This document shows, one piece after another, positions 1 through 64,000 of a stretch of DNA of 64,000 bases (positions within the stretch are counted from its first letter, which is position 1; each line of letters starts with the position of its first letter). The stretch is taken from the NCBI RefSeq assembly GCF_000970685.1, contig NZ_LAJB01000015.1, forward strand, positions 1-64,000, written 5' to 3'. The DNA is from Domibacillus indicus (lineage in GTDB: Bacteria > Bacillota > Bacilli > Bacillales > Domibacillaceae). The notes under the pieces were generated by a model. It was not told the origin of the DNA. It worked only from the letters and a program-made list of their open reading frames with translations, and ran no database searches. Position numbers and translations under genes: made by a program.

Positions 1-5
1 ATTTT

Positions 6-293
6 TTATTGTTCTTTTTTGTTATAATAATCTACGGCAAATTGAGCCCCTTCTTCAACCATTTTATTATCTTCAATATCTTTTGGGTGGGGATTGCCTG
101 CTTTGTGCACAGGGAATTCTTTATCGCCTGACTGCTCAGTGCCATTTAGCTTGTTCTTTGCCTGGGCCATCCAGCCGTCAAATTTTTTTCGGTTTTCTTC
201 TTTGGAAAGCCACCATGCAGCTGCACCGGCTCCGGCTAGAAGATAACCAAGACCGCTGCTTTTTTGTTTTTTATTAACATTATTTTTATACAT
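6..293 (-). CDS. Small membrane-anchored protein, unknown function
   Basis: The gene encodes 95 residues. After a basic N-terminus there is a glycine/alanine-rich hydrophobic stretch (about residues 14-30), then a charged hydrophilic tail ending in a KKE-rich region. This suggests a single membrane segment with a soluble tail. The start follows a good Shine-Dalgarno (AAGGAAGGGG on the minus strand, about 299-312). It is transcribed away from aconitase. A SigB-like promoter lies upstream at 343-367. I do not recognise the family; it resembles the many small YtxH-type general-stress proteins of Bacillaceae, but no specific function can be assigned. Confidence 0.75.
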   Translation of the reverse strand: MYKNNVNKKQKSSGLGYLLAGAGAAAWWLSKEENRKKFDGWMAQAKNKLNGTEQSGDKEFPVHKAGNPHPKDIEDNKMVEEGAQFAVDYYNKKEQ

Positions 294-342
294 AGAAAGC
301 CCCTTCCTTTTATGCCAGTTTGGGCACCTGCTTCTTAAAAGT

Positions 343-367
343 TTACCCGTCTTTTTGGGATCAAAAC
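343..367 (-). promoter_or_regulatory. Candidate SigB-type promoter
   Basis: On the minus strand GTTTTG (362-367) is followed after 13 nt by GGGTAA (343-348), against the SigB consensus GTTTAA-N12-14-GGGTAT. It lies about 50 nt upstream of the 95-residue membrane protein gene. It is a sequence match only, with two mismatches in the -35 element. Confidence 0.35.
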
Positions 368-402
368 ATTGAAGAACCTGAAAGCAGATGGTTTAAAGAC
401 CA

Positions 403-417
403 ATAAAGAATAATTAT
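403..417. promoter_or_regulatory. CcpC-box-like dyad upstream of aconitase
   Basis: ATAA-N7-TTAT occurs exactly at 403-417, the known form of the CcpC binding dyad upstream of citB and citZ in Bacillus subtilis. A second, looser copy with an 8-nt spacer lies at 448-463, closer to the promoter, as in the two-part citB operator. The inferred role is repression of aconitase relieved by citrate. Confidence 0.5.
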
Positions 418-463
418 TTATATGATTCGTTTTTCTTATGAGCAGTGATAATTTACTTGTTAT

Positions 464-491
464 TTACTTATACCAGCGAATGTAATAAGAT
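464..491 (+). promoter_or_regulatory. Candidate aconitase promoter
   Basis: TTACTT (464-469) and TAAGAT (486-491) are separated by 16 nt, just downstream of the CcpC-like sites and about 80 nt before the aconitase start. Both hexamers are imperfect, so this assignment is tentative. Confidence 0.3.
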
Positions 492-570
492 AAAAGATGT
501 GAGAAATTAGTAAACATAAAAAAAGCCTAATTTTTCGATTACATACTCAACATTAAGAGGGGGAACCGAA

Positions 571-3297
571 ATGGCGACTAATAACACTTTTAACGCACGC
601 TCGAGTTTTGACTTGAACGGTAAGCGCTATAATTATTACCGTCTTGCGGCACTTGAAGAAGCGGGTACGGCGAAAGTTTCACGCCTGCCATATTCGATTA
701 AAGTATTACTTGAATCTGTACTGCGTCAATTTGACGGCTACGTTATTAAAAAAGAGCATGTTGAAAACCTGGCAAAATGGGGTGCGGATGCAGATGCTGA
801 AGCGGAAGTTCCATTTAAGCCTTCACGCGTTATTTTGCAGGACTTTACTGGAGTGCCGGTTGTTGTTGATTTAGCGTCACTTCGTAAAGCAATGGCTGAT
901 ATTGGCGGAGACCCGCAGGTCATCAACCCGGAAATCCCGGTTGATCTTGTTATTGACCACTCTGTTCAGGTAGATGCTTATGGTACACCAGAAGCACTTG
1001 AACGTAATATGGAGCTTGAATTTGACCGTAACGCAGAGCGTTATGAATTTTTAAGCTGGGCGCAAAAAGCGTTCGATAACTACCGCGCTGTTCCGCCGGC
1101 AACTGGGATCGTGCATCAGGTAAACCTGGAATACCTGGCCAATGTTGTTCATGCAGTTGAAACAGAAAACGGTGAATTTGAAGCTTATCCGGATACGCTG
1201 GTTGGAACAGACTCCCATACAACGATGATTAACGGAATCGGTGTGCTTGGCTGGGGTGTTGGCGGTATTGAAGCAGAAGCAGGTATGCTTGGCCAGCCTT
1301 CTTATTTCCCAATTCCAGAAGTAGTCGGTGTAAAACTAACAGGCGAGCTTCCAAATGGCGCGACTGCAACAGACCTTGCACTTAAGGTAACACAAGTCCT
1401 TCGCCAGACAGGTGTAGTCGGCAAGTTCGTTGAGTTCTTCGGTCCTGGTGTTGCTTCTCTTCCGCTTGCTGATCGTGCAACGATCGCCAATATGGCTCCG
1501 GAATACGGTGCAACTTGCGGCTTTTTCCCGGTTGATTCAGAAGCGCTTGATTATATGCGCTTAACTGGGCGTGATGAAGAGCATATTCAAGTCGTTGAAC
1601 AATATTTGAAAGCAAACGACATGTTCTTTAAACCAGAAAATGAAGATCCTGTTTATACACAGGTGGTTGAACTGGACCTGGCTGAAATTGAGCCGAATTT
1701 GTCTGGACCAAAACGTCCACAGGACTTGATTCCGCTTTCTCAAATGCAAAAAGCGTTCCAGGAAGCAGTGAGTGCTCCGCAGGGTAACCATGGTTTTGGC
1801 TTAACTGCAGAGGAACTTGACCGCACAGCAACTGTAGCGTTTGAAGACGGTACGACTGCTGAAATGAAAACAGGCGCAATCGGCATTGCAGCGATTACTT
1901 CCTGCACAAATACATCTAACCCGTACGTTCTTTTGGCTGCTGGTTTGGTAGCGAAAAAAGCGGTTGAACTTGGTTTGGAAGTTCCAAAATACGTAAAAAC
2001 ATCACTGGCTCCGGGTTCAAAAGTTGTTACAGGCTACCTGCGGGATTCCGGACTGCTTCCGTACATGGAGCAAATCGGCTTTAACGTTGTTGGCTATGGC
2101 TGCACCACATGTATTGGAAACTCCGGGCCAATGAAAGAAGAAATTGAAAAAGCAATCATTGATTCCGATCTTCTTGTTACTTCTGTTCTTTCAGGTAACC
2201 GTAACTTTGAAGGCCGTATTCACCCGCTTGTAAAAGGCAACTATCTTGCATCTCCACCGCTTGTTGTGGCTTACGCGCTTGCAGGTAATGTAAACGTTGA
2301 TCTTCAAAATGATCCAATCGGCAAGGGCAAAGACGGACAAGACGTCTTCTTTAAAGATATCTGGCCGGAGACTGAAGAAGTAAAAGAAGCGGTTCAACGC
2401 ACTGTTACGCCTGAATTGTTCCGTAAAGAATATGAGCAGGTATTCAACAGCAATGCAAAATGGAACCAAATTCAAACTAGCAACGATGCACTTTACAATT
2501 GGGACAAGGATTCTACTTATATCCAGAATCCAACATTCTTTGAAAACCTTTCGCCAAATCCAGAACCGATCCAGGCTCTTACTGGCTTGCGCGTAATGGG
2601 TAAATTCGGCGACTCTGTAACAACAGACCATATTTCTCCAGCAGGTGCAATCGGAAAAGATACGCCAGCCGGTAAATATCTGCGTGAAAAAGGAGTAGAG
2701 CCTCGTGACTTTAACTCTTATGGTTCACGCCGTGGAAACCACGAAGTTATGATGCGCGGCACATTTGCCAACATCCGCATCCGCAACCAGATTGCGCCGG
2801 GAACAGAAGGCGGATATACAACATTCTGGCCAACTGGTGAAGTAATGCCGATTTATGATGCATGCATGAAATACCAGGAGCAGGGAACAGGCCTTGTCGT
2901 ACTGGCTGGCAAAGATTACGGAATGGGCTCTTCACGTGACTGGGCAGCAAAAGGAACAAACCTACTTGGTGTGAAAACAGTTATCGCAGAAAGCTATGAG
3001 CGTATTCACCGTTCTAACCTTGTTATGATGGGTGTGCTTCCGCTTCAATTTAAACTGGGCGAAAATGCGACAACACTTGGCTTAACCGGGGAAGAAACAT
3101 TTGAAGTAGCCATTACAGACAGTGTGAAACCACGTGAAATTGTAAAAGTAACTGCTACGGATAAAGAAGGCAAGAAAACAGAATTTGAAGCGCTTGTTCG
3201 TTTCGATTCTGAAGTAGATGTGGACTACTACCGCCATGGTGGTATTCTGCAGATGGTTCTTCGTGGCAAGCTGCAAAGCGTAAACGCGAATAATTAA
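571..3297 (+). CDS. acnA: Aconitate hydratase
   Basis: This 908-residue protein has the full length of the AcnA/IRP1 family and interconverts citrate and isocitrate in the TCA cycle. Three cysteines that would hold the 4Fe-4S cluster are visible: Cys445 in SCTNTSNP and Cys511 and Cys514 in [10 protein letters not shown]. The C-terminal swivel domain carries the [10 protein letters not shown] motif. It starts at ATG after AAGAGGGGGA. It is citB of Bacillus subtilis by position, next to yneP and yneQ, and in that species the protein also binds iron-responsive RNA elements. CcpC-like dyads lie upstream and a strong terminator follows. Confidence 0.98.
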
Positions 3298-3300
3298 ACA

Positions 3301-3338
3301 AAAAACCGGCTCTTCCCAATCGGAAGAGCCGGTTTTTT
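3301..3338. terminator. Bidirectional intrinsic terminator, acnA/ggt
   Basis: An 11-bp GC-rich stem (3306-3316 with 3322-3332) is flanked by A and T runs on both sides. It can therefore stop acnA rightward and ggt leftward. Confidence 0.92.
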
Positions 3339-5011
3339 TATTGATCTGCTGCTGGAATGCCGGGACGGGAAGAATCGCTGCCGCCTGCTTTTTCCCCTGT
3401 ATTCGGATTTAGCAAAATCGCCTGTACATTGCCGATTGAAAGAGCAATCGAGTCAAACTGAAAATTCATGCTTTCTAATTTGCGTTTCGCTTTTTCAGGA
3501 ATCCCTTCTTCCTGCCAGATAAGCGGCCCGGTGCCATTATAAATGCGGGGCTCTTCAATGGCATCTTTTACATCCATGCCATATTCAAGGATATGAATCA
3601 TTGTTTGCAGCACAGAGGCTGGAATGGTCGGACCGCCTGGAGAGCCGAGTGTTAAAACCGGCTCGCCGTCTTTAAAAATAATGGTCGGTGTTTTCATGCT
3701 GACCGGATATTTGCCAGCCTCGACCGAATTAATGCCAGCCGGGTCTGGGTCAAAGTCCGTCATATCATTATTGAGCAAAAAGCCATAACCGGGCACCATA
3801 ATGCCAGAGCCGAAAAAATGTTCAAGCGAAGAGGTACAGGCTGCAATATTCCCATTTTTATCAACTGCAATAAAATGGGTGGTATCTGGTCCCGGATCGG
3901 TCGTGCTGGGATTTTTATGATGCAGCTGCTTATCGTCATATTTCCATGGGTTTCCTTCCGCCACGTCTTCGTTTCTAAATGCAAAGTTGATCAGCTTTAT
4001 ACGTTCCTCTAAATACTGATCGGTCAACAGGCCATCCATTGGAATATCATAAAAGGCCGGATCGCCCATATAAGCGAGTTTATCAGCTGTCATAATCCGC
4101 ATCACTTCTGCGAAAAGATAGTATTTTTCCCATGAATGAAGATCATATTGGTTAATCTCCAGCTTTTCAAGCAGCTTTAGCATATAAAGAAGAGCAAAGC
4201 CGCCGCCGTTTGGAGGGGCGGGCACAGCAACGGTATACTCTTTATAGGTTCCGCTGATTGCTTCAGAAACCGTTGCTTCATAGGAGGCCAGATCCTCTTT
4301 CTCTAGAAACCCGTCAAATGAATGAACAGTTTCAATGATTTTATCGGCAATTTCACCTTTATAAAACACATCTGTTCCATGCTTCTGCAGCAATTCAAGT
4401 GTATGAGTTAAATCTTCATTTACAACAGTTTCTCCTTCAGTAAGAGGCACACCGTCCGGATAAAAGAACGCTTTTGCTTCTTCACCGAGGCGGTCGCTAA
4501 AACGTTCTAGTCCTGTATTCCAGGTTAAATTCACTCGAACACCTTTTTTGGAGAGCTGAATGGCCGGTTCTATTACATCAGGCCAGGTCATTGTTCCAAA
4601 TTCATCCAGAGCTTTTTCCATTCCTTTTAAAATTCCCGGCACAGCAACGGCTGTTCCGGGTGTTGAACGTTCCAGAAAAGGAATAACATCCTGATGTTCA
4701 TCCACGAATATATTTTTATGCGCTTTTTTTGGTGCAAGAGAATGGCCGTTTACCACATAGGTTTTCTGCTTTTTTGCGTCATAATAAATAACAAAGCCAC
4801 TGGCAGCAAGCCCTGTGTTAAACGGCTCCGCCACGGCGAGTGCGAACTGCATAGCGGCCAGGGCATCCATTGCATTGCCGCCTTTTGATAAAATATCAGC
4901 GCCAATAACGGAGGATTCCTCTGTCGCACTGGCAGTCATTCCGTTTTTTCCGTGTGCCCGCTGTTTGTGTAACTCCTTTTTTTGATTTTTCCAAATCTGC
5001 TCCATATCCAT
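3338..5011 (-). CDS. ggt: Gamma-glutamyltransferase family protein, cytoplasmic type
   Basis: The protein has 557 residues and the layout of the Ntn-hydrolase GGT family. The autoprocessing nucleophile is predicted at Thr377 or Thr378 in DTTHFIAVD, followed by the GSGI, MTDFD and GSPGGP motifs of the small subunit. No signal peptide is visible, so it should stay in the cytoplasm like Bacillus subtilis YwrD rather than secreted GgtA. The usual SGIGGGGF region near the N-terminus reads NTGLAASGF, an unusual divergence. The start ATG follows the stop of the M20 peptidase gene directly and has its own AAGGAGG, so both form an operon. Likely substrates are gamma-glutamyl peptides; this is inference. 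Confidence 0.88.
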   Translation of the reverse strand: MDMEQIWKNQKKELHKQRAHGKNGMTASATEESSVIGADILSKGGNAMDALAAMQFALAVAEPFNTGLAASGFVIYYDAKKQKTYVVNGHSLAPKKAHKNIFVDEHQDVIPFLERSTPGTAVAVPGILKGMEKALDEFGTMTWPDVIEPAIQLSKKGVRVNLTWNTGLERFSDRLGEEAKAFFYPDGVPLTEGETVVNEDLTHTLELLQKHGTDVFYKGEIADKIIETVHSFDGFLEKEDLASYEATVSEAISGTYKEYTVAVPAPPNGGGFALLYMLKLLEKLEINQYDLHSWEKYYLFAEVMRIMTADKLAYMGDPAFYDIPMDGLLTDQYLEERIKLINFAFRNEDVAEGNPWKYDDKQLHHKNPSTTDPGPDTTHFIAVDKNGNIAACTSSLEHFFGSGIMVPGYGFLLNNDMTDFDPDPAGINSVEAGKYPVSMKTPTIIFKDGEPVLTLGSPGGPTIPASVLQTMIHILEYGMDVKDAIEEPRIYNGTGPLIWQEEGIPEKAKRKLESMNFQFDSIALSIGNVQAILLNPNTGEKAGGSDSSRPGIPAADQ

Positions 5012-6166
5012 TTAGTCGTCCTCCTTGTCCTGCTGGGACAGTCTTTCAATTGTTTTAGCGAGTAAAATGGTCCGCTCGGTAAGCGAATCAATAGAAGTGT
5101 ATTCGTCGGTTTCACTGTGGGAAAACTCACCGACCGGTCCCATTCCATCGATCGTCGGGATGCCTTCCGCAGCCGTAAAAGAAGCATCAGAGGCACCGCC
5201 TGTAGCTTCTCCATGTATGTCAAGACCAATGTATTTTCCTGTTTCTTTTACTTCTTTAAGCAATTCCCTGGAGGCGGCTGTTTCCTCCATTGGCGGCCGG
5301 GCAATTTTCCCTTCTACTTTTGTGTCGGTTCCATGCACAGTGTCTTCTTCGGCAATCTCATAAATATCTTTCACGACTTCACCAGCCTGCTCTTTATTTT
5401 GCACCCGGACGTCAATAACTGCTTCCGCCTCGGGCGAGACAGTATTGGCGGAAGTTCCGCCGTTAATTAAGCCGACGTTTACAGACAGGCCATTTTTGTG
5501 ATCATTTAATTGCTGCAATTTGATAATCTTATGGGCGATTTCTTCAATGGCACTCCGGCCGATTTCGGGTTCTACACCGGCATGGGCGCTTTTGCCGGAT
5601 ACATGCATTGTAAATCTGCCTACTCCTTTGCGGGAAGTGACGACCCCCTCGTTTGGGCGTCCACATTCAACAACCAGGCTGTATTTCTTTCCTTCCGCTG
5701 CTTCTTTAATCAATGGCTTGGAAGAAGGAGATCCCACTTCTTCATCACTGTTAAAAAGAATCTGGACATTATGAAGAGCAGGAGAGTTTGTTTCTTTCAG
5801 TGCTTTCATGGCATAAAGCAGCTGAACGTGGCTTGCTTTTTCATCGTTTACTCCCGGCCCATAGACGTTATCGCCAATGATCTCAAGTGGCCGGCTTTCC
5901 GCTTCCCCGTCAGGAAAGACCGTATCCATGTGGGCAATAATCAAAATATCCGGTTTTTTCGCTTGCGGGGAAGCAATGCTTAAGTGATTTCCATATTCTT
6001 TTTCATGATGAACCGTTACAGACATTCCCAGTGATTCGAATTCCTGCTGAAGAATTGTGCCGATTTTATCGACACCTTGTTTATCATAAGAGTTGCTGTT
6101 GGTGTTAACCAGCTTCTCCAGAAGAGCAAGCATATTTTCTTTTTCTTGTTTTACATACGTTTTCAG
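5012..6166 (-). CDS. M20 family metallopeptidase (glutamate carboxypeptidase type)
   Basis: This zinc-dependent M20/M28-fold exopeptidase is of the carboxypeptidase G2 type. Visible motifs are HMDTV (first metal ligand), NDEKAS (bridging Asp), NSDEEVGS (catalytic and ligand Glu), a dimerisation-domain SGKSAHAG, and EFSHSETDE near the end. The usual ATG start at 6133 lacks a good Shine-Dalgarno. AAGGGGGG sits 7 nt before an in-frame CTG at 6166, which restores the family-like start KTYVKQEKENMLALLEKLV, giving 384 residues. The gene abuts ggt, which suggests joint breakdown of gamma-glutamyl or polyglutamyl compounds in the cytoplasm. The substrate is unproven. Confidence 0.85.
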   Translation of the reverse strand: MKTYVKQEKENMLALLEKLVNTNSNSYDKQGVDKIGTILQQEFESLGMSVTVHHEKEYGNHLSIASPQAKKPDILIIAHMDTVFPDGEAESRPLEIIGDNVYGPGVNDEKASHVQLLYAMKALKETNSPALHNVQILFNSDEEVGSPSSKPLIKEAAEGKKYSLVVECGRPNEGVVTSRKGVGRFTMHVSGKSAHAGVEPEIGRSAIEEIAHKIIKLQQLNDHKNGLSVNVGLINGGTSANTVSPEAEAVIDVRVQNKEQAGEVVKDIYEIAEEDTVHGTDTKVEGKIARPPMEETAASRELLKEVKETGKYIGLDIHGEATGGASDASFTAAEGIPTIDGMGPVGEFSHSETDEYTSIDSLTERTILLAKTIERLSQQDKEDD

Positions 6167-6285
6167 CGAATATCCCCCCTTGTGATACCTTTATCTGTAC
6201 CCGAAAAAACAAAATACATAAACGCGGCGGGTAAACATGGTAAAATAAAAGTAGAAATTTGTCTTAATTAAAGGAGTTTTTTATC

Positions 6286-6708
6286 GTGTTTATTTCGGAA
6301 ACAAAAGTAGAAGTCCGCTATGCGGAAACAGATGCTATGCAGGTTGTCTACCATGGCCAATATGTTGTCTGGTTTGAAATCGGACGGACCCAGTTAATTA
6401 AAGATCTCGGCTTTCATTACGCGGATATGGAAAAGGCGGGATTTGTTTCCCCCGTAACAGACATTCAGCTTTCATATAAGCGCCCCTTCCGGTATGGAGA
6501 AACGGCTGTTATCCGAACCTGGATTCAGTCACACAGCGGCATCCGAACGACTTACGGATATGAAATTAGCAACGAGGCAGGGGATGTTTGTGTGACGGGT
6601 TCGAGCGTGCATACCGTTGTCAACAAAGAGACATTCCGGCCGGTCAAATTTAAAAAAGAATTCCCTGAGTGGCATGCTGTTTATGAAAAGGAGAAAAAGG
6701 AGCAGTAA
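6286..6708 (+). CDS. yneP: Acyl-CoA thioesterase YneP (hotdog fold)
   Basis: The 140-residue protein has the 4-hydroxybenzoyl-CoA thioesterase signature: RYAETDAMQVVYHGQYVVWFE carries the catalytic Asp and the YHGQY helix start. It probably hydrolyses an acyl- or aryl-CoA in the cytoplasm. The start is GTG, placed 9 nt after AAGGAG (6271-6276). Its stop overlaps the yneQ start by one base (TAATG), so the pair is translationally coupled. Synteny with the citB-yneP-yneQ region of Bacillus subtilis supports the name. The physiological substrate is unknown. Confidence 0.92.
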   Translation: MFISETKVEVRYAETDAMQVVYHGQYVVWFEIGRTQLIKDLGFHYADMEKAGFVSPVTDIQLSYKRPFRYGETAVIRTWIQSHSGIRTTYGYEISNEAGDVCVTGSSVHTVVNKETFRPVKFKKEFPEWHAVYEKEKKEQ

Positions 6709-7013
6709 TGGCATTCGGATTAAAACGGGAGGACATTGAGAGATGGAGAAAGGAAATGGAAGAAGGCGAAATCTCCTTTTTAACTCACTATTGGCGTGAT
6801 GACCGGTTTCCATACTGCAGGACGGTTACAAAAGCGGGGTGCCTTGATGTAGATAAATTAATCAGCTGGGGCCGGCAGTATAATTTAAAGCCGGAATGGA
6901 TTGATATGCGCAACCCTTCCCGGCCTCATTTTGACTTGCTTGGTGAAAGGCAGCTTTTCATTTTAAAATACGAAAAGCTTCATCATCATATTCAGCGCTT
7001 TAACCTTGAGTAG
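6708..7013 (+). CDS. yneQ: Conserved hypothetical protein YneQ
   Basis: This 101-residue hydrophilic protein has many Trp and Tyr residues and no membrane segment or signal. It starts on the last base of the yneP stop codon. Its 3' end overlaps the 3' end of convergent yneR by 14 nt. It is recognised as YneQ from sequence character and gene order; no function is known to me. Confidence 0.88.
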   Translation: MAFGLKREDIERWRKEMEEGEISFLTHYWRDDRFPYCRTVTKAGCLDVDKLISWGRQYNLKPEWIDMRNPSRPHFDLLGERQLFILKYEKLHHHIQRFNLE

Positions 7014-7308
7014 ATGCTTCTTTTATGTACTCGTAGGCAGGTTCCTGCAAAGCATCGTCAAATCCCACTTTTAAATCATGGCCATCGAAGTACCACACGT
7101 CTTTTTCCTCCACGAAATATGTAATACCATCGTATGAAACAGTGACATCTGGTTCTATCGGCTCATCTTTTGCTGCGCCAAGTGAAAAACCTTCGTGCAG
7201 CGGGCTGGAGCCGCCATAACGGACGTAAAAACGAACAAACCCGCCTTTTTTTACCTGCATTTCTTCTTCAAACCATTTTTTCGCTTGATTGGTGATTTCG
7301 ATTTTCAT
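7000..7308 (-). CDS. yneR: HesB-like (IscA-fold) protein YneR
   Basis: The 102-residue protein belongs to the HesB/IscA-like YneR family. The N-terminal MKIEITNQAKKWF segment and the RYGGSSPLHEGFSLG core are typical, but the cysteines used by true IscA carriers for Fe-S binding are absent, so it is unlikely to be a standard Fe-S scaffold. GGAGTGATC precedes the ATG. It converges with yneQ and overlaps its end without a terminator hairpin between them. Confidence 0.9.
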   Translation of the reverse strand: MKIEITNQAKKWFEEEMQVKKGGFVRFYVRYGGSSPLHEGFSLGAAKDEPIEPDVTVSYDGITYFVEEKDVWYFDGHDLKVGFDDALQEPAYEYIKEASTQG

Positions 7309-7608
7309 GCCAGATCACTCCATTCTGTTTTTCATAAGTGTAGCATGGAAATAATCCGGCACAAAATGGTTCGTTATATTTAAATGAAAGAAAGCCTTTC
7401 CATAATTTTTTTATAAAAGCAGGAAAAACGACTGGCGCAGGAGAAGCCTATGTAAAGGATCTATTTTAAGCCGCAGAGAAAATGAAGCCGTATAACTAAC
7501 GAACTAAATACCCCATATATGACAGCCCTCTGTCTGGCATTTGAAAGCAGAGAAAAAATAAAGGGATGTAAATCTGCGTTTTTATAAAAGAAAACGGGGT
7601 GAGTGGAG
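7309..7608. other. Intergenic region upstream of the DUF342 gene
   Basis: This 300-nt AT-rich stretch holds the divergent upstream regions of yneR and the FapA-like gene. TAAG (7467-7470), 16 nt, then GCCGTATA (7487-7494) resembles a SigD promoter (TAAA-N15-GCCGATAT), which would fit a flagellum-associated DUF342 protein. No other feature is apparent. Confidence 0.3.
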
Positions 7609-9162
7609 ATGGAGCAAATGGAGAGCATGGCTCAAAAAGAAATTTGTACTGTAACCATATCAGCAGATTTTATGAAAGCTGACCTTCACTATCAGCCGGC
7701 GAAAAGAGGAGAGGGTGAAACGGCAGAAAGGACGGCTTCCGCTGCTGATATTCAACAGCTTTTAAGAAAGGCCGGGGTAGAGTATGGCATTGATCTGCAG
7801 GCGATCGAACGGGTACTGCTTACACAAATGGATACTGTCCAAAAAGTCGCTTCCGGCCAGGCGGCAGTGCCGGGGAAAGACGGAACACTGGAATTTTTTG
7901 CTGACTACTCAGGAGGACTGGCCCCTCCAAAGCTTGATTGGGGCGGTACAGCGGATTTTCGGGAAATAAATGTGATTCCGGAAATAGAAGAAGGAAGTCT
8001 GATTGCAAAGAAAAATAGTTCTGTGCCCGGAATAGACGGCCGGACGGTCACAGGAAAAATAGTTCCTGCACCGCCGGTAAAAGAAGTGGTTGTGCACTGC
8101 GGGACAGGAGTGTATGAACAAGACAATCACTTTTTCGCCGCTTTTTCAGGGAGGCTTTTAGTTGAAAAAAGAGGAAACAAGTATAAGCTCGATGTTTCTA
8201 AGCAGTTTATTCATCCGGGCTCTGTCAATCTTTCATCCGGCAATATCCGGTTCCAGGGAGATGTGGAGGTGCGGGGAAATGTTGAAAGCGCTATGAGGGT
8301 GGAAGCGGCCGGGAATGCAGCCGTGCATGGCTATTTATCAAGCGCCGTGGTGATTGCCGGCAAGTCAGCTTCTGTCCAGCAAAATGTTTTTTCATCCACC
8401 ATTTCTTCGGGAAAAATGGTGGACTCTGTGAATGCGCTCACTCAATCGCTTTCCGGGTGCCTGCCTGTTATCATGGAGTTTTCGGTCAAAATAAAACATT
8501 TTTTACTGGAATTAAAAAACAGGGGCCGGGAACTTGATGCATACATTGCCGTGCAAAAACTGATAGAAAAAAATTTTCCGGATCTCCCTGAACAAATTAA
8601 GAAATTCGCTTATGTAGCTGCGCAGGCAGGGCAATCTGTACAAAAAGAATGGACAGAGCTGGCAAATAAACTGTATCGGCTGATTGTGATGAAATCACCG
8701 CAGAGCTTTTCTTTTGAACTTTTGGAAGAAGCAGTGAGTCAAGCTTTGTTTCTTCAGTCCTTCTATCAGGAGGAAGAAGAGGAAGACGAGTTATTTGTTT
8801 CTATTCCGTACGCTGTAAACAGTGATATCATGTCAAATAAACACGTATACGTTACTGGCCAGGGAGTTTTTAATTCGACAATTAAAGCGGGCGGACGTGT
8901 AGAAGTCGCAGGCTGTGTAAAAGGGGGAACGGTCTGTGCGGGCACTTTGATTAAAGTAAAAGAGGCAGGCTCTGAAAGCGGGGTAAAAACGAAGTTTCAA
9001 ATTGAAGAGTCCGGAAAAATAGAATTTTTAAAAGTATATCCCGAAGTCACTGTCCAGTTTGGCATGAAGCACCTCACTTTTGATCAAGCAGAAGGACCTG
9101 TCTGCTTATTTACTGATGACGAAGGGCGTATAAAAAAAGCCGGTTTAACGGTCACCCGTTAA
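7609..9162 (+). CDS. FapA/DUF342 family protein
   Basis: The product has about 517 residues. The N-terminal half carries the FapA core (GTLEFFADYSGGLAPPK, then IEEGSLIAKKNSSVPGIDGRTVTG), followed by beta-helix repeats rich in Gly and Val, a long predicted coiled coil or helical insert (about residues 275-400) and a final beta-helix segment. Family members have been linked to flagellar assembly and polar protein placement in Vibrio, but in Bacillaceae the role is unknown. Several in-frame starts exist (GTG 7603, ATG 7609, ATG 7618); 7609 has the best spacing to GGGGTG. It is inserted between yneR and plsY relative to Bacillus subtilis. Confidence 0.85.
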   Translation: MEQMESMAQKEICTVTISADFMKADLHYQPAKRGEGETAERTASAADIQQLLRKAGVEYGIDLQAIERVLLTQMDTVQKVASGQAAVPGKDGTLEFFADYSGGLAPPKLDWGGTADFREINVIPEIEEGSLIAKKNSSVPGIDGRTVTGKIVPAPPVKEVVVHCGTGVYEQDNHFFAAFSGRLLVEKRGNKYKLDVSKQFIHPGSVNLSSGNIRFQGDVEVRGNVESAMRVEAAGNAAVHGYLSSAVVIAGKSASVQQNVFSSTISSGKMVDSVNALTQSLSGCLPVIMEFSVKIKHFLLELKNRGRELDAYIAVQKLIEKNFPDLPEQIKKFAYVAAQAGQSVQKEWTELANKLYRLIVMKSPQSFSFELLEEAVSQALFLQSFYQEEEEEDELFVSIPYAVNSDIMSNKHVYVTGQGVFNSTIKAGGRVEVAGCVKGGTVCAGTLIKVKEAGSESGVKTKFQIEESGKIEFLKVYPEVTVQFGMKHLTFDQAEGPVCLFTDDEGRIKKAGLTVTR

Positions 9163-9173
9163 ACCGGCTTTCT
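9137..9173. terminator. Bidirectional terminator, DUF342 gene/plsY
   Basis: A perfect 15-bp stem (9137-9151 with 9156-9170) with a 4-nt loop contains the stop codon of the DUF342 gene. A-rich left and T-rich right flanks allow use from both directions; plsY ends at 9173. Confidence 0.88.
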
Positions 9174-9775
9174 TATTTGGCTTTGCGAGAAGGTATCTTC
9201 GGCTCCGTGCCATTACGCAGCCGGGTGATATTGGCCCGGTGCCGGTAAACGACGAAAAAGGAGAGGGCGACAACGGCAGCCAGGAACGGATAATCACCTG
9301 TGTAAATGGTATGGATAACAGCATAAATAAACGCTGCAGCTGCAGCAACAATAGATGCGAGAGAAACATACTTTGTAATCCATAGAACGCATAGAAAAAC
9401 GATAACCAAAAGCAGGAAAAACCATGGGCTGTAAGCGAGCAGAACGCCGGCAGAAGTGGCGACAGCTTTCCCGCCCCTGAATCCGGCAAATAGTGGAAAC
9501 ATATGGCCGATAACAGCAAAAAGCCCCGCCAGAAGCTGATGAACGCCTGAATCCATAAAAACTGGAAGCAGCGTGGCGGCTGTTCCCTTTAAAATATCAG
9601 CAGCGGTTACAAATGCACCTGCTTTTTTTCCGAGTACACGAAACGAGTTGGTTGCGCCGAGATTTCCGCTGCCATGCTCGCGGATATCAATGCCAAAAAA
9701 CGCTTTTCCAGCTATTAAACCGGACGGAATGGAACCTAATAAGTAGGCAATGATTAAAATAAGTGCTGGAATCAA
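9173..9775 (-). CDS. plsY: Acyl-phosphate:glycerol-3-phosphate acyltransferase
   Basis: PlsY transfers an acyl group from acyl-phosphate to glycerol-3-phosphate, the first committed step of phospholipid synthesis, in the cytoplasmic membrane. The 200-residue protein has five to seven hydrophobic segments and the family motifs GSGNLGATN (about residues 36-44) and [11 protein letters not shown] (about 98-108). The start is TTG at 9775 after GGGAG, which gives the usual start [19 protein letters not shown]. It equals yneS of Bacillus subtilis, located beside parE as expected. Confidence 0.96.
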
Positions 9776-9921
9776 TTTCTCATTCTCCCTTTTTGTATTG
9801 TATAATCATGTGCATGACGTTCACATTCATTTTACCATGGAGACCGGAATGGCGGGAAAATTATTTCGGTTGATTCTCAGGTGAAAGTGGCGTACGCTTT
9901 AAAGCGGAATTCATAAACGTA

Positions 9922-9951
9922 TTGGAGAACATTTCATTTTTATGATATGAT
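9922..9951 (+). promoter_or_regulatory. Promoter of parEC
   Basis: TTGGAG (9922-9927) and TATGAT (9946-9951) are separated by 18 nt, about 55 nt upstream of the parE start, and fit a SigA promoter. Confidence 0.55.
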
Positions 9952-9956
9952 AGTTG

Positions 9957-9970
9957 AGAACATACGTTTT
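9957..9970. promoter_or_regulatory. LexA-box-like operator upstream of parE
   Basis: AGAACATACGTTTT matches the Bacillus LexA consensus CGAACRNRYGTTYG at 12 of 14 positions and lies just downstream of the -10 element, where a repressor would block transcription. parEC belongs to the LexA regulon in Bacillus subtilis, which supports the call. Confidence 0.55.
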
Positions 9971-10005
9971 ATGTACGGGTGTTGGAAAGAGAGGGGACTT
10001 AGTTC

Positions 10006-11982
10006 ATGGCGGATGCAACAAAAAAACCAGTTTACAATGAGGATTCCATCCAGGTTCTCGAAGGGCTAGAAGCCGTTCGAAAGCGTCCGGGGATGTATAT
10101 AGGATCGACAGATGGCCGTGGGCTGCATCATTTAGTGTATGAAATCGTTGACAACTCGGTCGATGAAGCGCTCGGCGGATATGGGACGGAAATTAATGTT
10201 ACCATTCATAAAGATAATTCAATTAGTGTGCGTGATTACGGGCGTGGCATGCCAACAGGAATGCATCGTACCGGCAAGCCGACAACCGAGGTTATTCTTA
10301 CCGTTCTGCATGCCGGCGGGAAATTCGGTCAGGGCGGCTACAAAACAAGCGGCGGCCTGCATGGTGTCGGAGCTTCAGTTGTGAATGCCCTGTCTGAATG
10401 GCTGACGGTAACCATCTGGCGTGATGGACTTCAATATGAACAGCGCTTTGAACGGGGCGGAAAGCCGGTTACAACGCTTGAGCAAAAAGGCAAAGCGAGG
10501 TCAACAGGCACACAAATCCATTTTAAGCCGGACGAAACCATTTTTTCGACGACGGTTTTTCAATTTGATACGCTGAGCGAGCGGCTGAGAGAATCCGCTT
10601 TTTTGTTAAAAGGATTAAAAATCACACTGGAAGACAAGCGGGAAGACCGTGAACAAAAAGAAGAATACTTTTTTGAAAACGGCATAGAAGAATTTGTGAA
10701 ATACTTGAATGAGGAAAAGGATACGCTTCATCCGGTTGCTTCGTTTGAAGGAACACAGAATGAAATAGAAGCAGAATTTGCTTTTCAGTTTAACGATGGG
10801 TTTTCCGAGAATGTTTTGTCATTTGTCAACAACGTACGGACAAAAGACGGCGGTACCCATGAAGCGGGGGCGCGGGCAGCGATGACGCGCACATTCAATG
10901 AATATGCGCGCAAAAGCAGTTTATTAAAAGACAAAGATAAAAATTTAGAAGGTACGGATATTCGAGAAGGATTAACGGCTATCGTTTCCGTTCGGGTACC
11001 GGAGCATATGCTCCAGTTTGAGGGGCAGACAAAAGGAAAGCTTGGAACAGGAGAAGCGAGGTCAGCGGTTGACCAGGTCGTATCTGAACGGCTGCTTTAT
11101 TTTCTGGAAGAAAATCCGGATTTGAGCGGCCTTCTTATCAAAAAAGCGGTCAAAGCTGCCCAGGCTCGCGAAGCAGCCCGAAAAGCGAGGGAAGATGCCC
11201 GTAACGGAAAAAAACGCAAAAAAAGCGAGGCTGTTTTATCAGGGAAGCTTACACCTGCCCAGTCACGCAATCCAGAGCGCAATGAACTGTATTTGGTTGA
11301 AGGCGATTCCGCCGGCGGCTCCGCGAAGCAGGGAAGGGACCGGAAATTTCAAGCTGTTTTGCCTTTGCGGGGAAAAGTAATCAATACAGAAAAAGCCAAG
11401 CTTGCGGACATTTTTAAAAATGAAGAGATCAACACAATCATTCATGCAATCGGCGCAGGTGTCGGCCCGGACTTTGCCGTTGATGACGCGAATTATGATA
11501 AGGTCATTATTATGACAGACGCTGACACAGATGGCGCGCACATTCAGGTGCTGCTGCTTACGTTTTTCTACCGGTATATGAAGCCGCTCATTGACAGCGG
11601 AAAAGTATATATCGCCATGCCGCCGCTTTTTAAAGTGTCGAAAGGAGCAGGGAAAAAAGAAGTCGTTGAGTATGTCTGGACAGAACGGGAATTGGAGACC
11701 CTGCTAAAAAAAATGGGCAAGGGCACGACAATTCAGCGCTATAAAGGACTTGGCGAGATGAATGCCGACCAATTGTGGGAAACGACCATGAACCCTGAAA
11801 CAAGAACATTGATCCGTGTAACAATCGACGACGCAGCAAGGGCGGAACGGCGGGTAACTGTTTTGATGGGCGATAAAGTTGAGCCGCGCAGAAAATGGAT
11901 CGAATCCAATGTAGCGTTTGGGCTGGAAGAAGAAGCAGCTCTCTTAGAAAATGAACAGTTGGCCGGCAGCAGGGAGGAATAA
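10006..11982 (+). CDS. parE: DNA topoisomerase IV subunit B
   Basis: ParE is the ATPase subunit of topoisomerase IV, which decatenates daughter chromosomes. The 658-residue protein has the GHKL ATPase motifs DNSVDEALGGYG (about residues 48-59), GRGMPTG, and GGLHGVGASVVNALS, then a transducer domain, and a TOPRIM domain with EGDSAGGSAKQGRDR, PLRGKVINTEKA and DADTDGAHI. A lysine/arginine-rich insert (AREAARKAREDARNGKKRKK, about 386-405) precedes TOPRIM. It starts at ATG after GAGAGGGG, and parC follows 3 nt after its stop codon. Confidence 0.98.
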   Translation: MADATKKPVYNEDSIQVLEGLEAVRKRPGMYIGSTDGRGLHHLVYEIVDNSVDEALGGYGTEINVTIHKDNSISVRDYGRGMPTGMHRTGKPTTEVILTVLHAGGKFGQGGYKTSGGLHGVGASVVNALSEWLTVTIWRDGLQYEQRFERGGKPVTTLEQKGKARSTGTQIHFKPDETIFSTTVFQFDTLSERLRESAFLLKGLKITLEDKREDREQKEEYFFENGIEEFVKYLNEEKDTLHPVASFEGTQNEIEAEFAFQFNDGFSENVLSFVNNVRTKDGGTHEAGARAAMTRTFNEYARKSSLLKDKDKNLEGTDIREGLTAIVSVRVPEHMLQFEGQTKGKLGTGEARSAVDQVVSERLLYFLEENPDLSGLLIKKAVKAAQAREAARKAREDARNGKKRKKSEAVLSGKLTPAQSRNPERNELYLVEGDSAGGSAKQGRDRKFQAVLPLRGKVINTEKAKLADIFKNEEINTIIHAIGAGVGPDFAVDDANYDKVIIMTDADTDGAHIQVLLLTFFYRYMKPLIDSGKVYIAMPPLFKVSKGAGKKEVVEYVWTERELETLLKKMGKGTTIQRYKGLGEMNADQLWETTMNPETRTLIRVTIDDAARAERRVTVLMGDKVEPRRKWIESNVAFGLEEEAALLENEQLAGSREE

Positions 11983-11985
11983 TCA

Positions 11986-14409
11986 GTGGAAAACGAACAT
12001 ATTCAAGATTTGCCGCTTGAGGACGTTATCGGTGACCGATTCGGGCGGTATAGTAAATATATTATTCAAGAGCGGGCGCTTCCCGATGCGCGGGACGGAT
12101 TAAAGCCGGTACAGCGCCGCATTTTATTTTCTATGCATACAGAAGGCAACACGCATCAGAAGCCATTTCGGAAAGCGGCTAAAACAGTCGGAAATGTTAT
12201 TGGCAACTATCATCCTCATGGTGATTCATCCGTTTACGATGCAATGGTACGTTTGAGCCAGAGCTGGAAAATGCGGACCCCGCTTATTGAAATGCACGGC
12301 AATAACGGCTCAGTCGACGGTGATCCCCCGGCTGCTATGCGTTATACGGAAACAAGGCTTTCAGCTATCGCTGGTGAATTGTTAACGGATATTGAAAAAA
12401 GAACAGTCGATTTTATTCCAAATTTTGATGAAACAACGAACGAGCCAGTTGTTCTGCCTGCAAGGTTTCCAAACCTGCTTGTGAATGGCTCCACGGGAAT
12501 TTCGGCCGGTTATGCTACCGAAATTCCGCCTCACCGGCTTGATGAAGTGATTGACGCTGTTATTATGAGAATGGAAAAGCCATCCTGCACGGTTGAAGAC
12601 CTGATGAAGGTGCTGCCTGGCCCGGATTTTCCGACAGGTGGTATTATTCAAGGGGTCGACGGTATTGAAAAAGCGTACAAAACCGGCAAAGGAAAAGTAA
12701 TTATTCGAGGCAAAACAGAGATTGAAGATCTGCGCGGCGGACGCCAGCGGATTGTCATTACAGAAATCCCATACGAAATCAACAAAGCTTCGCTTGTGAG
12801 GAAAATCGACGATTTGCGAATCGATCGAAAGCTCGACAGTATTGCTGAAGTTCGTGATGAAACAGACCGGACAGGACTGCGCATCGTCATTGATTTAAAA
12901 AAAGAAGCAGACACCGAACTTATTTTAAATTATTTGTTTAAAGCAACGGACCTGCAGGTGTCTTACAATTTCAATATGGTTGCTATTTACAATAAGCGGC
13001 CGATTTTAATGGGACTGCACCGGCTGCTTGATGCTTATATTGAGCATCGCAAGGAAGTTGTAACGAACCGTTCTGTATATGATCTGGAAAAAGCAAAAGC
13101 CCGGCATCATATCGTAGAAGGACTGATGAAGGCTTTATCCATTTTAGACGAAGTGATTGCCTGCATCCGTTCATCAAAAGATAAACAGGATGCAAAAAAC
13201 CGCCTGATAAAGCAATTTGATTTTACGGAAGCACAGGCAGAAGCCATTGTAACGCTTCAGCTTTACCGTTTAACGAATACTGATATCACAGCGCTGCAAA
13301 AAGAAGCCGCTGAGCTTGAAAAAACAATTCAGCAGCTTGAAGCCATTTTGGGAAGCGTCAAAAAGCTTGAAGCTGTCATTAAGCGTGAATTAAAAGAAAT
13401 GAAAAAAACATATACAACGGAGCGGCAGACCGTCATTGAAGCGGAAATTCAGGAAATTAAAATTGATCAAAAAGCAATGATACCAAGTGAGGATGTAATG
13501 GTTTCTGTTACGCGTGAGGGATATATTAAGCGGACGGGCCTTCGTTCTTATTCGGCTTCGGGAGGCCTGCCTGCTATGAAAGAAACAGACGGCCTTCTTT
13601 TTAAGCAGGAAATGAATACAACAGATGTACTGCTTGTTTTTACGAATAAAGGAAGTTATTTGTATTTGCCGGTGCATGAACTGCCGGATATCCGCTGGAA
13701 AGACGCGGGGCAGCACGCTTCAGGCATGGTCAGCGGCTTTAAAGAAGAATCGATTGTTGGAGCATTTTCAGTCCGTGACTTTTCCGCGCAGCAGTTTATT
13801 TTACTGGCGACCAAAAGCGGCATGATTAAGCGGACTGAGCTTGCCCAGCTTAATGTGCAGCGCTATTCACGTACGTTAACAGCAATGAACGTAAAAGGGG
13901 AAGATGAAGTTTGTGCAGCGGCTCTGACAGACGGCAGCAGCGATATTTTAATGATTAGCCATCTTGGCTATGGCCTTCGTTTTGCGGAAGAGGAGGTACC
14001 GGTTGTGGGACCCCGGGCAGCGGGAGTAAAAGGCATCAGCTTAAAAGAAAATGATTATACAGTAGCTGCTATTGCTGCAAAAAACGCGGAGGAAGCCCAG
14101 TTCTTGGCGGTTACAAGCCGGGGGTCTGCAAAACGCGGCGGGTTTGACCAGTTTGAGCGGACATCCCGCGCAAAACGCGGAGTTGTGCTGGTCCGGGAAT
14201 TGAAAACAAATCCGCATCGCATTGTCGGAGCGGCTTACCTTGATGAAAACCGCGATTACTATGTGCGCATGAAAAAAGGCGAAGATGTAAAAGTAAATAT
14301 AAACACTTTGAAGAAAGTGGACCGTTATTCAAACGGGTCGTTTATTGTTGATGAAAAAGAGCAGGGACCGATTCAAGCACTTCTTCTTACAGAAAAAGAA
14401 GCAGAATAA
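11986..14409 (+). CDS. parC: DNA topoisomerase IV subunit A
   Basis: The 807-residue ParC is the DNA-cleaving subunit. The catalytic tyrosine is Tyr120 in MRYTETRLS. The quinolone-resistance-determining region reads HPHGDSSVYDAMVRL with Ser81 and Asp85 at the positions equal to Ser80 and Glu84 of Staphylococcus aureus GrlA, so the common resistance changes at Ser81 are absent. A C-terminal beta-pinwheel follows (about residues 490-800). The start is GTG after GGGAGGA, 3 nt downstream of parE, forming one operon. A strong terminator follows. Confidence 0.98.
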   Translation: MENEHIQDLPLEDVIGDRFGRYSKYIIQERALPDARDGLKPVQRRILFSMHTEGNTHQKPFRKAAKTVGNVIGNYHPHGDSSVYDAMVRLSQSWKMRTPLIEMHGNNGSVDGDPPAAMRYTETRLSAIAGELLTDIEKRTVDFIPNFDETTNEPVVLPARFPNLLVNGSTGISAGYATEIPPHRLDEVIDAVIMRMEKPSCTVEDLMKVLPGPDFPTGGIIQGVDGIEKAYKTGKGKVIIRGKTEIEDLRGGRQRIVITEIPYEINKASLVRKIDDLRIDRKLDSIAEVRDETDRTGLRIVIDLKKEADTELILNYLFKATDLQVSYNFNMVAIYNKRPILMGLHRLLDAYIEHRKEVVTNRSVYDLEKAKARHHIVEGLMKALSILDEVIACIRSSKDKQDAKNRLIKQFDFTEAQAEAIVTLQLYRLTNTDITALQKEAAELEKTIQQLEAILGSVKKLEAVIKRELKEMKKTYTTERQTVIEAEIQEIKIDQKAMIPSEDVMVSVTREGYIKRTGLRSYSASGGLPAMKETDGLLFKQEMNTTDVLLVFTNKGSYLYLPVHELPDIRWKDAGQHASGMVSGFKEESIVGAFSVRDFSAQQFILLATKSGMIKRTELAQLNVQRYSRTLTAMNVKGEDEVCAAALTDGSSDILMISHLGYGLRFAEEEVPVVGPRAAGVKGISLKENDYTVAAIAAKNAEEAQFLAVTSRGSAKRGGFDQFERTSRAKRGVVLVRELKTNPHRIVGAAYLDENRDYYVRMKKGEDVKVNINTLKKVDRYSNGSFIVDEKEQGPIQALLLTEKEAE

Positions 14410-14414
14410 GAAGC

Positions 14415-14455
14415 AAAAAGCTCCACGTACAAAAATGACGTGGAGCTTTTTTTAT
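14415..14455 (+). terminator. Terminator of parEC
   Basis: A 14-bp stem (14415-14428 with 14438-14451) is followed by a T run just after the parC stop codon. Confidence 0.9.
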
Positions 14456-14537
14456 GGTAAATTGGGTTTTGTGTTGTTTTTCGACAGGGTATTGGCTCTG
14501 TAAGCGGCAACAAATATTTTTTAAAAGGAGTGAGAGA

Positions 14538-15941
14538 ATGACTGCATTAGATCAAATTGTAGCAGAATTAAATAAATATATGTATTCATACGTTATGATT
14601 GCAATGCTGATTATTCTGGGACTGTTTTTTACAGTCAGGACAGGATTTGTCCAATTTAGAATGCTGCCGGAAATGTTCCGGGTTATTTTTGAGAAATCCA
14701 CAATTTCAGCAGATGGAAAAAGAGGGATTTCGTCTTTCCAGGCATTTACGATAAGTGCCGCCTCAAGAATTGGGACAGGCAACCTGGCAGGCGTAGCGAC
14801 AGCGATTGCCGCCGGAGGGCCGGGTGCGATTTTTTGGATGTGGCTTATCGCTTTAATTGGTGCGGGTTCTTCTTTTGTAGAAAGCACACTCGCCCAGGTA
14901 TATAAGGTGAAAGATGGCGATGTATTCAGAGGCGGCCCCGCTTATTATATGGAAAAAGGACTAAAGAAAAGATGGCTGGGCATTATTTTTGCGGTGTCTA
15001 TTACAGTATCGTTTGGCCTTGTTTTTAATGCGGTTCAGTCCAATACCATTTCCATTGCGATCAATGAAGGGTTTGGCGTTTCCCGTTATGTAACAGGAGC
15101 GGTTTTAACCATATTAACAGGAGTTATTGTTTTTGGCGGACTAAAACGAATTGTTAACGTAACACAGGTTCTTGTACCTGTTATGGCTATTCTTTACGTA
15201 CTGCTGGCTGTTGTGATCCTGGCAATGAATATTACAGAAATTCCGGCAATGTTTAAACTCATTATCAATTCTGCATTTGGCCTGCAGGAAGCAGCAGGCG
15301 GTGCACTTGGCGCAGCGGTTATGAACGGAATTAAACGAGGGCTGTTTTCAAATGAAGCAGGTATGGGTTCTGCTCCAAACGCTGCTGCCACAGCAGCAGT
15401 CAGCCATCCGGTGAAGCAGGGGCTCATTCAAACACTGGGTGTTTTCATTGACACGATTGTTATCTGCTCGGCGACCGCTTTTATTATTTTGCTAAGCGGC
15501 CAGTATTTGCGCGCAGATGCGGAATCCATTAATTTAACCCAATCTGCTTTATCGGTTCACATTGGCGACTGGGCTGTTATTTTCCTTGCAGTGGCTATTT
15601 TTATGTTTGCTTTCAGTTCAGTGGTCGGAAACTATTATTATGGTGAAACGAACATTGAATTTATTAAAGAATCAAAAACAACTCTTCTTATCTATAGACT
15701 TGCCGTTATGGCAATGGTTTTCTTCGGTTCAATAGCAAAGATCAGCCTTGTCTGGAATTTAGCCGATTTGTTTATGGCGATAATGGCTTTTATCAACTTA
15801 ATTGCGATTACTATGCTGTCTAAGATTGCAGTCAAAGTATTGGGTGATTACCAGAAGCAGCGAAAGCAGGGGAAAGATCCTGTTTTTTACTCTGATTCTG
15901 TTGAAAACATTGGGGAAACTGACACCTGGAACCGCCAGTAA
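14538..15941 (+). CDS. alsT: Sodium:alanine/glutamine symporter (AGCS family)
   Basis: This 467-residue integral membrane protein belongs to the AGCS family and couples uptake of a small neutral amino acid to sodium. About ten to eleven hydrophobic helices are visible. Family signatures include GNLAGVATAIAAGGPGAIFWMW and GIKRGLFSNEAGMGSAPNAAA. In Bacillus subtilis, AlsT next to parC transports glutamine. I place the start at ATG 14538 after AAAAGGAG rather than an upstream in-frame ATG without a ribosome site. It is monocistronic between two terminators. Confidence 0.94.
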   Translation: MTALDQIVAELNKYMYSYVMIAMLIILGLFFTVRTGFVQFRMLPEMFRVIFEKSTISADGKRGISSFQAFTISAASRIGTGNLAGVATAIAAGGPGAIFWMWLIALIGAGSSFVESTLAQVYKVKDGDVFRGGPAYYMEKGLKKRWLGIIFAVSITVSFGLVFNAVQSNTISIAINEGFGVSRYVTGAVLTILTGVIVFGGLKRIVNVTQVLVPVMAILYVLLAVVILAMNITEIPAMFKLIINSAFGLQEAAGGALGAAVMNGIKRGLFSNEAGMGSAPNAAATAAVSHPVKQGLIQTLGVFIDTIVICSATAFIILLSGQYLRADAESINLTQSALSVHIGDWAVIFLAVAIFMFAFSSVVGNYYYGETNIEFIKESKTTLLIYRLAVMAMVFFGSIAKISLVWNLADLFMAIMAFINLIAITMLSKIAVKVLGDYQKQRKQGKDPVFYSDSVENIGETDTWNRQ

Positions 15942-15944
15942 AAC

Positions 15945-15981
15945 AAACAAAATAAACCGGCTGTGCCGGTTTATTTTGTTT
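15945..15981. terminator. Terminator of alsT
   Basis: A perfect 17-bp stem (15945-15961 with 15965-15981) has a 3-nt loop, an A-rich left arm and a T-rich right arm. Confidence 0.9.
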
Positions 15982-16077
15982 ACTTTCATTATGTGCAAAA
16001 TTCAAAACTGTATCATTAATCTAAATGAACTTTTATAATGAAAAAGACGTGTTACACCATGCAAAGGGGGCGAAAGC

Positions 16078-16221
16078 ATGCAATGGATAGCCGGACTGCT
16101 GTATATGTTTATTTACGCAGTGCCTGTTTTTTTTATTACGCTGTTTATTAAGCTGTTTAAAGCCGAACAAAAATGGAACCGTCAAGCAAGAAAGAAAAAA
16201 GAATCCTCGCACAGGAAATAA
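16078..16221 (+). CDS. 47-residue membrane peptide, unknown
   Basis: The ORF encodes a small protein with one strong hydrophobic helix (about residues 4-27, LLYMFIYAVPVFFITLFIKLF) and a basic C-terminus (RKKKESSHRK). AAAGGGGG stands 7 nt before the ATG. It lies 64 nt ahead of mscL in the same direction with no terminator between, so it may be co-transcribed with it. No family is recognised. Confidence 0.6.
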   Translation: MQWIAGLLYMFIYAVPVFFITLFIKLFKAEQKWNRQARKKKESSHRK

Positions 16222-16237
16222 TGGGAGAAGGGTGATC

Positions 16238-16270
16238 ATGCCGGCAGCAGAAAGCCGGGAAAGGAAGTAA
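16238..16270 (+). CDS. Possible 10-codon leader ORF before mscL
   Basis: An ATG preceded by GGGAGAAGGGTGATC opens a 10-codon frame (MPAAESRERK) that ends 15 nt before the mscL start. It could couple translation to mscL, or be chance. There is no homology evidence. Confidence 0.2.
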   Translation: MPAAESRERK

Positions 16271-16285
16271 AAAGGAAGTGGAACA

Positions 16286-16666
16286 GTGTTAAAAGAGTTT
16301 AAGGAATTTGCCATGCGCGGCAATGTTCTCGACCTGGCTGTCGGAGTCATTCTTGGTACAGCGTTTGGGAAAATTGTTTCTTCACTCGTTGCGGATATTA
16401 TTATGCCATTGATTGGCTTGCTGATTGGCGGAATTGATTTTTCCGGTTTGTCCATTACAGTCGGCAATGAAAGAATTAAATATGGAGTGTTTATTCAGAC
16501 CGTTGTTGATTTTGTCATTATTGCTTTTTCTATTTTCCTGTTTACCAGGCTTATTAATCAAATATATAAGAAAGAAAAGAAAAAGAACGAGACGGCTCTG
16601 GTATTAACGAAAGAAGAAGAGTTATTAACGGAAATTCGTGATCTGCTGAAATCGAATAAAAATTAA
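16286..16666 (+). CDS. mscL: Large-conductance mechanosensitive channel
   Basis: MscL is a homopentameric membrane channel that releases solutes during hypo-osmotic shock. The 126-residue protein begins [31 protein letters not shown], the N-terminal helix and first membrane helix signature, with a second membrane helix at about residues 69-92 and a charged C-terminal bundle helix. The start is GTG after AAAAGGAAG. A small membrane peptide gene precedes it. Confidence 0.97.
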
Positions 16667-16670
16667 GCTT

Positions 16671-16700
16671 ATGCCCGGACATTTGTCCGGGCATATTTTT
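16671..16700. terminator. Terminator of mscL
   Basis: A 10-bp stem (16671-16680 with 16685-16694) has a 4-nt loop and is followed by ATTTTTATTT. Confidence 0.85.
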
Positions 16701-17023
16701 ATTTCGGTAGACGAAACAATTTTCGTGCTTCTTCAATAAGCATGTGCTATGATGGATTCCGCAGTAAATTGTCGACAGATGGAGAACGAGAAAGAAGTTC
16801 TGTCATCGGGAAAAATTTCAATTAATAAAGCGGCTTGAAAAGCGGATGATAAACTTGACGAGCTGTTTTTTTAAAAAGGTTTAAGGCTATTTTGTTTACG
16901 GGAAACCACTGGAAGGGAAGGGGACTGCTCGCACTGGTGCCGCAGAGTTATTTGAAAAAGAACAAAAAGCATCTGTAAATAAATATGCAAATGGTATCAT
17001 TCCAACAAGAAAGAAGGAGTTAC
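16701..17023. other. Intergenic region before the MFS gene
   Basis: These 323 nt lie between the mscL terminator and the MFS transporter start. I see no convincing ORF, repeat or RNA structure. It presumably holds the promoter and leader of the transporter gene, but no clear promoter was found. Confidence 0.3.
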
Positions 17024-18223
17024 ATGTCGAAACAGTCTATACACCAGTTTCCTCTGCTGCTTTTAATGATGAATATGTTTATTGTAATGACCGGTATTGG
17101 GCTTGTTATCCCCATTATGCCGACGATTATTCAGGAGTTTGGCGCAGGTGGTAAAACCTTTGGGTTTCTTATCGCAACGTTTGCATTTGCCCAGTTTTTA
17201 TTTTCGCCGCTTGCAGGGGATTTATCGGACCGTTATGGCCGAAAAAAGGCAATTGTATTTGGTCTTATTTTATTTTCAGCCGCCCAGTTTTTATTCGCGT
17301 TTTCGAATTATTTAGCGTTCTTATATGTCTCGCGTATAATCGGAGGAATTGGCGGCGCTTTTATGATTCCTTCTATGATGGCGTTTGTGGCAGATATTAC
17401 AACTGTGGAAACGCGTGCAAAAGGAATGGGCCGTCTCGGTGCATCCATGTCTTTTGGTTTTGTTGTCGGTCCCGGAGTTGGCGGATTTCTGGCAGAGCTG
17501 GGGCTGCGTGCTCCTTTTCTTATCGCCGGAACAGTTGCAGCCGCCGCTGCGGTTCTTTCATGGTTTTTTTTAAGGGAACCCGAAAAAGAAAAAGCAGATG
17601 TGCTAGTAAAGCAGCGCGAATCTCTTGTCAAGCAGCTGGCTCTTTCCGTAAAAAAGCCTTACTTTATTTTGCTGGTCATGATGTTTACCTTATCCTTCGG
17701 CCTTGCTAACTATCAGTCGACTATCAGCTTGTTTACGGACCGAAAATTTGGGTTCAGCCCTTCAGATATTTCTATTTTGATGGTAGTGGGCGGCTTGATC
17801 GGTGTTATTGTCCAGGCTTTTGTACTTGACCGGGTACTTGAGCGTTTTGGAGAAGTGCGTATTATGAATGTTATGCTGGTGGTAGCAGCTTTATCGATGG
17901 TCAGCATTTTGTTTGCGGCAGGATTTACGTCAGTGCTGTTGATTTCAGCGGTGTTTTTTACCGCCGCTTCTCTTCTGCGCCCTTCCATTAACACGACCAT
18001 TTCCAAAATGGCCGGCGATGAACAGGGATTCGCAGCCGGCATGAATAATGCTTACATGAGCATCGGCAATATGATTGGTCCTGCGCTTGCAGGGACATTG
18101 TTTGATATTAATATGGGCCTTCCTTATATATTTGGTTCGATTATTATTGTGGTTACTTTAGTGATATGCATTCGCTGGGCAAGAGGGAGAAGCCGGCAGA
18201 AAGCCGTCCGTTCGGCAGAATAA
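17024..18223 (+). CDS. MFS drug-type exporter (DHA1-like)
   Basis: The 399-residue protein has twelve predicted membrane helices. Motif A appears as GDLSDRYGRKKAI between helices 2 and 3, and a motif-C-like GFVVGPGVGG lies in helix 5, which marks proton antiporters. The layout resembles Bacillus Bmr/Blt and Staphylococcus NorA, so export of a toxic compound is likely, with unknown substrate. The start at ATG 17024 follows AAGAAGGAG; an upstream in-frame ATG (16985) lacks a ribosome site. It is monocistronic. Confidence 0.85.
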   Translation: MSKQSIHQFPLLLLMMNMFIVMTGIGLVIPIMPTIIQEFGAGGKTFGFLIATFAFAQFLFSPLAGDLSDRYGRKKAIVFGLILFSAAQFLFAFSNYLAFLYVSRIIGGIGGAFMIPSMMAFVADITTVETRAKGMGRLGASMSFGFVVGPGVGGFLAELGLRAPFLIAGTVAAAAAVLSWFFLREPEKEKADVLVKQRESLVKQLALSVKKPYFILLVMMFTLSFGLANYQSTISLFTDRKFGFSPSDISILMVVGGLIGVIVQAFVLDRVLERFGEVRIMNVMLVVAALSMVSILFAAGFTSVLLISAVFFTAASLLRPSINTTISKMAGDEQGFAAGMNNAYMSIGNMIGPALAGTLFDINMGLPYIFGSIIIVVTLVICIRWARGRSRQKAVRSAE

Positions 18224-18227
18224 ATAC

Positions 18228-18256
18228 AAAAAGCCCGCCTTTTTTAAAAGGCGGGC
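18228..18256 (+). terminator. Terminator hairpin of the MFS gene
   Basis: The stem pairs 18233-18243 with 18246-18256. It has no T run on its 3' side; instead it runs directly into a copy of the interspersed repeat. A degenerate version of the same hairpin sequence recurs at 18361-18382. Confidence 0.6.
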
Positions 18257-18360
18257 ACAGCCAGCCAGCAAACGGCGTCACCTGCCGGCTGTAAATGCTC
18301 ATGGTCCAGGGAGACAGGCAGTTTTAATCAGCCTGTTTTTTCACTTTGTTTATACTTTCT
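18257..18360. repeat. Interspersed intergenic repeat, copy A (degenerate)
   Basis: This 104-nt stretch shares ordered blocks with copies B (19911-20060) and C (57351-57484): CAAACG, GGCGTCAC, TGCCGGCTGT, GACAGGC, AATCAGCCTG and CTTTGT-TATACT. It is shorter and more diverged than the other two. It is bracketed by a hairpin at 18228-18256 and a degenerate copy of it at 18361-18382. Confidence 0.65.
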
Positions 18361-18376
18361 GCCTGCCTTTTAAAAC

Positions 18377-19000
18377 TCAGGCTTTTAAAGCAAAATCTAC
18401 AATATCGTCCGGCACCGCTGCTTTTGAGGTTTCGCCCGAGATAAGAGATTCATGATCGTATCCCCAGGAAGCCCAAACGGCCCGGAGTCCTGTTTTGGCG
18501 CAGGCATCTATGTCGCGCTGTTCGTCACCAACATAAAACACTTCTTCCCGGGAATAGTCATACTGCTTTAATAACTTTTTAATCATTTTATCTTTGCTGA
18601 AAATGTATTTAGATGAAAAAATGTCGTGAATATAGTCAACTCCATTGGATTTTAAGCACTGCTCGATAATATCGGCGGCATTAGATGAAATAATGGCAAT
18701 ATGAATACCGCGGCTGCTTAGTTCATCAAGCATCTGCTTAACGCCCGGAAACAATGGAAGAGAGGCCTTTGATTCGCGTATAAAGCGATAGAGCTTGGGA
18801 GCGGCAAAGGGAATACTGCGCATCGGAAAATTTAAATGGCGGCAGCGCTCAGGAATGCTCATTTTCTTTAAGTCATCAAGCTCTTCAAGGGCAACCTGGT
18901 TGTAGCCTTCTTTTTGGGCAAAATCGTTGTATGCCTTGATAAATACTTGAAGAGAATCGGAGATCGTGCCATCGAAATCAAATATGACACATTTTGTCAT
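18377..19000 (-). CDS. HAD-superfamily phosphatase
   Basis: The 207-residue protein is a haloacid-dehalogenase-type phosphatase with a helical cap (PGP/beta-PGM-like). Motif I is FDFDGTISDS with the nucleophile Asp, motif II is IAIISSNAAD, motif III is the Lys in SKDKMIKK, and motif IV is YVGDEQRDIDAC. It removes phosphate from a small metabolite; the substrate is unknown. The start ATG at 19000 follows AAGGAG with 8-nt spacing, preferred over an in-frame GTG nine bases upstream. It is convergent to the MFS gene and separated from it by repeat copy A. Confidence 0.88.
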   Translation of the reverse strand: MTKCVIFDFDGTISDSLQVFIKAYNDFAQKEGYNQVALEELDDLKKMSIPERCRHLNFPMRSIPFAAPKLYRFIRESKASLPLFPGVKQMLDELSSRGIHIAIISSNAADIIEQCLKSNGVDYIHDIFSSKYIFSKDKMIKKLLKQYDYSREEVFYVGDEQRDIDACAKTGLRAVWASWGYDHESLISGETSKAAVPDDIVDFALKA

Positions 19001-19157
19001 TGAAATCACTCCTTCAGTCGGGACTGCGTTGTCCGCAATATATTCTTAGTTTAACACTAGAGTGAGTGAGCAAACATGAAAAAACATAATTTCAACACAT
19101 TCTTAACATTCTGCTATAATAAGTAATGGAAAATGAAAAGTGAGGGACTGTACATTT

Positions 19158-19901
19158 ATGATTGTAAAAACTGATGAAGAGTTAGCAGCGTTAAAAAAAA
19201 TCGGCAGAATCGTGGCTTTCATTCGTGATGAAATGCGCAGCTTTACAAAACCGGGAATAACCACAAAAGAAATTGATGAGCTTGGCGGCCGTTTGTTTGC
19301 TGAACATGAAGCAATTTCGGGGCCGAAAGGTGAATATGACTTTCCAGGCTATACATGTATAAGTGTAAACAATGAAGTGGCCCATGGTATTCCAGGGAGC
19401 AGGATAATCAATGAAGGAGATCTTGTCAACATTGATGTATCGGGCTCATTGGATGGGTACTTTGCCGATACAGGCATTTCCTTTGTTGTGGGAAATGGAG
19501 AGCCTGTTTTGACCAAGCTGTGTGAAGCAGCAGAGCAGGCTTTTGAGCGTGGCTTATTAAAAATTAAAGCGGGGGCAAAGCAAAATCAGATTGGGAAAGC
19601 AGTTGCCAATGAAGCACGCCGCCACGGTTTTACAGTAATTAAAAATTTAACCGGGCACGGGATTGGCAAGTCGCTTCATGAGGCACCGGATCATATTTTA
19701 AATTACTTTGATCCCTGGGATAATGCTTTATTAAAAGACGGCATGGTTATTGCGTTTGAACCTTTCGTTTCAGAAAAAGCGGACATGATTAAGGAATCAG
19801 GCGACGGCTGGACCTTTAAAACACCGGACGGAAGCCGGGTAGCTCAAATTGAACATACCATTGTGGTAACAAGAGGAGAGCCAATTATTTTAACAAAATA
19901 A
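19158..19901 (+). CDS. map: Methionine aminopeptidase type I (MapB/YflG-like)
   Basis: The 247-residue enzyme removes the initiator methionine from new proteins. The metal and catalytic residues are visible: His in NEVAHGIPGS, Asp in NIDVSGSLDGYFADTG (two ligands), His in GHGIGKSLHEAPDH, Glu in AFEPF and Glu in QIEHTIVV. The start MIVKTDEELAALKKIG resembles the second Map of Bacillus subtilis (YflG), and the gene is not in the ribosomal-protein cluster where the main map lies, so this is probably a paralogue. GTGAGGG lies 11 nt before the ATG. Confidence 0.93.
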   Translation: MIVKTDEELAALKKIGRIVAFIRDEMRSFTKPGITTKEIDELGGRLFAEHEAISGPKGEYDFPGYTCISVNNEVAHGIPGSRIINEGDLVNIDVSGSLDGYFADTGISFVVGNGEPVLTKLCEAAEQAFERGLLKIKAGAKQNQIGKAVANEARRHGFTVIKNLTGHGIGKSLHEAPDHILNYFDPWDNALLKDGMVIAFEPFVSEKADMIKESGDGWTFKTPDGSRVAQIEHTIVVTRGEPIILTK

Positions 19902-19910
19902 CGCTGAGCA

Positions 19911-20060
19911 CAGGCTGTTGACAAACGTCCGCTTTCAGCATCACTTGCCGGCTGTGAAGGATCAGGATCCCCAAAAAGGTCACTCCGCTTCCCAGCCGGC
20001 CGCGTTCCTGGAAAGACAGGCGCCTTCAATCAGCCTGAGTTCTAACTTTGTCTACACTCT
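19911..20060 (+). repeat. Interspersed intergenic repeat, copy B
   Basis: This 150-nt element starts CAGGCTGTTGACAAACG and ends with an ACTTTGTCTACACTCT block. The ends are imperfectly inverted (AGGCTGTTGACAAA against AGAGTGTAGACAAA, 11 of 14). It matches copy C in reverse orientation nearly throughout, apart from an extra block of about 18 nt in the middle. It lies between map and the zinc-binding lipoprotein gene and is followed by a hairpin and T run. Confidence 0.8.
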
Positions 20061-20093
20061 CGAGCGTTCACCTTTTTGGTGGATGCTTTTTTA
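20057..20093 (+). terminator. Terminator downstream of map and repeat copy B
   Basis: The stem GCGTTCACC pairs with GGTGGATGC (with two G-T pairs) around a T5 loop and is followed by T6. It stands at the right edge of repeat copy B. Confidence 0.6.
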
Positions 20094-20095
20094 AA

Positions 20096-20133
20096 TCGTA
20101 ATAATTACTGTTTACAAATCGTAATCATTACTA
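20096..20133. promoter_or_regulatory. Two tandem Zur boxes
   Basis: TCGTAATAATTACTG (20096-20110) and TCGTAATCATTACTA (20119-20133) match the Bacillus Zur operator TCGTAATNATTACGA at 13 and 14 of 15 positions. They flank the -35 element of the znuA-like gene, so zinc-loaded Zur should block it. Confidence 0.8.
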
Positions 20134-20139
20134 TATTAT
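20111..20139 (+). promoter_or_regulatory. Promoter of the zinc-binding lipoprotein gene
   Basis: TTTACA (20111-20116) and TATTAT (20134-20139) are separated by 17 nt; the -35 lies between the two Zur boxes. Confidence 0.6.
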
Positions 20140-20170
20140 AAAGACACACTTAATTATGGAGGAACGAAAC

Positions 20171-21157
20171 GTGAAAAAATGGATATTAGCAGCTGCAGGC
20201 TTGACACTGGCCCTTGCGGCTTGCGGGAATGAAGAAAGCGCAACAAAGGATAAGCAGGAAACAACAGGTGCTGGCGGGGATTTAACCGTTTATACAACGA
20301 TTTATCCACTCGAATATTTTACTGAACGAATTGGCGGTGACACGGTTAAAGTGGAAAGCATGCTTCCGGCAGGAGCTGATGAGCATACGTATGAACCGAC
20401 ATCAAAAACTATTCTTAATATTGCGGAAGCCGACTTGTTTTTATATAACGGGCTGGGGCTTGAGCCATTCGCAGAAAAAGTAGAAGAAACACTTTCAGGA
20501 GAAGATGTATCGATTATAGGCGTTGGAGAGCAGGTTGAAATTGAAGAAGGGCACGAACACAGCGAAGAAGAACACAGCCACGAAGAGGAACATGCAGATG
20601 AAGCGGGCCATGGGGACGGACATAACCATAGCGGTACAGACCCTCATATTTGGATTGATCCGCTATTAGCTGAACAGATGGCAGCAGTGGTGAAAGAGGA
20701 ACTGATAAAGCTGAACCCAGATGAAGAAGCGCTGTATGATGAAAACTACAATGCGCTGGCAGCTGAGCTTGAGCAGCTTGATAAAAACTTTCATGCAGCA
20801 GTCGATGGAGCAGCCAAAAAAGAAATTCTTGTTTCCCACGCGGCTTATGGATACTGGGAAAAATCCTACGGCATTGAACAGCTTAGCATTGCCGGCCTGT
20901 CTCCTACAGATGAACCGTCCCAAAAAGAATTGAAAGAGCTGGCTGACACGGCGGAGGCTCACAATATCCGCTATGTGATTTTTGAGCAGAATGTGACGCC
21001 GAAAATTGCGGAAGTTCTTCAAAAAGAAATTGGGGCAGAATCTCTCCGGCTTCATAACCTGGCTGTATTAACGGAGGAGGATATAGAAGCGAAGAAAGAC
21101 TATATGTCGATTATGAAACAAAATATAGAGACTTTGAAAACCGCAATGGGTGAATAA
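20171..21157 (+). CDS. znuA: Zinc ABC transporter substrate-binding lipoprotein
   Basis: This 328-residue cluster A-I metal-binding protein (ZnuA/AdcA family) captures zinc outside the membrane. It has a lipoprotein signal peptide ending LALAACGN. A His/Glu-rich loop (about residues 123-160, with repeated HEH, HSHEEEH and HNH units) precedes the ligand motif DPHIWIDPL; another ligand is the His in VSHAAYGYW. The start is GTG 20171 after GGAGGAAC. It is an orphan: no ATPase or permease gene follows, so it must use a transporter encoded elsewhere. Tandem Zur boxes indicate induction on zinc starvation. Confidence 0.93.
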   Translation: MKKWILAAAGLTLALAACGNEESATKDKQETTGAGGDLTVYTTIYPLEYFTERIGGDTVKVESMLPAGADEHTYEPTSKTILNIAEADLFLYNGLGLEPFAEKVEETLSGEDVSIIGVGEQVEIEEGHEHSEEEHSHEEEHADEAGHGDGHNHSGTDPHIWIDPLLAEQMAAVVKEELIKLNPDEEALYDENYNALAAELEQLDKNFHAAVDGAAKKEILVSHAAYGYWEKSYGIEQLSIAGLSPTDEPSQKELKELADTAEAHNIRYVIFEQNVTPKIAEVLQKEIGAESLRLHNLAVLTEEDIEAKKDYMSIMKQNIETLKTAMGE

Positions 21158-21202
21158 AAAAGCCGCTTCCTGAAGCTACTGCTTATTAGGAAGCGGCTTT
21201 TT
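21157..21202. terminator. Bidirectional terminator, znuA/yitT-family gene
   Basis: A 15-bp stem (21157-21171 with 21188-21202) is bordered by A5 and T5 runs. It includes the 3' end of the convergent YitT-type gene. Confidence 0.9.
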
Positions 21203-21775
21203 GCGCATAGCCTCTATGGAGAAGGACTGAATTATATCAATGATGCGGGAAGCCAGCCACTGGCAGACAACCGCATAAAGAATAGTTCTTACATCAACGA
21301 CAAGCCCCGTTGCAATTAAGATGGCCGTATTAATATAAAAAAGAGAGCGTCCTGGCGGCCAATTGCGCCATTTTGACAAAATAAGAGCAGCAATATCCAT
21401 TCCTCCGGAAGAAGCGCCTGATTTAAATAAAATGCCGAGACCAATCCCAAAAAGAAGGGCGCCGGCAGGAAGGTCCATCCAGATGGTTCCTGGCGGGACG
21501 GGGAAAAATGGCGTTAAAAAATCAATGGCCGCTGCGGTAACCGTCACACAATACATGGTAGCGGCCGCCGTTTTTAAGCCAAGCCATTTTACTGCGAGCA
21601 CAATCATTACCGCATTTACTCCCCAAATCGATGCTGCATAAGGAACCTCGAATAAATAATGCATTAAAATACTGATGCCGGCTGCACCCCCCGATGAAAC
21701 GGCATGAGGGAATAAAAACACCGACATTGCCGCAGCCTGAATAGCAGCTCCGGCTGTCCAAAACAATACTTTCAC
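21176..21775 (-). CDS. YitT-family membrane protein lacking the C-terminal DUF2179 domain
   Basis: The 199-residue protein has five to six hydrophobic helices and the paired YitT signatures SSGGAAGISIL and GASSGGMDIAALIL. Typical family members are about 280 residues and end in a soluble DUF2179 domain; here the chain stops at the last membrane segment, like shorter family members. The function is unknown. The start is probably GTG 21775 after GAGGTGA; an in-frame GTG lies 9 nt upstream. It converges on the zinc-binding protein gene and shares its terminator. Confidence 0.8.
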   Translation of the reverse strand: MKVLFWTAGAAIQAAAMSVFLFPHAVSSGGAAGISILMHYLFEVPYAASIWGVNAVMIVLAVKWLGLKTAAATMYCVTVTAAAIDFLTPFFPVPPGTIWMDLPAGALLFGIGLGILFKSGASSGGMDIAALILSKWRNWPPGRSLFYINTAILIATGLVVDVRTILYAVVCQWLASRIIDIIQSFSIEAMRKKPLPNKQ

Positions 21776-21892
21776 AACTGTCACCTCTGCTTGTGATCAT
21801 AACGCATTCAACGAAAAAAATGAAGGGGTATTTTTGACGCTCTAAAAAGGCATTGATAAAATAAAGAAAATACATAAATGGAGATGGTGCGT

Positions 21893-23263
21893 GTGAATAT
21901 TGCTGAAATGATCAGAGCACAACAGGAATTTTTTGATTCAGAAACGACAAGGAATGTTCAATGGCGGATCAGCCGTTTAAAAGAATTAAAACAGGTAATA
22001 AAAAAATACGAAGATGACATAATGAAAGCACTGTATTTAGATTTGCGCAAAAATAAGTTTGAAGCTTACACAACAGAAATCGGATTTTTATATGAAAGCA
22101 TTCGTTTTATGATTCGCCATCTGCCGGAATGGGCTGCTGCTCAAAAAGTAAAAACACCTATCCACCAGCAGCCGGCGGAAAGCTATATTATTCCGGAGCC
22201 ATACGGGAGTGTTTTAATTATTGGGCCGTTTAATTATCCCTTCCAGCTGGTTATGGAACCTCTTATTGGCGCGATTGCAGCAGGGAATACAGCTGTTGTA
22301 AAACCGTCAGAAAGCACTCCTCATACAGCAGCCGTGATAAAAACCCTCCTTGAAGAAGTGTTTGATCCAGCGTTTATCGGTGTACAGGAAGGCGGGAAGG
22401 AAATGGTCACTGCTTTATTGGAGGAACCGTTTGATTATATTTTTTTTACGGGGAGTCCCAGGACGGCAAAAGTGATTATGGGAGCAGCTGCCAGGCAGCT
22501 TATTCCGGTTACACTGGAGCTTGGTGGGAAAAGCCCGGCATTTGTTGATTATTCAGCCGACTTAAAGCAGGCAGCAAGGCGCATTGCCTGGGGGAAATTT
22601 TCGAACGCAGGCCAGACATGTGTAGCGCCGGATTACGTACTGGTTCATGAAAATGTAAAAGAGCCCTTTTTACATGAACTGGCGCTTGCTTTGTTTGACT
22701 TTTATGGAAAAGAGCCGCAGCAGAGCCAAGACTTTGGCCGGGTCGTGAATAAAAGTCAGTTTGACCGCCTGGCTAAAATGCTTTCCCGGACAGACGGAAC
22801 TATTCTCTATGGAGGCAAAACAGATCAAAAGGATTTATTTATTGAGCCGACTATTGTCGAAGCGGCCTGGGATGATGCGTTGATGGAAGAAGAAATATTT
22901 GGACCCATACTGCCGGTTCTTTCTTATAATGAACTGAACAGAGCCGTTAAACAGGTGAAGAAGCTGCCTAAGCCGCTGGCGCTTTATGTCTTTTCTAAAG
23001 AAAAATCAGTGGAAGAAAAAGTGTTAACGGCCATTCCATTTGGAGGTGCAAGCGTCAACGACACACTCGTTCACGTATCAAGCCCCTATCTGCCGTTTGG
23101 AGGAGTGGGGTCATCGGGAATGAATGCTTACCATGGAAAATCAAGCTTTGATCTTTTTTCACATAAAAAAAGTATTATGCGGAAGAAAACGACGCTTCCA
23201 ATAGACCTGCTTTATCCACCTTACGAAAATCGTGTTAGTACAATTCGGAAAATCTTGCGCTAG
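21893..23263 (+). CDS. Aldehyde dehydrogenase (family 3, YwdH-like)
   Basis: The 456-residue NAD(P)-dependent aldehyde dehydrogenase oxidises aldehydes to acids. The catalytic Glu lies in LELGGKSP and the catalytic Cys in NAGQTCVAPDY; the cofactor region has FTGSPRTAKVI. Family 3 character is shown by the short N-terminus and the C-terminal PPYENR segment seen in fatty-aldehyde enzymes. The GTG at 21893 is chosen because GGAGATGG lies just ahead; ATG 21878 is an alternative. It is monocistronic, with unknown natural substrate. Confidence 0.9.
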   Translation: MNIAEMIRAQQEFFDSETTRNVQWRISRLKELKQVIKKYEDDIMKALYLDLRKNKFEAYTTEIGFLYESIRFMIRHLPEWAAAQKVKTPIHQQPAESYIIPEPYGSVLIIGPFNYPFQLVMEPLIGAIAAGNTAVVKPSESTPHTAAVIKTLLEEVFDPAFIGVQEGGKEMVTALLEEPFDYIFFTGSPRTAKVIMGAAARQLIPVTLELGGKSPAFVDYSADLKQAARRIAWGKFSNAGQTCVAPDYVLVHENVKEPFLHELALALFDFYGKEPQQSQDFGRVVNKSQFDRLAKMLSRTDGTILYGGKTDQKDLFIEPTIVEAAWDDALMEEEIFGPILPVLSYNELNRAVKQVKKLPKPLALYVFSKEKSVEEKVLTAIPFGGASVNDTLVHVSSPYLPFGGVGSSGMNAYHGKSSFDLFSHKKSIMRKKTTLPIDLLYPPYENRVSTIRKILR

Positions 23264-23326
23264 CAGGGAAATAAAAATAAAAAGTAGAATATATATTAAT
23301 AGAAAGAAGAGTGGGAGGGAAGACGT

Positions 23327-23809
23327 GTGCCGATCAGCCTCGACCGATTAAAAGTGCCGGATGAGTTTGTTTTAACGCAGGAAGAAGTGATAACCGCAGT
23401 GTCGGAGTATTTAACAGCCCAGGGCTGGACTGTTCAAGTAGAAACACAGGCGGGAGGCCATGACCTGGCTGCATCCAAGGAAGAATGGAAAGCATATATA
23501 AAATGCAAAGGATCACGCGGAAAGCGCCAGCAGGAAGGCATGGTATATGATAATAACCAGCTGCGCGGAAATACCGGGGATCAAATTGAAAAACTGATTC
23601 GGGTACAGGGAGAAGCTGAAAGCCCAAGCTTATTTATTATGGCGAACCCTGGCCTTGACCGTATGAAATGGATTGTCTCAAAGCTTGAAGGAGGCCTTGA
23701 TAAATTGGATATTATCCGTATATGGGTTTATCCAGACCGAACGATTAAATGGGATTTTCCCGCCCACCTTTTGTATATTTCAAGATCACTGGGAATTGAG
23801 AAAAATTGA
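23327..23809 (+). CDS. Hypothetical protein, possible nuclease-like fold
   Basis: The 160-residue soluble protein is not recognised. It begins with GTG after GGGAGGGA. The region around residues 30-70 ([18 protein letters not shown] then [18 protein letters not shown]) has the spacing of a short D-x(n)-x-K segment seen in restriction-endonuclease-like folds, but this is only a resemblance. The C-terminal part is rich in hydrophobic strands. Its last bases overlap the cold-shock promoter region. Confidence 0.6.
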
Positions 23810-23819
23810 AAGATTGCGG

Positions 23820-23848
23820 TTGCATGCCTCGGAAAAAGATGATATAGT
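23820..23848 (+). promoter_or_regulatory. Promoter of the cold-shock gene
   Basis: TTGCAT (23820-23825) and TATAGT (23843-23848) are separated by 17 nt. Transcription would give a 5' untranslated leader of about 100 nt, as is usual for cold-shock genes. Confidence 0.6.
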
Positions 23849-23957
23849 AAGGATAGTTGTTCGTTCGTTTCAAAAGGAATCACATTATGTGTTTCATCTT
23901 GAAATAGCAGCAAACAGCAAGAAAAGATTTGCGTATTTAGCGCGAGGAGGACATAAC

Positions 23958-24158
23958 ATGCTAGAAGGTAAAGTAAAATGGTTTAATGCAGAAAAAGGCT
24001 TCGGTTTTATCGAAGTTGAAGGACAGGACGATGTATTCGTTCATTTCTCAGCTATTCAAGGTGAAGGTTACAAATCCCTTGAAGAAGGCCAAAACGTGAC
24101 ATTTGAAGTAGTTGAAGGACCACGTGGGCCGCAAGCTGCTAACGTAGAAAAACACTAA
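23958..24158 (+). CDS. cspB: Cold-shock protein
   Basis: This 66-residue single OB-fold nucleic-acid chaperone binds single-stranded RNA and DNA. RNP1 (KGFGFIEV) and RNP2 (VFVHF) are intact, and the sequence is nearly that of Bacillus subtilis CspB. AGGAGGACATAAC precedes the ATG; a longer in-frame extension upstream is not used. A leader of about 100 nt may act in temperature-dependent control. A terminator follows. Confidence 0.96.
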
Positions 24159-24175
24159 TTCTGATTAAAACCATA

Positions 24176-24205
24176 ACAGGTGGAGCTAACGCTTCACCTG
24201 TTTTT
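24176..24205 (+). terminator. Terminator of the cold-shock gene
   Basis: ACAGGTGGAGC pairs with GCTTCACCTGT around a 4-nt loop (one mismatch) and is followed by T5. Confidence 0.85.
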
Positions 24206-24347
24206 CATTTCTTTTTCAAATTTTGAAAACGCATACTTTGCAAACGTTGTCAATACAATGAAGCGAATTTGTCACAAAAATGCTATATTTCCAGTTTGAA
24301 AACAGGGGTTTTTTTAATAAAAACGAGTAAAATAAGGAGGGCGGAAA

Positions 24348-24374
24348 ATGACCAAAAAGCAATCAGGAGGTTAA
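24348..24374 (+). CDS. Eight-codon leader ORF
   Basis: ATG preceded by AAGGAGGGCGGAAA opens an eight-codon frame (MTKKQSGG) whose Gly codons contain AGGAGG, the ribosome site for the next gene; its stop lies 2 nt before that start. This arrangement would couple the two starts. The frame is too short to judge by composition. Confidence 0.35.
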   Translation: MTKKQSGG

Positions 24375-24376
24375 GG

Positions 24377-24724
24377 ATGATTTATATTGCAGCAGCGGCA
24401 GCGGTTATCGTCGGGATTATGCTGGGAAGCCGGCTTCTTTCTGGCTACAAAATAAAAGAAGGAAGGCTGGTTGTAAAAACAGGCAGCCAGGAAACATCTA
24501 TTCTGTTAAAAGAGATAGTTGAAGTATTTGAAATGGACGAAGTGTCAGAAGATGCGTCCTTTTTTGAAAAATATATTGTACGTGCATATATGAAAAAAAA
24601 GCGGGTAGCCGTTTATACACGATCCAATGTTTCTTATTTTTTTATCCTGCGCAATCCAGGCCGGCTTGTTAAATCAGTAAAAGTGCAAAATCCAAACGTC
24701 CATATTAAAGCAAAAGTGATTTAA
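24377..24724 (+). CDS. Membrane-anchored PH-like protein (SunI-like)
   Basis: The 115-residue protein has one N-terminal membrane helix (MIYIAAAAAVIVGIMLGS) and then a beta-rich domain starting YKIKEGRLVVKTG. This recalls the bacterial PH-like domain of the sublancin immunity protein SunI and YnzG-type proteins, though no bacteriocin genes are nearby. The start ATG 24377 follows AGGAGGTTAAGG. It is preceded by an eight-codon leader ORF. Family assignment is tentative. Confidence 0.65.
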   Translation: MIYIAAAAAVIVGIMLGSRLLSGYKIKEGRLVVKTGSQETSILLKEIVEVFEMDEVSEDASFFEKYIVRAYMKKKRVAVYTRSNVSYFFILRNPGRLVKSVKVQNPNVHIKAKVI

Positions 24725-24870
24725 AACGGATAAAGATCCGTTTTTCTTTTTGATCTAAAATAAGTATACAATAATTTTATTATGTAAACATAAAATCACT
24801 GTTTACAAATGAGAGAGAAGCTGTTATTTTATAGTAGTTATGGCGAACAAAAAAGGGGTTATCGATAAGG

Positions 24871-25170
24871 ATGGCAATCTTTACAGAAAGTCAGGAAGAA
24901 GCAGTAATTACAGAAACGTCGTATTGCTGGAAGAAAAATAGCATCAAAATTGAAAATGGATATTTAAAAAGCACTGGAATGGTAACGAATACCCGCATAC
25001 CAATTAACCATGTGGATACAATTGTATATTCATATAATCCAAAAAAACCAGCTATTGTGCCGGTGCTGAAAATTATCGGAAGAGGCGCTGTTTTATGTGA
25101 AATGGAGATTTCAGCTGAACATATTGAAGGGGTACAAGATTGGCTTCTTCGAGTGATTGGACATTCATAA
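24871..25170 (+). CDS. Hypothetical small protein, possible PH-like fold
   Basis: The 99-residue soluble protein has alternating beta-strand-like segments (IKIENGYLKSTGMVTNTRIPINHVDTIVYS) and a C-terminal helix, resembling small bacterial PH-domain proteins and the SunI-like protein just upstream. The ATG follows AAAAGGGG at a longer spacing, with AAGG close to the start. A terminator follows. No function is known. Confidence 0.65.
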   Translation: MAIFTESQEEAVITETSYCWKKNSIKIENGYLKSTGMVTNTRIPINHVDTIVYSYNPKKPAIVPVLKIIGRGAVLCEMEISAEHIEGVQDWLLRVIGHS

Positions 25171-25178
25171 TACTTTAC

Positions 25179-25204
25179 AGCCGCCTCATTCCAGGCGGCT
25201 TTTT
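25179..25204 (+). terminator. Intrinsic terminator
   Basis: AGCCGCCT pairs with AGGCGGCT around a 6-nt loop, followed by TTTTTG; it closes the preceding small gene. Confidence 0.85.
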
Positions 25205-25225
25205 GCATGATGAAAGGGTGAGGAA

Positions 25226-25855
25226 ATGAAAGGATCGTCACATATGATCATTGGGGCAGCAACAGGCTTTGGAGTGGGTGTCTGGATGCAGTCTTCGCTG
25301 GTGGAAGCGGCACTTTTCACTGGTGTGGGTGCCGTTTCTGCATTAGTGCCGGATCTTGATGTAAATGGAAAACTCGCGAACAAAATAACTGTTGAAAAAA
25401 AATGGCTTATTTTATTTTTTGCGGCGGCCGGCCTGCTGCTTGCTCTTTACAGCTATTTTCTGCTTTTTGGTGTCAAACAGGCGGCCGGCTTCACAGCAAG
25501 CGTCGCACTTTTGATGCTGCCCAGGCTGTTTATTAAACAAAGAATGATGCTTTTTTTTACAGGAGCACTTGTTGTATATGTCGGCTGGTATATAAATGAA
25601 GTCTGGATTATGTACATAGGGCTGTTTATTTTATTTGCTTCAGTTGTTTCACATCGAACCTGGACTCATTCTATTATCGGCATTATCCTGTTTTATTTTG
25701 TTGCTGCTGAAATTACGCGGGCTTACCCGATCAACGGACTGCTTGCTGCTCTCGTGCTAAGCTATATTTCGCACTTGCTGGCAGATATGAAAATGCTGCC
25801 GGCTAATAAAAAAGGAACCAAGTTTTTTTACCCGTTATGGAAAAAAGAATTTTAA
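25226..25855 (+). CDS. YdjM-like membrane-bound metal-dependent hydrolase
   Basis: The 209-residue membrane protein has five to six hydrophobic segments and the family histidine motifs: SSHMIIGAATG near the N-terminus, PDLD at about residues 42-45, SHRTWTHSIIG at about 141-151 and SHLLADM near the end. This matches the YdjM/DUF457 group, annotated as membrane-bound metal-dependent hydrolases with unproven activity. GGTGAGGAA precedes the ATG. It is monocistronic. Confidence 0.82.
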   Translation: MKGSSHMIIGAATGFGVGVWMQSSLVEAALFTGVGAVSALVPDLDVNGKLANKITVEKKWLILFFAAAGLLLALYSYFLLFGVKQAAGFTASVALLMLPRLFIKQRMMLFFTGALVVYVGWYINEVWIMYIGLFILFASVVSHRTWTHSIIGIILFYFVAAEITRAYPINGLLAALVLSYISHLLADMKMLPANKKGTKFFYPLWKKEF

Positions 25856-25964
25856 TTTTTATAATTACACTATGTGTTAAATTCAAATAAAAATAAAACA
25901 TAAAAAGATTATTAAAACAATAAAATGTGGGAATAAAAATAAAAAGCAAGCGGGGGATTTAATT

Positions 25965-26369
25965 ATGTGGAAAGAATTTTTCTCAAGTATTGGAATCGAC
26001 AGTGTAAAAGTAGATACTGTTTTGGAAAAACAAATAGCTGCACCGGGTGAAACAGTAAAGGGAAACATCCTTATTAAAGGCGGCCAGGCAGATGAGCCAG
26101 TTGAAAAAATTCAAGTATTGCTTTACATGCAGTATGAAGAAGTAAAAGAGGATAGTGATTTCTCCTGGCATGATAAAGATATTGAAGAGATAAATATTCA
26201 AATAAACCGCAATATAGCAGCAGGTGAATCCGAGACAATTCCATTTTTGATAAAAATCCCTGATAATGGCCCTCTAACAGATGGGTCACATAAATGGTAT
26301 ATCAAGACAAAAGTATTTATTGACCAGGCTGTTGACCCGGAAGATGAAGATCAGATTATTGTTCAATAA
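25965..26369 (+). CDS. Spo0M-like arrestin-fold protein, short form
   Basis: The 134 residues match the first half of sporulation-control protein Spo0M (SIGIDSVKVDTVLEK, then PGETVKGNILIKGG), which has an arrestin-like N-domain. Bacillus subtilis Spo0M is about 258 residues, so the second half is missing. The stop codon is followed by unrelated AT-rich sequence, with no frameshifted continuation seen. GCGGGGGA lies upstream of the ATG. It may be a genuinely short paralogue or a truncated copy. Confidence 0.8.
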   Translation: MWKEFFSSIGIDSVKVDTVLEKQIAAPGETVKGNILIKGGQADEPVEKIQVLLYMQYEEVKEDSDFSWHDKDIEEINIQINRNIAAGESETIPFLIKIPDNGPLTDGSHKWYIKTKVFIDQAVDPEDEDQIIVQ

Positions 26370-26633
26370 AAAATAAGAAATGTTTTCGCTTTTCTATTGC
26401 AGTTTTAAAAAAGTACAGAATAACAGCGTCTGTTCCAGGCAAGAACTGCAGCATTTCCTAAATAAGAACGGGTGAAGAAGGACTGGCAGTGAAGGCTCCA
26501 GCAGAAAAGCAAAGCTGCCAGTTCACAGCCCGCTAAGCTGCTGGATTCTTGCAGGATCGGAGCCAGCTGAAGAAAAGAAGCAGGCAACTTCTTTTGTATA
26601 AACAAAAAACAGAATGAATTTTCTGATTTTTGT
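26370..26633. other. Non-coding region with a folded element
   Basis: No gene is seen. From 26434 to 26557 the sequence is an imperfect inverted repeat: GCAAGAA (26439-26445) with TTCTTGC (26546-26552), GCAGC (26448-26452) with GCTGC (26537-26541), CGGG (26469-26472) with CCCG (26528-26531) and ACTGGCAG (26482-26489) with CTGCCAGT (26515-26522). A second dyad pairs 26600-26614 with 26621-26635 (one mismatch) against the next promoter. Confidence 0.55.
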
Positions 26634-26662
26634 TTGACAACACCACTCGTGTGTTATATATT
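26634..26662 (+). promoter_or_regulatory. Near-consensus SigA promoter
   Basis: TTGACA (26634-26639) and TATATT (26657-26662) are separated by exactly 17 nt; this is among the closest matches to consensus in the window. It drives the 45-codon gene. Confidence 0.8.
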
Positions 26663-26693
26663 AGTTTTAATAAAATTAATTTGTTATATAACA
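26652..26693. promoter_or_regulatory. Paired operator-like dyads around the promoter
   Basis: TGTTATATATTA (26652-26663) overlaps the -10, and the perfect palindrome TGTTATATAACA (26682-26693) lies 30 nt downstream, three helical turns away. The spacing suggests a dimeric repressor binding twice; the protein is unknown. Confidence 0.5.
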
Positions 26694-26709
26694 GAAAGGG
26701 GAGAATTTT

Positions 26710-26847
26710 ATGGAATTGTATCAGGAAGCATATCGATATTATGAGAAAAAATGTGAAAACTATGGAATAAAAAGTATTCCATTTTATCGATTTATGCACA
26801 ATTTAACCGAAGACCAGATCAAGTTATTTGTTCAAAAAGCCATTTAA
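26710..26847 (+). CDS. 45-residue small protein, unknown
   Basis: The ORF encodes a Tyr/Lys-rich soluble peptide (MELYQEAYRYYEKKCENYG...). AAAGGGGAG stands 6 nt before the ATG. A near-consensus promoter and two operator-like dyads precede it, which argues for a real and tightly controlled gene. No family is recognised. It converges on the DUF6509-like gene. Confidence 0.7.
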   Translation: MELYQEAYRYYEKKCENYGIKSIPFYRFMHNLTEDQIKLFVQKAI

Positions 26848-26895
26848 AAAAGAAAGGAATGAGGAATACGCAAACTGCCAGCGAAGATGCCGTCT

Positions 26896-26932
26896 AAAAA
26901 ACCCCGTCAGCAAAAAAAGCTCAGACGGGGTT
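26896..26932 (-). terminator. Terminator of the yfkAB-msrA operon
   Basis: AACCCCGTC pairs with GACGGGGTT; on the minus strand the stem is followed by TTTTTTAG. It ends the leftward operon. Confidence 0.8.
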
Positions 26933-26941
26933 ATTCATGCT

Positions 26942-27223
26942 TTAATTTAAATGGGCGGCGCAGTATTCACGGACAAGTTCTATTTCATCTTCTTCCAGTT
27001 CAAAATCCAGTACACTGTCATCCGCACGGTTGTGCAAAAACAATCCGGCGATTTTTTGCGCGGGTTCTGTTACAGCATACAGTACACGAATGTAGAAGCC
27101 TTCTGGTGAGTACAGCTCGTCTTCCTCATCAACTGCTGCGAAAAGATGAAATTCATAACGATCCCCTTCTAAAATACCAAATGGATCATCGATTTTTTCA
27201 ACCGTATGGTTTGTAATGATCAT
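26942..27223 (-). CDS. DUF6509-like hypothetical protein
   Basis: The 93-residue acidic protein begins MIITNHTVEKIDDPFGI and has a mixed beta pattern ending in an acidic helix. It resembles the small DUF6509 group of Bacillaceae, recalled by sequence character rather than searched. GAGGAGGAAACAC precedes the ATG. It lies 19 nt after the MocR-type gene and is the last gene of that operon. Confidence 0.7.
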   Translation of the reverse strand: MIITNHTVEKIDDPFGILEGDRYEFHLFAAVDEEDELYSPEGFYIRVLYAVTEPAQKIAGLFLHNRADDSVLDFELEEDEIELVREYCAAHLN

Positions 27224-27242
27224 GCTGTGTTTCCTCCTCAGT

Positions 27243-28610
27243 TTATTTGGATAATGCGATAATCCATTTTCTCATTCGTTTAACTCCCTCTTCAAATTGC
27301 CCGGGGCTTGCGTAGCCAAAAGACAGCCGGATCGCGCGTGATGAACCCTCTGTATAAATACTGCCCGGATGAAACAAAATTCCTTCATTCAATGCTTCTG
27401 TGTATAATTCCTTTAATGAAATATTTTGATTCAGGCGAAGCCAGATAAAAAAACCGCCGTCCGGTATAGTCCACTCTGCTAAATCCGACAAATGCCGCTC
27501 CAGGGAGGCAGAAGCTGCCTGGCGCCGCTTTTTCAATTCTTTGCGCACATATTCAAGGTGATGTTCATAAAGGCCTTCACCGAGCCATTCAGCGGCCACC
27601 CGCTGCGATAATGAGCTCGTTCCATAATCCGCCTGCATTTTTACACCGGCCAGGCGTTCTATGACGGAATCCGATCCTGCAATCCAGCCTATACGAAGCC
27701 CGGGGCTTAATGTTTTGGACAAGCTGCCAATATAAAGAACATTTCCTGCGCTGTCCTGTGATTTAAGAGAAGGGGGGGGAGGCGTATCCAGCCACAGGTC
27801 CCGATAAATATCATCCTCAATAATCGGCAGCCTGTTCGCACTGCAGTACGAAAGTATTTCTTTTCTTCTCGCCTCACTCATTAAAACGCCGGTGGGATTA
27901 TGAAAGCATGGAATTGTGTAAAGAGCTCCCTTTTGCCCGGACGCCCACACAGATTGCAATGAGTTCGGCAAAAGACCTTCGTGATCCATAGGAATTCCTT
28001 TTAATGTCATACCAAGCGATTGAAAGGTATGAATGGAGTATAAATAAGAAGGCTCTTCAAGCAGGATAGAGGAACCCTGTTCAAGCAGACCGGATGCAAT
28101 CAGCTGAAATCCCTGCATGGCTCCAGAAACAACCAGAATCGATGAAGGAGAAACAGGAGTCCCCTGCCGGCTCATATAGCTGGCAATAGCTTCGCGCAGC
28201 GGCTCATACCCGGCTCGTTCCTCGTAGCCGAGCGTGTTGATTTTTCCTGTCAGGCGTCCAAGCACATCATTCAAATAATTTTCCGGAAATACGTCTTCCG
28301 CCAGTTCCCCACGGCTCAAGTCAATAATGCCCGAGTGTGCTGCTTGAGAAGCACGCTGGTTGTCAGAAGGAAGGGAAGCAAGCAAAGACCAGGTATTGTT
28401 TGCTACTATAGTTCCTTTCCCCATAATTCCCTGGATAATGCCGTCTGTTTTTAGCTGTTCCAGCGCGGCAACTACCGTACTTCGATTAACAGACAATTCT
28501 TCAGCCAAAACCCGCTGGCTCGGGATTTTCGTGCCGAGAGACCATCTGCCCCCTTCAATCTGTTCTTTAATCCAGCCGGCAACTGCATCCGATTTAATAC
28601 TTCGCTTCAT
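27243..28610 (-). CDS. MocR-family GntR/aminotransferase-like regulator
   Basis: The 455-residue protein fuses an N-terminal GntR winged helix (about residues 8-72: [21 protein letters not shown]) to a fold-type I aminotransferase domain. The PLP lysine is in [20 protein letters not shown] and the Asp in EDDIYRDLW are also present. MocR proteins such as GabR and PdxR sense amino compounds or PLP. The target is unknown. The start lies inside the 3' end of msrA (17-nt overlap) without a strong ribosome site, so translation is probably coupled. Confidence 0.9.
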
Positions 28611-29133
28611 GTTCAGGCCAATGTTCCTTTAAAAATTCATCCCGCCCGGACTGCTTCCGATCTGCTTCGTATTCGTCCTTGTGAGTTTTATAAAAATTTT
28701 GATGATCGTTTTCTGCCGGATAGAAAGCGGAGGCCGGCAAAATAGGCGTTACGATCGGCTTTTTAAATAACCCGCTTTCTGACAGTTTCTGCTTTGAGCG
28801 CTCCGCTGCCGCTTTTTGCTCTTCGGTTGTGTAAAAGATAACCGCACGATACGATTCGCCGCGATCCTGGAACTGGCCTTCATCATCGGTCGGATCGATT
28901 TGCTGCCAGTAAATGTCGAGAAGTTGATCGTATGAAAAAATATCAGCATCATATGTTATTTCGACCGCTTCTTTATGGCCGGTGTCGCCCGATTTTACCT
29001 GTTCATATGTTGGATTGGCAGCGTGGCCGCCCGTATAGCCGGATATGACCGATTCAATCCCTTCCCATTGATCAAACGGCTTGACCATACACCAGAAACA
29101 GCCGCCGGCAAAAATAGCTTTTTCTTTTTTCAT
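28594..29133 (-). CDS. msrA: Peptide-methionine (S)-S-oxide reductase
   Basis: The 179-residue MsrA reduces methionine-S-sulfoxide in oxidised proteins. The catalytic motif GGCFWCM occurs at residues 10-16, followed by [15 protein letters not shown] and GHKEAVEI. A longer in-frame extension upstream lies within yfkAB and is not the start; ATG 29133 follows GGAAG and overlaps the yfkAB stop by 4 nt. It forms an operon with yfkAB and the MocR regulator. Confidence 0.96.
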
Positions 29134-30257
29134 TGCTGCACTTCCTTTCTTTCTTGATAAGCTTTTCGAGTCAAAAAGTCTGCATCGGGGTAATAAGCTT
29201 TTTTCACAAGCAGATTCGGACCAAGGCATCGAACGGAGGCGCAATGGCAGCTAATCTCTTTTGCTAGTGCCGAGCCGGACCAGGCATCAAAAGCCTGCTG
29301 CAGCGTGTGGCTTTGAATGTTGCCAAGAGAAGGCGCATCTGCGAAATCAGTCACAATCACTTCACCTGTGAAAATATTAACATTTAACCTTGAACGGCCG
29401 TCCGGATCATTCCGGACTGTGACAAGCGGCTCATTTTGCAGCCGGTAAACTAAATGACGATTCTCTTCATCCGGGCTGCATGCAAAGAATGGAAGTGTAC
29501 CGAACAGCATCCAAACGTCAGGGTTTCGAACATCAAGCAGCCTGTGGATTGCTTCGCGTGTTTCAGTTAGTGTCAATGATTCTAATGCACTCGCAAAGTC
29601 ACTTGGATACATCGGATGTATTTCATGCCGGGTGCACTTCATTTCATCAGTAATTTGCCGATGAATGGAGGCAAGGTGAGGGAGAGTCCTTTTATTCAGC
29701 ATCGTTTCCGCAGATACCGTAACACCTGCTTCGGATAAAATGCGGCTGTTTTCTATCATTCGGTTAAACAATTTTTCACGCTGGCTGTAGGATGGCTTTC
29801 GTTCCATATTAGCGAACCCTGCTTCTACAAAATCATCCACAGTCCCCCAATTATGCGAAATATGAAGAACATCAAGGTAAGGCGCAATGTTTTCATAACG
29901 TTCAGCATCAATGGTTAAATTAGAATTCATTTGCGTATAAACGCCACGGTTATGGGCGTATTGCAAAAGTGGAAGAACATACTCATTAACCGACTTTTTG
30001 GAAAGCATGGGCTCGCCGCCGGTGATGCTTAATGAGCGAAGGTCCGGAATTTCTTCAAGGCGGGACAGCAGCAGAGAAAGTGGCAATGCCTCCGGGTCTT
30101 TTGTTTGAAGTGTGTAGCCTACCGCACAATGTTCACATCTCATATTGCAAAGTGTGGTCGTCGTAAATTCAATATTAGACAGCCGGGCAGCTCCTGCCTG
30201 ATCAATATCTATATAGCTTTCCCATGGATCAAAAGCAGGGGAAATCTTTTTTTTCAT
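29130..30257 (-). CDS. yfkAB: Radical SAM/CxCxxxxC protein YfkAB
   Basis: The 375-residue protein has the radical SAM cluster motif CNMRCEHC (about residues 39-46; CxxxCxxC), a SAM-binding ITGGEP, and a C-terminal second cysteine motif CHCASVRC (CxCxxxxC), which together define the YfkAB family. The reaction is unknown. In this genome it is one intact frame. ATG 30257 follows GAGGTG with 7-nt spacing. It is the first gene of the operon with msrA. Confidence 0.93.
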
Positions 30258-30430
30258 GTTCAAACACCTCGTTTTCTTTCAACATGTAATTATACCGCTT
30301 TTTGATGGAAATGAAAAAAGAAAGGTGAATTTACAATTCTTTAGAAAATATTCACATATTATTCATATCCAGTTCGTATGATAAAGAAAGTAGCAGAATT
30401 ATCATTTTATCAAATAAAAGAGGTGCTTGA

Positions 30431-30598
30431 ATGGGCAAAAGAAGAGGGACAATCCTGCTTTATCAACCTGAACAAATCAGTGCATGGCGGTATAGCAACG
30501 ACACAAACGCAACAGGCATACAACTGTTCAGCTTCAAATGGCAGAGACATTCTATCTTTGGTCCCTTTAAAAAAACATACCGGTCCGATCCGCCTTGA
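30431..30598 (+). CDS. 55-residue basic protein, unknown
   Basis: A frame of 55 codons starts at an ATG preceded by AGAGGTG at 7-nt spacing and encodes a basic, aromatic-rich peptide (MGKRRGTILLYQPEQ...). An overlapping longer frame from 30378 has no ribosome site, so this shorter one is preferred. There is no homology and no clear promoter. Confidence 0.4.
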   Translation: MGKRRGTILLYQPEQISAWRYSNDTNATGIQLFSFKWQRHSIFGPFKKTYRSDPP

Positions 30599-30719
30599 CT
30601 GGCAGAATCAGCACAATAGGATAAAGCGTTCATTTCCTGCATGTTATTGCCATATTACTTTTCTTTAATAGAAAAAACAGGTATCATGTGTGGTAACAAC
30701 ATGTAAGGAGGAATACATA

Positions 30720-31319
30720 ATGAATAAGGTAACAGGATTTATGGGAGCTGCACTGCTTGCCGGAGGAATGCTTGCAGGCTGCTCAGCGGATTCTGAGAAT
30801 GCCACGCCAGAAGAAGAGACAGTAGAGGAAACAGCCGCACCGGAAGAACAGCCGGAAGTGACGGAAGTAGAAGAAACAGAGACAGGACAAGCAGACGAGA
30901 CGGCTGAAAACACAGCTGAAGATACAGCAGGCACTGCATCTGATGCAGCAGATAATGCAGCTGAAGAAGTGGATGGAGCGGTAGAGCAAGCGGAGGACAG
31001 CCTAGGAGACGCAGCAGATGCAGTTGAAGAAGGAGCAGCCGATATGGGTGAAGCAGTCGAAGATGGTGCTAATGAGGTAAAAGAAAATGTGGAAAATGCA
31101 GGAGAAGAATCTTCTGAAGCAACAGAAGCAACAGGCACATTTAACGGACTTGCTGATCCTCATACTGTCGAGATTGAGGTCGATGGCGTGCCGGCTGCCT
31201 ATCAAGTAGAAGCTGACAGTGACATGATGGCCAAGTTTGAGGCAATGGAACCGGGTGAAAATGTCACATTTGTTTATGTAGAAAACGGAGAACAGCTTGT
31301 TATTAATGAAGTAAAATAA
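30720..31319 (+). CDS. Acidic lipoprotein, unknown function
   Basis: The 199-residue protein has a lipoprotein signal ending LLAGGMLAGCS, so it is probably anchored outside the membrane. A very acidic low-complexity region follows (about residues 24-140, rich in Glu, Ala and Thr) with repeated AAD/VE units that could form a helix, then a small beta domain (from about 142, ADPHTVEIEVDGVPAAYQ) to the end. AAGGAGGAAT precedes the ATG. It is monocistronic with a strong terminator. Confidence 0.8.
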   Translation: MNKVTGFMGAALLAGGMLAGCSADSENATPEEETVEETAAPEEQPEVTEVEETETGQADETAENTAEDTAGTASDAADNAAEEVDGAVEQAEDSLGDAADAVEEGAADMGEAVEDGANEVKENVENAGEESSEATEATGTFNGLADPHTVEIEVDGVPAAYQVEADSDMMAKFEAMEPGENVTFVYVENGEQLVINEVK

Positions 31320-31326
31320 AAGATTG

Positions 31327-31356
31327 AAAAAGCGCATCGAATTCGATGCGCTTTTT
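31327..31356 (+). terminator. Terminator of the acidic lipoprotein gene
   Basis: AGCGCATCGA pairs with TCGATGCGCT with a minimal loop, A5 before and T5 after. Confidence 0.88.
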
Positions 31357-31357
31357 C

Positions 31358-31382
31358 GTTTAAATAAAGAAAAAAGGGGAAT
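31358..31382 (+). promoter_or_regulatory. Candidate SigB-type promoter
   Basis: GTTTAA (31358-31363), 13 nt, then GGGAAT (31377-31382) fits the SigB consensus GTTTAA-N12-14-GGGTAT with one mismatch. It lies 43 nt before the next start codon. Confidence 0.45.
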
Positions 31383-31425
31383 AAATAACTATACGATACA
31401 TAAGGGTAATAGGGGGCTGCAATAT

Positions 31426-31755
31426 ATGAATACATCAGGAATGCTGCGCGGATATTTGGCAAAAGTAATGGATCAGGAAAGTTTCTTTTTTCATGTTATC
31501 AACTGTATGGAAAAACAGCTGATTGACTGGGGAAACGAGCCTATCCTTTTATTTAACTGGGAAAAGCACTCAAAGGATGTAGGCGGTTTTTTTCTTGTTG
31601 ATGGCTTTTCTTATTTCTTTACTTTCGAAAAACAAGCATTAAAACAGCTGCAGAATCAGTCACCTTATGCTGTTGACCGTGCATTATGGGAGTCACTGGT
31701 AGAAAACGGCTTCGTTTTAAAAGAAAGCAATTATATCGATAAAGCATTTATGTAA
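31426..31755 (+). CDS. Hypothetical protein, possibly general-stress controlled
   Basis: The 109-residue soluble protein is Phe-rich (MLRGYLAKVMDQESFFFHVIN near the start) and unrecognised. The ATG at 31426 follows AGGGGGC; an upstream in-frame ATG lies in the terminator of the previous gene and is rejected. A SigB-like promoter precedes it, and a hairpin terminator follows. No domain can be assigned. Confidence 0.65.
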   Translation: MNTSGMLRGYLAKVMDQESFFFHVINCMEKQLIDWGNEPILLFNWEKHSKDVGGFFLVDGFSYFFTFEKQALKQLQNQSPYAVDRALWESLVENGFVLKESNYIDKAFM

Positions 31756-31782
31756 AAACAGCCGGGAGTCCCGGCTGTTTTT
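31754..31782. terminator. Bidirectional terminator before proA
   Basis: A 14-bp stem (31754-31767 with 31769-31782) lies between the hypothetical gene and the end of convergent proA, with A5 and T5 flanks. Confidence 0.9.
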
Positions 31783-31787
31783 ATTTA

Positions 31788-33029
31788 TTAATTTCGCACC
31801 TGTCCTGAGCCGCGAACAAGTGATTTTACGGTTGTAATGGCTTTTAACCCCATTGGCCCGCGGGCATGAAGCTTTTGTGTGCTGATGCCAATTTCTGCTC
31901 CATAGCCGAATTGCTCGCCGTCTGTAAACCGTGTCGAAGCGTTACGGTACAGAACAGCAGCATCAATGCCCCGGAAAAAGAAATCGGCATTTTCCTCGTT
32001 TTCGGTAACAATGGCTTCTGAATGCTTTGTTCCATACTGGTTAATATGCTGAACTGCTTCCTGTGTATCATTAACCATTTTTGCAGAGAGCGTCATAGCC
32101 AGATATTCCTGCCCCCAGTCTTCTTCTGAAGCTTGTTTAACATAGCCATAGGTGTCAGTCAAATCCTTATCGCCGCGGACTTCCACACCTGCATGCTTAA
32201 GGGCTTCAAACAATTCTCTCTGATACGGCCAATTGCGGTGAACGAGCAGGCTTTCCGCAGCATTACATACTGATGGACGGTGCGTTTTTGCGTTTAAAGC
32301 AATATTAATAGCCATCTCTTTTTCCGCTGATTCATCAATGAACACATGGCAGTTGCCAACGCCGGTTTCTAAAACAGGAACCGTAGACTGCGCAATAACA
32401 GATTGAATCAATCCGGCTCCGCCGCGTGGAATTAATACGTCCAGGTAATTATTCAATTTAAACATTTCTGCTGCAGTCTCGCGGCTTGTATCTTCCAAAA
32501 GCTGAAGGGCGTCAGATGGAAGGGGGGATTTTTTCAGTGCCTGTTTCATGACAGACACCAGCGCTTTGTTAGACTGAAGAGCAGATGTACTTCCACGCAG
32601 CAGCACCGCATTTCCAGCTTTTAAACAAAGAGTCGCAGCATCCACCGTAACATTTGGACGGGCCTCGTAAACCATTCCTACAACTCCGAGCGGCACCCGA
32701 ATCGTTTCGATATAAAGACCGTGTTCAGTTGTCCATGATTCCACCACTTCGCCAATTGGATCTTCTAATTTCGTTAACTGGCGCACAGCCTCGGCAATTG
32801 CGTGGATTCGCTCTTCTGTCAGCTGAAGACGGTCCAGCAAAGAATCCGTAAAACCTGCTTTGCGGCCGGCGGCCATATCCTGTTCATTTGCGGCTAAAAT
32901 TGCCGGTGTCTCATCGATCAATGCCTCTGCAATCAGCAAAAGCGCTTCATCTTTTTCCGCTGTTGATTTTGTCGCCATTTGAAAGGAAGCTTGTTTTAAA
33001 AGCTCTGCTTTTTGTAAAAGTTCACTCAT
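31788..33029 (-). CDS. proA: Glutamate-5-semialdehyde dehydrogenase
   Basis: ProA reduces gamma-glutamyl phosphate to glutamate-5-semialdehyde in proline synthesis. The 413-residue protein has the aldehyde dehydrogenase-like fold with the catalytic Cys in HRPSVCNAAE, plus VYEARPNVTVD and PRGGAGLI motifs. The start ATG 33029 follows AGGAGTGGGAGAA; an in-frame GTG nine bases upstream is less likely. It lies 11 nt downstream of proB in the T-box-controlled proBA operon. Confidence 0.97.
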   Translation of the reverse strand: MSELLQKAELLKQASFQMATKSTAEKDEALLLIAEALIDETPAILAANEQDMAAGRKAGFTDSLLDRLQLTEERIHAIAEAVRQLTKLEDPIGEVVESWTTEHGLYIETIRVPLGVVGMVYEARPNVTVDAATLCLKAGNAVLLRGSTSALQSNKALVSVMKQALKKSPLPSDALQLLEDTSRETAAEMFKLNNYLDVLIPRGGAGLIQSVIAQSTVPVLETGVGNCHVFIDESAEKEMAINIALNAKTHRPSVCNAAESLLVHRNWPYQRELFEALKHAGVEVRGDKDLTDTYGYVKQASEEDWGQEYLAMTLSAKMVNDTQEAVQHINQYGTKHSEAIVTENEENADFFFRGIDAAVLYRNASTRFTDGEQFGYGAEIGISTQKLHARGPMGLKAITTVKSLVRGSGQVRN

Positions 33030-33040
33030 TTCTCCCACTC

Positions 33041-34156
33041 CTATCCTTCATTTTTTAAGGTAACCCAGTTATCACGGTGAATGACTTCGGCCCGTTCGTT
33101 AATGGAATAAGCTTTTGCTTCTGGGCCGGGCAGCCCTTTTACCTTCTCAAGGTCAACGGAAGAATAAAAGACTTGTCCCCGCCCGAGAAGATCTTTGTTT
33201 TGATTGCGGACATCCACCACATCCAGGGCGTCGAATAAGCCTTCAATAGAGGTAATGCCCACTGGAAGAAGGCTTTTTCCGCCTTTTATCACCGCTTTTT
33301 CTGCTCCTGAGTCCACAATAATGGTTCCCGAGGGCTTCGCGTGGTGGGCAAGCCATTGTTTTTTCCGCTGCATATGCGGCTGCATCGGCGACCCGATATA
33401 AGTTCCAGAGCCTTTTCCTTCCATAATATCAAGCAGCTTTCGCTCGCCCGCGCCATTGCCGATAAAGACGGATACGCCAAGAGATTGGGCTTTATCAGCA
33501 GCCAGGAGCTTTGATTTCATACCGCCTGTGCCGACGGATGATCCGCTTCCGCCCGCTGCCTGCAGCATTTCTTCGGAAATCTCCGGCACAAAATTAAACC
33601 GCTTTGCATTTGGATTGGTTTTGGGGTTGCTGTCATAAAGGCCGTCAATATCAGTTAAAATGACGAGCCCATCCGCCTGCAAAAATCCGCTGACCAGTGC
33701 TGAGAGCATGTCGTTATCTCCATACGTCAGCTCTTCAATAGAAATAGAATCATTTTCATTAATAATCGGAACAGCGCCGCGGTTTAACAGCTCTGTCATT
33801 GCTGTGTAAAAATTTTGAAAACGACCTTTGGAGTAAAAGTCTCCTTTTGTTAACAGCATCTGGGCAGCGGTTATACCTTTTGGTGACAGGTGAGAAATAT
33901 ACCGCTGGATTAATAGGCTTTGCCCGACGGCGGCAGATGCCTGGCGGGCAGCCATTACTTTCGGGCGGGCGGCATAGCCGAGCGCCCGAAAGCCGGCAGC
34001 AACAGCGCCGGAAGAAACGACAATAACTTCGTGGCCTGCCTGCTTCATAGCCGCAATGGCAGCCGTATGATCGGCCACTTTTTCTTCAACAATATTTCCG
34101 CTGTTATCCGTTAGCGAGCTGCTGCCGATTTTTACGACAATACGTTGTTTTTTCAT
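33041..34156 (-). CDS. proB: Glutamate 5-kinase
   Basis: ProB phosphorylates glutamate at the start of proline synthesis. The 371-residue protein has an amino-acid kinase domain ([38 protein letters not shown] and GTGGMKSKL) and a C-terminal PUA domain (about residues 280-360), the form present in most bacterial ProB. AAAGGAATG precedes the ATG. It is the first gene of proBA, behind a proline T-box. Confidence 0.97.
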
Positions 34157-34181
34157 AACAATTCATTCCTTTTCAATAAAA

Positions 34182-34418
34182 AAAGCACACCAAATCGTCC
34201 ATAAAGGACGGGTATGCTTTCCGTGGTACCACCTTTTTTGACGCGACTTTAGCGCCCACTTTGCATCTGTAACGGAGAAGGCCGGCTTATGTTTTCATAA
34301 GCAATGTGTAAGCAGGGCAGGTTCAATAGTGCCTTTCCGCAGGAGTCTTTCAGCCGGTGAACTCCTTCTCTGGTCCGGGGGCGGTCCATTTACTAATCCC
34401 GTCATTTTTGCTCTATTC
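34182..34418 (-). ncRNA. T-box riboswitch, proline-specific
   Basis: On the minus strand the T-box core TGGTACCACGG (34221-34231) is followed by a terminator hairpin (about 34185-34220) with a T run. Upstream stems include a Stem I-like segment with AGTA near its base. The likely specifier codon is CCU for proline (34319-34321), in the usual context GAA-CCU. Uncharged tRNA-Pro should stabilise the antiterminator and switch on proBA. Confidence 0.88.
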
Positions 34419-34424
34419 TTTTTT

Positions 34425-34452
34425 ATTATCGTATATTCTGACTATTTGTCAA
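34425..34452 (-). promoter_or_regulatory. Promoter of proBA
   Basis: On the minus strand TTGACA (34447-34452) and GATAAT (34425-34430) are separated by 16 nt. The -35 lies inside the 3' end of the Nudix gene. Confidence 0.7.
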
Positions 34453-35077
34453 GCACTTGAGGAGCAGAACGAAGAATATCAAGAAAGTGTTTTAATACTT
34501 TTGCCGTTAATCCCCAAATAATCCGATTCTCATAAACATAAAAATACTCTTCCATCTTTTTAGCCTGCCAGTTGTACTCTTTTCCATGAGTAATCAAATG
34601 ATAAGGGAAATTCTCTTCCGGTTCCGGCCGAAGCTGAATGTAATGAAGATCGGGTTTTGTTTGAAGCAGGAAATCAAGCGGAACCGTAAATACTTCACCG
34701 ACTTCTGCTTCATTTAAGCGAAGATCAGTCAAATCAAGCAGACCGGCATAGCTGTAAATAATCATACCAAATGGAGACAGCATAAAATCGAGCGGAAACA
34801 AAATCTCAATGTTCTCAATCGGAACACCCAGTTCCTCCTGGGTTTCCCGAACGGCTGCGTTTTCCGGAGAGTGATCACTTTCGTCAATTTTGCCTCCGGG
34901 AAAGCAGATTTCTCCCGGCTGGCGCCGCATTGATAAAGCCCGTACTTCAAACAGGACATGAAGGCCATCTTCTTTTTGAACAAGCGGCAGCAGCAATGAA
35001 AACTTGGCGAAGGCTTCACTGCCGAGAATCTCGGGTGTACGGCTGGCAAGCCGCTCTTTTAATTCCTTGATGTTCAT
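34442..35077 (-). CDS. Nudix hydrolase, CoA-diphosphatase type
   Basis: The 211-residue protein carries a Nudix box GGKIDESDHSPENAAVRETQ followed by EELGV, preceded by RALSMRRQPGEICFPGG, which matches the UPF0035/NudL signature of enzymes that split coenzyme A into 4'-phosphopantetheine and 3',5'-ADP. The start ATG 35077 follows GGAGCTGGTCTG; the ATG 24 nt upstream lacks a ribosome site. It precedes proBA in the same direction but proBA has its own promoter. Confidence 0.88.
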   Translation of the reverse strand: MNIKELKERLASRTPEILGSEAFAKFSLLLPLVQKEDGLHVLFEVRALSMRRQPGEICFPGGKIDESDHSPENAAVRETQEELGVPIENIEILFPLDFMLSPFGMIIYSYAGLLDLTDLRLNEAEVGEVFTVPLDFLLQTKPDLHYIQLRPEPEENFPYHLITHGKEYNWQAKKMEEYFYVYENRIIWGLTAKVLKHFLDILRSAPQVLDK

Positions 35078-35189
35078 CAGACCAGCTCCATTTTTACTCA
35101 TTCATCTTTTGTTTTTTGAAAAGGTTCTTGATTCTTTCATTATAATAGAAAGATGGAGATAATGAAAAAATTTGATTTTTTAGTGTGAA

Positions 35190-35204
35190 AATATTCAAAA
35201 AAAT
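35190..35204 (+). promoter_or_regulatory. Weak CodY-box-like sequence upstream of ilvE
   Basis: AATATTCAAAAAAAT matches the CodY consensus AATTTTCWGAAAATT at 12 of 15 positions just upstream of TATGAT (35207-35212). CodY control of branched-chain aminotransferase genes is known in Bacillus subtilis, but AT-rich sequence gives such matches by chance. Confidence 0.25.
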
Positions 35205-35272
35205 TGTATGATAGAAGAAGTACATACCTCAGCAGCATGCTGACGAATTTTTACACATGAGGAGTCCTAAAG

Positions 35273-36352
35273 ATGACACAAGAATTAACCGTACAATTAG
35301 CTGACAAAAAAAGAGAAAAACCCGACCAGGCAAATCTCGGGTTTGGCCGTGTTTTTACCGATCATATGTTTATGATGGATTATACGGAAGGCAAAGGATG
35401 GCATGATGCACGCATCGTTCCGTATCAGCCGATTGCCCTTGATCCGTCGGCTATGGTGTTCCATTACGGGCAGACGGTATTCGAAGGAATGAAAGCTTAT
35501 TTAACGGAAGAGGGAAAAGTATTTTTATTCCGTCCTGAAAAAAACATGGAGCGTTTAAATCGCTCCAATGAGCGCCTTTGCATCCCGCAAATTGACGGTG
35601 AGTTTGTTATTGAAGGGTTAAAACAGCTTATTGCCGTTGACCGGGAGTGGATTCCGACAGCGGAAGGAACATCTTTATACGTCCGGCCGTTTATCATCGC
35701 GACAGAACCGTTTTTAGGTGTTGCCCCGGCTAAAAATTATACATTGATGATTATTATGTCACCGGTCGGCTCGTACTATAAGGAAGGTATTGCACCGGTT
35801 AAAATTTTAGTAGAGAATGACTTTGTCCGCGCTGTAAAAGGCGGCACTGGCGAAGCGAAAACAGGCGGCAACTATGCGTCAAGCTTAAAAGCGCAGGAAG
35901 CAGCAGCCGGCAAAAACTATTCACAGGTGCTCTGGCTGGATGGCCTGGAGAAAAAATACATTGAAGAAGTCGGCAGCATGAATGTATTTTTTAAAATTGA
36001 CGGCGAGGTTGTTACTCCGGCACTGAACGGCAGTATTTTGCATGGCGTTACACGCGATTCAGTAATTCAGCTTTTGAAGCACTGGAACGTTCCTGTATCT
36101 GAACGCCGCATTTCAATGGAAGAAGTAGCGGAAGCATACCGGAATGGGAAACTAGAAGAAGCTTTTGGCACCGGGACAGCGGCTATCATTTCCCCGATCG
36201 GAGAATTCTTGTGGGAAGAAGAAAAAATGGTGCTCAATGGAGGCGAAACGGGTGAACTGTCCAAGCGTATTTATGATACAATCACCGGTATCCAAAAAGG
36301 TGCGCTGAAAGACGAGTTTGGCTGGATTACAGAAGTGCCGGTTTCAAAATAA
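35273..36352 (+). CDS. ilvE: Branched-chain amino acid aminotransferase
   Basis: The 359-residue fold-type IV PLP enzyme makes or breaks down valine, leucine and isoleucine. The PLP lysine is in GGNYASSLKAQ, and the signature ...EEVGSMNVFFKIDGEVVTP lies at about residues 224-243. It is of the longer YwaA/YbgE type. AGGAGTCCTAAAG precedes the ATG. It is monocistronic with a terminator after it. Confidence 0.96.
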   Translation: MTQELTVQLADKKREKPDQANLGFGRVFTDHMFMMDYTEGKGWHDARIVPYQPIALDPSAMVFHYGQTVFEGMKAYLTEEGKVFLFRPEKNMERLNRSNERLCIPQIDGEFVIEGLKQLIAVDREWIPTAEGTSLYVRPFIIATEPFLGVAPAKNYTLMIIMSPVGSYYKEGIAPVKILVENDFVRAVKGGTGEAKTGGNYASSLKAQEAAAGKNYSQVLWLDGLEKKYIEEVGSMNVFFKIDGEVVTPALNGSILHGVTRDSVIQLLKHWNVPVSERRISMEEVAEAYRNGKLEEAFGTGTAAIISPIGEFLWEEEKMVLNGGETGELSKRIYDTITGIQKGALKDEFGWITEVPVSK

Positions 36353-36388
36353 AATTTATTTTACAATAGCGCTCTCCTTCAGGCGCAT

Positions 36389-36424
36389 AACGGTCCATAT
36401 ACACGTATGGGCCGTTCTTTCTTA
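36389..36424 (+). terminator. Terminator of ilvE
   Basis: AACGGTCCATA pairs with TATGGGCCGTT (one mismatch) and is followed by CTTTCTTATTT. Confidence 0.7.
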
Positions 36425-36449
36425 TTTATTCATTTAAAGAGGTGGAAAA

Positions 36450-37376
36450 ATGACAGCGGTTTCTATTGGCAGTAATCTTTTTTTGCTTGATTTACATGAT
36501 TCTGGATTTGAAAGAAGAACGGGCTCCTATGTTTTTCAGGAAGCGAAAAAAGCCATTATTGAAACAAGCGCCAGCCCTTCTGTTCCGTACCTGCTTAAAG
36601 GACTGCAAGAACTGTGCATACAGCCTGAAGAAATTGACTATATTATTGTTACTCACATTCATCTTGACCATTCTGGCGGCGCCGGTTTGTTTTTGCGGTC
36701 ATGCCCGAATGCAAAGCTGATCGTCCATCCAAAAGGAGCCCGGCATCTGGCGGCGCCGGATAAACTGATTGCCAGTGCGAAAATGGTATACGGGGAACAG
36801 TTTGGCCATTTGTTTGATCCGATTGTGCCAGTTCCAGAGGAGCGGATTATGGAAATGGAAGACGGAGGAAAAATCAATCTTGGGGAACGGGAACTGACAT
36901 TTATTCATACGCCGGGCCATGCCAATCATCATTTTACGATTTATGATCAAAAATCGAACGGCATTTTTACAGGCGATACAGCGGGAATTCAATATGCGCA
37001 TCTGACGGATGAAGGAATTCCCCTTTATATGCCGACCACTTCCCCAAATCAGTTTGATCCGGAAGCGATGAAGCGGTCAATCGAAAAAATCATGGCTTTT
37101 GAGCCGGAGCGGATTTACTTCGGCCACTATGGAATGACCGGGCACCCGAAGCAGGCTGTTGATTTGGTTTTGCGCTGGCTTGATGTGTATATGGAAGAGT
37201 TGCAAAAAGCGGAAACGGCAGAAGGGCTGGAAAAAAACCTCATGAAAAAAGTAAATCATTATTTAAGTGAAAAAGGAGTACCAGCCAGCCATCCTGTTTA
37301 TCAATTGTTGAAAATAGATTTACAGGTCAGTGCGCAGGGGATGATCCATTATAAGGAAAAACAGCACTCGAAATGA
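36450..37376 (+). CDS. Metallo-beta-lactamase-fold hydrolase
   Basis: The 308-residue protein has the metal motif THIHLDHSGG (HxHxDH, about residues 68-77), later ligands in TPGHANHH, FTGDTAG and GHYGMTG. It is therefore a dinuclear zinc hydrolase of the MBL superfamily, probably acting on a thioester or lactone; the substrate is unknown. A C-terminal helical extension (about 240-300) is present. AGAGGTGGAAAA precedes the ATG. Confidence 0.88.
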   Translation: MTAVSIGSNLFLLDLHDSGFERRTGSYVFQEAKKAIIETSASPSVPYLLKGLQELCIQPEEIDYIIVTHIHLDHSGGAGLFLRSCPNAKLIVHPKGARHLAAPDKLIASAKMVYGEQFGHLFDPIVPVPEERIMEMEDGGKINLGERELTFIHTPGHANHHFTIYDQKSNGIFTGDTAGIQYAHLTDEGIPLYMPTTSPNQFDPEAMKRSIEKIMAFEPERIYFGHYGMTGHPKQAVDLVLRWLDVYMEELQKAETAEGLEKNLMKKVNHYLSEKGVPASHPVYQLLKIDLQVSAQGMIHYKEKQHSK

Positions 37377-37390
37377 GTGCTGCTTTTTTT
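37362..37390 (+). terminator. Terminator of the MBL-fold gene
   Basis: CAGCACTC pairs with GAGTGCTG around a 5-nt loop, followed by CTTTTTTT. Confidence 0.9.
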
Positions 37391-37784
37391 GCGTTGAGGT
37401 GGACGGTTATCCGAAAATTAATTTCTCGATGCGCGAGAGAACGAATCTGAAGCATCCTAAAATTTAACATTCTTAAGTGGTTATGTAGCCGTTCTTCCTG
37501 AATTCGTTTTGAATAAAGGTGGGTGAACCTTTATTTTCGGAGGTAAGGGACTTCGGAAAAGCTGGCAACACGAAAAAAGTTAAATTATGATTGGTGAGGT
37601 AAGGCAGCGGTGTCTTCGCATGCTTCGATAGGTTTTGATCGCATGAAGCGAAAAGGGCGGTTTTCTTTTAAAACGCCGACTGCAAAAAAACATTTTAAGA
37701 TGTTAAAACCGCCGGCGCATTTCTCTTTCTTTTTTATTTACCATAAAAATATTATGTAAAGTAAAGATAATTTATACTTATCTA
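37391..37784. other. Non-coding left edge of the integrase island
   Basis: No convincing gene is seen. GGGCGGTTTT near 37658 and AAAACCGCC near 37706 form an inverted repeat. The stretch from 37540 to 37640 has short frames with good ribosome-site-like sequences (GGAGGTAAGG) but frequent stops, so it may be decayed coding sequence. Confidence 0.35.
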
Positions 37785-37819
37785 TACATAAAAATAAAAA
37801 CCCTTATATATTAAGGGTT
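37785..37819 (-). terminator. Terminator downstream of the integrase gene
   Basis: AACCCTTA pairs with TAAGGGTT around a 5-nt loop; on the minus strand it is followed by TTTTTATTTTTATG. Confidence 0.65.
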
Positions 37820-37882
37820 CACAGCAGTTTTTAGTGCTGATTTGTAATTCAGGTGACTAAAAGGGGACCGAATAATAATAAT

Positions 37883-39034
37883 TTAAAAGATGCTTGTTAA
37901 TTTCGCAACAGCTTCCCGCTCGTTTTCTCTGGTTAAGTGCGAATACGTATCCATGGTCAGTGTAATCGTGCTGTGACCCAGTCGTTCTTGAATCACTTTG
38001 ATATTCACGCCGTTCGATAATAAAAGGGAAGCGTGAGTATGGCGCAGGTCATGGAACCGAATTCGCTTTAAGCCATGTTTCTCCGTAAACTCGATAAAGT
38101 ATTTTAAAAAAGTCTGCGGAAGATGCGGGTAGCCGTCCGGACGGCAAAAGATCAAATCCATTCCTTCAATGCCTTTCCATTTGGAACCGTAAGCCATTCG
38201 AGTTTTCTTTCCTTCAGTAATATACTTGCGTAATTCTTTCATATAATTATCCGGCATAGGGATAATGCGTGTTTTCTTGTTTTTCGGATCGCCCAGATAA
38301 TACGTATCTTTTTTCGTGTCGTGAACCAGCGTGTGCTTCACTGTAATAGTATTGTCCGCAAAATTTACATTCTCTATCGTCAAGCCCAGAATTTCCCCGA
38401 GGCGCATACCGGAAAGAACAGCCATTTTGATAACCATTCGATGCTTTGGCATGGCCTTCTCCAAAACCTCAAATAGTTGCTTTACTTCATTTATATCGTA
38501 AAACAGCATTTCTTTTCTTTGTTGTTTTGTTCTTTTAACCGTCTTTGCCACATTCTCCGGCATCAGATCCCACTCAACCATTTTTTGCAGCATCAGCCGG
38601 TTTACCCGCAGCTTATAATCCGCCGATTTCACATCTTCTTCGATTAAATGGTTGTTAAATTCGACCATATGGAATTTCTTTAAGTCTTTTAGCTTCATTT
38701 CTCCGAAAAAATCTAATGCTGCCTGGATATTTTGCTCATACGCTTTTTGTGATTGGAAGGAAAGATGTGAGACATGATTTTTAAGCCATAAGGCAGCAGC
38801 TTCCCTGTATGTAAGATTATTCGTATCAATCGGGCCGCTGGTGGCTGCTTCAATTTCAAACTCGGTGATTGCCTTTTTAATGGCGCGAGAGGAGAGCGTT
38901 TTGAGAGAAACCGTTTTTTTGCGCCGGATCCGTTTGCCGCGCTCATCATAGCCTAACTCAACAGTAATCTTTATACGGGGAAGCTCGGTTTTGTCGCCGG
39001 GTTTTTTTTTATTCAAAACAATGTAACTCGACAT
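37883..39034 (-). CDS. Tyrosine recombinase/phage-type integrase
   Basis: The 383-residue integrase has an N-terminal arm-binding domain, a SAM-like core-binding domain (about residues 60-160) and a catalytic domain. The catalytic residues are Arg in SGMRLGEILGL, His-x-x-Arg in HDLRHTHASLLL, His in LGHSTITL and Tyr in MDTYSHL. It looks intact. ATG 39034 follows AAAGGAG. It resembles integrases of ICE and temperate phages of Bacillaceae, but no prophage modules lie beside it, only one phage-like gene. Confidence 0.93.
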   Translation of the reverse strand: MSSYIVLNKKKPGDKTELPRIKITVELGYDERGKRIRRKKTVSLKTLSSRAIKKAITEFEIEAATSGPIDTNNLTYREAAALWLKNHVSHLSFQSQKAYEQNIQAALDFFGEMKLKDLKKFHMVEFNNHLIEEDVKSADYKLRVNRLMLQKMVEWDLMPENVAKTVKRTKQQRKEMLFYDINEVKQLFEVLEKAMPKHRMVIKMAVLSGMRLGEILGLTIENVNFADNTITVKHTLVHDTKKDTYYLGDPKNKKTRIIPMPDNYMKELRKYITEGKKTRMAYGSKWKGIEGMDLIFCRPDGYPHLPQTFLKYFIEFTEKHGLKRIRFHDLRHTHASLLLSNGVNIKVIQERLGHSTITLTMDTYSHLTRENEREAVAKLTSIF

Positions 39035-39298
39035 AAGGATATCTCCTTTCACTCCGTTTGTGCTTATTCTTATAGAAACCCTACAACACTTTTTAGGGTT
39101 CTGTCAAAAGAATTTCAAGCAATTCAGTGCAGGCGTACCAGTGATTAAGTTCTCTGGACTAAAAAATATCATTCATATAAACTATTATTACATGTATTTG
39201 GCAGCGGCATTCTCTTTTTAAGGAGGCAGCCGGAAAGGAAGCTCCTAATCCCTGCCTGTTTTTTTATAGGAGAAAGTGAAAGGATGGAGGCTGTTTAT

Positions 39299-39922
39299 AT
39301 GAAAATGTCTGTTACCCGCGCTCTGGCAGAATTGAAGCTGCTGGACAAGCGGATCAATTCTGTTATGAGTTCCGCAAAATTTGTTACCTTTGCTGTCGGC
39401 AGTAAGCCGGTTAGCGGTTATGCGTCTACAAAAGAATACGAGGAAAAAGTAACATCCGCCTATCAGTCTGTTACAGATTTGATCCAGCGGCGCAATGATA
39501 TTAAATCCGCAATTGTTCTTTCCAACGCAGCGACGAAAGTGAGTATTGCGGATAAAGAGTATACAGTGGCAGAAGCGATTGAACGCAAAACATCGATTCA
39601 GTACGAAATGCAGCTGATGAGGAAAATGAAAAGCGAATACACGGCGGTTACAGATGAAATCCAGCGTATTAACGAAGCTGTAAAAGAAGAGCTGGACAGG
39701 AAGCTGGATGCTCTCTACGGCCGCGAAGCGAAAACAAAAGTAGATGAAAACAATGAGCTTGTGAAAAGCTACCGTAATGACAATGAAGCAAAAATGGTCG
39801 ATCCGCTTAAGATTCGCGGAGAATACGAAAAGCTGGAGCAGGAAATTGACGAATTTCTATCAGAAGTCGATTTTGTTCTTTCCACTTCCAATACCTTGAC
39901 AGAAATCGAAGTGCCGGAATAA
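39299..39922 (+). CDS. Coiled-coil protein, phage-associated type
   Basis: The 207-residue hydrophilic protein is mostly helical, with a predicted coiled coil over about residues 85-205. Its opening (MSVTRALAELKLLDKRINS) resembles hypothetical proteins carried by Bacillus prophages, from memory. The start ATG 39299 lies 8 nt after GGAGG; ATG 39284 is an alternative. With the divergent integrase it makes up the remnant island. Function unknown. Confidence 0.65.
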   Translation: MKMSVTRALAELKLLDKRINSVMSSAKFVTFAVGSKPVSGYASTKEYEEKVTSAYQSVTDLIQRRNDIKSAIVLSNAATKVSIADKEYTVAEAIERKTSIQYEMQLMRKMKSEYTAVTDEIQRINEAVKEELDRKLDALYGREAKTKVDENNELVKSYRNDNEAKMVDPLKIRGEYEKLEQEIDEFLSEVDFVLSTSNTLTEIEVPE

Positions 39923-39969
39923 GATTAAGCTGTTAGTCAATCGAAAATCAGCAAAACTGAACAGGTGCC

Positions 39970-39999
39970 GGCGGCTTTGACCATACAGCCGCCATTTTT
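39970..39999 (+). terminator. Terminator of the phage-associated gene
   Basis: GGCGGCT pairs with AGCCGCC around a 10-nt loop, followed by ATTTTTA. Confidence 0.75.
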
Positions 40000-40373
40000 A
40001 ATCAATCCATTTGAGGGATAGTGAATAGAAACGCGAGCGAGCGTAATCAGGCTGAAAGCTCAAAGTTGAACGTTCAAGCCTCAAAGGTCAGGAATTAAAC
40101 TTCTTATAAATGGAAAAGTTCAGGGATCAGAAATGATAAGTTCGATGAAATCCGTGAGCACGGCTTATGCGGCGGTTGTTTATCGGCCGCGCTGATTGCC
40201 GCATGGCTGGTTGGCTAACATATACATAAAGCGGCTGCTGTTCATTCGGCAGTCGTTTTCTTATGCCGGTCCGCGTTTGAGAAAACGTTCCTTCTCGCTT
40301 TAATTAAAGCGGTTCATTCTTTTCCGTATAGGGAACAGATAAAGAAGAGCGGAAAAGGAAAGGAGACTGCCGC
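40000..40373. other. Non-coding region before uvsE
   Basis: I see no supported gene. One stop-free frame near 40140-40220 reads like a small cysteine/hydrophobic peptide but has no start codon. The stretch probably holds the right edge of the island and the uvsE promoter. Confidence 0.35.
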
Positions 40374-41252
40374 ATGAAAATCGGATATGCCTGCATCAAC
40401 ATGACGATGCCTTCAAAATTTAAAACATGCCGGCTGAAAACAGCCGAGACAGAAGGGATGGCAAAAATAAAAGAGCTTGCCCTTCATAATTTTAATGAAA
40501 CGCTTGAGATAATAAAATGGAATATTGAGCATGATATTTATTTTTACCGGATGAGCAGCAATCTTGTACCGCTTGCCACACATCCGGTAATGACCTGGGC
40601 GTGGGAAAAAGACGAGGATGTTCTTCGCATTACCGATCAAATCAAAGAACTCGTTGATTTTTATTCGCTGCGCCTTTCGGTCCATCCAGGCCAGTACACA
40701 CTGATTAACTCGCCCAATGAAGAAATAGTGCAGAAGTCAATTATCGACCTGGAGCATCACCGGCAATTGCTGGCTCTTACCGGAGGGACGGATATGATCC
40801 TGCATGTAGGCGGTGCCTACGGCGATAAAGAAGCGGCGAAGAAGCGGTTTGTTTCCGCGTTTCACGAGCTGCCGGACTCCATTAAAAGCGTAATGCGGAT
40901 TGAAAATGATGATAAAATTTTTACCGCTGAAGATGTTCTGGACATATGCGGAAAAACAGGAGCGTCCGCCTGTTTTGATATTCATCACCATACCTGTAAG
41001 CATGAAGAAAACAGCACAAATGTCGATGAGCTTATGCGGAGGGTGATCGCGACGTGGGAGGGCGCCGGCATTCCGCCTAAAATGCACATCAGCTCGGGAC
41101 GGAATGGAAAAACAGACCGGGCGCACCATTCTTATATTTTACAAGAAGACTGGGACTACTTTATGGAGCATCTTCCGGATTATTCGGTAGATGTAATGGT
41201 CGAGGCGAAAATGAAGGAGCAGGCGGTGCTGAGAGTAAGGGAGATGCTTTGA
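40374..41252 (+). CDS. uvsE: UV DNA damage endonuclease
   Basis: The 292-residue protein is a UVDE-type endonuclease (TIM barrel) that nicks DNA 5' of UV photoproducts and starts alternative excision repair. Family features include the start MKIGYACIN, SVHPGQYTL (about residues 101-109), LHVGGAYGDK and DIHHHTCKH, which hold the metal ligands. AAGGAAAGGAGACTGCC precedes the ATG. UvsE is frequent in spore formers. It shares a terminator with the convergent nag operon. Confidence 0.94.
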   Translation: MKIGYACINMTMPSKFKTCRLKTAETEGMAKIKELALHNFNETLEIIKWNIEHDIYFYRMSSNLVPLATHPVMTWAWEKDEDVLRITDQIKELVDFYSLRLSVHPGQYTLINSPNEEIVQKSIIDLEHHRQLLALTGGTDMILHVGGAYGDKEAAKKRFVSAFHELPDSIKSVMRIENDDKIFTAEDVLDICGKTGASACFDIHHHTCKHEENSTNVDELMRRVIATWEGAGIPPKMHISSGRNGKTDRAHHSYILQEDWDYFMEHLPDYSVDVMVEAKMKEQAVLRVREML

Positions 41253-41284
41253 AAAATGCACTTTCTTCCGAAAGTGCATTTTTC
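41252..41284. terminator. Bidirectional terminator, uvsE/nag operon
   Basis: A 14-bp stem (41252-41265 with 41270-41283) has a 4-nt loop with A5 and T5 flanks between convergent genes. Confidence 0.9.
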
Positions 41285-42017
41285 AGCTCAGCAAAGGAAT
41301 CCGCTTCTGGTATTGCCGGATCAGCGACTGATTGTATTCATCAGCATCCGGCCGGTTGCCGCTTAAAAAAACCGGCGGTGTAAAGCCGGACTTCATCATT
41401 TTTTCAATGGCTGATGCCATAATGCCGTTTAAGAGTGCGGCGCCCATGACAGTGGAAACCGGTGAAAAAGGGGCAGGACACTGTTCGGGCGTGAACAGGG
41501 CATCTCCGTAAGGAGCGCCGTTGTCAATCACCAGACCGGCAGCCTCATGCAGTTTTATTTTTTTCGTGTGTCTGGAGCGGGCGTTTTTTGCGTACGCTTC
41601 CGAGGTAATGGCAATGGTTTTGGCGCCCGCTTTTTGTCCGTGAAGCGCCACATCAACCGGAACAGGATTAATGCCCGAAGTCGAGACGACAATTAATACA
41701 TCTTCGGGACGAATATCGAGTTCTTCTATATAGGGGGCCAGTCTTCCGTTTTGGCGTTCGAGCATGGAAGAACGGACTGCGCCTTTGTGCAGCATCAGCT
41801 CTTCAACCAGGATGGGACGGATGCAGGCGAGCCCTCCTGCCCGGTAAAAAAGCTCCTCTGCCAGCATATGCGAATGCCCGCAGCCAAACACATGAATAAT
41901 GCCGCCTTTTTGAACACAGCCTGATATCCATTCCGCTGCTATGTCTGCCTTCTTTGTCTGCTTTTGAGCTGTTTCAACCAGCATATCAGCTGCCTGGCGA
42001 ACATATTGTAAATACAT
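41283..42017 (-). CDS. SIS-domain protein (UPF0309 type)
   Basis: The 244-residue protein has one phosphosugar-binding SIS domain: GIIHVFGCGHSHMLAEELFYRAG (about residues 38-60) and the phosphosugar loop VVSTSGINPVPVDVA. It matches the UPF0309 family. As the last gene of nagA-nagB-nagR it may isomerise or sense an amino-sugar phosphate, for example N-acetylmuramate 6-phosphate or a related compound; this is inference. GGAAGTGATCCT precedes the ATG. Confidence 0.88.
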   Translation of the reverse strand: MYLQYVRQAADMLVETAQKQTKKADIAAEWISGCVQKGGIIHVFGCGHSHMLAEELFYRAGGLACIRPILVEELMLHKGAVRSSMLERQNGRLAPYIEELDIRPEDVLIVVSTSGINPVPVDVALHGQKAGAKTIAITSEAYAKNARSRHTKKIKLHEAAGLVIDNGAPYGDALFTPEQCPAPFSPVSTVMGAALLNGIMASAIEKMMKSGFTPPVFLSGNRPDADEYNQSLIRQYQKRIPLLS

Positions 42018-42029
42018 AGGATCACTTCC

Positions 42030-42752
42030 TTACCGGTTAATATCGATCGTAAATTTGTAGCGGTCGGCCCGGTAGGATGACTTTACGTACTCAAGCGGTT
42101 TGCCGTCTTTTAAAAAGGTATTCCGCTCAATCAGTAAAACAGGCGCGCCTTTTGAAACGAGGAGATGCGTCCGTTCCGTTTCGTTTGCAACAGCTGCTTC
42201 CATCGACTGAACAGCATGTCCGATCGCAAGGCCGAGTTCCTCCTCGATATAACGGTAAAGAGAGGAGGCGACCACTTTTTCTGTCAGCCCTTTTACTAAG
42301 TTAGCTGAAATGTAAACGGTTTCTAAAGCCATTGGCACCTCGTCAGCCAGGCGAATCCGCTTCATTTCGTAAACCGGTGTATGTTTTTTTAAGGCAAGCC
42401 GCTCCGCTATTTTCTTATCCGCGGGAATAATTTCGAAGGAAAGCAGGGTACTCCGGGGCGTCATCCCGCGCGCTTTCATGTCTTCTGTGAAACTCGTTAA
42501 CCCGGAAAGCTTCTGTTCTAGTTTTTGTTCTGCCACAAAGGTTCCGCGTCCTTTTTGCCGGACTAAAAGGCCGGCATTTACAAGGTTCGTAATGGCCTGC
42601 CGGACTGTCATCCGGCTGATAGTAAGCTGTTCAGCATATTCCCGCTCAGACGGGAGCGGGTCACCCGGCGCCAATTCGCCGTTTTCAATCTGCCCCCGGA
42701 GAAAATGCTCCAGCTGAAAATAAATTGGCAGAGGGGACTGTTTATCAATCAT
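42030..42752 (-). CDS. nagR: GntR/HutC-family regulator NagR (YvoA)
   Basis: The 240-residue regulator has a GntR winged helix (LPSEREYAEQLTISRMTVRQAI, in two pieces around residues 33-54) and a UTRA effector domain. In Bacillus subtilis NagR/YvoA represses nagAB and nagP and is released by glucosamine-6-phosphate or GlcNAc-6-phosphate. It lies between nagB and the SIS gene, and two matching operators flank the divergent nagA/nagE promoters. Confidence 0.95.
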   Translation of the reverse strand: MIDKQSPLPIYFQLEHFLRGQIENGELAPGDPLPSEREYAEQLTISRMTVRQAITNLVNAGLLVRQKGRGTFVAEQKLEQKLSGLTSFTEDMKARGMTPRSTLLSFEIIPADKKIAERLALKKHTPVYEMKRIRLADEVPMALETVYISANLVKGLTEKVVASSLYRYIEEELGLAIGHAVQSMEAAVANETERTHLLVSKGAPVLLIERNTFLKDGKPLEYVKSSYRADRYKFTIDINR

Positions 42753-42767
42753 ACGATTTCTATCCTT

Positions 42768-43493
42768 TCACGTAGCAGACGAAAGTGCTTCGTCGTCTGC
42801 TAGTATTGTAACATGTGGATGATGATGGAGCACAGAAGCAGGAAATGCTTCTGATATTTCACCTGAAAATAACCGCTTGATGGCTTCGGCTTTTTTAAAG
42901 CCGGATGCAAGCAGCAAAATATTCCGGCTTTTCATAATCGACGCAATTCCCATTGTGATAGCCTGCTTCGGCACATCTTCAATTGAAGGGAAAAACCGGG
43001 CATTTGCCTGCCGGGTAGAAGAAGTGAGTGCCGTAATATGAGTCGTCCGGCCAAACGGTGTGCCGGGTTCGTTAAAGCCGATATGCCCGTTTTGTCCGAT
43101 GCCGAGCACCTGAATGTCTATCGGATGCTGATCAATCAACGCTTCATAACGATCGCATTCTTTTTTTACATCTGCCGTTTCTCCATTAGGAAGGTGGGTA
43201 TTGGACGGCAGGACGTCAAGGTGGCAAAAAAGATGCTGTTCCATAAACGAATGATAGCTGTTTGGATCGGAAACGGGCAGCCCGATATATTCATCCAGAT
43301 TAATCGTCGTCACCTGCTTGTAGGAAGTGCCGTTTTTTTGATGATCCAAAATTAATTCGGCATATAACCCTTTTGGAGTAGAGCCTGTCGCCAGGCCCAG
43401 GACCGGGCTGCCAGCCTGGTTCAATACAGACAGTATACATTCGGCGGCTTTTCTGCTCATTTGTTCATAGCCGGGCACCCGGATTATGTTCAT
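42768..43493 (-). CDS. nagB: Glucosamine-6-phosphate deaminase
   Basis: The 241-residue enzyme converts glucosamine-6-phosphate to fructose-6-phosphate and ammonia. Motifs LGLATGSTPKGLYAELI, INLDEYIGL and LGIGQNGHIGFNEPG, which has the catalytic His, are present. Its ATG overlaps the nagA stop codon by 4 nt and follows AAGGAGGAAAAAGG. It acts after NagA in amino-sugar breakdown. Confidence 0.97.
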   Translation of the reverse strand: MNIIRVPGYEQMSRKAAECILSVLNQAGSPVLGLATGSTPKGLYAELILDHQKNGTSYKQVTTINLDEYIGLPVSDPNSYHSFMEQHLFCHLDVLPSNTHLPNGETADVKKECDRYEALIDQHPIDIQVLGIGQNGHIGFNEPGTPFGRTTHITALTSSTRQANARFFPSIEDVPKQAITMGIASIMKSRNILLLASGFKKAEAIKRLFSGEISEAFPASVLHHHPHVTILADDEALSSAT

Positions 43494-44665
43494 CCTTTTT
43501 CCTCCTTATTATAAGCTGCAGCTCCGCGGCAGATTGTTTTTTGGACGCGGAACCGGGCATCGTAAATCACAAGATCTGCATCCTTCCCGACCGCAATACT
43601 GCCTTTTCGGTCGAATAAGCCTGCTTGCCTGGCCGGGTTTTCCGCGGTCATCCGGATAATATCGCGGACCGTGCAGTTAGTGTATTCCCGCATATTTTGA
43701 ATAGCTTTTTGCATGGATAAAGTGCTTCCGGCAAGTGTTCCGTCATGCAGAACCGCCCTGCCGCCTGTTACGCTGACCGGCTGTCCTCCTAATTCATATT
43801 CTCCGTCCGGAAGGCCTTTGGCGCGCATGGAATCGGTAATTAATATGGCACGGTCCGCTGTTTTATAAAAAAACGCAAGCCGGACCATCTGCGGGTGGAT
43901 ATGAATGCCGTCGACAATCATTTCTGTATAAAGCCTGTTTTGAAGAAGGGCGCCGCCGGCCGTGCCGGGCTCCCGGTGATGCATGCCGCGCATTCCGTTG
44001 TACAGGTGAGTGATATGAGTCAATCCCATTTCGGCCGCTCGCTCAAGCTGCTCAAAGGTCGAATCGGTATGGCCGGCTGAAGCGGTAATACCGGCTTTTG
44101 CTAAAAATGCTACAAGCTCAAGTCCGTTTGGCTCTTCAGGTGCCAGCGTCACAAGGCGGATTTTTCTGCCTGAAAGGGCATTCCACTTTTTAAAAAGCGG
44201 CACGTCCGGCTGTAAAACAGCGGCAAGCGGCTGGGCGCCGGGGTGTCTGGGGGAGATGAACGGGCCTTCTAAATGAATGCCGGCCATTTCTGCTGCACCG
44301 GGCTGCTGGCTATAGGAGGCAAGGCAGCCGAGTGCTTTTTCAATTGCTTCTTTTTTCTGTGTCATTGTGGTGGCCAAGAAAGCAGTGGTGCCTTCAGAGG
44401 GGAGATAGCCCGCTATCTGGTCCAGGGATTCCCGGGAAGCATCCATAACATCTGCACCTGCAGCGCCATGAATATGGATATCAATTGCACCCGGAACGAC
44501 CATGGAGTCAGGAGGGATCGTTATGTGCCCCGTTGATTTATGCACCGGCACTTGTTCAATCGGGCCAAACGAGGCGATTTTTCCGCCGGTTACCCGGATA
44601 AAGCCGGGAGTAAATACCTCTTCTTCTGTATAAACCGATCCGCCTTGAATAATATAATCATTCAT
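43490..44665 (-). CDS. nagA: N-acetylglucosamine-6-phosphate deacetylase
   Basis: The 391-residue amidohydrolase removes acetate from GlcNAc-6-phosphate. Metal and catalytic motifs are visible: PGAIDIHIHGAAG, LEGPFISPRHPGAQ, ASAGHTDSTFEQ, THLYNGMRGMHHREPG and the Asp in LITDSMRAKGLPDG. GGGGTG lies 7 nt before the ATG. It is the first gene of the leftward nag operon and faces nagE. Confidence 0.97.
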   Translation of the reverse strand: MNDYIIQGGSVYTEEEVFTPGFIRVTGGKIASFGPIEQVPVHKSTGHITIPPDSMVVPGAIDIHIHGAAGADVMDASRESLDQIAGYLPSEGTTAFLATTMTQKKEAIEKALGCLASYSQQPGAAEMAGIHLEGPFISPRHPGAQPLAAVLQPDVPLFKKWNALSGRKIRLVTLAPEEPNGLELVAFLAKAGITASAGHTDSTFEQLERAAEMGLTHITHLYNGMRGMHHREPGTAGGALLQNRLYTEMIVDGIHIHPQMVRLAFFYKTADRAILITDSMRAKGLPDGEYELGGQPVSVTGGRAVLHDGTLAGSTLSMQKAIQNMREYTNCTVRDIIRMTAENPARQAGLFDRKGSIAVGKDADLVIYDARFRVQKTICRGAAAYNKEEKG

Positions 44666-44721
44666 ACTGTGACACCCCGACTTTTCTTTTTCATTAGCTT
44701 CAGTTTAACGAAGTATCAGCT

Positions 44722-44737
44722 GGTTGTCTATACCAAT
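44722..44737. promoter_or_regulatory. NagR operator (dre), left copy
   Basis: GGTTGTCTATACCAAT is the inverted near-perfect counterpart (15 of 16) of the site at 44778-44793. It lies near the nagA promoter. The core TGGTATAGACAA fits HutC-subfamily operators. Confidence 0.75.
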
Positions 44738-44777
44738 ATCGTGAAATTCAATAGAAAACAACTTGATTTACTCGTAA

Positions 44778-44793
44778 ATTGGTATAGACAACT
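44778..44793. promoter_or_regulatory. NagR operator (dre), right copy
   Basis: ATTGGTATAGACAACT faces the left copy at 56 nt centre to centre, so one site should control each divergent promoter, or both should form a loop. Confidence 0.78.
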
Positions 44794-44820
44794 ATATTTA
44801 TTTCGTGGTAAGGTTTGTTA

Positions 44821-44835
44821 ATAAAAGCGTTTTCT
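44821..44835. promoter_or_regulatory. Candidate cre site upstream of nagE
   Basis: ATAAAAGCGTTTTCT matches the CcpA operator WTGNAANCGNWNNCW at 14 of 15 positions, between the promoter region and the nagE start. This suggests catabolite repression of GlcNAc uptake. Confidence 0.5.
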
Positions 44836-44874
44836 TTTTTTGTCTGCAATTTATTTTAAGGGGGAATGGCAGGG

Positions 44875-46323
44875 ATGATGAAATATCTGCAGAACATTGG
44901 CCGGTCGCTTATGCTTCCAGTAGCGGTGCTGCCGGCAGCCGCGATTTTGATGGGAATTGGTTACTGGATCGATCCGTCAGGCTGGGGAGCGGATAACGCA
45001 CTGGCTGCTTTTTTAATTAAAGCGGGCTCCTCCATCATTGACAATATGGCCTTCCTGTTTGCTGTTGGTGTCGCGCTTGGCATGTCAAAGGACAGGGATG
45101 GATCTGCAGCATTAAGCGGGCTTGTTGCTTTTCTTGTCGTAACGACGATTTTATCCACCGATTCTGTTGCCATGCTGCAGGGAACGGAGCCTGAAAACGT
45201 GAATGCAGCCTTTGAGAAAATTAACAATCAATTTATTGGTATTTTATCCGGTTTAATTGCTGCTATTATGTATAACCGGTTCAGCCATGTGCAGCTGCCT
45301 GATGCCCTTGCTTTTTTCAGCGGTAAGCGGCTTGTACCTATTATGACGGCAGTATCCATGCTGGCAATCTCGGGTATTTTGTTTTTCATCTGGCCGGTCA
45401 TTTTTAGCGGACTTGTGTCATTTGGTACAGCTATAAGCAAGCTTGATTTTATCGGAGCGGGTCTGTACGGCTTTTTCAACCGGCTGCTTATTCCGACCGG
45501 CCTGCATCATGCCCTCAATTCCGTGTTCTGGTTTGATGTGGCGGGCATTAACGACATCGGCAATTTCTGGGCCGGGACGGGAGAAAAAGGCGTAACCGGC
45601 ATGTATCAGGCAGGCTTTTTCCCCGTTATGATGTTTGGCCTGCCGGCAGCCGCTCTTGCGATGTATCATACAGCAAAAACAAAACGGAAAAAGCAGGCCG
45701 CTTCTCTTTTGCTGGCCGCCGGATTTGCTTCCTTTTTCACAGGCGTTACAGAACCTTTGGAATTTTCCTTTATGTTTTTAGCTCCTGCGCTTTATGTAGT
45801 GCATGCTGCATTAACGGGCCTTTCGCTCGCTGCGGCCGCTTTCTTTCACTGGACAGCGGGCTTTGGCTTCAGCGCCGGCTTTGTTGATTTCGTGCTGAGT
45901 TCACGGCTTCCGCTTGCGAATATGCCGTATATGCTTCTTCTTCAAGGATTAATTGTTGCTGTTATTTATTACGTGCTGTTCCGGACCCTGATTGTGAAGT
46001 TCAACTTGAAAACGCCTGGCAGAGAGGAAGAGCAGCTTCAAGCAGACGGGCCTTCTCTTAATTCAGGAAGCCGCTTTGAACACACAGCCGCCGTTATTTA
46101 TGACGGACTCGGGGGCGGTGCCAATGTTATTTCTGTAGATAACTGTGTGACCCGGCTGCGCGTGGAGGTAAGAGATATGGAAAGTGTGGATCAGGAAAAA
46201 ATCAAATCAACCGGCGTGCCGGGCATTCACATTGTCGGCCCCCACAGCATCCAGGTGATTGTCGGCACAAATGTACAGTTTGTAGCCGATGAAATTGCCC
46301 GCCTCCGAAAAAAACACGCGTAA
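44875..46323 (+). CDS. nagE: PTS N-acetylglucosamine transporter EIICB
   Basis: The 482-residue protein is an EIIC membrane domain (about ten helices; LIPTGLHHALNSVFWF and TGVTEPLEFSF are the sugar-binding signatures) joined to a C-terminal EIIB domain with the phospho-Cys in SVDNCVTRLRVEV. No EIIA domain is present, so a shared EIIA (as on PtsG) must supply phosphate. It imports GlcNAc as GlcNAc-6-phosphate for NagA/NagB. ATG 44875 has better spacing to AAGGGGG than ATG 44866. Named nagP in Bacillus subtilis. Confidence 0.94.
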   Translation: MMKYLQNIGRSLMLPVAVLPAAAILMGIGYWIDPSGWGADNALAAFLIKAGSSIIDNMAFLFAVGVALGMSKDRDGSAALSGLVAFLVVTTILSTDSVAMLQGTEPENVNAAFEKINNQFIGILSGLIAAIMYNRFSHVQLPDALAFFSGKRLVPIMTAVSMLAISGILFFIWPVIFSGLVSFGTAISKLDFIGAGLYGFFNRLLIPTGLHHALNSVFWFDVAGINDIGNFWAGTGEKGVTGMYQAGFFPVMMFGLPAAALAMYHTAKTKRKKQAASLLLAAGFASFFTGVTEPLEFSFMFLAPALYVVHAALTGLSLAAAAFFHWTAGFGFSAGFVDFVLSSRLPLANMPYMLLLQGLIVAVIYYVLFRTLIVKFNLKTPGREEEQLQADGPSLNSGSRFEHTAAVIYDGLGGGANVISVDNCVTRLRVEVRDMESVDQEKIKSTGVPGIHIVGPHSIQVIVGTNVQFVADEIARLRKKHA

Positions 46324-46368
46324 CAAGAAGCCGGCATCCGACGCATCCAATTTTATCATTATAAGAAG

Positions 46369-46400
46369 GGCACCGTTCATTGAGATGAACAGTGCCTTTG
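46369..46400. terminator. Terminator between nagE and the laccase gene
   Basis: GGCACCGTTCAT pairs with ATGAACAGTGCC (one mismatch) around a 4-nt loop, followed by TTTG; it serves the convergent pair. Confidence 0.75.
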
Positions 46401-46410
46401 TAATTACTAA

Positions 46411-48024
46411 TTACTCATCAGTTGTGTCATCGGAGGAATGGTCTTCCTCATCTGCATGGGGAAGCTGGACAGGATGTGCATCTTTTATAATCCGAATCGG
46501 CCTCATCATGTCATGGTCTTCGTGTTCAAGAAAATGGCAGTGCCAGATGTAATTGCCTGTATGCTCTTTAAAATGCATGATGATTTTGGTTACCATTCCT
46601 ACGTCGGCTTTTACTGTATCTTTCCAGCCCCGTTCGTAATCCCGTGGCTCCTCTGCCGGCCCCGTAAATTCAAGTACACCTTCATTTTCATAGCGTTCTG
46701 CATTAAACGGACGGCGCTCTATAATCTTAAACTGCACAAGGTGAACATGAATGGGATGCGGAATCTGTGTAACATTAATTAAGTTCCAGATCTCAATACT
46801 GTCAAATGACGGCTTTTCTGTTGCGGGATCATGATACATCCGGTCATTCAGCATCAGCATCGGCCGTCCGTATTCGTCCGTGGAAACGGTCAAAGGCAGG
46901 TCTCTGGAAATATGTGCATGATGCTCATGCAGCTCCATTGCCGGAGCGAGCTCATCCGGGATTGCACTGGTGTCCGTGCCTAGCAATGGAAGATCGACCC
47001 GGAACTGCATGATGACACTTGTGTGCTCATCCAGAAATTCCGTATCACTGTTTTGCAGGGTGATTTCTTTCCCTTCCATTCCTGTAAAATCAATGATTAC
47101 ATCGGTACGTTCAGAAGGAAGCAATTCAACCGACGACAGCTCGGCCGGCGTGTTGAGAAAGCCCCCGTCCGTGCCGATTTGATAAAAAGTCTTTTCGTCT
47201 GACAGGCTTATTACATAACCTCTACGGTTTGAAGCATTTAAAATCCGGAACCGGTATTTGCGCGGTTCCACTTTAAGGTGCGGCCATACTTTCCCATTTA
47301 CCACAATGGTATTTCCTAGAACCCCCGGCGTAATAGATGGGTGGACGGGCACGGGAAAAGGCGGGGCATCTGGATAAAAAAGAGAACCATCTTCATTAAA
47401 AGATCTGTCCTGAATCATTAACGGAATTTCGTATCGCCCTTTTGGCAGCTGAAGCCTTTCCTCGAGCGAATCACGAAGCAGATAAAAGCCTGCGAGTCCT
47501 GCATATACATTCAATCTCGTTAACCCCATTGAGTGGTCGTGATACCAGAGCGTTGTTCCCGGCTGGTGGTTTGTATAGGCATGCACTTTCCGGCGGAACA
47601 GCGGGCCGGTCTTTTCGTAATTTTGCGTATACCAGGCTTCGGGATGACCGTCACTCTTCCAATCTACATTGGCTCCATGAAGATGAACAACCGACCGGAC
47701 TTCAGGCGAATCGGAAGCGCTGTGCAGCGTATAATCAACAGGGAGAAAATGGGTTTCGGGCAGCTTGTTTTCATACTTTATATACATTGTTTTGTTTTTC
47801 TCTGCTTCAATGGTAGGCCCTGGGCTGATTCCGTTATATCCCCAAATCCGTGTTCTCGGAAAATCTTTGTGGAAACGGTGGCGTGATTCTTTCATGGCAA
47901 TTTTGTAGAAGGAACCTTTCGGATAACGGTCGTCCTCGAAAGGCTGGAGTACAGGCGGCTTTCTCAATTCATCCGCGAATTTTGGAATCGTAGCTGGATT
48001 CGAGGGATTTACATTTTGACTCAA
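46411..48024 (-). CDS. cotA: CotA-like multicopper oxidase (spore-coat laccase)
   Basis: The 537-residue enzyme matches CotA of Bacillus subtilis along its length, including WGYNGISPGPTIE and LNASNRRGY. All copper motifs are present: HLHGANVD, WYHDHSMG, HPIHVHLV and HCHFLEHEDHDMM with the axial Met of the type 1 site. It oxidises phenols and forms coat pigment in spores; there is no signal peptide. A tail of about 20 acidic/His residues extends beyond CotA. I prefer a TTG start at 48024 after AGGAAGGTG, because ATG 48075 lacks a ribosome site. Confidence 0.92.
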   Translation of the reverse strand: MSQNVNPSNPATIPKFADELRKPPVLQPFEDDRYPKGSFYKIAMKESRHRFHKDFPRTRIWGYNGISPGPTIEAEKNKTMYIKYENKLPETHFLPVDYTLHSASDSPEVRSVVHLHGANVDWKSDGHPEAWYTQNYEKTGPLFRRKVHAYTNHQPGTTLWYHDHSMGLTRLNVYAGLAGFYLLRDSLEERLQLPKGRYEIPLMIQDRSFNEDGSLFYPDAPPFPVPVHPSITPGVLGNTIVVNGKVWPHLKVEPRKYRFRILNASNRRGYVISLSDEKTFYQIGTDGGFLNTPAELSSVELLPSERTDVIIDFTGMEGKEITLQNSDTEFLDEHTSVIMQFRVDLPLLGTDTSAIPDELAPAMELHEHHAHISRDLPLTVSTDEYGRPMLMLNDRMYHDPATEKPSFDSIEIWNLINVTQIPHPIHVHLVQFKIIERRPFNAERYENEGVLEFTGPAEEPRDYERGWKDTVKADVGMVTKIIMHFKEHTGNYIWHCHFLEHEDHDMMRPIRIIKDAHPVQLPHADEEDHSSDDTTDE

Positions 48025-48139
48025 AAGACCACACCTTCCTGATAATTTCAGGCTGTTTATGCCCAAATTATCCATATGCGGCGGGCTTCTGCTATAGCAC
48101 TTTTATATGAAAGCTGGAGGGGGGGCCTTAAAAAGAAAA

Positions 48140-48178
48140 GCGAAAAGCGGCCTGGAAGAGTTCAAGCCGCTTTCTTCT
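48140..48178 (-). terminator. Terminator of ytpB
   Basis: AAAGCGGC (48145-48152) pairs with GCCGCTTT (48166-48173); on the minus strand T-rich sequence follows. Confidence 0.6.
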
Positions 48179-48185
48179 TTTTCGT

Positions 48186-49235
48186 TTATGCCTGCCGGTA
48201 CACCCGCCTGTTTAAATAAAAAAACAGGGTAGGCAGGCCGCCGAGACGAATAAATTGTTTGGCCATTCTTTTTAAATGCTTATCCTCCTGAACTTTTCTG
48301 TCAGCCAGATAAATGGCGATAAGACCTTTGTTGATGAGCCGGTGGAATTTGGGATTCGGCAGATGGCGGATACTTACTCCGGCTTTTTCTTTAAAATGCC
48401 GGATTCTTTTTATCATTTCTTTTTCATCTTTATAGTAAAAAACAAAGTTTAAATCATTTTCTTTTCGGTCTTCTTCCTGGTCAATAAAATAATCAAGCAT
48501 AATATGAAGCCCCTGAACCCAGGGGAAGTAGCCGTTTTTAACAGCGGCCGCTTCTTCGGTTTTTAAAGGGCCGGAAGCATAGGCGGCCAGGCAGAAAATT
48601 CCCAGGGTGGACCCGGCACAGGCAGAAAATTCATACCAGGCCATCGGAGGGACATTATGCCTGTGATGGGAAAACCAATTTTCGAGCAGAATAGTCCGTC
48701 TGCTTGTTTCGACATGTTTAAAGACCTGCAGATCACAATAATACCCTGCGAGCTCAAGCATAAAAGCCTGGGCGCTTTGAAAACCGGGCAGCTCATCTAA
48801 CACATCCTGGCAGGCTGATACGAGAGAAGCCAGGTATCCGCCATCGTCCTGGTTCTGCCGGTGCCGGTAATAATTGACCGGCTTTGCTCCGGGAGTCAGG
48901 GCATGAAGCATAGACTGATGAAGAAGCCTGAAATCTTTTTCTTCCAGTGATATACTTCTGTCACAAAGATTATCCAAATAATCACTGAGCGTTTGATACG
49001 CGACAATAAAACGAATAATATTTTTCAAGTTTCGGCCTGCGAGCAATCCATACACAGCGCCCCCTTCACAGTGAAACGCTTTTTCTTGAATGCTGGCAAG
49101 CGCCTGCTTCCTCAATTCGCCATCAGGGATTTTATCTGCTTTTTCCTTCCATTCACTTAAACAGCGGCGGCTTGCCGGAAGGACGTCCTGCTGTATTTTA
49201 AACAAAAGGGTCCATGGTTTCTCCGGTATTTTCAC
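48186..49235 (-). CDS. ytpB: Tetraprenyl-beta-curcumene synthase YtpB (DUF2600)
   Basis: The 349-residue protein belongs to the large-terpene synthase family found in Bacillaceae that cyclises heptaprenyl or tetraprenyl diphosphate to sesquarterpenes of the spore or stressed membrane. The Asp-rich motif DYLDNLCDR (about residues 84-92) and a second metal-binding-like segment DYFIDQEEDR are present. The start is GTG after GAGGAGGG. No prenyltransferase gene is adjacent. Monocistronic with a terminator. Confidence 0.92.
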   Translation of the reverse strand: MKIPEKPWTLLFKIQQDVLPASRRCLSEWKEKADKIPDGELRKQALASIQEKAFHCEGGAVYGLLAGRNLKNIIRFIVAYQTLSDYLDNLCDRSISLEEKDFRLLHQSMLHALTPGAKPVNYYRHRQNQDDGGYLASLVSACQDVLDELPGFQSAQAFMLELAGYYCDLQVFKHVETSRRTILLENWFSHHRHNVPPMAWYEFSACAGSTLGIFCLAAYASGPLKTEEAAAVKNGYFPWVQGLHIMLDYFIDQEEDRKENDLNFVFYYKDEKEMIKRIRHFKEKAGVSIRHLPNPKFHRLINKGLIAIYLADRKVQEDKHLKRMAKQFIRLGGLPTLFFYLNRRVYRQA

Positions 49236-49514
49236 CTGTATGCCCTCCTCAGTAACAGAATCAACATATTCGAATTGCTGGCGTGCTTTTAAATAAAGAA
49301 AGCTTACAAGTTATGACCACGCTGCAATAAAATCAGAAACTGCCTGTCCTTCTTGATAAGATGGCCATTTAGCGTTTTCTTTATACGATTTTTTACAAAA
49401 CAACGGAGCAGCCGTTTGCCCTTTGCTTTTTGCACCGGCGATAGTTGAGAGAAGAAAAACGCATATGAAAAGCGGTAAAAGGGTAATAGTGGAGAGAAAT
49501 GGAGGGTGATATGG

Positions 49515-50450
49515 ATGATTGAATTTGACCAGGTGGAAAAAAGATACCGGGACGGCACGCAGGCCGTTCAAAAGCTGGACGTAACCATTGAAAAAGGAGA
49601 GTTTTTCGTATTAATCGGACCCAGCGGCTGCGGAAAAACGACCATGCTGAAAATGATTAACCGCCTGATTCCCGTTTCGGGTGGAACACTGCGGATTAAC
49701 GGCAAAAATATTAACGAGTTTGATATTCACGAGCTGCGCTGGAATATCGGGTACGTGCTTCAGCAAATCGCTTTGTTTCCGCATATGACCATTGCTGAAA
49801 ATATCGCTGTTGTGCCGGAAATGAAAAAATGGGACCGGTCCAAAGTTAATCGCCGTGTCGATGAGCTGCTTGAGATGACCGGTCTTGACCCCGCCATTTA
49901 TCGAAATCGGAAGCCAGCAGAGCTCTCCGGCGGCCAGCAGCAGCGAATTGGCGTGATTCGTGCGCTTGCAGCGGACCCGGATATTATTTTAATGGATGAG
50001 CCATTCAGCGCCCTTGATCCAATCAGCCGGGAAAAGCTGCAGGACGATATATTGGAATTGCAGCAGAAAATTCAAAAAACCATTGTGTTTGTCACCCATG
50101 ACATGAAAGAAGCAGTAAAGCTTGGAGACCGCATCTGCTTGATGCAGAATGGGCAGGTTGTTCAAATTGGAAACCCAGACGAGATCATCAGCAGCCCGGC
50201 AAATGAGTTTGTCCGTAACTTTATCGGCATACATTCACAAAAAGAACGCACACCAATAAAAGAAGTGGCCGCAGCGTTTCCGGTTCATGCAGTAGAAGGG
50301 CAGAGAATAGAAAGCCATGAAACGGCCGCAAAAGCTCTTCAGCTTCTGGCCAATACAGATGTGTTAACGGTTTATGAAAACGGACAGCCGACTGGAGCGG
50401 TTACCCGCCGGACGATCATTCAGTTTCTGGCTGAGGGGGTGCAGGCATGA
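49515..50450 (+). CDS. OpuF/EgtV-type ABC transporter ATPase
   Basis: The 311-residue ATPase has Walker A GPSGCGKTT, Q-loop VLQQ, signature LSGGQQQRIG, Walker B IILMDEPFSALDP and the switch His in FVTHDMKEA, followed by a C-terminal region of about 70 residues that would hold a single CBS-like unit. It belongs to the quaternary-amine/ProV type. ATG 49515 lies 6 nt after GGAGGGTG. Its stop overlaps the start of the fused permease/binding protein by 4 nt. Confidence 0.92.
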   Translation: MIEFDQVEKRYRDGTQAVQKLDVTIEKGEFFVLIGPSGCGKTTMLKMINRLIPVSGGTLRINGKNINEFDIHELRWNIGYVLQQIALFPHMTIAENIAVVPEMKKWDRSKVNRRVDELLEMTGLDPAIYRNRKPAELSGGQQQRIGVIRALAADPDIILMDEPFSALDPISREKLQDDILELQQKIQKTIVFVTHDMKEAVKLGDRICLMQNGQVVQIGNPDEIISSPANEFVRNFIGIHSQKERTPIKEVAAAFPVHAVEGQRIESHETAAKALQLLANTDVLTVYENGQPTGAVTRRTIIQFLAEGVQA

Positions 50451-51964
50451 ACGAGCTGAAATCTGTTTTTTTCGAGCGGAAAGAAGAGCTGCTGGAGGCT
50501 CTTTTGGAACATATCCAAATTTCGTTTATTGCTCTTTTTTTCGCAGTGCTTATCGCCATTCCCCTGGGCATTTATTTAACACGCAGCCAAAAAGCGGCAG
50601 AAAGCATCATTGGCGCTGCTGCTGTTATGCAGACGATTCCGTCGCTGGCTCTGCTCGGCCTGCTTATTCCGCTGTTTGGCATTGGGAGAATCCCGGCCAT
50701 CATTGCTCTTGTTGTATATGCACTTCTCCCGATACTGCGCAATACATACACAGGCATTAAAGAAGTGGATCCTTCTTTAATTGAAGCGGCCCGGGGAATG
50801 GGAATGAACTCGAAACGGCGGCTTATAAAAGTAGAACTGCCGCTGGCCATGCCGGTTATCATGGCCGGTATCCGCACGGCGATGGTGCTGATTGTCGGCA
50901 CAGCGACACTGGCTGCTTTAATCGGTGCCGGCGGTCTTGGGGACATTATTTTGCTGGGGATCGACCGTAACAATACAGCATTAATTATTCTGGGGGCTAT
51001 TCCGGCTGCGCTGTTAGCCCTTTTATTTGATGTGCTGCTGCGCCGCTTTGAAAAGCTTTCTTTTCGAAGAGCCGGCGTTGTGCTTGGTGTGCTGCTGGCC
51101 GTTTCGCTTTTCGTTCTTGCCCTCCCGCTGTTAGAGAAGGAAGAGGATAAAATAGTCATTGGAGCAAAGCTCGGCGCGGAGCCGGAAATTTTAATTAATA
51201 TGTACAGGCTGCTGATTGAGCAGGATACGGATCTTTCGGTTGAATTAAAGCCCGGGCTTGGCAAAACCTCTTTTGTTTTTAATGCGCTTGATTCCGGAAG
51301 CATTGACCTCTATCCTGAATTCACAGGAACCGCCCTGTCCGAATTTTTAAAAGAGCCGGCTGAAAGCACAGATTCGCACGCGGTGTATGAACAGGCAAGG
51401 GACGGAATGAATGAACAGTTTGATATGAGGCTGCTTGAGCCGATGCAATACAACAACACCTATGCGCTGGCCATCCCATCTTCGTTAGCCGAGCAGTACG
51501 GCATTGAAACGATTACAGATGTTAAAAAAATTGAAAGCCAGGTGAAAGCGGGCTTTACCCTCGAATTTTCAGACCGGGAAGATGGCTATCTCGGCATTCA
51601 AAGGCTTTATGGCATTGATTTCCCTTCTGTTGTGACCATGGAACCAAAGCTGCGCTATCAGGCATTGCAAAACGGGGAAATTAATTTACTGGACGCTTAT
51701 TCAACCGACAGTGAGCTGCAGGTATATGAGTTAACCGTGCTCGAAGATGACCGGAATTTGTTTCCGCCCTATCAGGGAGCGCCGCTTTTAACAAATGAAA
51801 CCGCAGATGAGCACCCGGAGCTGGTTGAATCATTGACTAAACTTGCCGGCATAATTACAGACGAGGAAATGAGGGAAATGAATTACGAAGTAAATGTAAA
51901 CAATCAGTCTGCCGAAGAAACAGCCCGGGCGTTTTTGCAAAAGAAAGGGCTTCTGAAAAAGTAA
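50447..51964 (+). CDS. Fused ABC permease and substrate-binding protein (OpuF/EgtU type)
   Basis: The 505-residue protein has a BPD-type permease domain (about residues 1-210, six helices; EAARGMGMNSKRRLIKVELPLAMPVI is the coupling loop) and, after a transmembrane anchor, a periplasmic-binding-type domain (about 235-505, IGAKLGAEPEILINMYR). The same fusion occurs in OpuF, BilE and EgtU. Ligands in this group include glycine betaine, carnitine and ergothioneine. I cannot decide which from the sequence. A strong terminator follows. Confidence 0.92.
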   Translation: MNELKSVFFERKEELLEALLEHIQISFIALFFAVLIAIPLGIYLTRSQKAAESIIGAAAVMQTIPSLALLGLLIPLFGIGRIPAIIALVVYALLPILRNTYTGIKEVDPSLIEAARGMGMNSKRRLIKVELPLAMPVIMAGIRTAMVLIVGTATLAALIGAGGLGDIILLGIDRNNTALIILGAIPAALLALLFDVLLRRFEKLSFRRAGVVLGVLLAVSLFVLALPLLEKEEDKIVIGAKLGAEPEILINMYRLLIEQDTDLSVELKPGLGKTSFVFNALDSGSIDLYPEFTGTALSEFLKEPAESTDSHAVYEQARDGMNEQFDMRLLEPMQYNNTYALAIPSSLAEQYGIETITDVKKIESQVKAGFTLEFSDREDGYLGIQRLYGIDFPSVVTMEPKLRYQALQNGEINLLDAYSTDSELQVYELTVLEDDRNLFPPYQGAPLLTNETADEHPELVESLTKLAGIITDEEMREMNYEVNVNNQSAEETARAFLQKKGLLKK

Positions 51965-51966
51965 GC

Positions 51967-51998
51967 AAAACCCGGGCGGTTATACTGCCCGGGCTTTT
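51967..51998. terminator. Terminator between the ABC operon and the CHAD gene
   Basis: AAAACCCGGGC pairs with GCCCGGGCTTTT around a 9-nt loop; it includes the end of the convergent CHAD gene. Confidence 0.85.
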
Positions 51999-52894
51999 GG
52001 CTTTATATCCACTTCCTTGATCAGGGCCCGCAGGCGGTTTTGCCACTTTTTCTTTAGAAGTAACGTCTCTTTTTTCGATACGTTCAATTTCCTTTCATAG
52101 CGCTCCAGCTTTTCGATCCAGTCCTGTACATCATTTATTTCGCCGAACTGGCTCTGAATGGCTTTATAATCATTTTCTTTCGAAGAATAGTCCTGGCCGG
52201 TCCGCTCGCTGAGATCTGCGTACATATAGCGGAGTAATTTCGCCTGGATACGGACCCGGTGCAGCGCTTTTACGGCTTTCGCTGACTGCTTTCCATGGGA
52301 GGCGGCCAGATGGTGGAAACGGACCGCTTTATCAGCAAACCGGTTTTCAAAGGACTGGATTTGCTGTTCCTGATCTACTACAGCAAGGAGAGAAGGCAGC
52401 TCATCTGATAAAAAAGCCGCCGACAGCTGCTTTACGTTTTTCAGCAGTTTCGGCATTTTTTGTTCCATCTTTTTCTGAAGCTTATTCCGTTTTCTCGCCA
52501 CTTTTTTCAGCAGCTCCTGGTGAACGGCTCCTGACCGCCCTTCAAATGTCTGTAGAAATACATCCGCTTCCCGGATCGGGCTGAGGAGAGAATGAATTTC
52601 CTTAAGAGCAGACCTCAGGGGGTGGCGTTTTTTGACCTTAAGGAACTGCAGAAGAGAAGCAATCTTCCGGCCTGTTACCCGCGCCTGATGAATCGTCTCC
52701 AAGTCTCCGTTTTTGCAGCACTGCCTGCATAATTGGCGGAAACGATCGAATCTTTTTTTAAATAATACTGTCCATTGATTGGCCCGCTGGCGATTTCCTT
52801 CATTCAGGCATTCATCACAAAGAAAGCCGTCTTGAAGAGAAAGAAGTGAAAATTCCTTTTGACAAAGAACACAGGATTCCAGCTTATTATTCAT
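51980..52894 (-). CDS. CHAD-domain protein with N-terminal zinc-ribbon-like motif
   Basis: The 304-residue protein has a CHAD domain, an alpha-helical fold known to bind inorganic polyphosphate through many basic residues: HQARVTGRKIASLLQFLK, LKEIHSLLSPIREADVFL and LHRVRIQAKLLRYMYADL are the repeated signatures. The extra N-terminus has Cys8, Cys11, Cys26 and Cys29 (CVLC, CDEC) that could bind zinc. Start ATG 52894 follows AGGTGATAC. No polyphosphate kinase gene is nearby. It is divergent from purT. Confidence 0.85.
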   Translation of the reverse strand: MNNKLESCVLCQKEFSLLSLQDGFLCDECLNEGNRQRANQWTVLFKKRFDRFRQLCRQCCKNGDLETIHQARVTGRKIASLLQFLKVKKRHPLRSALKEIHSLLSPIREADVFLQTFEGRSGAVHQELLKKVARKRNKLQKKMEQKMPKLLKNVKQLSAAFLSDELPSLLAVVDQEQQIQSFENRFADKAVRFHHLAASHGKQSAKAVKALHRVRIQAKLLRYMYADLSERTGQDYSSKENDYKAIQSQFGEINDVQDWIEKLERYERKLNVSKKETLLLKKKWQNRLRALIKEVDIKPKARAV

Positions 52895-52966
52895 AACCGT
52901 ATCACCTGCTTTTTGTATTGGCTGCTTTTCTTTTCCCGCTTTTTCCAAAAAGATAACCTTTGTCAT

Positions 52967-53010
52967 AAATACGAATATTTTTTAAAAATATTATTTTTAT
53001 GTTCGTTTAT
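52967..53010. promoter_or_regulatory. Two inverted PurBox-like sites upstream of purT
   Basis: AAATACGAATATT (52967-52979) and, on the other strand, ATAAACGAACATA (52998-53010) each match the PurBox consensus AWWWCCGAACWWT at 11 of 13 positions. They are inverted and separated by 18 nt, close to the 16-17 nt known for PurR sites in Bacillus subtilis. Confidence 0.5.
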
Positions 53011-53017
53011 GTGGTGA

Positions 53018-53023
53018 TATAAT
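53018..53023 (+). promoter_or_regulatory. -10 element of purT
   Basis: A perfect TATAAT lies about 65 nt before the purT start, directly after the right PurBox-like site. The -35 region is T-rich and weak. Confidence 0.45.
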
Positions 53024-53087
53024 AAAGGTGACATTTAAAATGCGCCACAAATAGAAAGAAAAAACGGATGTTTAGGAGAATGCTTTT

Positions 53088-54254
53088 ATGAATGGATTAC
53101 AGTCGAAAACGATTATGATGCTTGGTTCAGGAGAGCTCGGCAAAGAAGTTGTCTTAGAAGCGCAGCGGCTCGGTGTGAAAACGATCGCCGTAGACCGCTA
53201 TGAGGACGCGCCGGCCATGCAGGCGGCTCATTCTTCGCATGTGGTGAATATGCTCGATGGCACAGCGCTTCGTGCACTGATTGAACAGGAAAAGCCGGAT
53301 TTCATCATCCCTGAAATCGAAGCCATTGCAACAGAAACATTAATAGAGATTGAGAAAGAAGGCTTTCAGGTTGTGCCGACTGCAAATGCAGCGAACCTTA
53401 CAATGGACCGGGAAGGCATCCGCCGCCTTGCCAGTGAAACGCTCGGGCTGCCGACAGCAAAATACGAATTTGCCGATACGCTTGATGAGCTGAAAGCAGC
53501 GATAAAAACGATAGGCACTCCGTGTGTGATCAAGCCGATTATGAGTTCATCGGGCAAAGGCCAGAGTATCTGCCGTTCACTGGATGACGCGGAATTCTGC
53601 TGGAATGCCGCGATGGAAGGCGGCCGTGCCCAAAAAACGCGGGTGATCATTGAAGAGTTTATTACCTTTGAATCCGAGATTACGCTGCTGACTGTACGTT
53701 CGGTTTCAGGCACGGCTTACTGTGCACCGATCGGCCATATTCAGCAGGATGGAGATTATATTGAATCATGGCAGCCGCATAATATGACAACAGGCCAGGT
53801 TGAACAGGCAAAGAACATTGCCAAAAAAATTACTGATGCGCTCGGCGGCTTTGGCTTGTTTGGTGTCGAGCTGTTTATAACAAAGAAGGGGGTTTATTTC
53901 AGCGAAGTATCGCCGCGGCCGCATGATACCGGCATGGTAACGATGGCAACGCAGGATTTATCTGAGTTCGCTATTCATATACGTGCTGTCCTTGGCTATC
54001 CGGTTCCGGAGATCCGCCTTCTTTCACCCGGAGCAAGCCGGACAGTAAAAGCATGGGAAGAGAAGTCTTCTTATGAGATCAGCGGCGTTGAAAAAGCGCT
54101 GGAAACACCGGGGACTCAGGTGCGGATTTTTGGCAAGCCGGAAACAAAAACAGGCCGCCGGATGGCGGTCGTCTTAAATGCTGCGCCATCTGTTCAGGAA
54201 GCACGGGAGCTGGCAGAAAAAGCGGCTTCTGCGATTTCGGTAACATACAGCTAA
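53088..54254 (+). CDS. purT: Formate-dependent phosphoribosylglycinamide formyltransferase
   Basis: The 388-residue ATP-grasp enzyme makes formyl-GAR from GAR, formate and ATP in purine synthesis. The N-terminal nucleotide site reads [10 protein letters not shown], the ATP-grasp core has [31 protein letters not shown] in part, and the metal-binding [22 protein letters not shown] precedes the ATG. It is monocistronic, and PurBox-like sites suggest PurR control. Confidence 0.97.
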
Positions 54255-54259
54255 AAGAG

Positions 54260-54291
54260 CAGGCCGCCTGGATTTTCAGGCGGCCTGTTTT
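54260..54291. terminator. Terminator of purT
   Basis: CAGGCCGCCTG pairs with CAGGCGGCCTG around a 6-nt loop, followed by TTTTAT; shared with the convergent gene. Confidence 0.9.
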
Positions 54292-54712
54292 ATGAAGCAT
54301 CGGAGGTAAGTGAAGCTAAGATAGCTTTTGTTTCTTCGATTTTTTCTGTGTTGCCCTGTTTTATATATTCATGAAGCTCGCTTAAATAATAATCAAGTGT
54401 CTGATAATGTATTTCTTTAGAAAGGGCTGCTTTTCTTTTTTCGTGCTGCTCGGCGAGAGCGGTAAATTGAATAGACCGATTGAGCCGGTCCAAAACATCC
54501 TCATCCACAATTTTAGCGTAAATTAATTCCATTGTGCTGCGATGGCGGATGAAAGAAAATTGATTATTCGCAGCGGCATGATAAACATTTAAAATCATGG
54601 TGCCGCGGTCAAAGCCCCAGAAAATTAAATAATGCTGCTGTGCCAGCTCATGAACAATGCTTTTTAACTGCTCCTTTGACAAATGAAGAGACAAATTTTT
54701 ATGTTCAATCAT
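54290..54712 (-). CDS. Hypothetical protein, helical
   Basis: The 140-residue soluble protein has a mixed N-terminal half (HYLIFWGFDRGTMILNVYHAA) and a helical, charged C-terminal half (EQHEKRKAALSKEIHYQ onward). No known family is recognised. ATG follows AAGGGGGCTCC. It is convergent to purT and shares its terminator. Confidence 0.68.
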   Translation of the reverse strand: MIEHKNLSLHLSKEQLKSIVHELAQQHYLIFWGFDRGTMILNVYHAAANNQFSFIRHRSTMELIYAKIVDEDVLDRLNRSIQFTALAEQHEKRKAALSKEIHYQTLDYYLSELHEYIKQGNTEKIEETKAILASLTSDAS

Positions 54713-54800
54713 GCTCGGAGCCCCCTTGTTTAGTAAGCGTTTTCATTTATCCTATTATATGCGAAAAGAGGGATCGGGTTCAAGCGAGCGAACCGGGGAA

Positions 54801-55364
54801 TTACCAGTTCGGCCGCTCTTTTTCCTCCAGTTCTTCCGCTGCTGCCTGCAAGTCGTACATAGTGACCATAAAAACAGGGTATTCGGCCGTTTCAGCCCGC
54901 TTGTCCGCTGCTGCTTTTAAAAATTTCGGGGAGCCTTCTCTTTCTTCGTCATAAATGAGCAAAAGAGCATCAGTATGATCAAGGGAAAACTCATCCCGCG
55001 CTCGAAACTGCCAGGGTCCCGAATACGGCTTTTTGGATACAGCGTCCGCGAAGTCCGCCTGGTTCATAATCTGATTGTAATGATCCTGACGTTCTTCTTT
55101 CCAGTTTTTTTCCTGTTCCAGAAAAGGCATAAGCACACCGAGCTTCAAGGCGGGGTATTCTTCTTTTAACAACAGGATCACCTCTGCGCCCCATAATTCA
55201 ACACCCGGCTGCCCGCCGATGATCACCCACTCAAGCCCCTCCTCAATCAAGGCTCTCAGCCGCTGTTCAAGGGCGTATTTAATAACCGAAATTCCCGGGT
55301 GCTTTTGATCCCATATGCCAAGCTCGTGGCTTTTATAGCCGGAAAGTAAAATCGTTTTAAGCAA
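54801..55364 (-). CDS. ypsA: SLOG-fold protein YpsA (DUF1273)
   Basis: The 187-residue protein belongs to the YpsA group of the SLOG/LOG nucleotide-binding superfamily: SGYKSHELGIW at the start, EEGLEWVIIGGQPGVELWGAEVI (in two pieces about residues 34-56) and the Asp-rich LLIYDEEREGSPKF. In Bacillus subtilis YpsA affects division and oxidative stress response. The TTG at 55364 follows GAGGTGG and gives the expected N-terminus; a longer frame upstream overlaps the divergent yfmR leader and is rejected. Confidence 0.9.
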   Translation of the reverse strand: MLKTILLSGYKSHELGIWDQKHPGISVIKYALEQRLRALIEEGLEWVIIGGQPGVELWGAEVILLLKEEYPALKLGVLMPFLEQEKNWKEERQDHYNQIMNQADFADAVSKKPYSGPWQFRARDEFSLDHTDALLLIYDEEREGSPKFLKAAADKRAETAEYPVFMVTMYDLQAAAEELEEKERPNW

Positions 55365-55438
55365 TTCAACCACCTCGCGTTCATTATACATGGAACAATG
55401 GTAAAATAGAAAAAGATCAGCAGGAGAAGGGGAAACGA

Positions 55439-57319
55439 ATGAAAGTTTTAACAATAGAAAGCTTAACAAAAACATTAGGTGAAAAAACACTATTTAACGA
55501 TCTGTCATTTTCGATCGCAGAAGGAGATAAAGTGGGAGTGCTCGGTATCAATGGCACCGGCAAATCAACGCTGCTCAATGTAATCGCCGGGCTTGATGAT
55601 TATGATTCAGGCAAAAAAGATCATCCAAATGACTATTCTATTTCCTATTTATCTCAAAACCCGAATTTCGATGAAAGCCTGACCATCATGGAATATATGT
55701 ACGCAAGCCAATCAGCCGTATTTAATGCGATTCAAGAATACGAGGAGGCCCTGCTCCGCCTGCAGGAAAAGCCGGCAGATGAAGCAGGGCAGCAGGAGCT
55801 GATGAAACAGCAGCAAAAAATGGATGATCTCGGCGCCTGGGATACAAGCGCCGAGGCGAAAACCATTTTAACAAAGCTTGGCCTGCCCGAGTTTACCCGC
55901 AGGCTGTCCGAGCTCTCCGGCGGTCAGAAAAAGCGGGCTGCCCTGGCAAAAACGCTTATTGAAGCAGCCGATTTGCTTATTCTGGATGAGCCGACCAACC
56001 ACCTTGACTATGACAGCATTAAATGGCTGCAGGAATACTTGAAAAAATCGCCAAAAGCTGTTTTGTTTGTGACACATGACCGTTATTTTCTAGATGAAGT
56101 GGCGAATAAAGTCTGGGAGCTCGAGCGCGGCAGGCTCCATGAATACAAAGGAAACTATGCAGATTTCCTGGAATCAAAAGCCATCCGCGAAGAAAATGAA
56201 GCACTTGAACAAAGCAAAAAAGAAAGCCTGTTTAAAAAAGAGCTTGCCTGGATGCGCAAAGGCGCCAAAGCGCGGACAACCAAACAAAAAGCCCGTATTC
56301 AGCGGTTTGAAGCGCTCGATGCGGATGTGAAAAACAAAACGCAGAGCGCGTCACTTGAAATGGACCTGGGAGGGGCACGCCTTGGCAAAAAGGTGCTGGA
56401 GGTAAAGCATCTTCAAAAATCCTTTGGCAGCCAGGTCATTCTGTTCGATTTTTCATTTCTGTTTAAGCGTGGTGACCGGGTCGGCATCGTCGGACGCAAC
56501 GGCAGCGGAAAATCAACGCTCCTAAATATGATTGCCGGCCGCGAGCCTGTGGATGCGGGAGAGCTGGATCTGGGGCAGACGGTAAGGGTCGGCTATTATA
56601 CGCAGGAAAATGAAGATATGGACGAAAGCAAGCGCATGATTGAGTACATCCGGGAAACAGCGGAATCGATTGAGCTGAAAGACGGCAGCTTTATTTCAGC
56701 CGCGCAGATGCTGGAGAAGTTTTTATTCCCAATGCACACTCATGGAACGCTGATCCGCAAACTGTCCGGCGGGGAAAAGCGGCGCCTTTATCTGCTGAAT
56801 ATTTTAATGTCGTCTCCAAATGTTTTACTTTTGGATGAACCGACCAATGATCTGGACACGCAAACACTGACCATTCTGGAAGACTATCTGGAACACTTTC
56901 CAGGTGTTGTGATCACAGTGTCCCATGACCGTTATTTTCTTGACAAAGTGTGCAGCCAGCTTTTTGTTTTTAAAGGGAACGGTGCGGTAGATCACTACTA
57001 TGGCATTTATTCCGATTTTCTGGAAGAACAGCAGGAAGAGGCTTCTGCGTTAGAGGCGAAGCCAAAAGCCCCGGCTGCTCCGCCGCGCCCTGAGCGGAAA
57101 AAGAAAATGTCGTATTCAGAAACACGGGAATGGGAAACCATTGAGGATGACATGGAAGCGGTCGAACAGCGGATCGCTGCCATAACGGAGGAAATGGGAA
57201 CAGCCGGCAGCGATTTTGAAAAATTAAACAGCCTGATGGCAGAAGAGACTGCTTTAAAAGAGAAACTTGAGTATATGCTGGAGCGGTGGGAGTATCTCGC
57301 CGAAAAAGCGGAAGGGTAA
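55439..57319 (+). CDS. yfmR: ABC-F ATPase YfmR (Uup type)
   Basis: The 626-residue protein has two ABC domains joined by the P-site-tRNA-interaction linker. Walker A motifs are GINGTGKST (about residues 36-44) and GRNGSGKST; signatures LSGGQKKRA and LSGGEKRR; Walker B ILDEPTNHLD and LLDEPTNDLD. The C-terminal coiled coil (about 555-620) marks Uup/YfmR. YfmR acts on stalled ribosomes with EF-P in Bacillus subtilis. Start ATG follows AGAAGGGGAAACGA. Confidence 0.95.
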   Translation: MKVLTIESLTKTLGEKTLFNDLSFSIAEGDKVGVLGINGTGKSTLLNVIAGLDDYDSGKKDHPNDYSISYLSQNPNFDESLTIMEYMYASQSAVFNAIQEYEEALLRLQEKPADEAGQQELMKQQQKMDDLGAWDTSAEAKTILTKLGLPEFTRRLSELSGGQKKRAALAKTLIEAADLLILDEPTNHLDYDSIKWLQEYLKKSPKAVLFVTHDRYFLDEVANKVWELERGRLHEYKGNYADFLESKAIREENEALEQSKKESLFKKELAWMRKGAKARTTKQKARIQRFEALDADVKNKTQSASLEMDLGGARLGKKVLEVKHLQKSFGSQVILFDFSFLFKRGDRVGIVGRNGSGKSTLLNMIAGREPVDAGELDLGQTVRVGYYTQENEDMDESKRMIEYIRETAESIELKDGSFISAAQMLEKFLFPMHTHGTLIRKLSGGEKRRLYLLNILMSSPNVLLLDEPTNDLDTQTLTILEDYLEHFPGVVITVSHDRYFLDKVCSQLFVFKGNGAVDHYYGIYSDFLEEQQEEASALEAKPKAPAAPPRPERKKKMSYSETREWETIEDDMEAVEQRIAAITEEMGTAGSDFEKLNSLMAEETALKEKLEYMLERWEYLAEKAEG

Positions 57320-57324
57320 AAAAA

Positions 57325-57350
57325 AGAGCTTCTGACTTTTCAGAAGCTCC
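57325..57350. terminator. Terminator hairpin, left duplicate
   Basis: GAGCTTCTGA pairs with TCAGAAGCTC just after yfmR. It lacks a T run and passes directly into repeat copy C. It differs at one base in 26 from the hairpin at 57485-57510. Confidence 0.75.
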
Positions 57351-57484
57351 AAGAGTAGAGACAAAGTTAGAAAGCAGGCTGAATGAAAACGCCTGTCTTT
57401 CCAAGAACGCGGCCGGCCTTTTTGGGGCCATGATCATTCACAGCCGGTAAGTGACGCCGAAAGCGGACGTTTGCCAACAGCCTG
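57351..57484 (-). repeat. Interspersed intergenic repeat, copy C
   Basis: On the minus strand this 134-nt unit reads CAGGCTGTTGGCAAACGTCC near its start and ends with a CTAACTTTGTCTCTACTCTT block. It aligns almost throughout with copy B at 19911-20060, which has an extra block of about 18 nt. It is bracketed by two near-identical terminator hairpins (57325-57350 and 57485-57510). Confidence 0.85.
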
Positions 57485-57516
57485 AGAGCTTCTGATTTTT
57501 CAGAAGCTCCTTTTTT
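57485..57516 (+). terminator. Terminator hairpin of yfmR, right duplicate
   Basis: GAGCTTCTGA pairs with TCAGAAGCTC and is followed by T6. It is the functional-looking terminator; the left duplicate has lost its T run. Confidence 0.8.
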
Positions 57517-57525
57517 GTAGAGAGA

Positions 57526-58218
57526 TTACCTGACAATCGTCGCCCGCCAGCTGCCGCCGCCCCGGTCACAGGTGAATTGTCCAGAGACTGTTCTGCCGTC
57601 ACCGGACAGTGTGCCTCGATAATCACAATTGTTTCCGTCGCTGCTGTTCCGCCGTGCCACCCGTACAGTATTGCCATCAATAGAAATGCTCAGCACCGCT
57701 GTTACATCCTGCTGCCCGGGCTGAGTCCAGCGGGCATCAAAAATATTGCTGTTTCCGCGCCTCGTCCATACCCCCGTCCAGCCGCCTTCCTGTTCGTTCC
57801 ATCTTCTGCCCAGGCGGTCTTCAGGCTGATCACGCCGCTCAATAACCGCACTCCATGAGCCGCCGCCGCGATTGCAGATGTTTTGGCCGCTTGCTGTTCT
57901 TCCATTTGAACCGAATATTCCTGTGTAATTGCAATTATTTCCATCGCTGCTGTTTCGGCGCAAAATAAAAATATAAGGGCCGGATGTGTAGATTGTCAAT
58001 ACCGCCGTAATGTCGGGCTGTCCTGCCTGTGACCACCTTCCATCAAATACATTGCTGTTTCCTCTGCGTGTCCATACGCCGCGCCAGCTGCCTTCCTGCA
58101 CAATCCAGCGCCGCCCCAGGCCGTAGGGCTGCTGCTGTACAGGCACCACATTGGCAGGGACAGCATCAAAGGGAACAACATTGAATCCGGGGTAAAATGA
58201 ATGCCAGTATGGATACAT
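57526..58218 (-). CDS. Protein with two tandem copies of a Trp/Gly-rich domain
   Basis: The 230-residue protein has a short Pro/aromatic N-terminus (MYPYWHSFYPGFNVVPFD) without signal peptide, then two homologous domains of about 90 residues (about 38-132 and 137-230). Each has GRRW-EQEG-W-GVWTRRGNSN, RRNSSDGNNC, a central GRT-SGQ and a Cys-RGGGSW end, with two Cys per copy. The start lies after GGAGGAAAAAAGC. I do not know the family; a surface or spore-coat role is only a guess from the N-terminus. Confidence 0.75.
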   Translation of the reverse strand: MYPYWHSFYPGFNVVPFDAVPANVVPVQQQPYGLGRRWIVQEGSWRGVWTRRGNSNVFDGRWSQAGQPDITAVLTIYTSGPYIFILRRNSSDGNNCNYTGIFGSNGRTASGQNICNRGGGSWSAVIERRDQPEDRLGRRWNEQEGGWTGVWTRRGNSNIFDARWTQPGQQDVTAVLSISIDGNTVRVARRNSSDGNNCDYRGTLSGDGRTVSGQFTCDRGGGSWRATIVR

Positions 58219-58436
58219 GCTTTTTTCCTCCATTTTCAAAATGAAATCCTTCCTCCTTATGATATGCCGGGAAGCGGAAACGGGAACAAAACGAGCAGCC
58301 CGCAGTGGCGGGGAGATTAACAGGGAGAAGGAGAGATAGAAAAAGTCGACAAAACTTGCTAAAAAAATCGGTTTTCGTTTGACATGTTTTTCTTTTTTGG
58401 CACGGTATGATAAAAGAAAAAAAGGTGAGTGGGAGA

Positions 58437-58634
58437 ATGAACCGGAAGATAAACTGGTGCTGCAGCAAATGTCAAAAGCCAATACTTGCAAACGATTTGA
58501 TTGCCTGGACTAAAAAAGAAACGCTCGTTCATTTAATTTGCGACGCTTCACAATTGATGGAAGGTGTCCACTATATCGGACGTGCAGAAGAAGTAATGAA
58601 CGAAAAAGAGGCGCCCGGCCGGCACCACGCTTGA
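58437..58634 (+). CDS. 65-residue protein with Cys motif
   Basis: The short protein begins MNRKINWCCSKCQKPI, with Cys8, Cys9 and Cys12 and a later Cys near residue 35 that could form a small zinc site. GGTGAGTGGGAGA precedes the ATG at 58437. It is not recognised, and no neighbour suggests a role. Confidence 0.55.
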   Translation: MNRKINWCCSKCQKPILANDLIAWTKKETLVHLICDASQLMEGVHYIGRAEEVMNEKEAPGRHHA

Positions 58635-59036
58635 ATAGAAATATAACTGTACCGCTTCGCTTCATATCAACAAGGAATCAGCCGCACTCAGACATGTATG
58701 CGTTTAAAACGACCGGTGTTGCTGCCGGCTGATAAGTCTTGTTCTTCAAACCTATCCAAATCTTTTTGTATCCGCTTACAAACCATCATTTTTGATGGTT
58801 TTTTCCGCTTATCCGGCACACCTCAAAACGGCACTATTCCCTTTGTTTTTCGTAAAAAATAATTTACTTTTTATTCCAATAATATAGACTTAATTGATTA
58901 TTTGCTTATCCAATAAACCGGCCAAAAGATTCGTGTTTCCAGCAGAAAGGCCGTTCTGCATTTATCTTTTCTTACGTTCCCTCTATAATAGGAAAATATA
59001 TGAAAAAATGTATTGGATGGAAACGAGGGACTTAGG
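58635..59036. other. Intergenic region before the hscC-like operon
   Basis: The 402 nt contain a hairpin with T run at 58781-58804 (separately listed), then AT-rich sequence with a TATAAT (58984-58989) about 50 nt before the Hsp70 start that is probably the operon promoter -10. No CIRCE element (TTAGCACTC-N9-GAGTGCTAA) is present. Confidence 0.5.
58781..58804 (+). terminator. Intrinsic terminator
   Basis: AACCATCA pairs with TGATGGTT around a T4 loop, followed by TTTTTCC. It probably closes the 65-residue protein gene 150 nt upstream. Confidence 0.65.
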
Positions 59037-60740
59037 ATGACAACCATCGGAATTGATTTAGGGACATCAAACAGCCTTGTGGCTTACTGGGGAGAAAAGG
59101 GGCCGGTCATTATCCCCAATATATTGGGCGAACGGCTGACGCCTTCTGTAGTGAGCCTGGGCGAGAATGGGGAAATGCTTGTCGGGGAAATTGCAAAAGA
59201 GCGGCTTATTACACACCCGGCTAATACGGCGGCGGTTTTTAAGCGCCACATGGGAACAGAGAAGCATTATTCGTTGGGCTCCTATCATTTTTCTCCCGAA
59301 GAACTTTCTTCCTTTGTGTTAAAGGCACTTAAACAAGATGCGGAAGCTTTCCTGGGGGAGGAAGTGACAGAGGCGGTTATCAGTGTACCTGCTTATTTCA
59401 ATGACCGGCAGCGAAAAGCAACCCGGAAGGCAGCCGAGCTTGCCGGCCTCCAGGTGGAACGGTTAATCAGCGAGCCGACAGCGGCAGCGATTGCTTACGG
59501 GCTTCATGAAGCACAGAGTGAAACAAAGTTTCTCGTATTTGATTTAGGCGGCGGTACATTTGATGTGTCCATTCTTGAATTATTTGAAGGAATCATGGAA
59601 GTAAAGTCCATTGCGGGTGACAACTTTTTAGGAGGAGAAGACTTTACGGCTCTTCTTTCGGACTGGTTTATGGAAGTGAACGGGCTAAAGCGGGAAGAGC
59701 TGCTGCCAGCACAGCTTGCTTCCATATGGAAGCAGGCGGAAGAATGCAAAAAGAAGCTTGGCGGCCAGCAGTCTGCTGTTATTCGACTGCAGATAGAAGG
59801 AGAGATGATTCAGTCTTCCATTACCCGCACCCAATTTGAAAAGCTTGCACAGCCGCTTTTATTGCGGCTTCGCCAGCCGATCGAGCGGGCGCTGCATGAC
59901 GCGGGCATTCATCCAACAGAAATTGATTCGGTTGTTTTAATTGGCGGCGCTACCAGAATGCCTATTATTAAAAATGTGACTGGAAAATTATTCGGCCGGC
60001 TCCCACTGGGAATCATTCATCCGGATGAAGCGGTGGCACTGGGCACTGCCGTACAGGCCGCCTTAAAAGAGCGGAACGAAACGGTGGAAGAGCTGATCCT
60101 GACAGATGTCTGCCCTTATTCACTGGGAACCAGTGTTGCCAAACAGATTAAGCCGGATGAGTATGAGCCGGGACATTATTTGCCAATTATTGAAAGAAAT
60201 ACACCCATTCCAGTCAGCAAGGTGGAAAGGCTGTACACAGTGTCTGATTTCCAGACCGCGCTCAAGATTGATATTTATCAGGGTGAAAGCCGGCATGTAA
60301 AAAACAATTTAAAGCTTGGCGAGATTTCTGTGGAGGTAGAACGGGCTCCTGCGGGCGAGCAGTTCATTGATGTCCGCTATACATATGATATAAACGGGCT
60401 TCTGGAAGTGGAAGTCACCATTGTAAAAACGGGCGAGAAAAAAAGAGTGCTGGTAGAACAAAATCCCGGCAGCCAGACACAGGAAGAAATAGAGGCACGC
60501 ATGAAAGAGCTGCAGGCAATCAAAATTCATCCGCGGGAACGGACAGAAAACCGGCTGCTTCTGGCAAAAGGAGAGCGTTTCTATGAAGAATCATTAGGCG
60601 AAAAAAGACAAAGAGCCGCAGCTGTACTGGACTGGTTTGAGCGGATACTCGCAAGCCAGGACGAGCAGGATATCCGGCATGCTGCCGAGCGTTTCAAGCA
60701 GGAGCTGTCACTGCTTGAAAGGTGGGACGGCTTCGAATGA
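59037..60740 (+). CDS. hscC: HscC-like Hsp70 chaperone
   Basis: The 567-residue protein is a shortened Hsp70. The ATPase domain has IGIDLGTSNSLVAYWG, VISVPAYFNDRQRKATRKAA in two parts, VFDLGGGTFDVSILEL and LIGGATRMPII. The substrate-binding domain (about 375-490) is present but the helical lid is short, as in Escherichia coli HscC (556 residues), and the EEVD-type tail is absent. It is not DnaK: no grpE, dnaJ or CIRCE nearby. ATG 59037 follows GAGGGACTTAGG. Its stop overlaps the J-protein start by 4 nt. Confidence 0.9.
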   Translation: MTTIGIDLGTSNSLVAYWGEKGPVIIPNILGERLTPSVVSLGENGEMLVGEIAKERLITHPANTAAVFKRHMGTEKHYSLGSYHFSPEELSSFVLKALKQDAEAFLGEEVTEAVISVPAYFNDRQRKATRKAAELAGLQVERLISEPTAAAIAYGLHEAQSETKFLVFDLGGGTFDVSILELFEGIMEVKSIAGDNFLGGEDFTALLSDWFMEVNGLKREELLPAQLASIWKQAEECKKKLGGQQSAVIRLQIEGEMIQSSITRTQFEKLAQPLLLRLRQPIERALHDAGIHPTEIDSVVLIGGATRMPIIKNVTGKLFGRLPLGIIHPDEAVALGTAVQAALKERNETVEELILTDVCPYSLGTSVAKQIKPDEYEPGHYLPIIERNTPIPVSKVERLYTVSDFQTALKIDIYQGESRHVKNNLKLGEISVEVERAPAGEQFIDVRYTYDINGLLEVEVTIVKTGEKKRVLVEQNPGSQTQEEIEARMKELQAIKIHPRERTENRLLLAKGERFYEESLGEKRQRAAAVLDWFERILASQDEQDIRHAAERFKQELSLLERWDGFE

Positions 60741-62179
60741 CATATTGGGATATTCTTGGCATTGAACCGGTAGATGACCCCTCCACCGTCAAAAAAGCAT
60801 ATGCAAAAAAGCTGAAGCTTCATCATCCTGAAGATGACCCGGAAGGCTATCAGCGGCTCCGGGAAGCTTATGATGCCATTAGAAAACAATTAAAAAAGGG
60901 GCTTAGCCGGATCCCGGAAAAACAACAGGCCGCACCGGCGCAGACGGAGCAGGCACCAGTGATGACTGCCATACTTGAGCCGGAGAAGGCCGGGGGTCGT
61001 GAAGACAGCGAAGAAACGGTCAATGCTTTTATATCTAAAGTATTGGAGCTGTATAGGGATGTGCCGCAGCGGCTTCAGCTGGACAGCTGGATCAATCTCC
61101 TGAACGAGCCGGCTTTATGGGATTGGTCTTTTAAAAAGAAAGCCGGCACTCAGCTGTTTGTATTTTTAAAAGAGCACCCGCTGCTGCCAAAGGATGTCTG
61201 GCTGCTGCTTGAAGAAAGCTTTCAGTGGCGCGAGTCCATTCCTGAATATATGCTGGATAACGACCCAGATCTTTTTAGGTTTTGGACAAGCTATCAAAAA
61301 TATTTTGGTCCTTATCCGTCCTTTTCCTTTGAAGAGATTGCCCGGCAGGAAGGAGTGGACGCAGATGCGTTTCTTCAAAAACGTGAATACGCCCTGGATG
61401 CGTTTCTTGCCGGCCGCCTGACAGAAGCCAGACTCGCTGCAGAAGAAGCTTTTTCTCTTTTTTCGGAAGATCCTGACCTGCTGAGGCTTCATGGAGAAAT
61501 CTACATACAGCTGGGCGAATATGAACAAGGTGCTTTGCTTTATGAGCAGTATCTTAAATCGAGGCCGGAAGACAAAGAAGCAGTGCTGGCACTGGCTCGT
61601 ACGGAGTATGCCAGAGGGAACTGGAAAAAGACGGCTTCTTTATGCGAGGAATTAACCAATTTTTCGCAGCACCCCGGTGTATTGAGCCTGCAGGCCAAAT
61701 GCCAGCTGAAAGAAAAAGAAGCAGAAAAAACGCTTTGTATCTGGAAGGACATTCAGAAAAAGTGTTCTTATGATGCGGAAAGCTTTGTTTATTTAACGAA
61801 ACTTCACGCGTATATACGGGATCACCGGCTCAAGCTTAAACGAACACCCGGACTGCCCGCCCGGCGTGAGACGAAAGCGGCGCTTATGAAAACCTCTCCT
61901 GCTGCACGTGCCGGCCTTTTTTGCCGGTTTGTTTTTGAAGGCTTTAACTCCTTCCTCGCTATTTTAATGATTGTCAGCTGGATTGGGGTGTTAAAAACCG
62001 CATATGGAAGCAACCCGTTCGAGTTTATGCTGCTTATTATAGGCTCCCTGCTGTTTCCCAATGTTTCACTCAGCTTTATCGATTCAAAAGCCCCTTTTAT
62101 TTGGCTGGCCCTATTCAGCTGGGGTTTCTATTATTTAGCCCGTTCGATATTCCGTGCTCTCAGGGCGGTACGATATTAG
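60737..62179 (+). CDS. Membrane-anchored J-domain protein with HPE motif and TPR region
   Basis: The 480-residue protein starts with a short J domain (residues 1-50): TYWDILGIE, then KKAYAKKLKLHHPEDDPEGY. The HPD that contacts Hsp70 is HPE here (30-32). A TPR-like helical region follows (about 215-345), and three hydrophobic helices near the C-terminus (about 395-475) anchor it in the membrane. This resembles DjlB/DjlC, the HscC partners of Escherichia coli, which also end in membrane segments. It overlaps hscC by 4 nt, so coupled translation is likely. Confidence 0.87.
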   Translation: MTYWDILGIEPVDDPSTVKKAYAKKLKLHHPEDDPEGYQRLREAYDAIRKQLKKGLSRIPEKQQAAPAQTEQAPVMTAILEPEKAGGREDSEETVNAFISKVLELYRDVPQRLQLDSWINLLNEPALWDWSFKKKAGTQLFVFLKEHPLLPKDVWLLLEESFQWRESIPEYMLDNDPDLFRFWTSYQKYFGPYPSFSFEEIARQEGVDADAFLQKREYALDAFLAGRLTEARLAAEEAFSLFSEDPDLLRLHGEIYIQLGEYEQGALLYEQYLKSRPEDKEAVLALARTEYARGNWKKTASLCEELTNFSQHPGVLSLQAKCQLKEKEAEKTLCIWKDIQKKCSYDAESFVYLTKLHAYIRDHRLKLKRTPGLPARRETKAALMKTSPAARAGLFCRFVFEGFNSFLAILMIVSWIGVLKTAYGSNPFEFMLLIIGSLLFPNVSLSFIDSKAPFIWLALFSWGFYYLARSIFRALRAVRY

Positions 62180-62195
62180 AAAGAGGAGGGAAAAC

Positions 62196-62858
62196 ATGAT
62201 CAGCTTATATCCCCCTGCCAGGAAAACAGGCCGCTTTTTTCATGCGATGAGTACGCTATGCTATTCTGGAACGTTCGCTTACTATGATGCGGTAAACTGG
62301 AAAGCGAAGCTGTCTATGCAGGACAGGGAAATCCTGCTGAATGACTGGTCCATTCAGGGCGAAGAGTCTATGAAAAAAGCAGCCAGCTGGCTGCTAGAGG
62401 AAGGAAAGCGGGCTGAGTTCCGCCGATTTCAAAATCAGATGCGTTTTTTAAACAATAAAGACAGGCAGAGTGTGATAGAGTCCACGAAAGATAAGGAAGC
62501 AAAGCATAAAATGAATGTCGCCCTTCATTATATGGACCGCCTGCCGGCAGAAACGATTGCTGCACTGGATTACAGCCTTTGTGTTGCACTCTGCCTGCAG
62601 GCGGAGCGTAACGGATTTATCGGCAGGATAAATTCCCTGCCCTTTAAAACGGAAGCTGCCGTAAGGGCGCAGCAGGCATATTCAAGCTGGGCGGATTATA
62701 CTGCTGCTTTTCTGGCGGGCCTTCAGTTTACAAAGCATACAGGTGAGGAGGCACAGAAAATGATGGAGGAAGAAGAACGGTTTCTCGCCAAATTACTCGT
62801 ATCCGGCCAGAGCCCTTTTCAGAATGTGAGCTGGAATACAAAGATTTTCAGGCTGTAA
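62196..62858 (+). CDS. DUF1266-like protein
   Basis: The 220-residue soluble protein has a C-terminal segment ALDYSLCVALCLQAERNGFI, then AQQAYSSWADYTAAFLAGLQF, which follows the DUF1266 pattern (D-x-x-R or equivalent, G-x-I, SW-x-x-Y-x-x-x-x-x-x-G). DUF1266 proteins YbeR and YbeU lie beside hscC and djlB/C in Escherichia coli, which supports the call. AAAGAGGAGGG precedes ATG 62196. It is the third gene of the chaperone operon. Function unknown, possibly a client or adaptor. Confidence 0.72.
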   Translation: MISLYPPARKTGRFFHAMSTLCYSGTFAYYDAVNWKAKLSMQDREILLNDWSIQGEESMKKAASWLLEEGKRAEFRRFQNQMRFLNNKDRQSVIESTKDKEAKHKMNVALHYMDRLPAETIAALDYSLCVALCLQAERNGFIGRINSLPFKTEAAVRAQQAYSSWADYTAAFLAGLQFTKHTGEEAQKMMEEEERFLAKLLVSGQSPFQNVSWNTKIFRL

Positions 62859-63135
62859 AAACATAAGGGCCAGGAGAAAGGATGTTTTTTTGCGGGATTT
62901 TCACTCGGAAAGGATGACTGCAAAATGGAATGCGCAGGGAGAAAGGCTGGCCGTTTGCCCGGCTCTTCTTTCTTCTGTGAACAATTAAAGGTCGGCGGGA
63001 CTGCGCATTCGCCGGGACGGACACTGAACCAGCCGCCATTTCATGCAGTCTGCTCCTGCGTTCGATCAAGCACTGCTGCATGTGACTTTGTGAACGGCTA
63101 TGTGAAAAGTTAATAAAATCACATTCTAACAAAGT
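62859..63135. other. Structured non-coding region after the chaperone operon
   Basis: No supported gene. Between 62916 and 63050, 62916-62928 can pair with 63036-63050, GGCTGG (62945-62950) with CCAGCC (63029-63034) and CCCGGC (62958-62963) with GCCGGG (63011-63016), forming one nested hairpin. GAATGCGCAG (62928-62937) pairs perfectly with CTGCGCATTC (63001-63010), but this excludes the inner stems. Direct repeats TGTGAA occur at about 63087-63106. Confidence 0.45.
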
Positions 63136-63171
63136 AAAAAACGCCTCCTTCTTTAAAAGGAGGCGTTTTTT
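63136..63171. terminator. Bidirectional terminator before the chemoreceptor gene
   Basis: A perfect 15-bp stem (63136-63150 with 63157-63171) has a 6-nt loop, A-rich left and T-rich right arms. Confidence 0.9.
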
Positions 63172-63191
63172 ACAGCCTGGCTTTATCTTCG

Positions 63192-64000
63192 TTATTTTGT
63201 GTGCAGCGTTGTCTCAGCCATGTGGGCCAAGTCAATAGTGTTTTTGCTGATTTCCTGAATAGTCGCGGAAAATTCCTGCACTGTTGCCGACTGTGTGTCT
63301 GTCAGTTTGTGGATTTCGGAAAAGGCTTCGTTTAAATCCAGAAGCAGATTCTGGATATTTTTTGTGATGCTGTCGATTTGAGAGACATTTTCTTTTGAGT
63401 TTGTGGCCAGTTTTCTGATTTCATTCGCTACCACTGAAAACCCTTTGCCTGCTTCGCCGGCTCTCGCAGCTTCAATCGCCGCATTTAAACCAAGTAAATT
63501 GCTTTGATCGGAAATGCTTCTGACCACAGTGGAAATTTTGCCAATTTGTTCGGCACTAGAGCTGACATCTTTCATTTGATCCGATATCTTGGTTACCCGG
63601 TCTGTCAGAACGGTCAACGATTCACTGATTTCTTCGATTGACGCGGCTGTTTCTTCCACAGTAGCGGATAAATTATCAGCTACTTCAAACAATTGGTTGG
63701 CTTTTTGCATGCTTGTTCCAAGACCCACGCCGCCGATCACTTTCCCGTTTTCATCATGCAGGGGGATCGCCCGGGCAATAAGCGGAAACCCAAATAATTC
63801 TTTTGGAACGACAGCGGTTTTTTTCGTATTTTTCCGGATCGCTTCTGTGATAATGTCACCTTCCGTGAGCGGATCACCTGGAGAGACGTTTAAAGAAAAT
63901 GTTTCCCCTGGAATATTTATGATCAGTTTTTCGGTATCATATATTCCAATTGTAATATCATCCTGAACTAACTTATTTAAAAAGGGAGCTACTTTGACGA
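63192..64000 (-). CDS. yfmS: Soluble methyl-accepting chemotaxis protein, YfmS-like (partial)
   Basis: The gene runs off the window; 268 residues of its C-terminal part are visible. The N-terminal visible half ([23 protein letters not shown], in pieces) resembles a small sensing domain without membrane segments, ending [14 protein letters not shown]. It is followed by the signalling domain with the conserved hairpin tip [20 protein letters not shown]. Lack of membrane helices and the nearby yfmR gene match YfmS, a soluble receptor of about 286 residues. It should feed CheA. Confidence 0.88.

Follow-up and report, generated by a model that had tools for sequence, protein, structure and literature searches.

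Which part does a protein of the DUF1266 family play beside an Hsp70 and its J-protein? The question is raised by three adjoining genes in a 64,000-nucleotide stretch of Domibacillus indicus DNA, all of which was analysed and which is hereafter called the window. HscC of Escherichia coli has been known for more than 20 years, yet to our knowledge no clear function has been assigned to it. A third component that occurs fused to the J-protein, duplicates together with it and stays next to it in two phyla provides a concrete handle on HscC, and a role of DUF1266 in the HscC machine would give a function to a family of unknown role. Our literature searches returned no published account of an HscC-J-DUF1266 module. 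The locus comprises the following features:

59037..60740, plus strand: HscC-type Hsp70, 567 aa (PF00012); in the tree with E. coli HscC; no GrpE loop, L1,2 insert, shortened lid
60737..62179, plus strand: class C J-protein, 480 aa; J-domain with HPE at the N-terminus, TPR region, hydrophobic segments at the C-terminus
62196..62858, plus strand: DUF1266 protein (YbeR/YbeU family), 220 aa (PF06889); all-helical model, pLDDT 94.6
58984..58989, plus strand: TATAAT, a possible -10 box for the operon; spotted by eye, weak, outside the scan hits
63134..63173, listed on the minus strand: terminator-like hairpin (18 pairs) separating the operon from the next gene, which is convergent
63147-63163, plus strand: shorter hairpin in the same intergenic region

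The three genes had been described as tightly linked, and their coordinates confirm this. The Hsp70 and J-protein frames overlap by 4 nt (60737-60740), a gap of 16 nt (62180-62195) separates the J-protein from DUF1266, and all three frames are open on the plus strand. The scan reported no -35 box matching the TATAAT box, and the CIRCE heat-shock operator, searched with up to 3 mismatches allowed, had no match in the window.

The Hsp70 is of the HscC type

The first protein matches PF00012 (Pfam, E 2.9e-138). In a tree of 30 HscC-like and 17 other rows, it joined E. coli HscC on a branch separate from DnaK and HscA (support 100/100), in agreement with its predicted assignment to HscC rather than DnaK. 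Over the C-terminal 217 residues, it shares 38% identity with E. coli HscC. The hallmarks of HscC, as given in the accessible sections of a review (PMC8215388), are a length of 550-580 residues, the lack of the GrpE loop, an L1,2 insert of 4-8 residues and a nine-residue deletion in lid helix B. The window Hsp70 falls inside this length range and lacks the GrpE loop, which is present in the same genome's own DnaK. Alignment against this DnaK further shows an L1,2 insert of ~9 residues and a lid gap of 11 alignment columns. Thus, insert and helix B deletion are both found, at sizes slightly above the figures of the review, and the short, HscC-like lid was predicted correctly. With 442.1 bits, the protein also stays below the NCBIfam cut-off for DnaK (TIGR02350, 822.55).

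The locus shares the logic of an Hsp70 with a J-protein with the DnaK-DnaJ-GrpE system, but differs from it in the missing GrpE loop, the short lid and an HPE instead of an HPD motif, and the genome encodes a separate DnaK. HscA-HscB likewise represents a specialised Hsp70 without a GrpE loop, and E. coli HscA has its own J-protein gene beside it; however, HscA belongs to a different branch than the window Hsp70 (100/100). Nine proteins encoded near the locus in the window were searched for families of iron-sulphur assembly: none matched such a family, and two had no match at all.

A divergent J-protein carries an HPE motif and predicted membrane segments

The second protein was expected to match both DnaJ and TPR profiles, and this proved right in part: TPR_19 scored 38.3 bits, above the Pfam cut-off, whereas the J-domain reached an E-value of 7e-6 but only 26.5 bits, just below the PF00226 cut-off of 27.8, and is divergent. 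It carries HPE, as do DjlB and DjlC of E. coli. We counted this motif in 80 J-domains, i.e. 77 survey rows (among the best 80 of 571 HscC loci), the window protein, DjlB and DjlC: HPE was present in 55 and x-P-E in 75. According to the parts of the review available to us, the ATPase of E. coli HscC is stimulated by DjlC only and not by DnaJ (PMC8215388); the HPE motif and HscC are also treated in the accessible portions of PMC8215388 and PMC13254874.

As judged by hydropathy, residues 398-416 and 430-448 form two hydrophobic segments, in line with the C-terminal membrane anchor that had been predicted. DjlB and DjlC share with the window protein the HPE J-domain and a C-terminal hydrophobic segment, of which they have one instead of two. 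The proposed site of action at the inner membrane face, possibly in quality control, fits these segments and the location of E. coli DjlC in the membrane, as stated in the available part of the review (PMC8215388), but is tempered by 6 of 36 loci with DUF1266 (among the best 80 of 571) at which the J-protein has no clear membrane segment. In addition, E. coli HscC, when overexpressed, binds sigma70 and inhibits it, as described in the accessible part of a second review (PMC3861889); this suggests that a role in solution is possible and counts against the membrane reading.

Membrane-anchored J-proteins occurred at 30 of 36 loci with DUF1266 versus 10 of 32 without it (raw Fisher p 1.9e-5). These 68 loci, from the best 80 of 571, leave out twelve (L094, L112, L119, L120, L121, L122, L131, L147, L149, L151, L153 and L156). 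After correction for kinship only 3-5 independent pairs remained, with no support among them, and we therefore do not claim this association.

The third protein belongs to DUF1266 and is probably not an enzyme

The third protein matches PF06889 with 105.9 bits against a cut-off of 27 (Pfam, E 3.6e-30) over residues 47-213 and profile positions 2-175, so that its membership in DUF1266, previously suggested from its pattern, is firmly established. The predicted all-helical fold found no match in the PDB (best E 0.96), and its best viral match had an E-value of 0.77. Protein A and other helical chains, retrieved with the DUF1266 query in a sequence-profile search of the PDB, were judged to be chance matches. 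The four best conserved columns of the family are W, A, G and L. These do not have a catalytic look, which suits a scaffold, and DUF1266 is probably a non-enzymatic subunit.

The trio is conserved but not universal

Within the order (397 genomes), DUF1266 scored above the cut-off in 23 genomes, and all 19 genomes with a close HscC relative, that of the window among them, have J-protein and DUF1266 genes adjoining it. The chance of 19 shared genomes is 7e-29, uncorrected for kinship. One genome, G018, holds a decayed DUF1266 remnant at the same place, and the close HscC is no longer present: a single case of joint decay.

The same three families meet at one locus in E. coli, where hscC, djlB, djlC, ybeR and ybeU were found as originally named. 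The arrangement differs: the window has the order Hsp70-J-DUF1266 on one strand, whereas E. coli has DUF1266-J twice, the DUF1266 and J genes overlapping by 4 nt, and hscC on the opposite strand. A third trio in Pseudomonadota is found at locus L207.

However, the trio is not universal. Among the best 80 of 571 confirmed HscC loci, DUF1266 is present at 37 and undetected at 43, and 34 of the 41 genomes whose loci show none have no detected DUF1266 elsewhere either. Nearly all Clostridial HscC-J loci in this set are without detected DUF1266, which indicates that the machine can work without it. Conversely, 9 of 14 DUF1266-positive genomes in the phylum sample have no adjoining Hsp70 (one of these nine has a J-protein, and HscC elsewhere), and the same holds for 11 of 14 in Pseudomonadota (9-16 kb read). 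Both the many contexts without adjoining HscC and the absence at most Clostridial loci would suit a DUF1266 protein that is co-regulated with HscC and J under stress but acts separately, e.g. as an enzyme or signalling protein. Against this stand the co-occurrence in 19 of 19 genomes and the non-catalytic look of the conserved columns, and, taken together with the J-DUF1266 pairing described below, we regard separate action as unlikely.

DUF1266 pairs with the J-protein

In several genera, J-protein and DUF1266 are fused in one frame. Mapped onto the Hsp70 tree, this fused state requires three changes, at least two of them forced. Two J-DUF1266 pairs lie beside one Hsp70 at L096, L101 and L116, and between L096 and L101 every copy is closest to the copy at the same position (J1 45%, DUF1 45%, J2 45%, DUF2 62%). 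The two genes also stay together away from HscC: in three genomes (G735, G1159 and G1160, two of them Paenibacillus), an HPE J-protein overlaps DUF1266 at one place and the HscC gene (61% identity) is found at another. The HscC genes of Paenibacillus at L120 and L121 have their J-DUF1266 pair elsewhere. Moreover, J and DUF1266 distances correlate beyond those of Hsp70 (34 loci; partial correlation 0.445, 0 of 2000 permutations). Compared with D. robiginosus, J-protein and DUF1266 show a dN of 0.38-0.40, versus 0.10 for Hsp70 and 0.09-0.20 for five neighbours; we relied on dN alone and left dN/dS aside because synonymous sites are near saturation (infinite for DUF1266). Thus, J and DUF1266 are the tighter unit of the trio, being fused, duplicated as pairs and adjoining even away from HscC. 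These fusions, co-orthologous duplicate pairs and joint occurrences also speak against separate action.

The pairing bears on two further roles. The GrpE loop, gone from the window Hsp70 and kept by its own DnaK, would leave room for DUF1266 as a nucleotide exchange factor of HscC in place of GrpE. Yet DUF1266 pairs, duplicates and fuses with J and not with Hsp70, the 34 HscC genomes mentioned above are without any detected copy, and fast intrinsic nucleotide release is expected for HscC in the sections of the review at hand (PMC8215388), which makes this role very improbable. We give similarly little credence to DUF1266 as the main client folded by the HscC machine: the genes adjoin and fast evolution would be possible for a client, but a permanent J fusion in several genera is not what a client would be expected to show, and numerous DUF1266 genes lie without an adjoining HscC. 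Of the original alternatives, partner or client, the J-DUF1266 fusions thus favour the partner. There is good support for the conserved functional module proposed earlier: the linkage within the order, the fusions, the paired duplications and the same three families in E. coli.

A model for the HscC-J-DUF1266 machine

Judging from these data, the trio probably constitutes a dedicated second Hsp70 machine, in which DUF1266 would belong to the J-protein as a subunit and make the machine specific for a client or site at the inner membrane face. The HscC-type Hsp70 would be its ATP-driven motor and, as the GrpE loop is missing, should run through its cycle independently of GrpE. The J-protein, by means of its hydrophobic segments, would hold the Hsp70 on the inner side of the cell membrane, and its HPE-type J-domain would trigger the ATPase, suiting HscC and not DnaK. 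The helical DUF1266 protein may bind the J-protein, most likely at its TPR or membrane-proximal part, and help to select which client or site HscC receives. We infer this contact between J and DUF1266, along with its topology and a role in selecting clients. In the fused proteins (model pTM 0.74), DUF1266 comes after the hydrophobic hairpin and should therefore stay on the J side of the membrane. More tentatively, DUF1266 might represent an unrecognised class of Hsp70 co-chaperones in Bacillota and Pseudomonadota: a fast-evolving, all-helical adaptor of unsolved fold that sits on membrane-bound HPE J-proteins and sets the targets of HscC. In E. coli, cadmium sensitivity is raised, according to print, by deletion of hscC or by deletion of djlB and djlC.

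Plasmid, defence and phage searches

The DUF1266 protein had no match among 72,556 plasmid records at E-values up to 1e-5. A defence system was considered and rejected, as none of the three proteins had a PADLOC match at E-values up to 0.01. Matches to the Hsp70 were found in 49 phage records, all below 60% identity.

The HscC-like operon of Domibacillus indicus

As claimed in the original prediction, three genes are tightly linked on the + strand, the Hsp70 and J-protein frames overlapping by 4 nt and 16 nt separating the J-protein gene from the third gene.

Genes of the operon
59037-60740, + strand, Hsp70 of 567 residues (reading frame)
60737-62179, + strand, J-protein of 480 residues containing TPR repeats and, near the C-terminus, hydrophobic segments (reading frame, domain search)
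62196-62858, + strand, DUF1266 protein, a proposed family membership borne out by a score of 105.9 bits (cut-off 27)

To classify the Hsp70, we employed a tree of 47 sequences, comprising 27 HscC-like sequences picked by hand from the nearest 80 of 571 confirmed loci, one further sequence, the window Hsp70 and a set of controls that includes E. coli HscC. One branch (100/100) unites the window Hsp70 with E. coli HscC and 28 relatives and splits them from 13 DnaK, three HscA and one other sequence, in agreement with the predicted HscC-like class. E. coli HscC forms a long branch and a tree excluding it from the group was not rejected (p-AU 0.26); its exact position within the HscC-like group is thus unsure. 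The window Hsp70 lacks the GrpE loop, which is retained in the canonical DnaK encoded separately in the same genome, and carries an L1,2 loop insert and a shortened lid, all three being features of HscC according to excerpts of PMC8215388. Two further traits, a deletion at DnaK 76-101 and a shortened D211 loop, also occur in the genome's own DnaK, which makes them non-diagnostic.

The J-protein assignment held with regard to the TPR repeats, the alignment of its J-domain to DjlB/DjlC and an HPE motif, whereas the J-domain itself (26.5 bits) fell slightly below the Pfam cut-off of 27.8. The hydrophobic segments at its C-terminus could form the membrane anchor that had been proposed. Excerpts of PMC13254874 assign DjlB/C to HscC and describe HPE as seemingly the sole tolerated change of HPD. 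The window Hsp70 and J-protein are new members of an already known pair. Among 80 J-domains compared, the HscC-linked ones of Clostridia and their kin replace the histidine of HPE by asparagine in 12 (L127, L129, L136, L137, L141, L143, L152, L155, L160-L162 and L164) and by serine in 7 (L131, L132, L134, L135, L138, L140 and L142) while retaining the glutamate, even though the review PMC13254874 states that changing the motif to QPD abolishes Hsp70 stimulation. RPD, RPE and DPA motifs were seen in Pseudomonadota.

The operon neighbors a protein on the - strand (57526-58491) with, by eye, two similar Trp-rich repeats; it gave no match in a Pfam search to E 1e-5 and is kept in D. robiginosus and in G018, a genome of the family sample.

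DUF1266 often accompanies HscC in Bacilli

In the organism's own family, DUF1266 was found in 8 of 24 genomes, seven of which carry Hsp70, J-protein and DUF1266 together (J-protein and DUF1266 as a single frame in three of these). The eighth, G018, holds only a decayed remnant, whose site and upstream neighbors match those of the window, and no close HscC remains in its genome. Within the genus (13 genomes), the trio is present in two and a remnant in one, and DUF1266 was unmatched in the other ten, one of them just 77% complete. Across 397 genomes of the order, DUF1266 occurs in 24 (23 above cut-off), with Hsp70 and J-protein adjoining it in 19 and without both as neighbors in five (G018, G047, G090, G146, G187). 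Searching the same 397 genomes with the window Hsp70 yielded 20 matches (E <= 1e-130), 19 of which are exactly the 19 trio genomes (identity at least 56%). The remaining match, in G307, has 43% identity, lies in another island and comes from a genome with no DUF1266 match; there (L082:2904-12265), the accessory Hsp70 is flanked by J-like genes on both sides and a VWA-like gene lies upstream, as labeled by eye from gene starts. A phylum sample of 398 genomes contained DUF1266 in 14, with Hsp70 and J-protein adjacent in five, J-protein only in one (G735) and neither in eight.

A pattern scan for HscC in 84,980 species genomes gave at least 597 places, 571 of them confirmed, and the nearest 80 of the 571 were analyzed, which biases the following counts to Bacillota. 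The J-protein adjoins the Hsp70 at 74 of the 80 loci. DUF1266 is found at 37 (40 genes by hand count, four fused to the J-protein), 35 of which belong to Bacilli by genus name; of the other two, one is from Herbivorax (L150) and one from a Bradyrhizobium MAG (L154). Presence is undecidable where contigs stop early, e.g. L151 and L153. At most Clostridial loci, a long J-protein of 834-1195 residues occurs with DUF1266 undetected, and no steady substitute for it was seen by eye among the gene starts. At L094:6952-8654 (Paenibacillus sp. JCM 10914), the HscC-type Hsp70 is split over two overlapping frames, which may reflect a sequencing error or a broken gene.

J-protein and DUF1266 as a probable unit

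A whole-genome search in the 41 genomes of the other 43 loci recovered DUF1266 in seven. In Paenibacillus tundrae (L120) and Paenibacillus sp. Root52 (L121), DUF1266 overlaps an HPE J-protein on a contig other than that of HscC; genomes with a solitary HscC and, at a separate site, an overlapping HPE J-DUF1266 pair are represented by L120:6891-8648, L121:6891-8648, L228, L229 and L072:4156-7438. Acetivibrio alkalicellulosi (G1167; L135, L224) encodes two HscC-type Hsp70s, the first (L135) with an SPE J-protein and without DUF1266, the second beside DUF1266 and an HPE J-protein. The other four genomes showed no J-protein in the 2-12 kb stretches read. In G735, G1159 and G1160, which look closely related to one another, the pair is intact (62-nt overlap) and HscC lies elsewhere.

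Both proteins share a single reading frame in Bacillus sp. FJAT-42315, REN10, Shouchella clausii, Litchfieldia salsa and relatives. Mapping the fusion onto the Hsp70 tree requires three changes, at least two forced by well-supported branches, with gain and loss indistinguishable. L096, L101 and L116 carry two J-DUF1266 pairs beside a single Hsp70, and those of L096 and L101 are co-orthologous in a comparison of the two loci. Tree distances over 34 loci correlate at 0.91 for Hsp70-J, 0.66 for Hsp70-DUF1266 and 0.74 for J-DUF1266; the last retains 0.445 with Hsp70 partialled out, a value reached by none of 2000 permutations. Taken together, we regard it as fairly probable that DUF1266 is a partner subunit in the HscC machine.

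Between the window and D. robiginosus, identity is 51% for the J-protein and 49% for DUF1266, compared to 82% for the Hsp70 and 69-85% for five neighbors; within the J-protein, the J-domain shows 82% and the remainder 46-48%. We infer a steady HscC motor and J-domain trigger combined with fast-changing, putatively target-choosing parts.

What is new, as far as searched, is that DUF1266 is bound up with the J-protein and so adds a third component to this machine in Bacilli and some Pseudomonadota. Consistent with the expectation that the module had not been described in Firmicutes, no title or abstract start among open papers matched for HscC with Firmicutes or Bacillus deals with it; an earlier mention in Barriot et al. 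2020 is possible. Of 5.39 million open papers, three contain the term DUF1266, seven name HscC together with DjlC and four with DjlB, eight contain ybeU, and two name at least two of ybeR, ybeU and hscC. The available parts of PMC11019930 do not mention the module, nor do those of the HscC/DjlC review PMC8215388 contain the terms ybeR and DUF1266. The accessible text on Dickeya fangzhongdai has hscC, J-protein and DUF1266 genes as neighbors in a table of species-specific genes, with no remark on a module. DUF1266 otherwise appears, in excerpts, as YnjI with an IS insertion and in an expression table, and the ybeU operon is up 2.8-fold with slyA (excerpt of PMC5797941).

Predicted structure of DUF1266

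The DUF1266 model is all-helical (pLDDT 94.6, pTM 0.91). Foldseek, which may overlook folds, gave best E-values of only 0.96 in the PDB and 0.77 among viral models. The most conserved columns are W165 (40/41), A123 (39/41) and G175 (39/41); column 82 is leucine in 37 of 40 sequences and methionine in the window protein. The model of the natural S. clausii fusion (pLDDT 85.6, pTM 0.74) arranges a J-domain, a helical region, a TPR superhelix, a hydrophobic hairpin and DUF1266 in this order, and its PDB matches include TPR proteins, e.g. MamA. As the hairpin precedes DUF1266, the fused domain would lie on the J-domain's side of the membrane, in the cytosol. The hairpin of the FJAT-42315 and REN10 fusions is weakly hydrophobic.

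DUF1266 in Pseudomonadota

The E. coli HscC locus contains two J-DUF1266 pairs, ybeR-djlB and ybeU-djlC, and thereby resembles the double pairs of L096, L101 and L116. Among 349 Pseudomonadota genomes, 14 encode DUF1266 and three the trio, in the E. coli arrangement in G1141 and G997 and in the window order on one strand in G1014. The other 11 showed neither Hsp70 nor J-protein in the 9-16 kb read (the G1103 stretch begins at a contig end). In L209 and L211-L214, where HscC is absent from the stretch read, proteins of 760-962 residues with two DUF1266 domains each lie beside a small gene that appears lipoprotein-like by eye; these proteins probably represent a different use of the domain.
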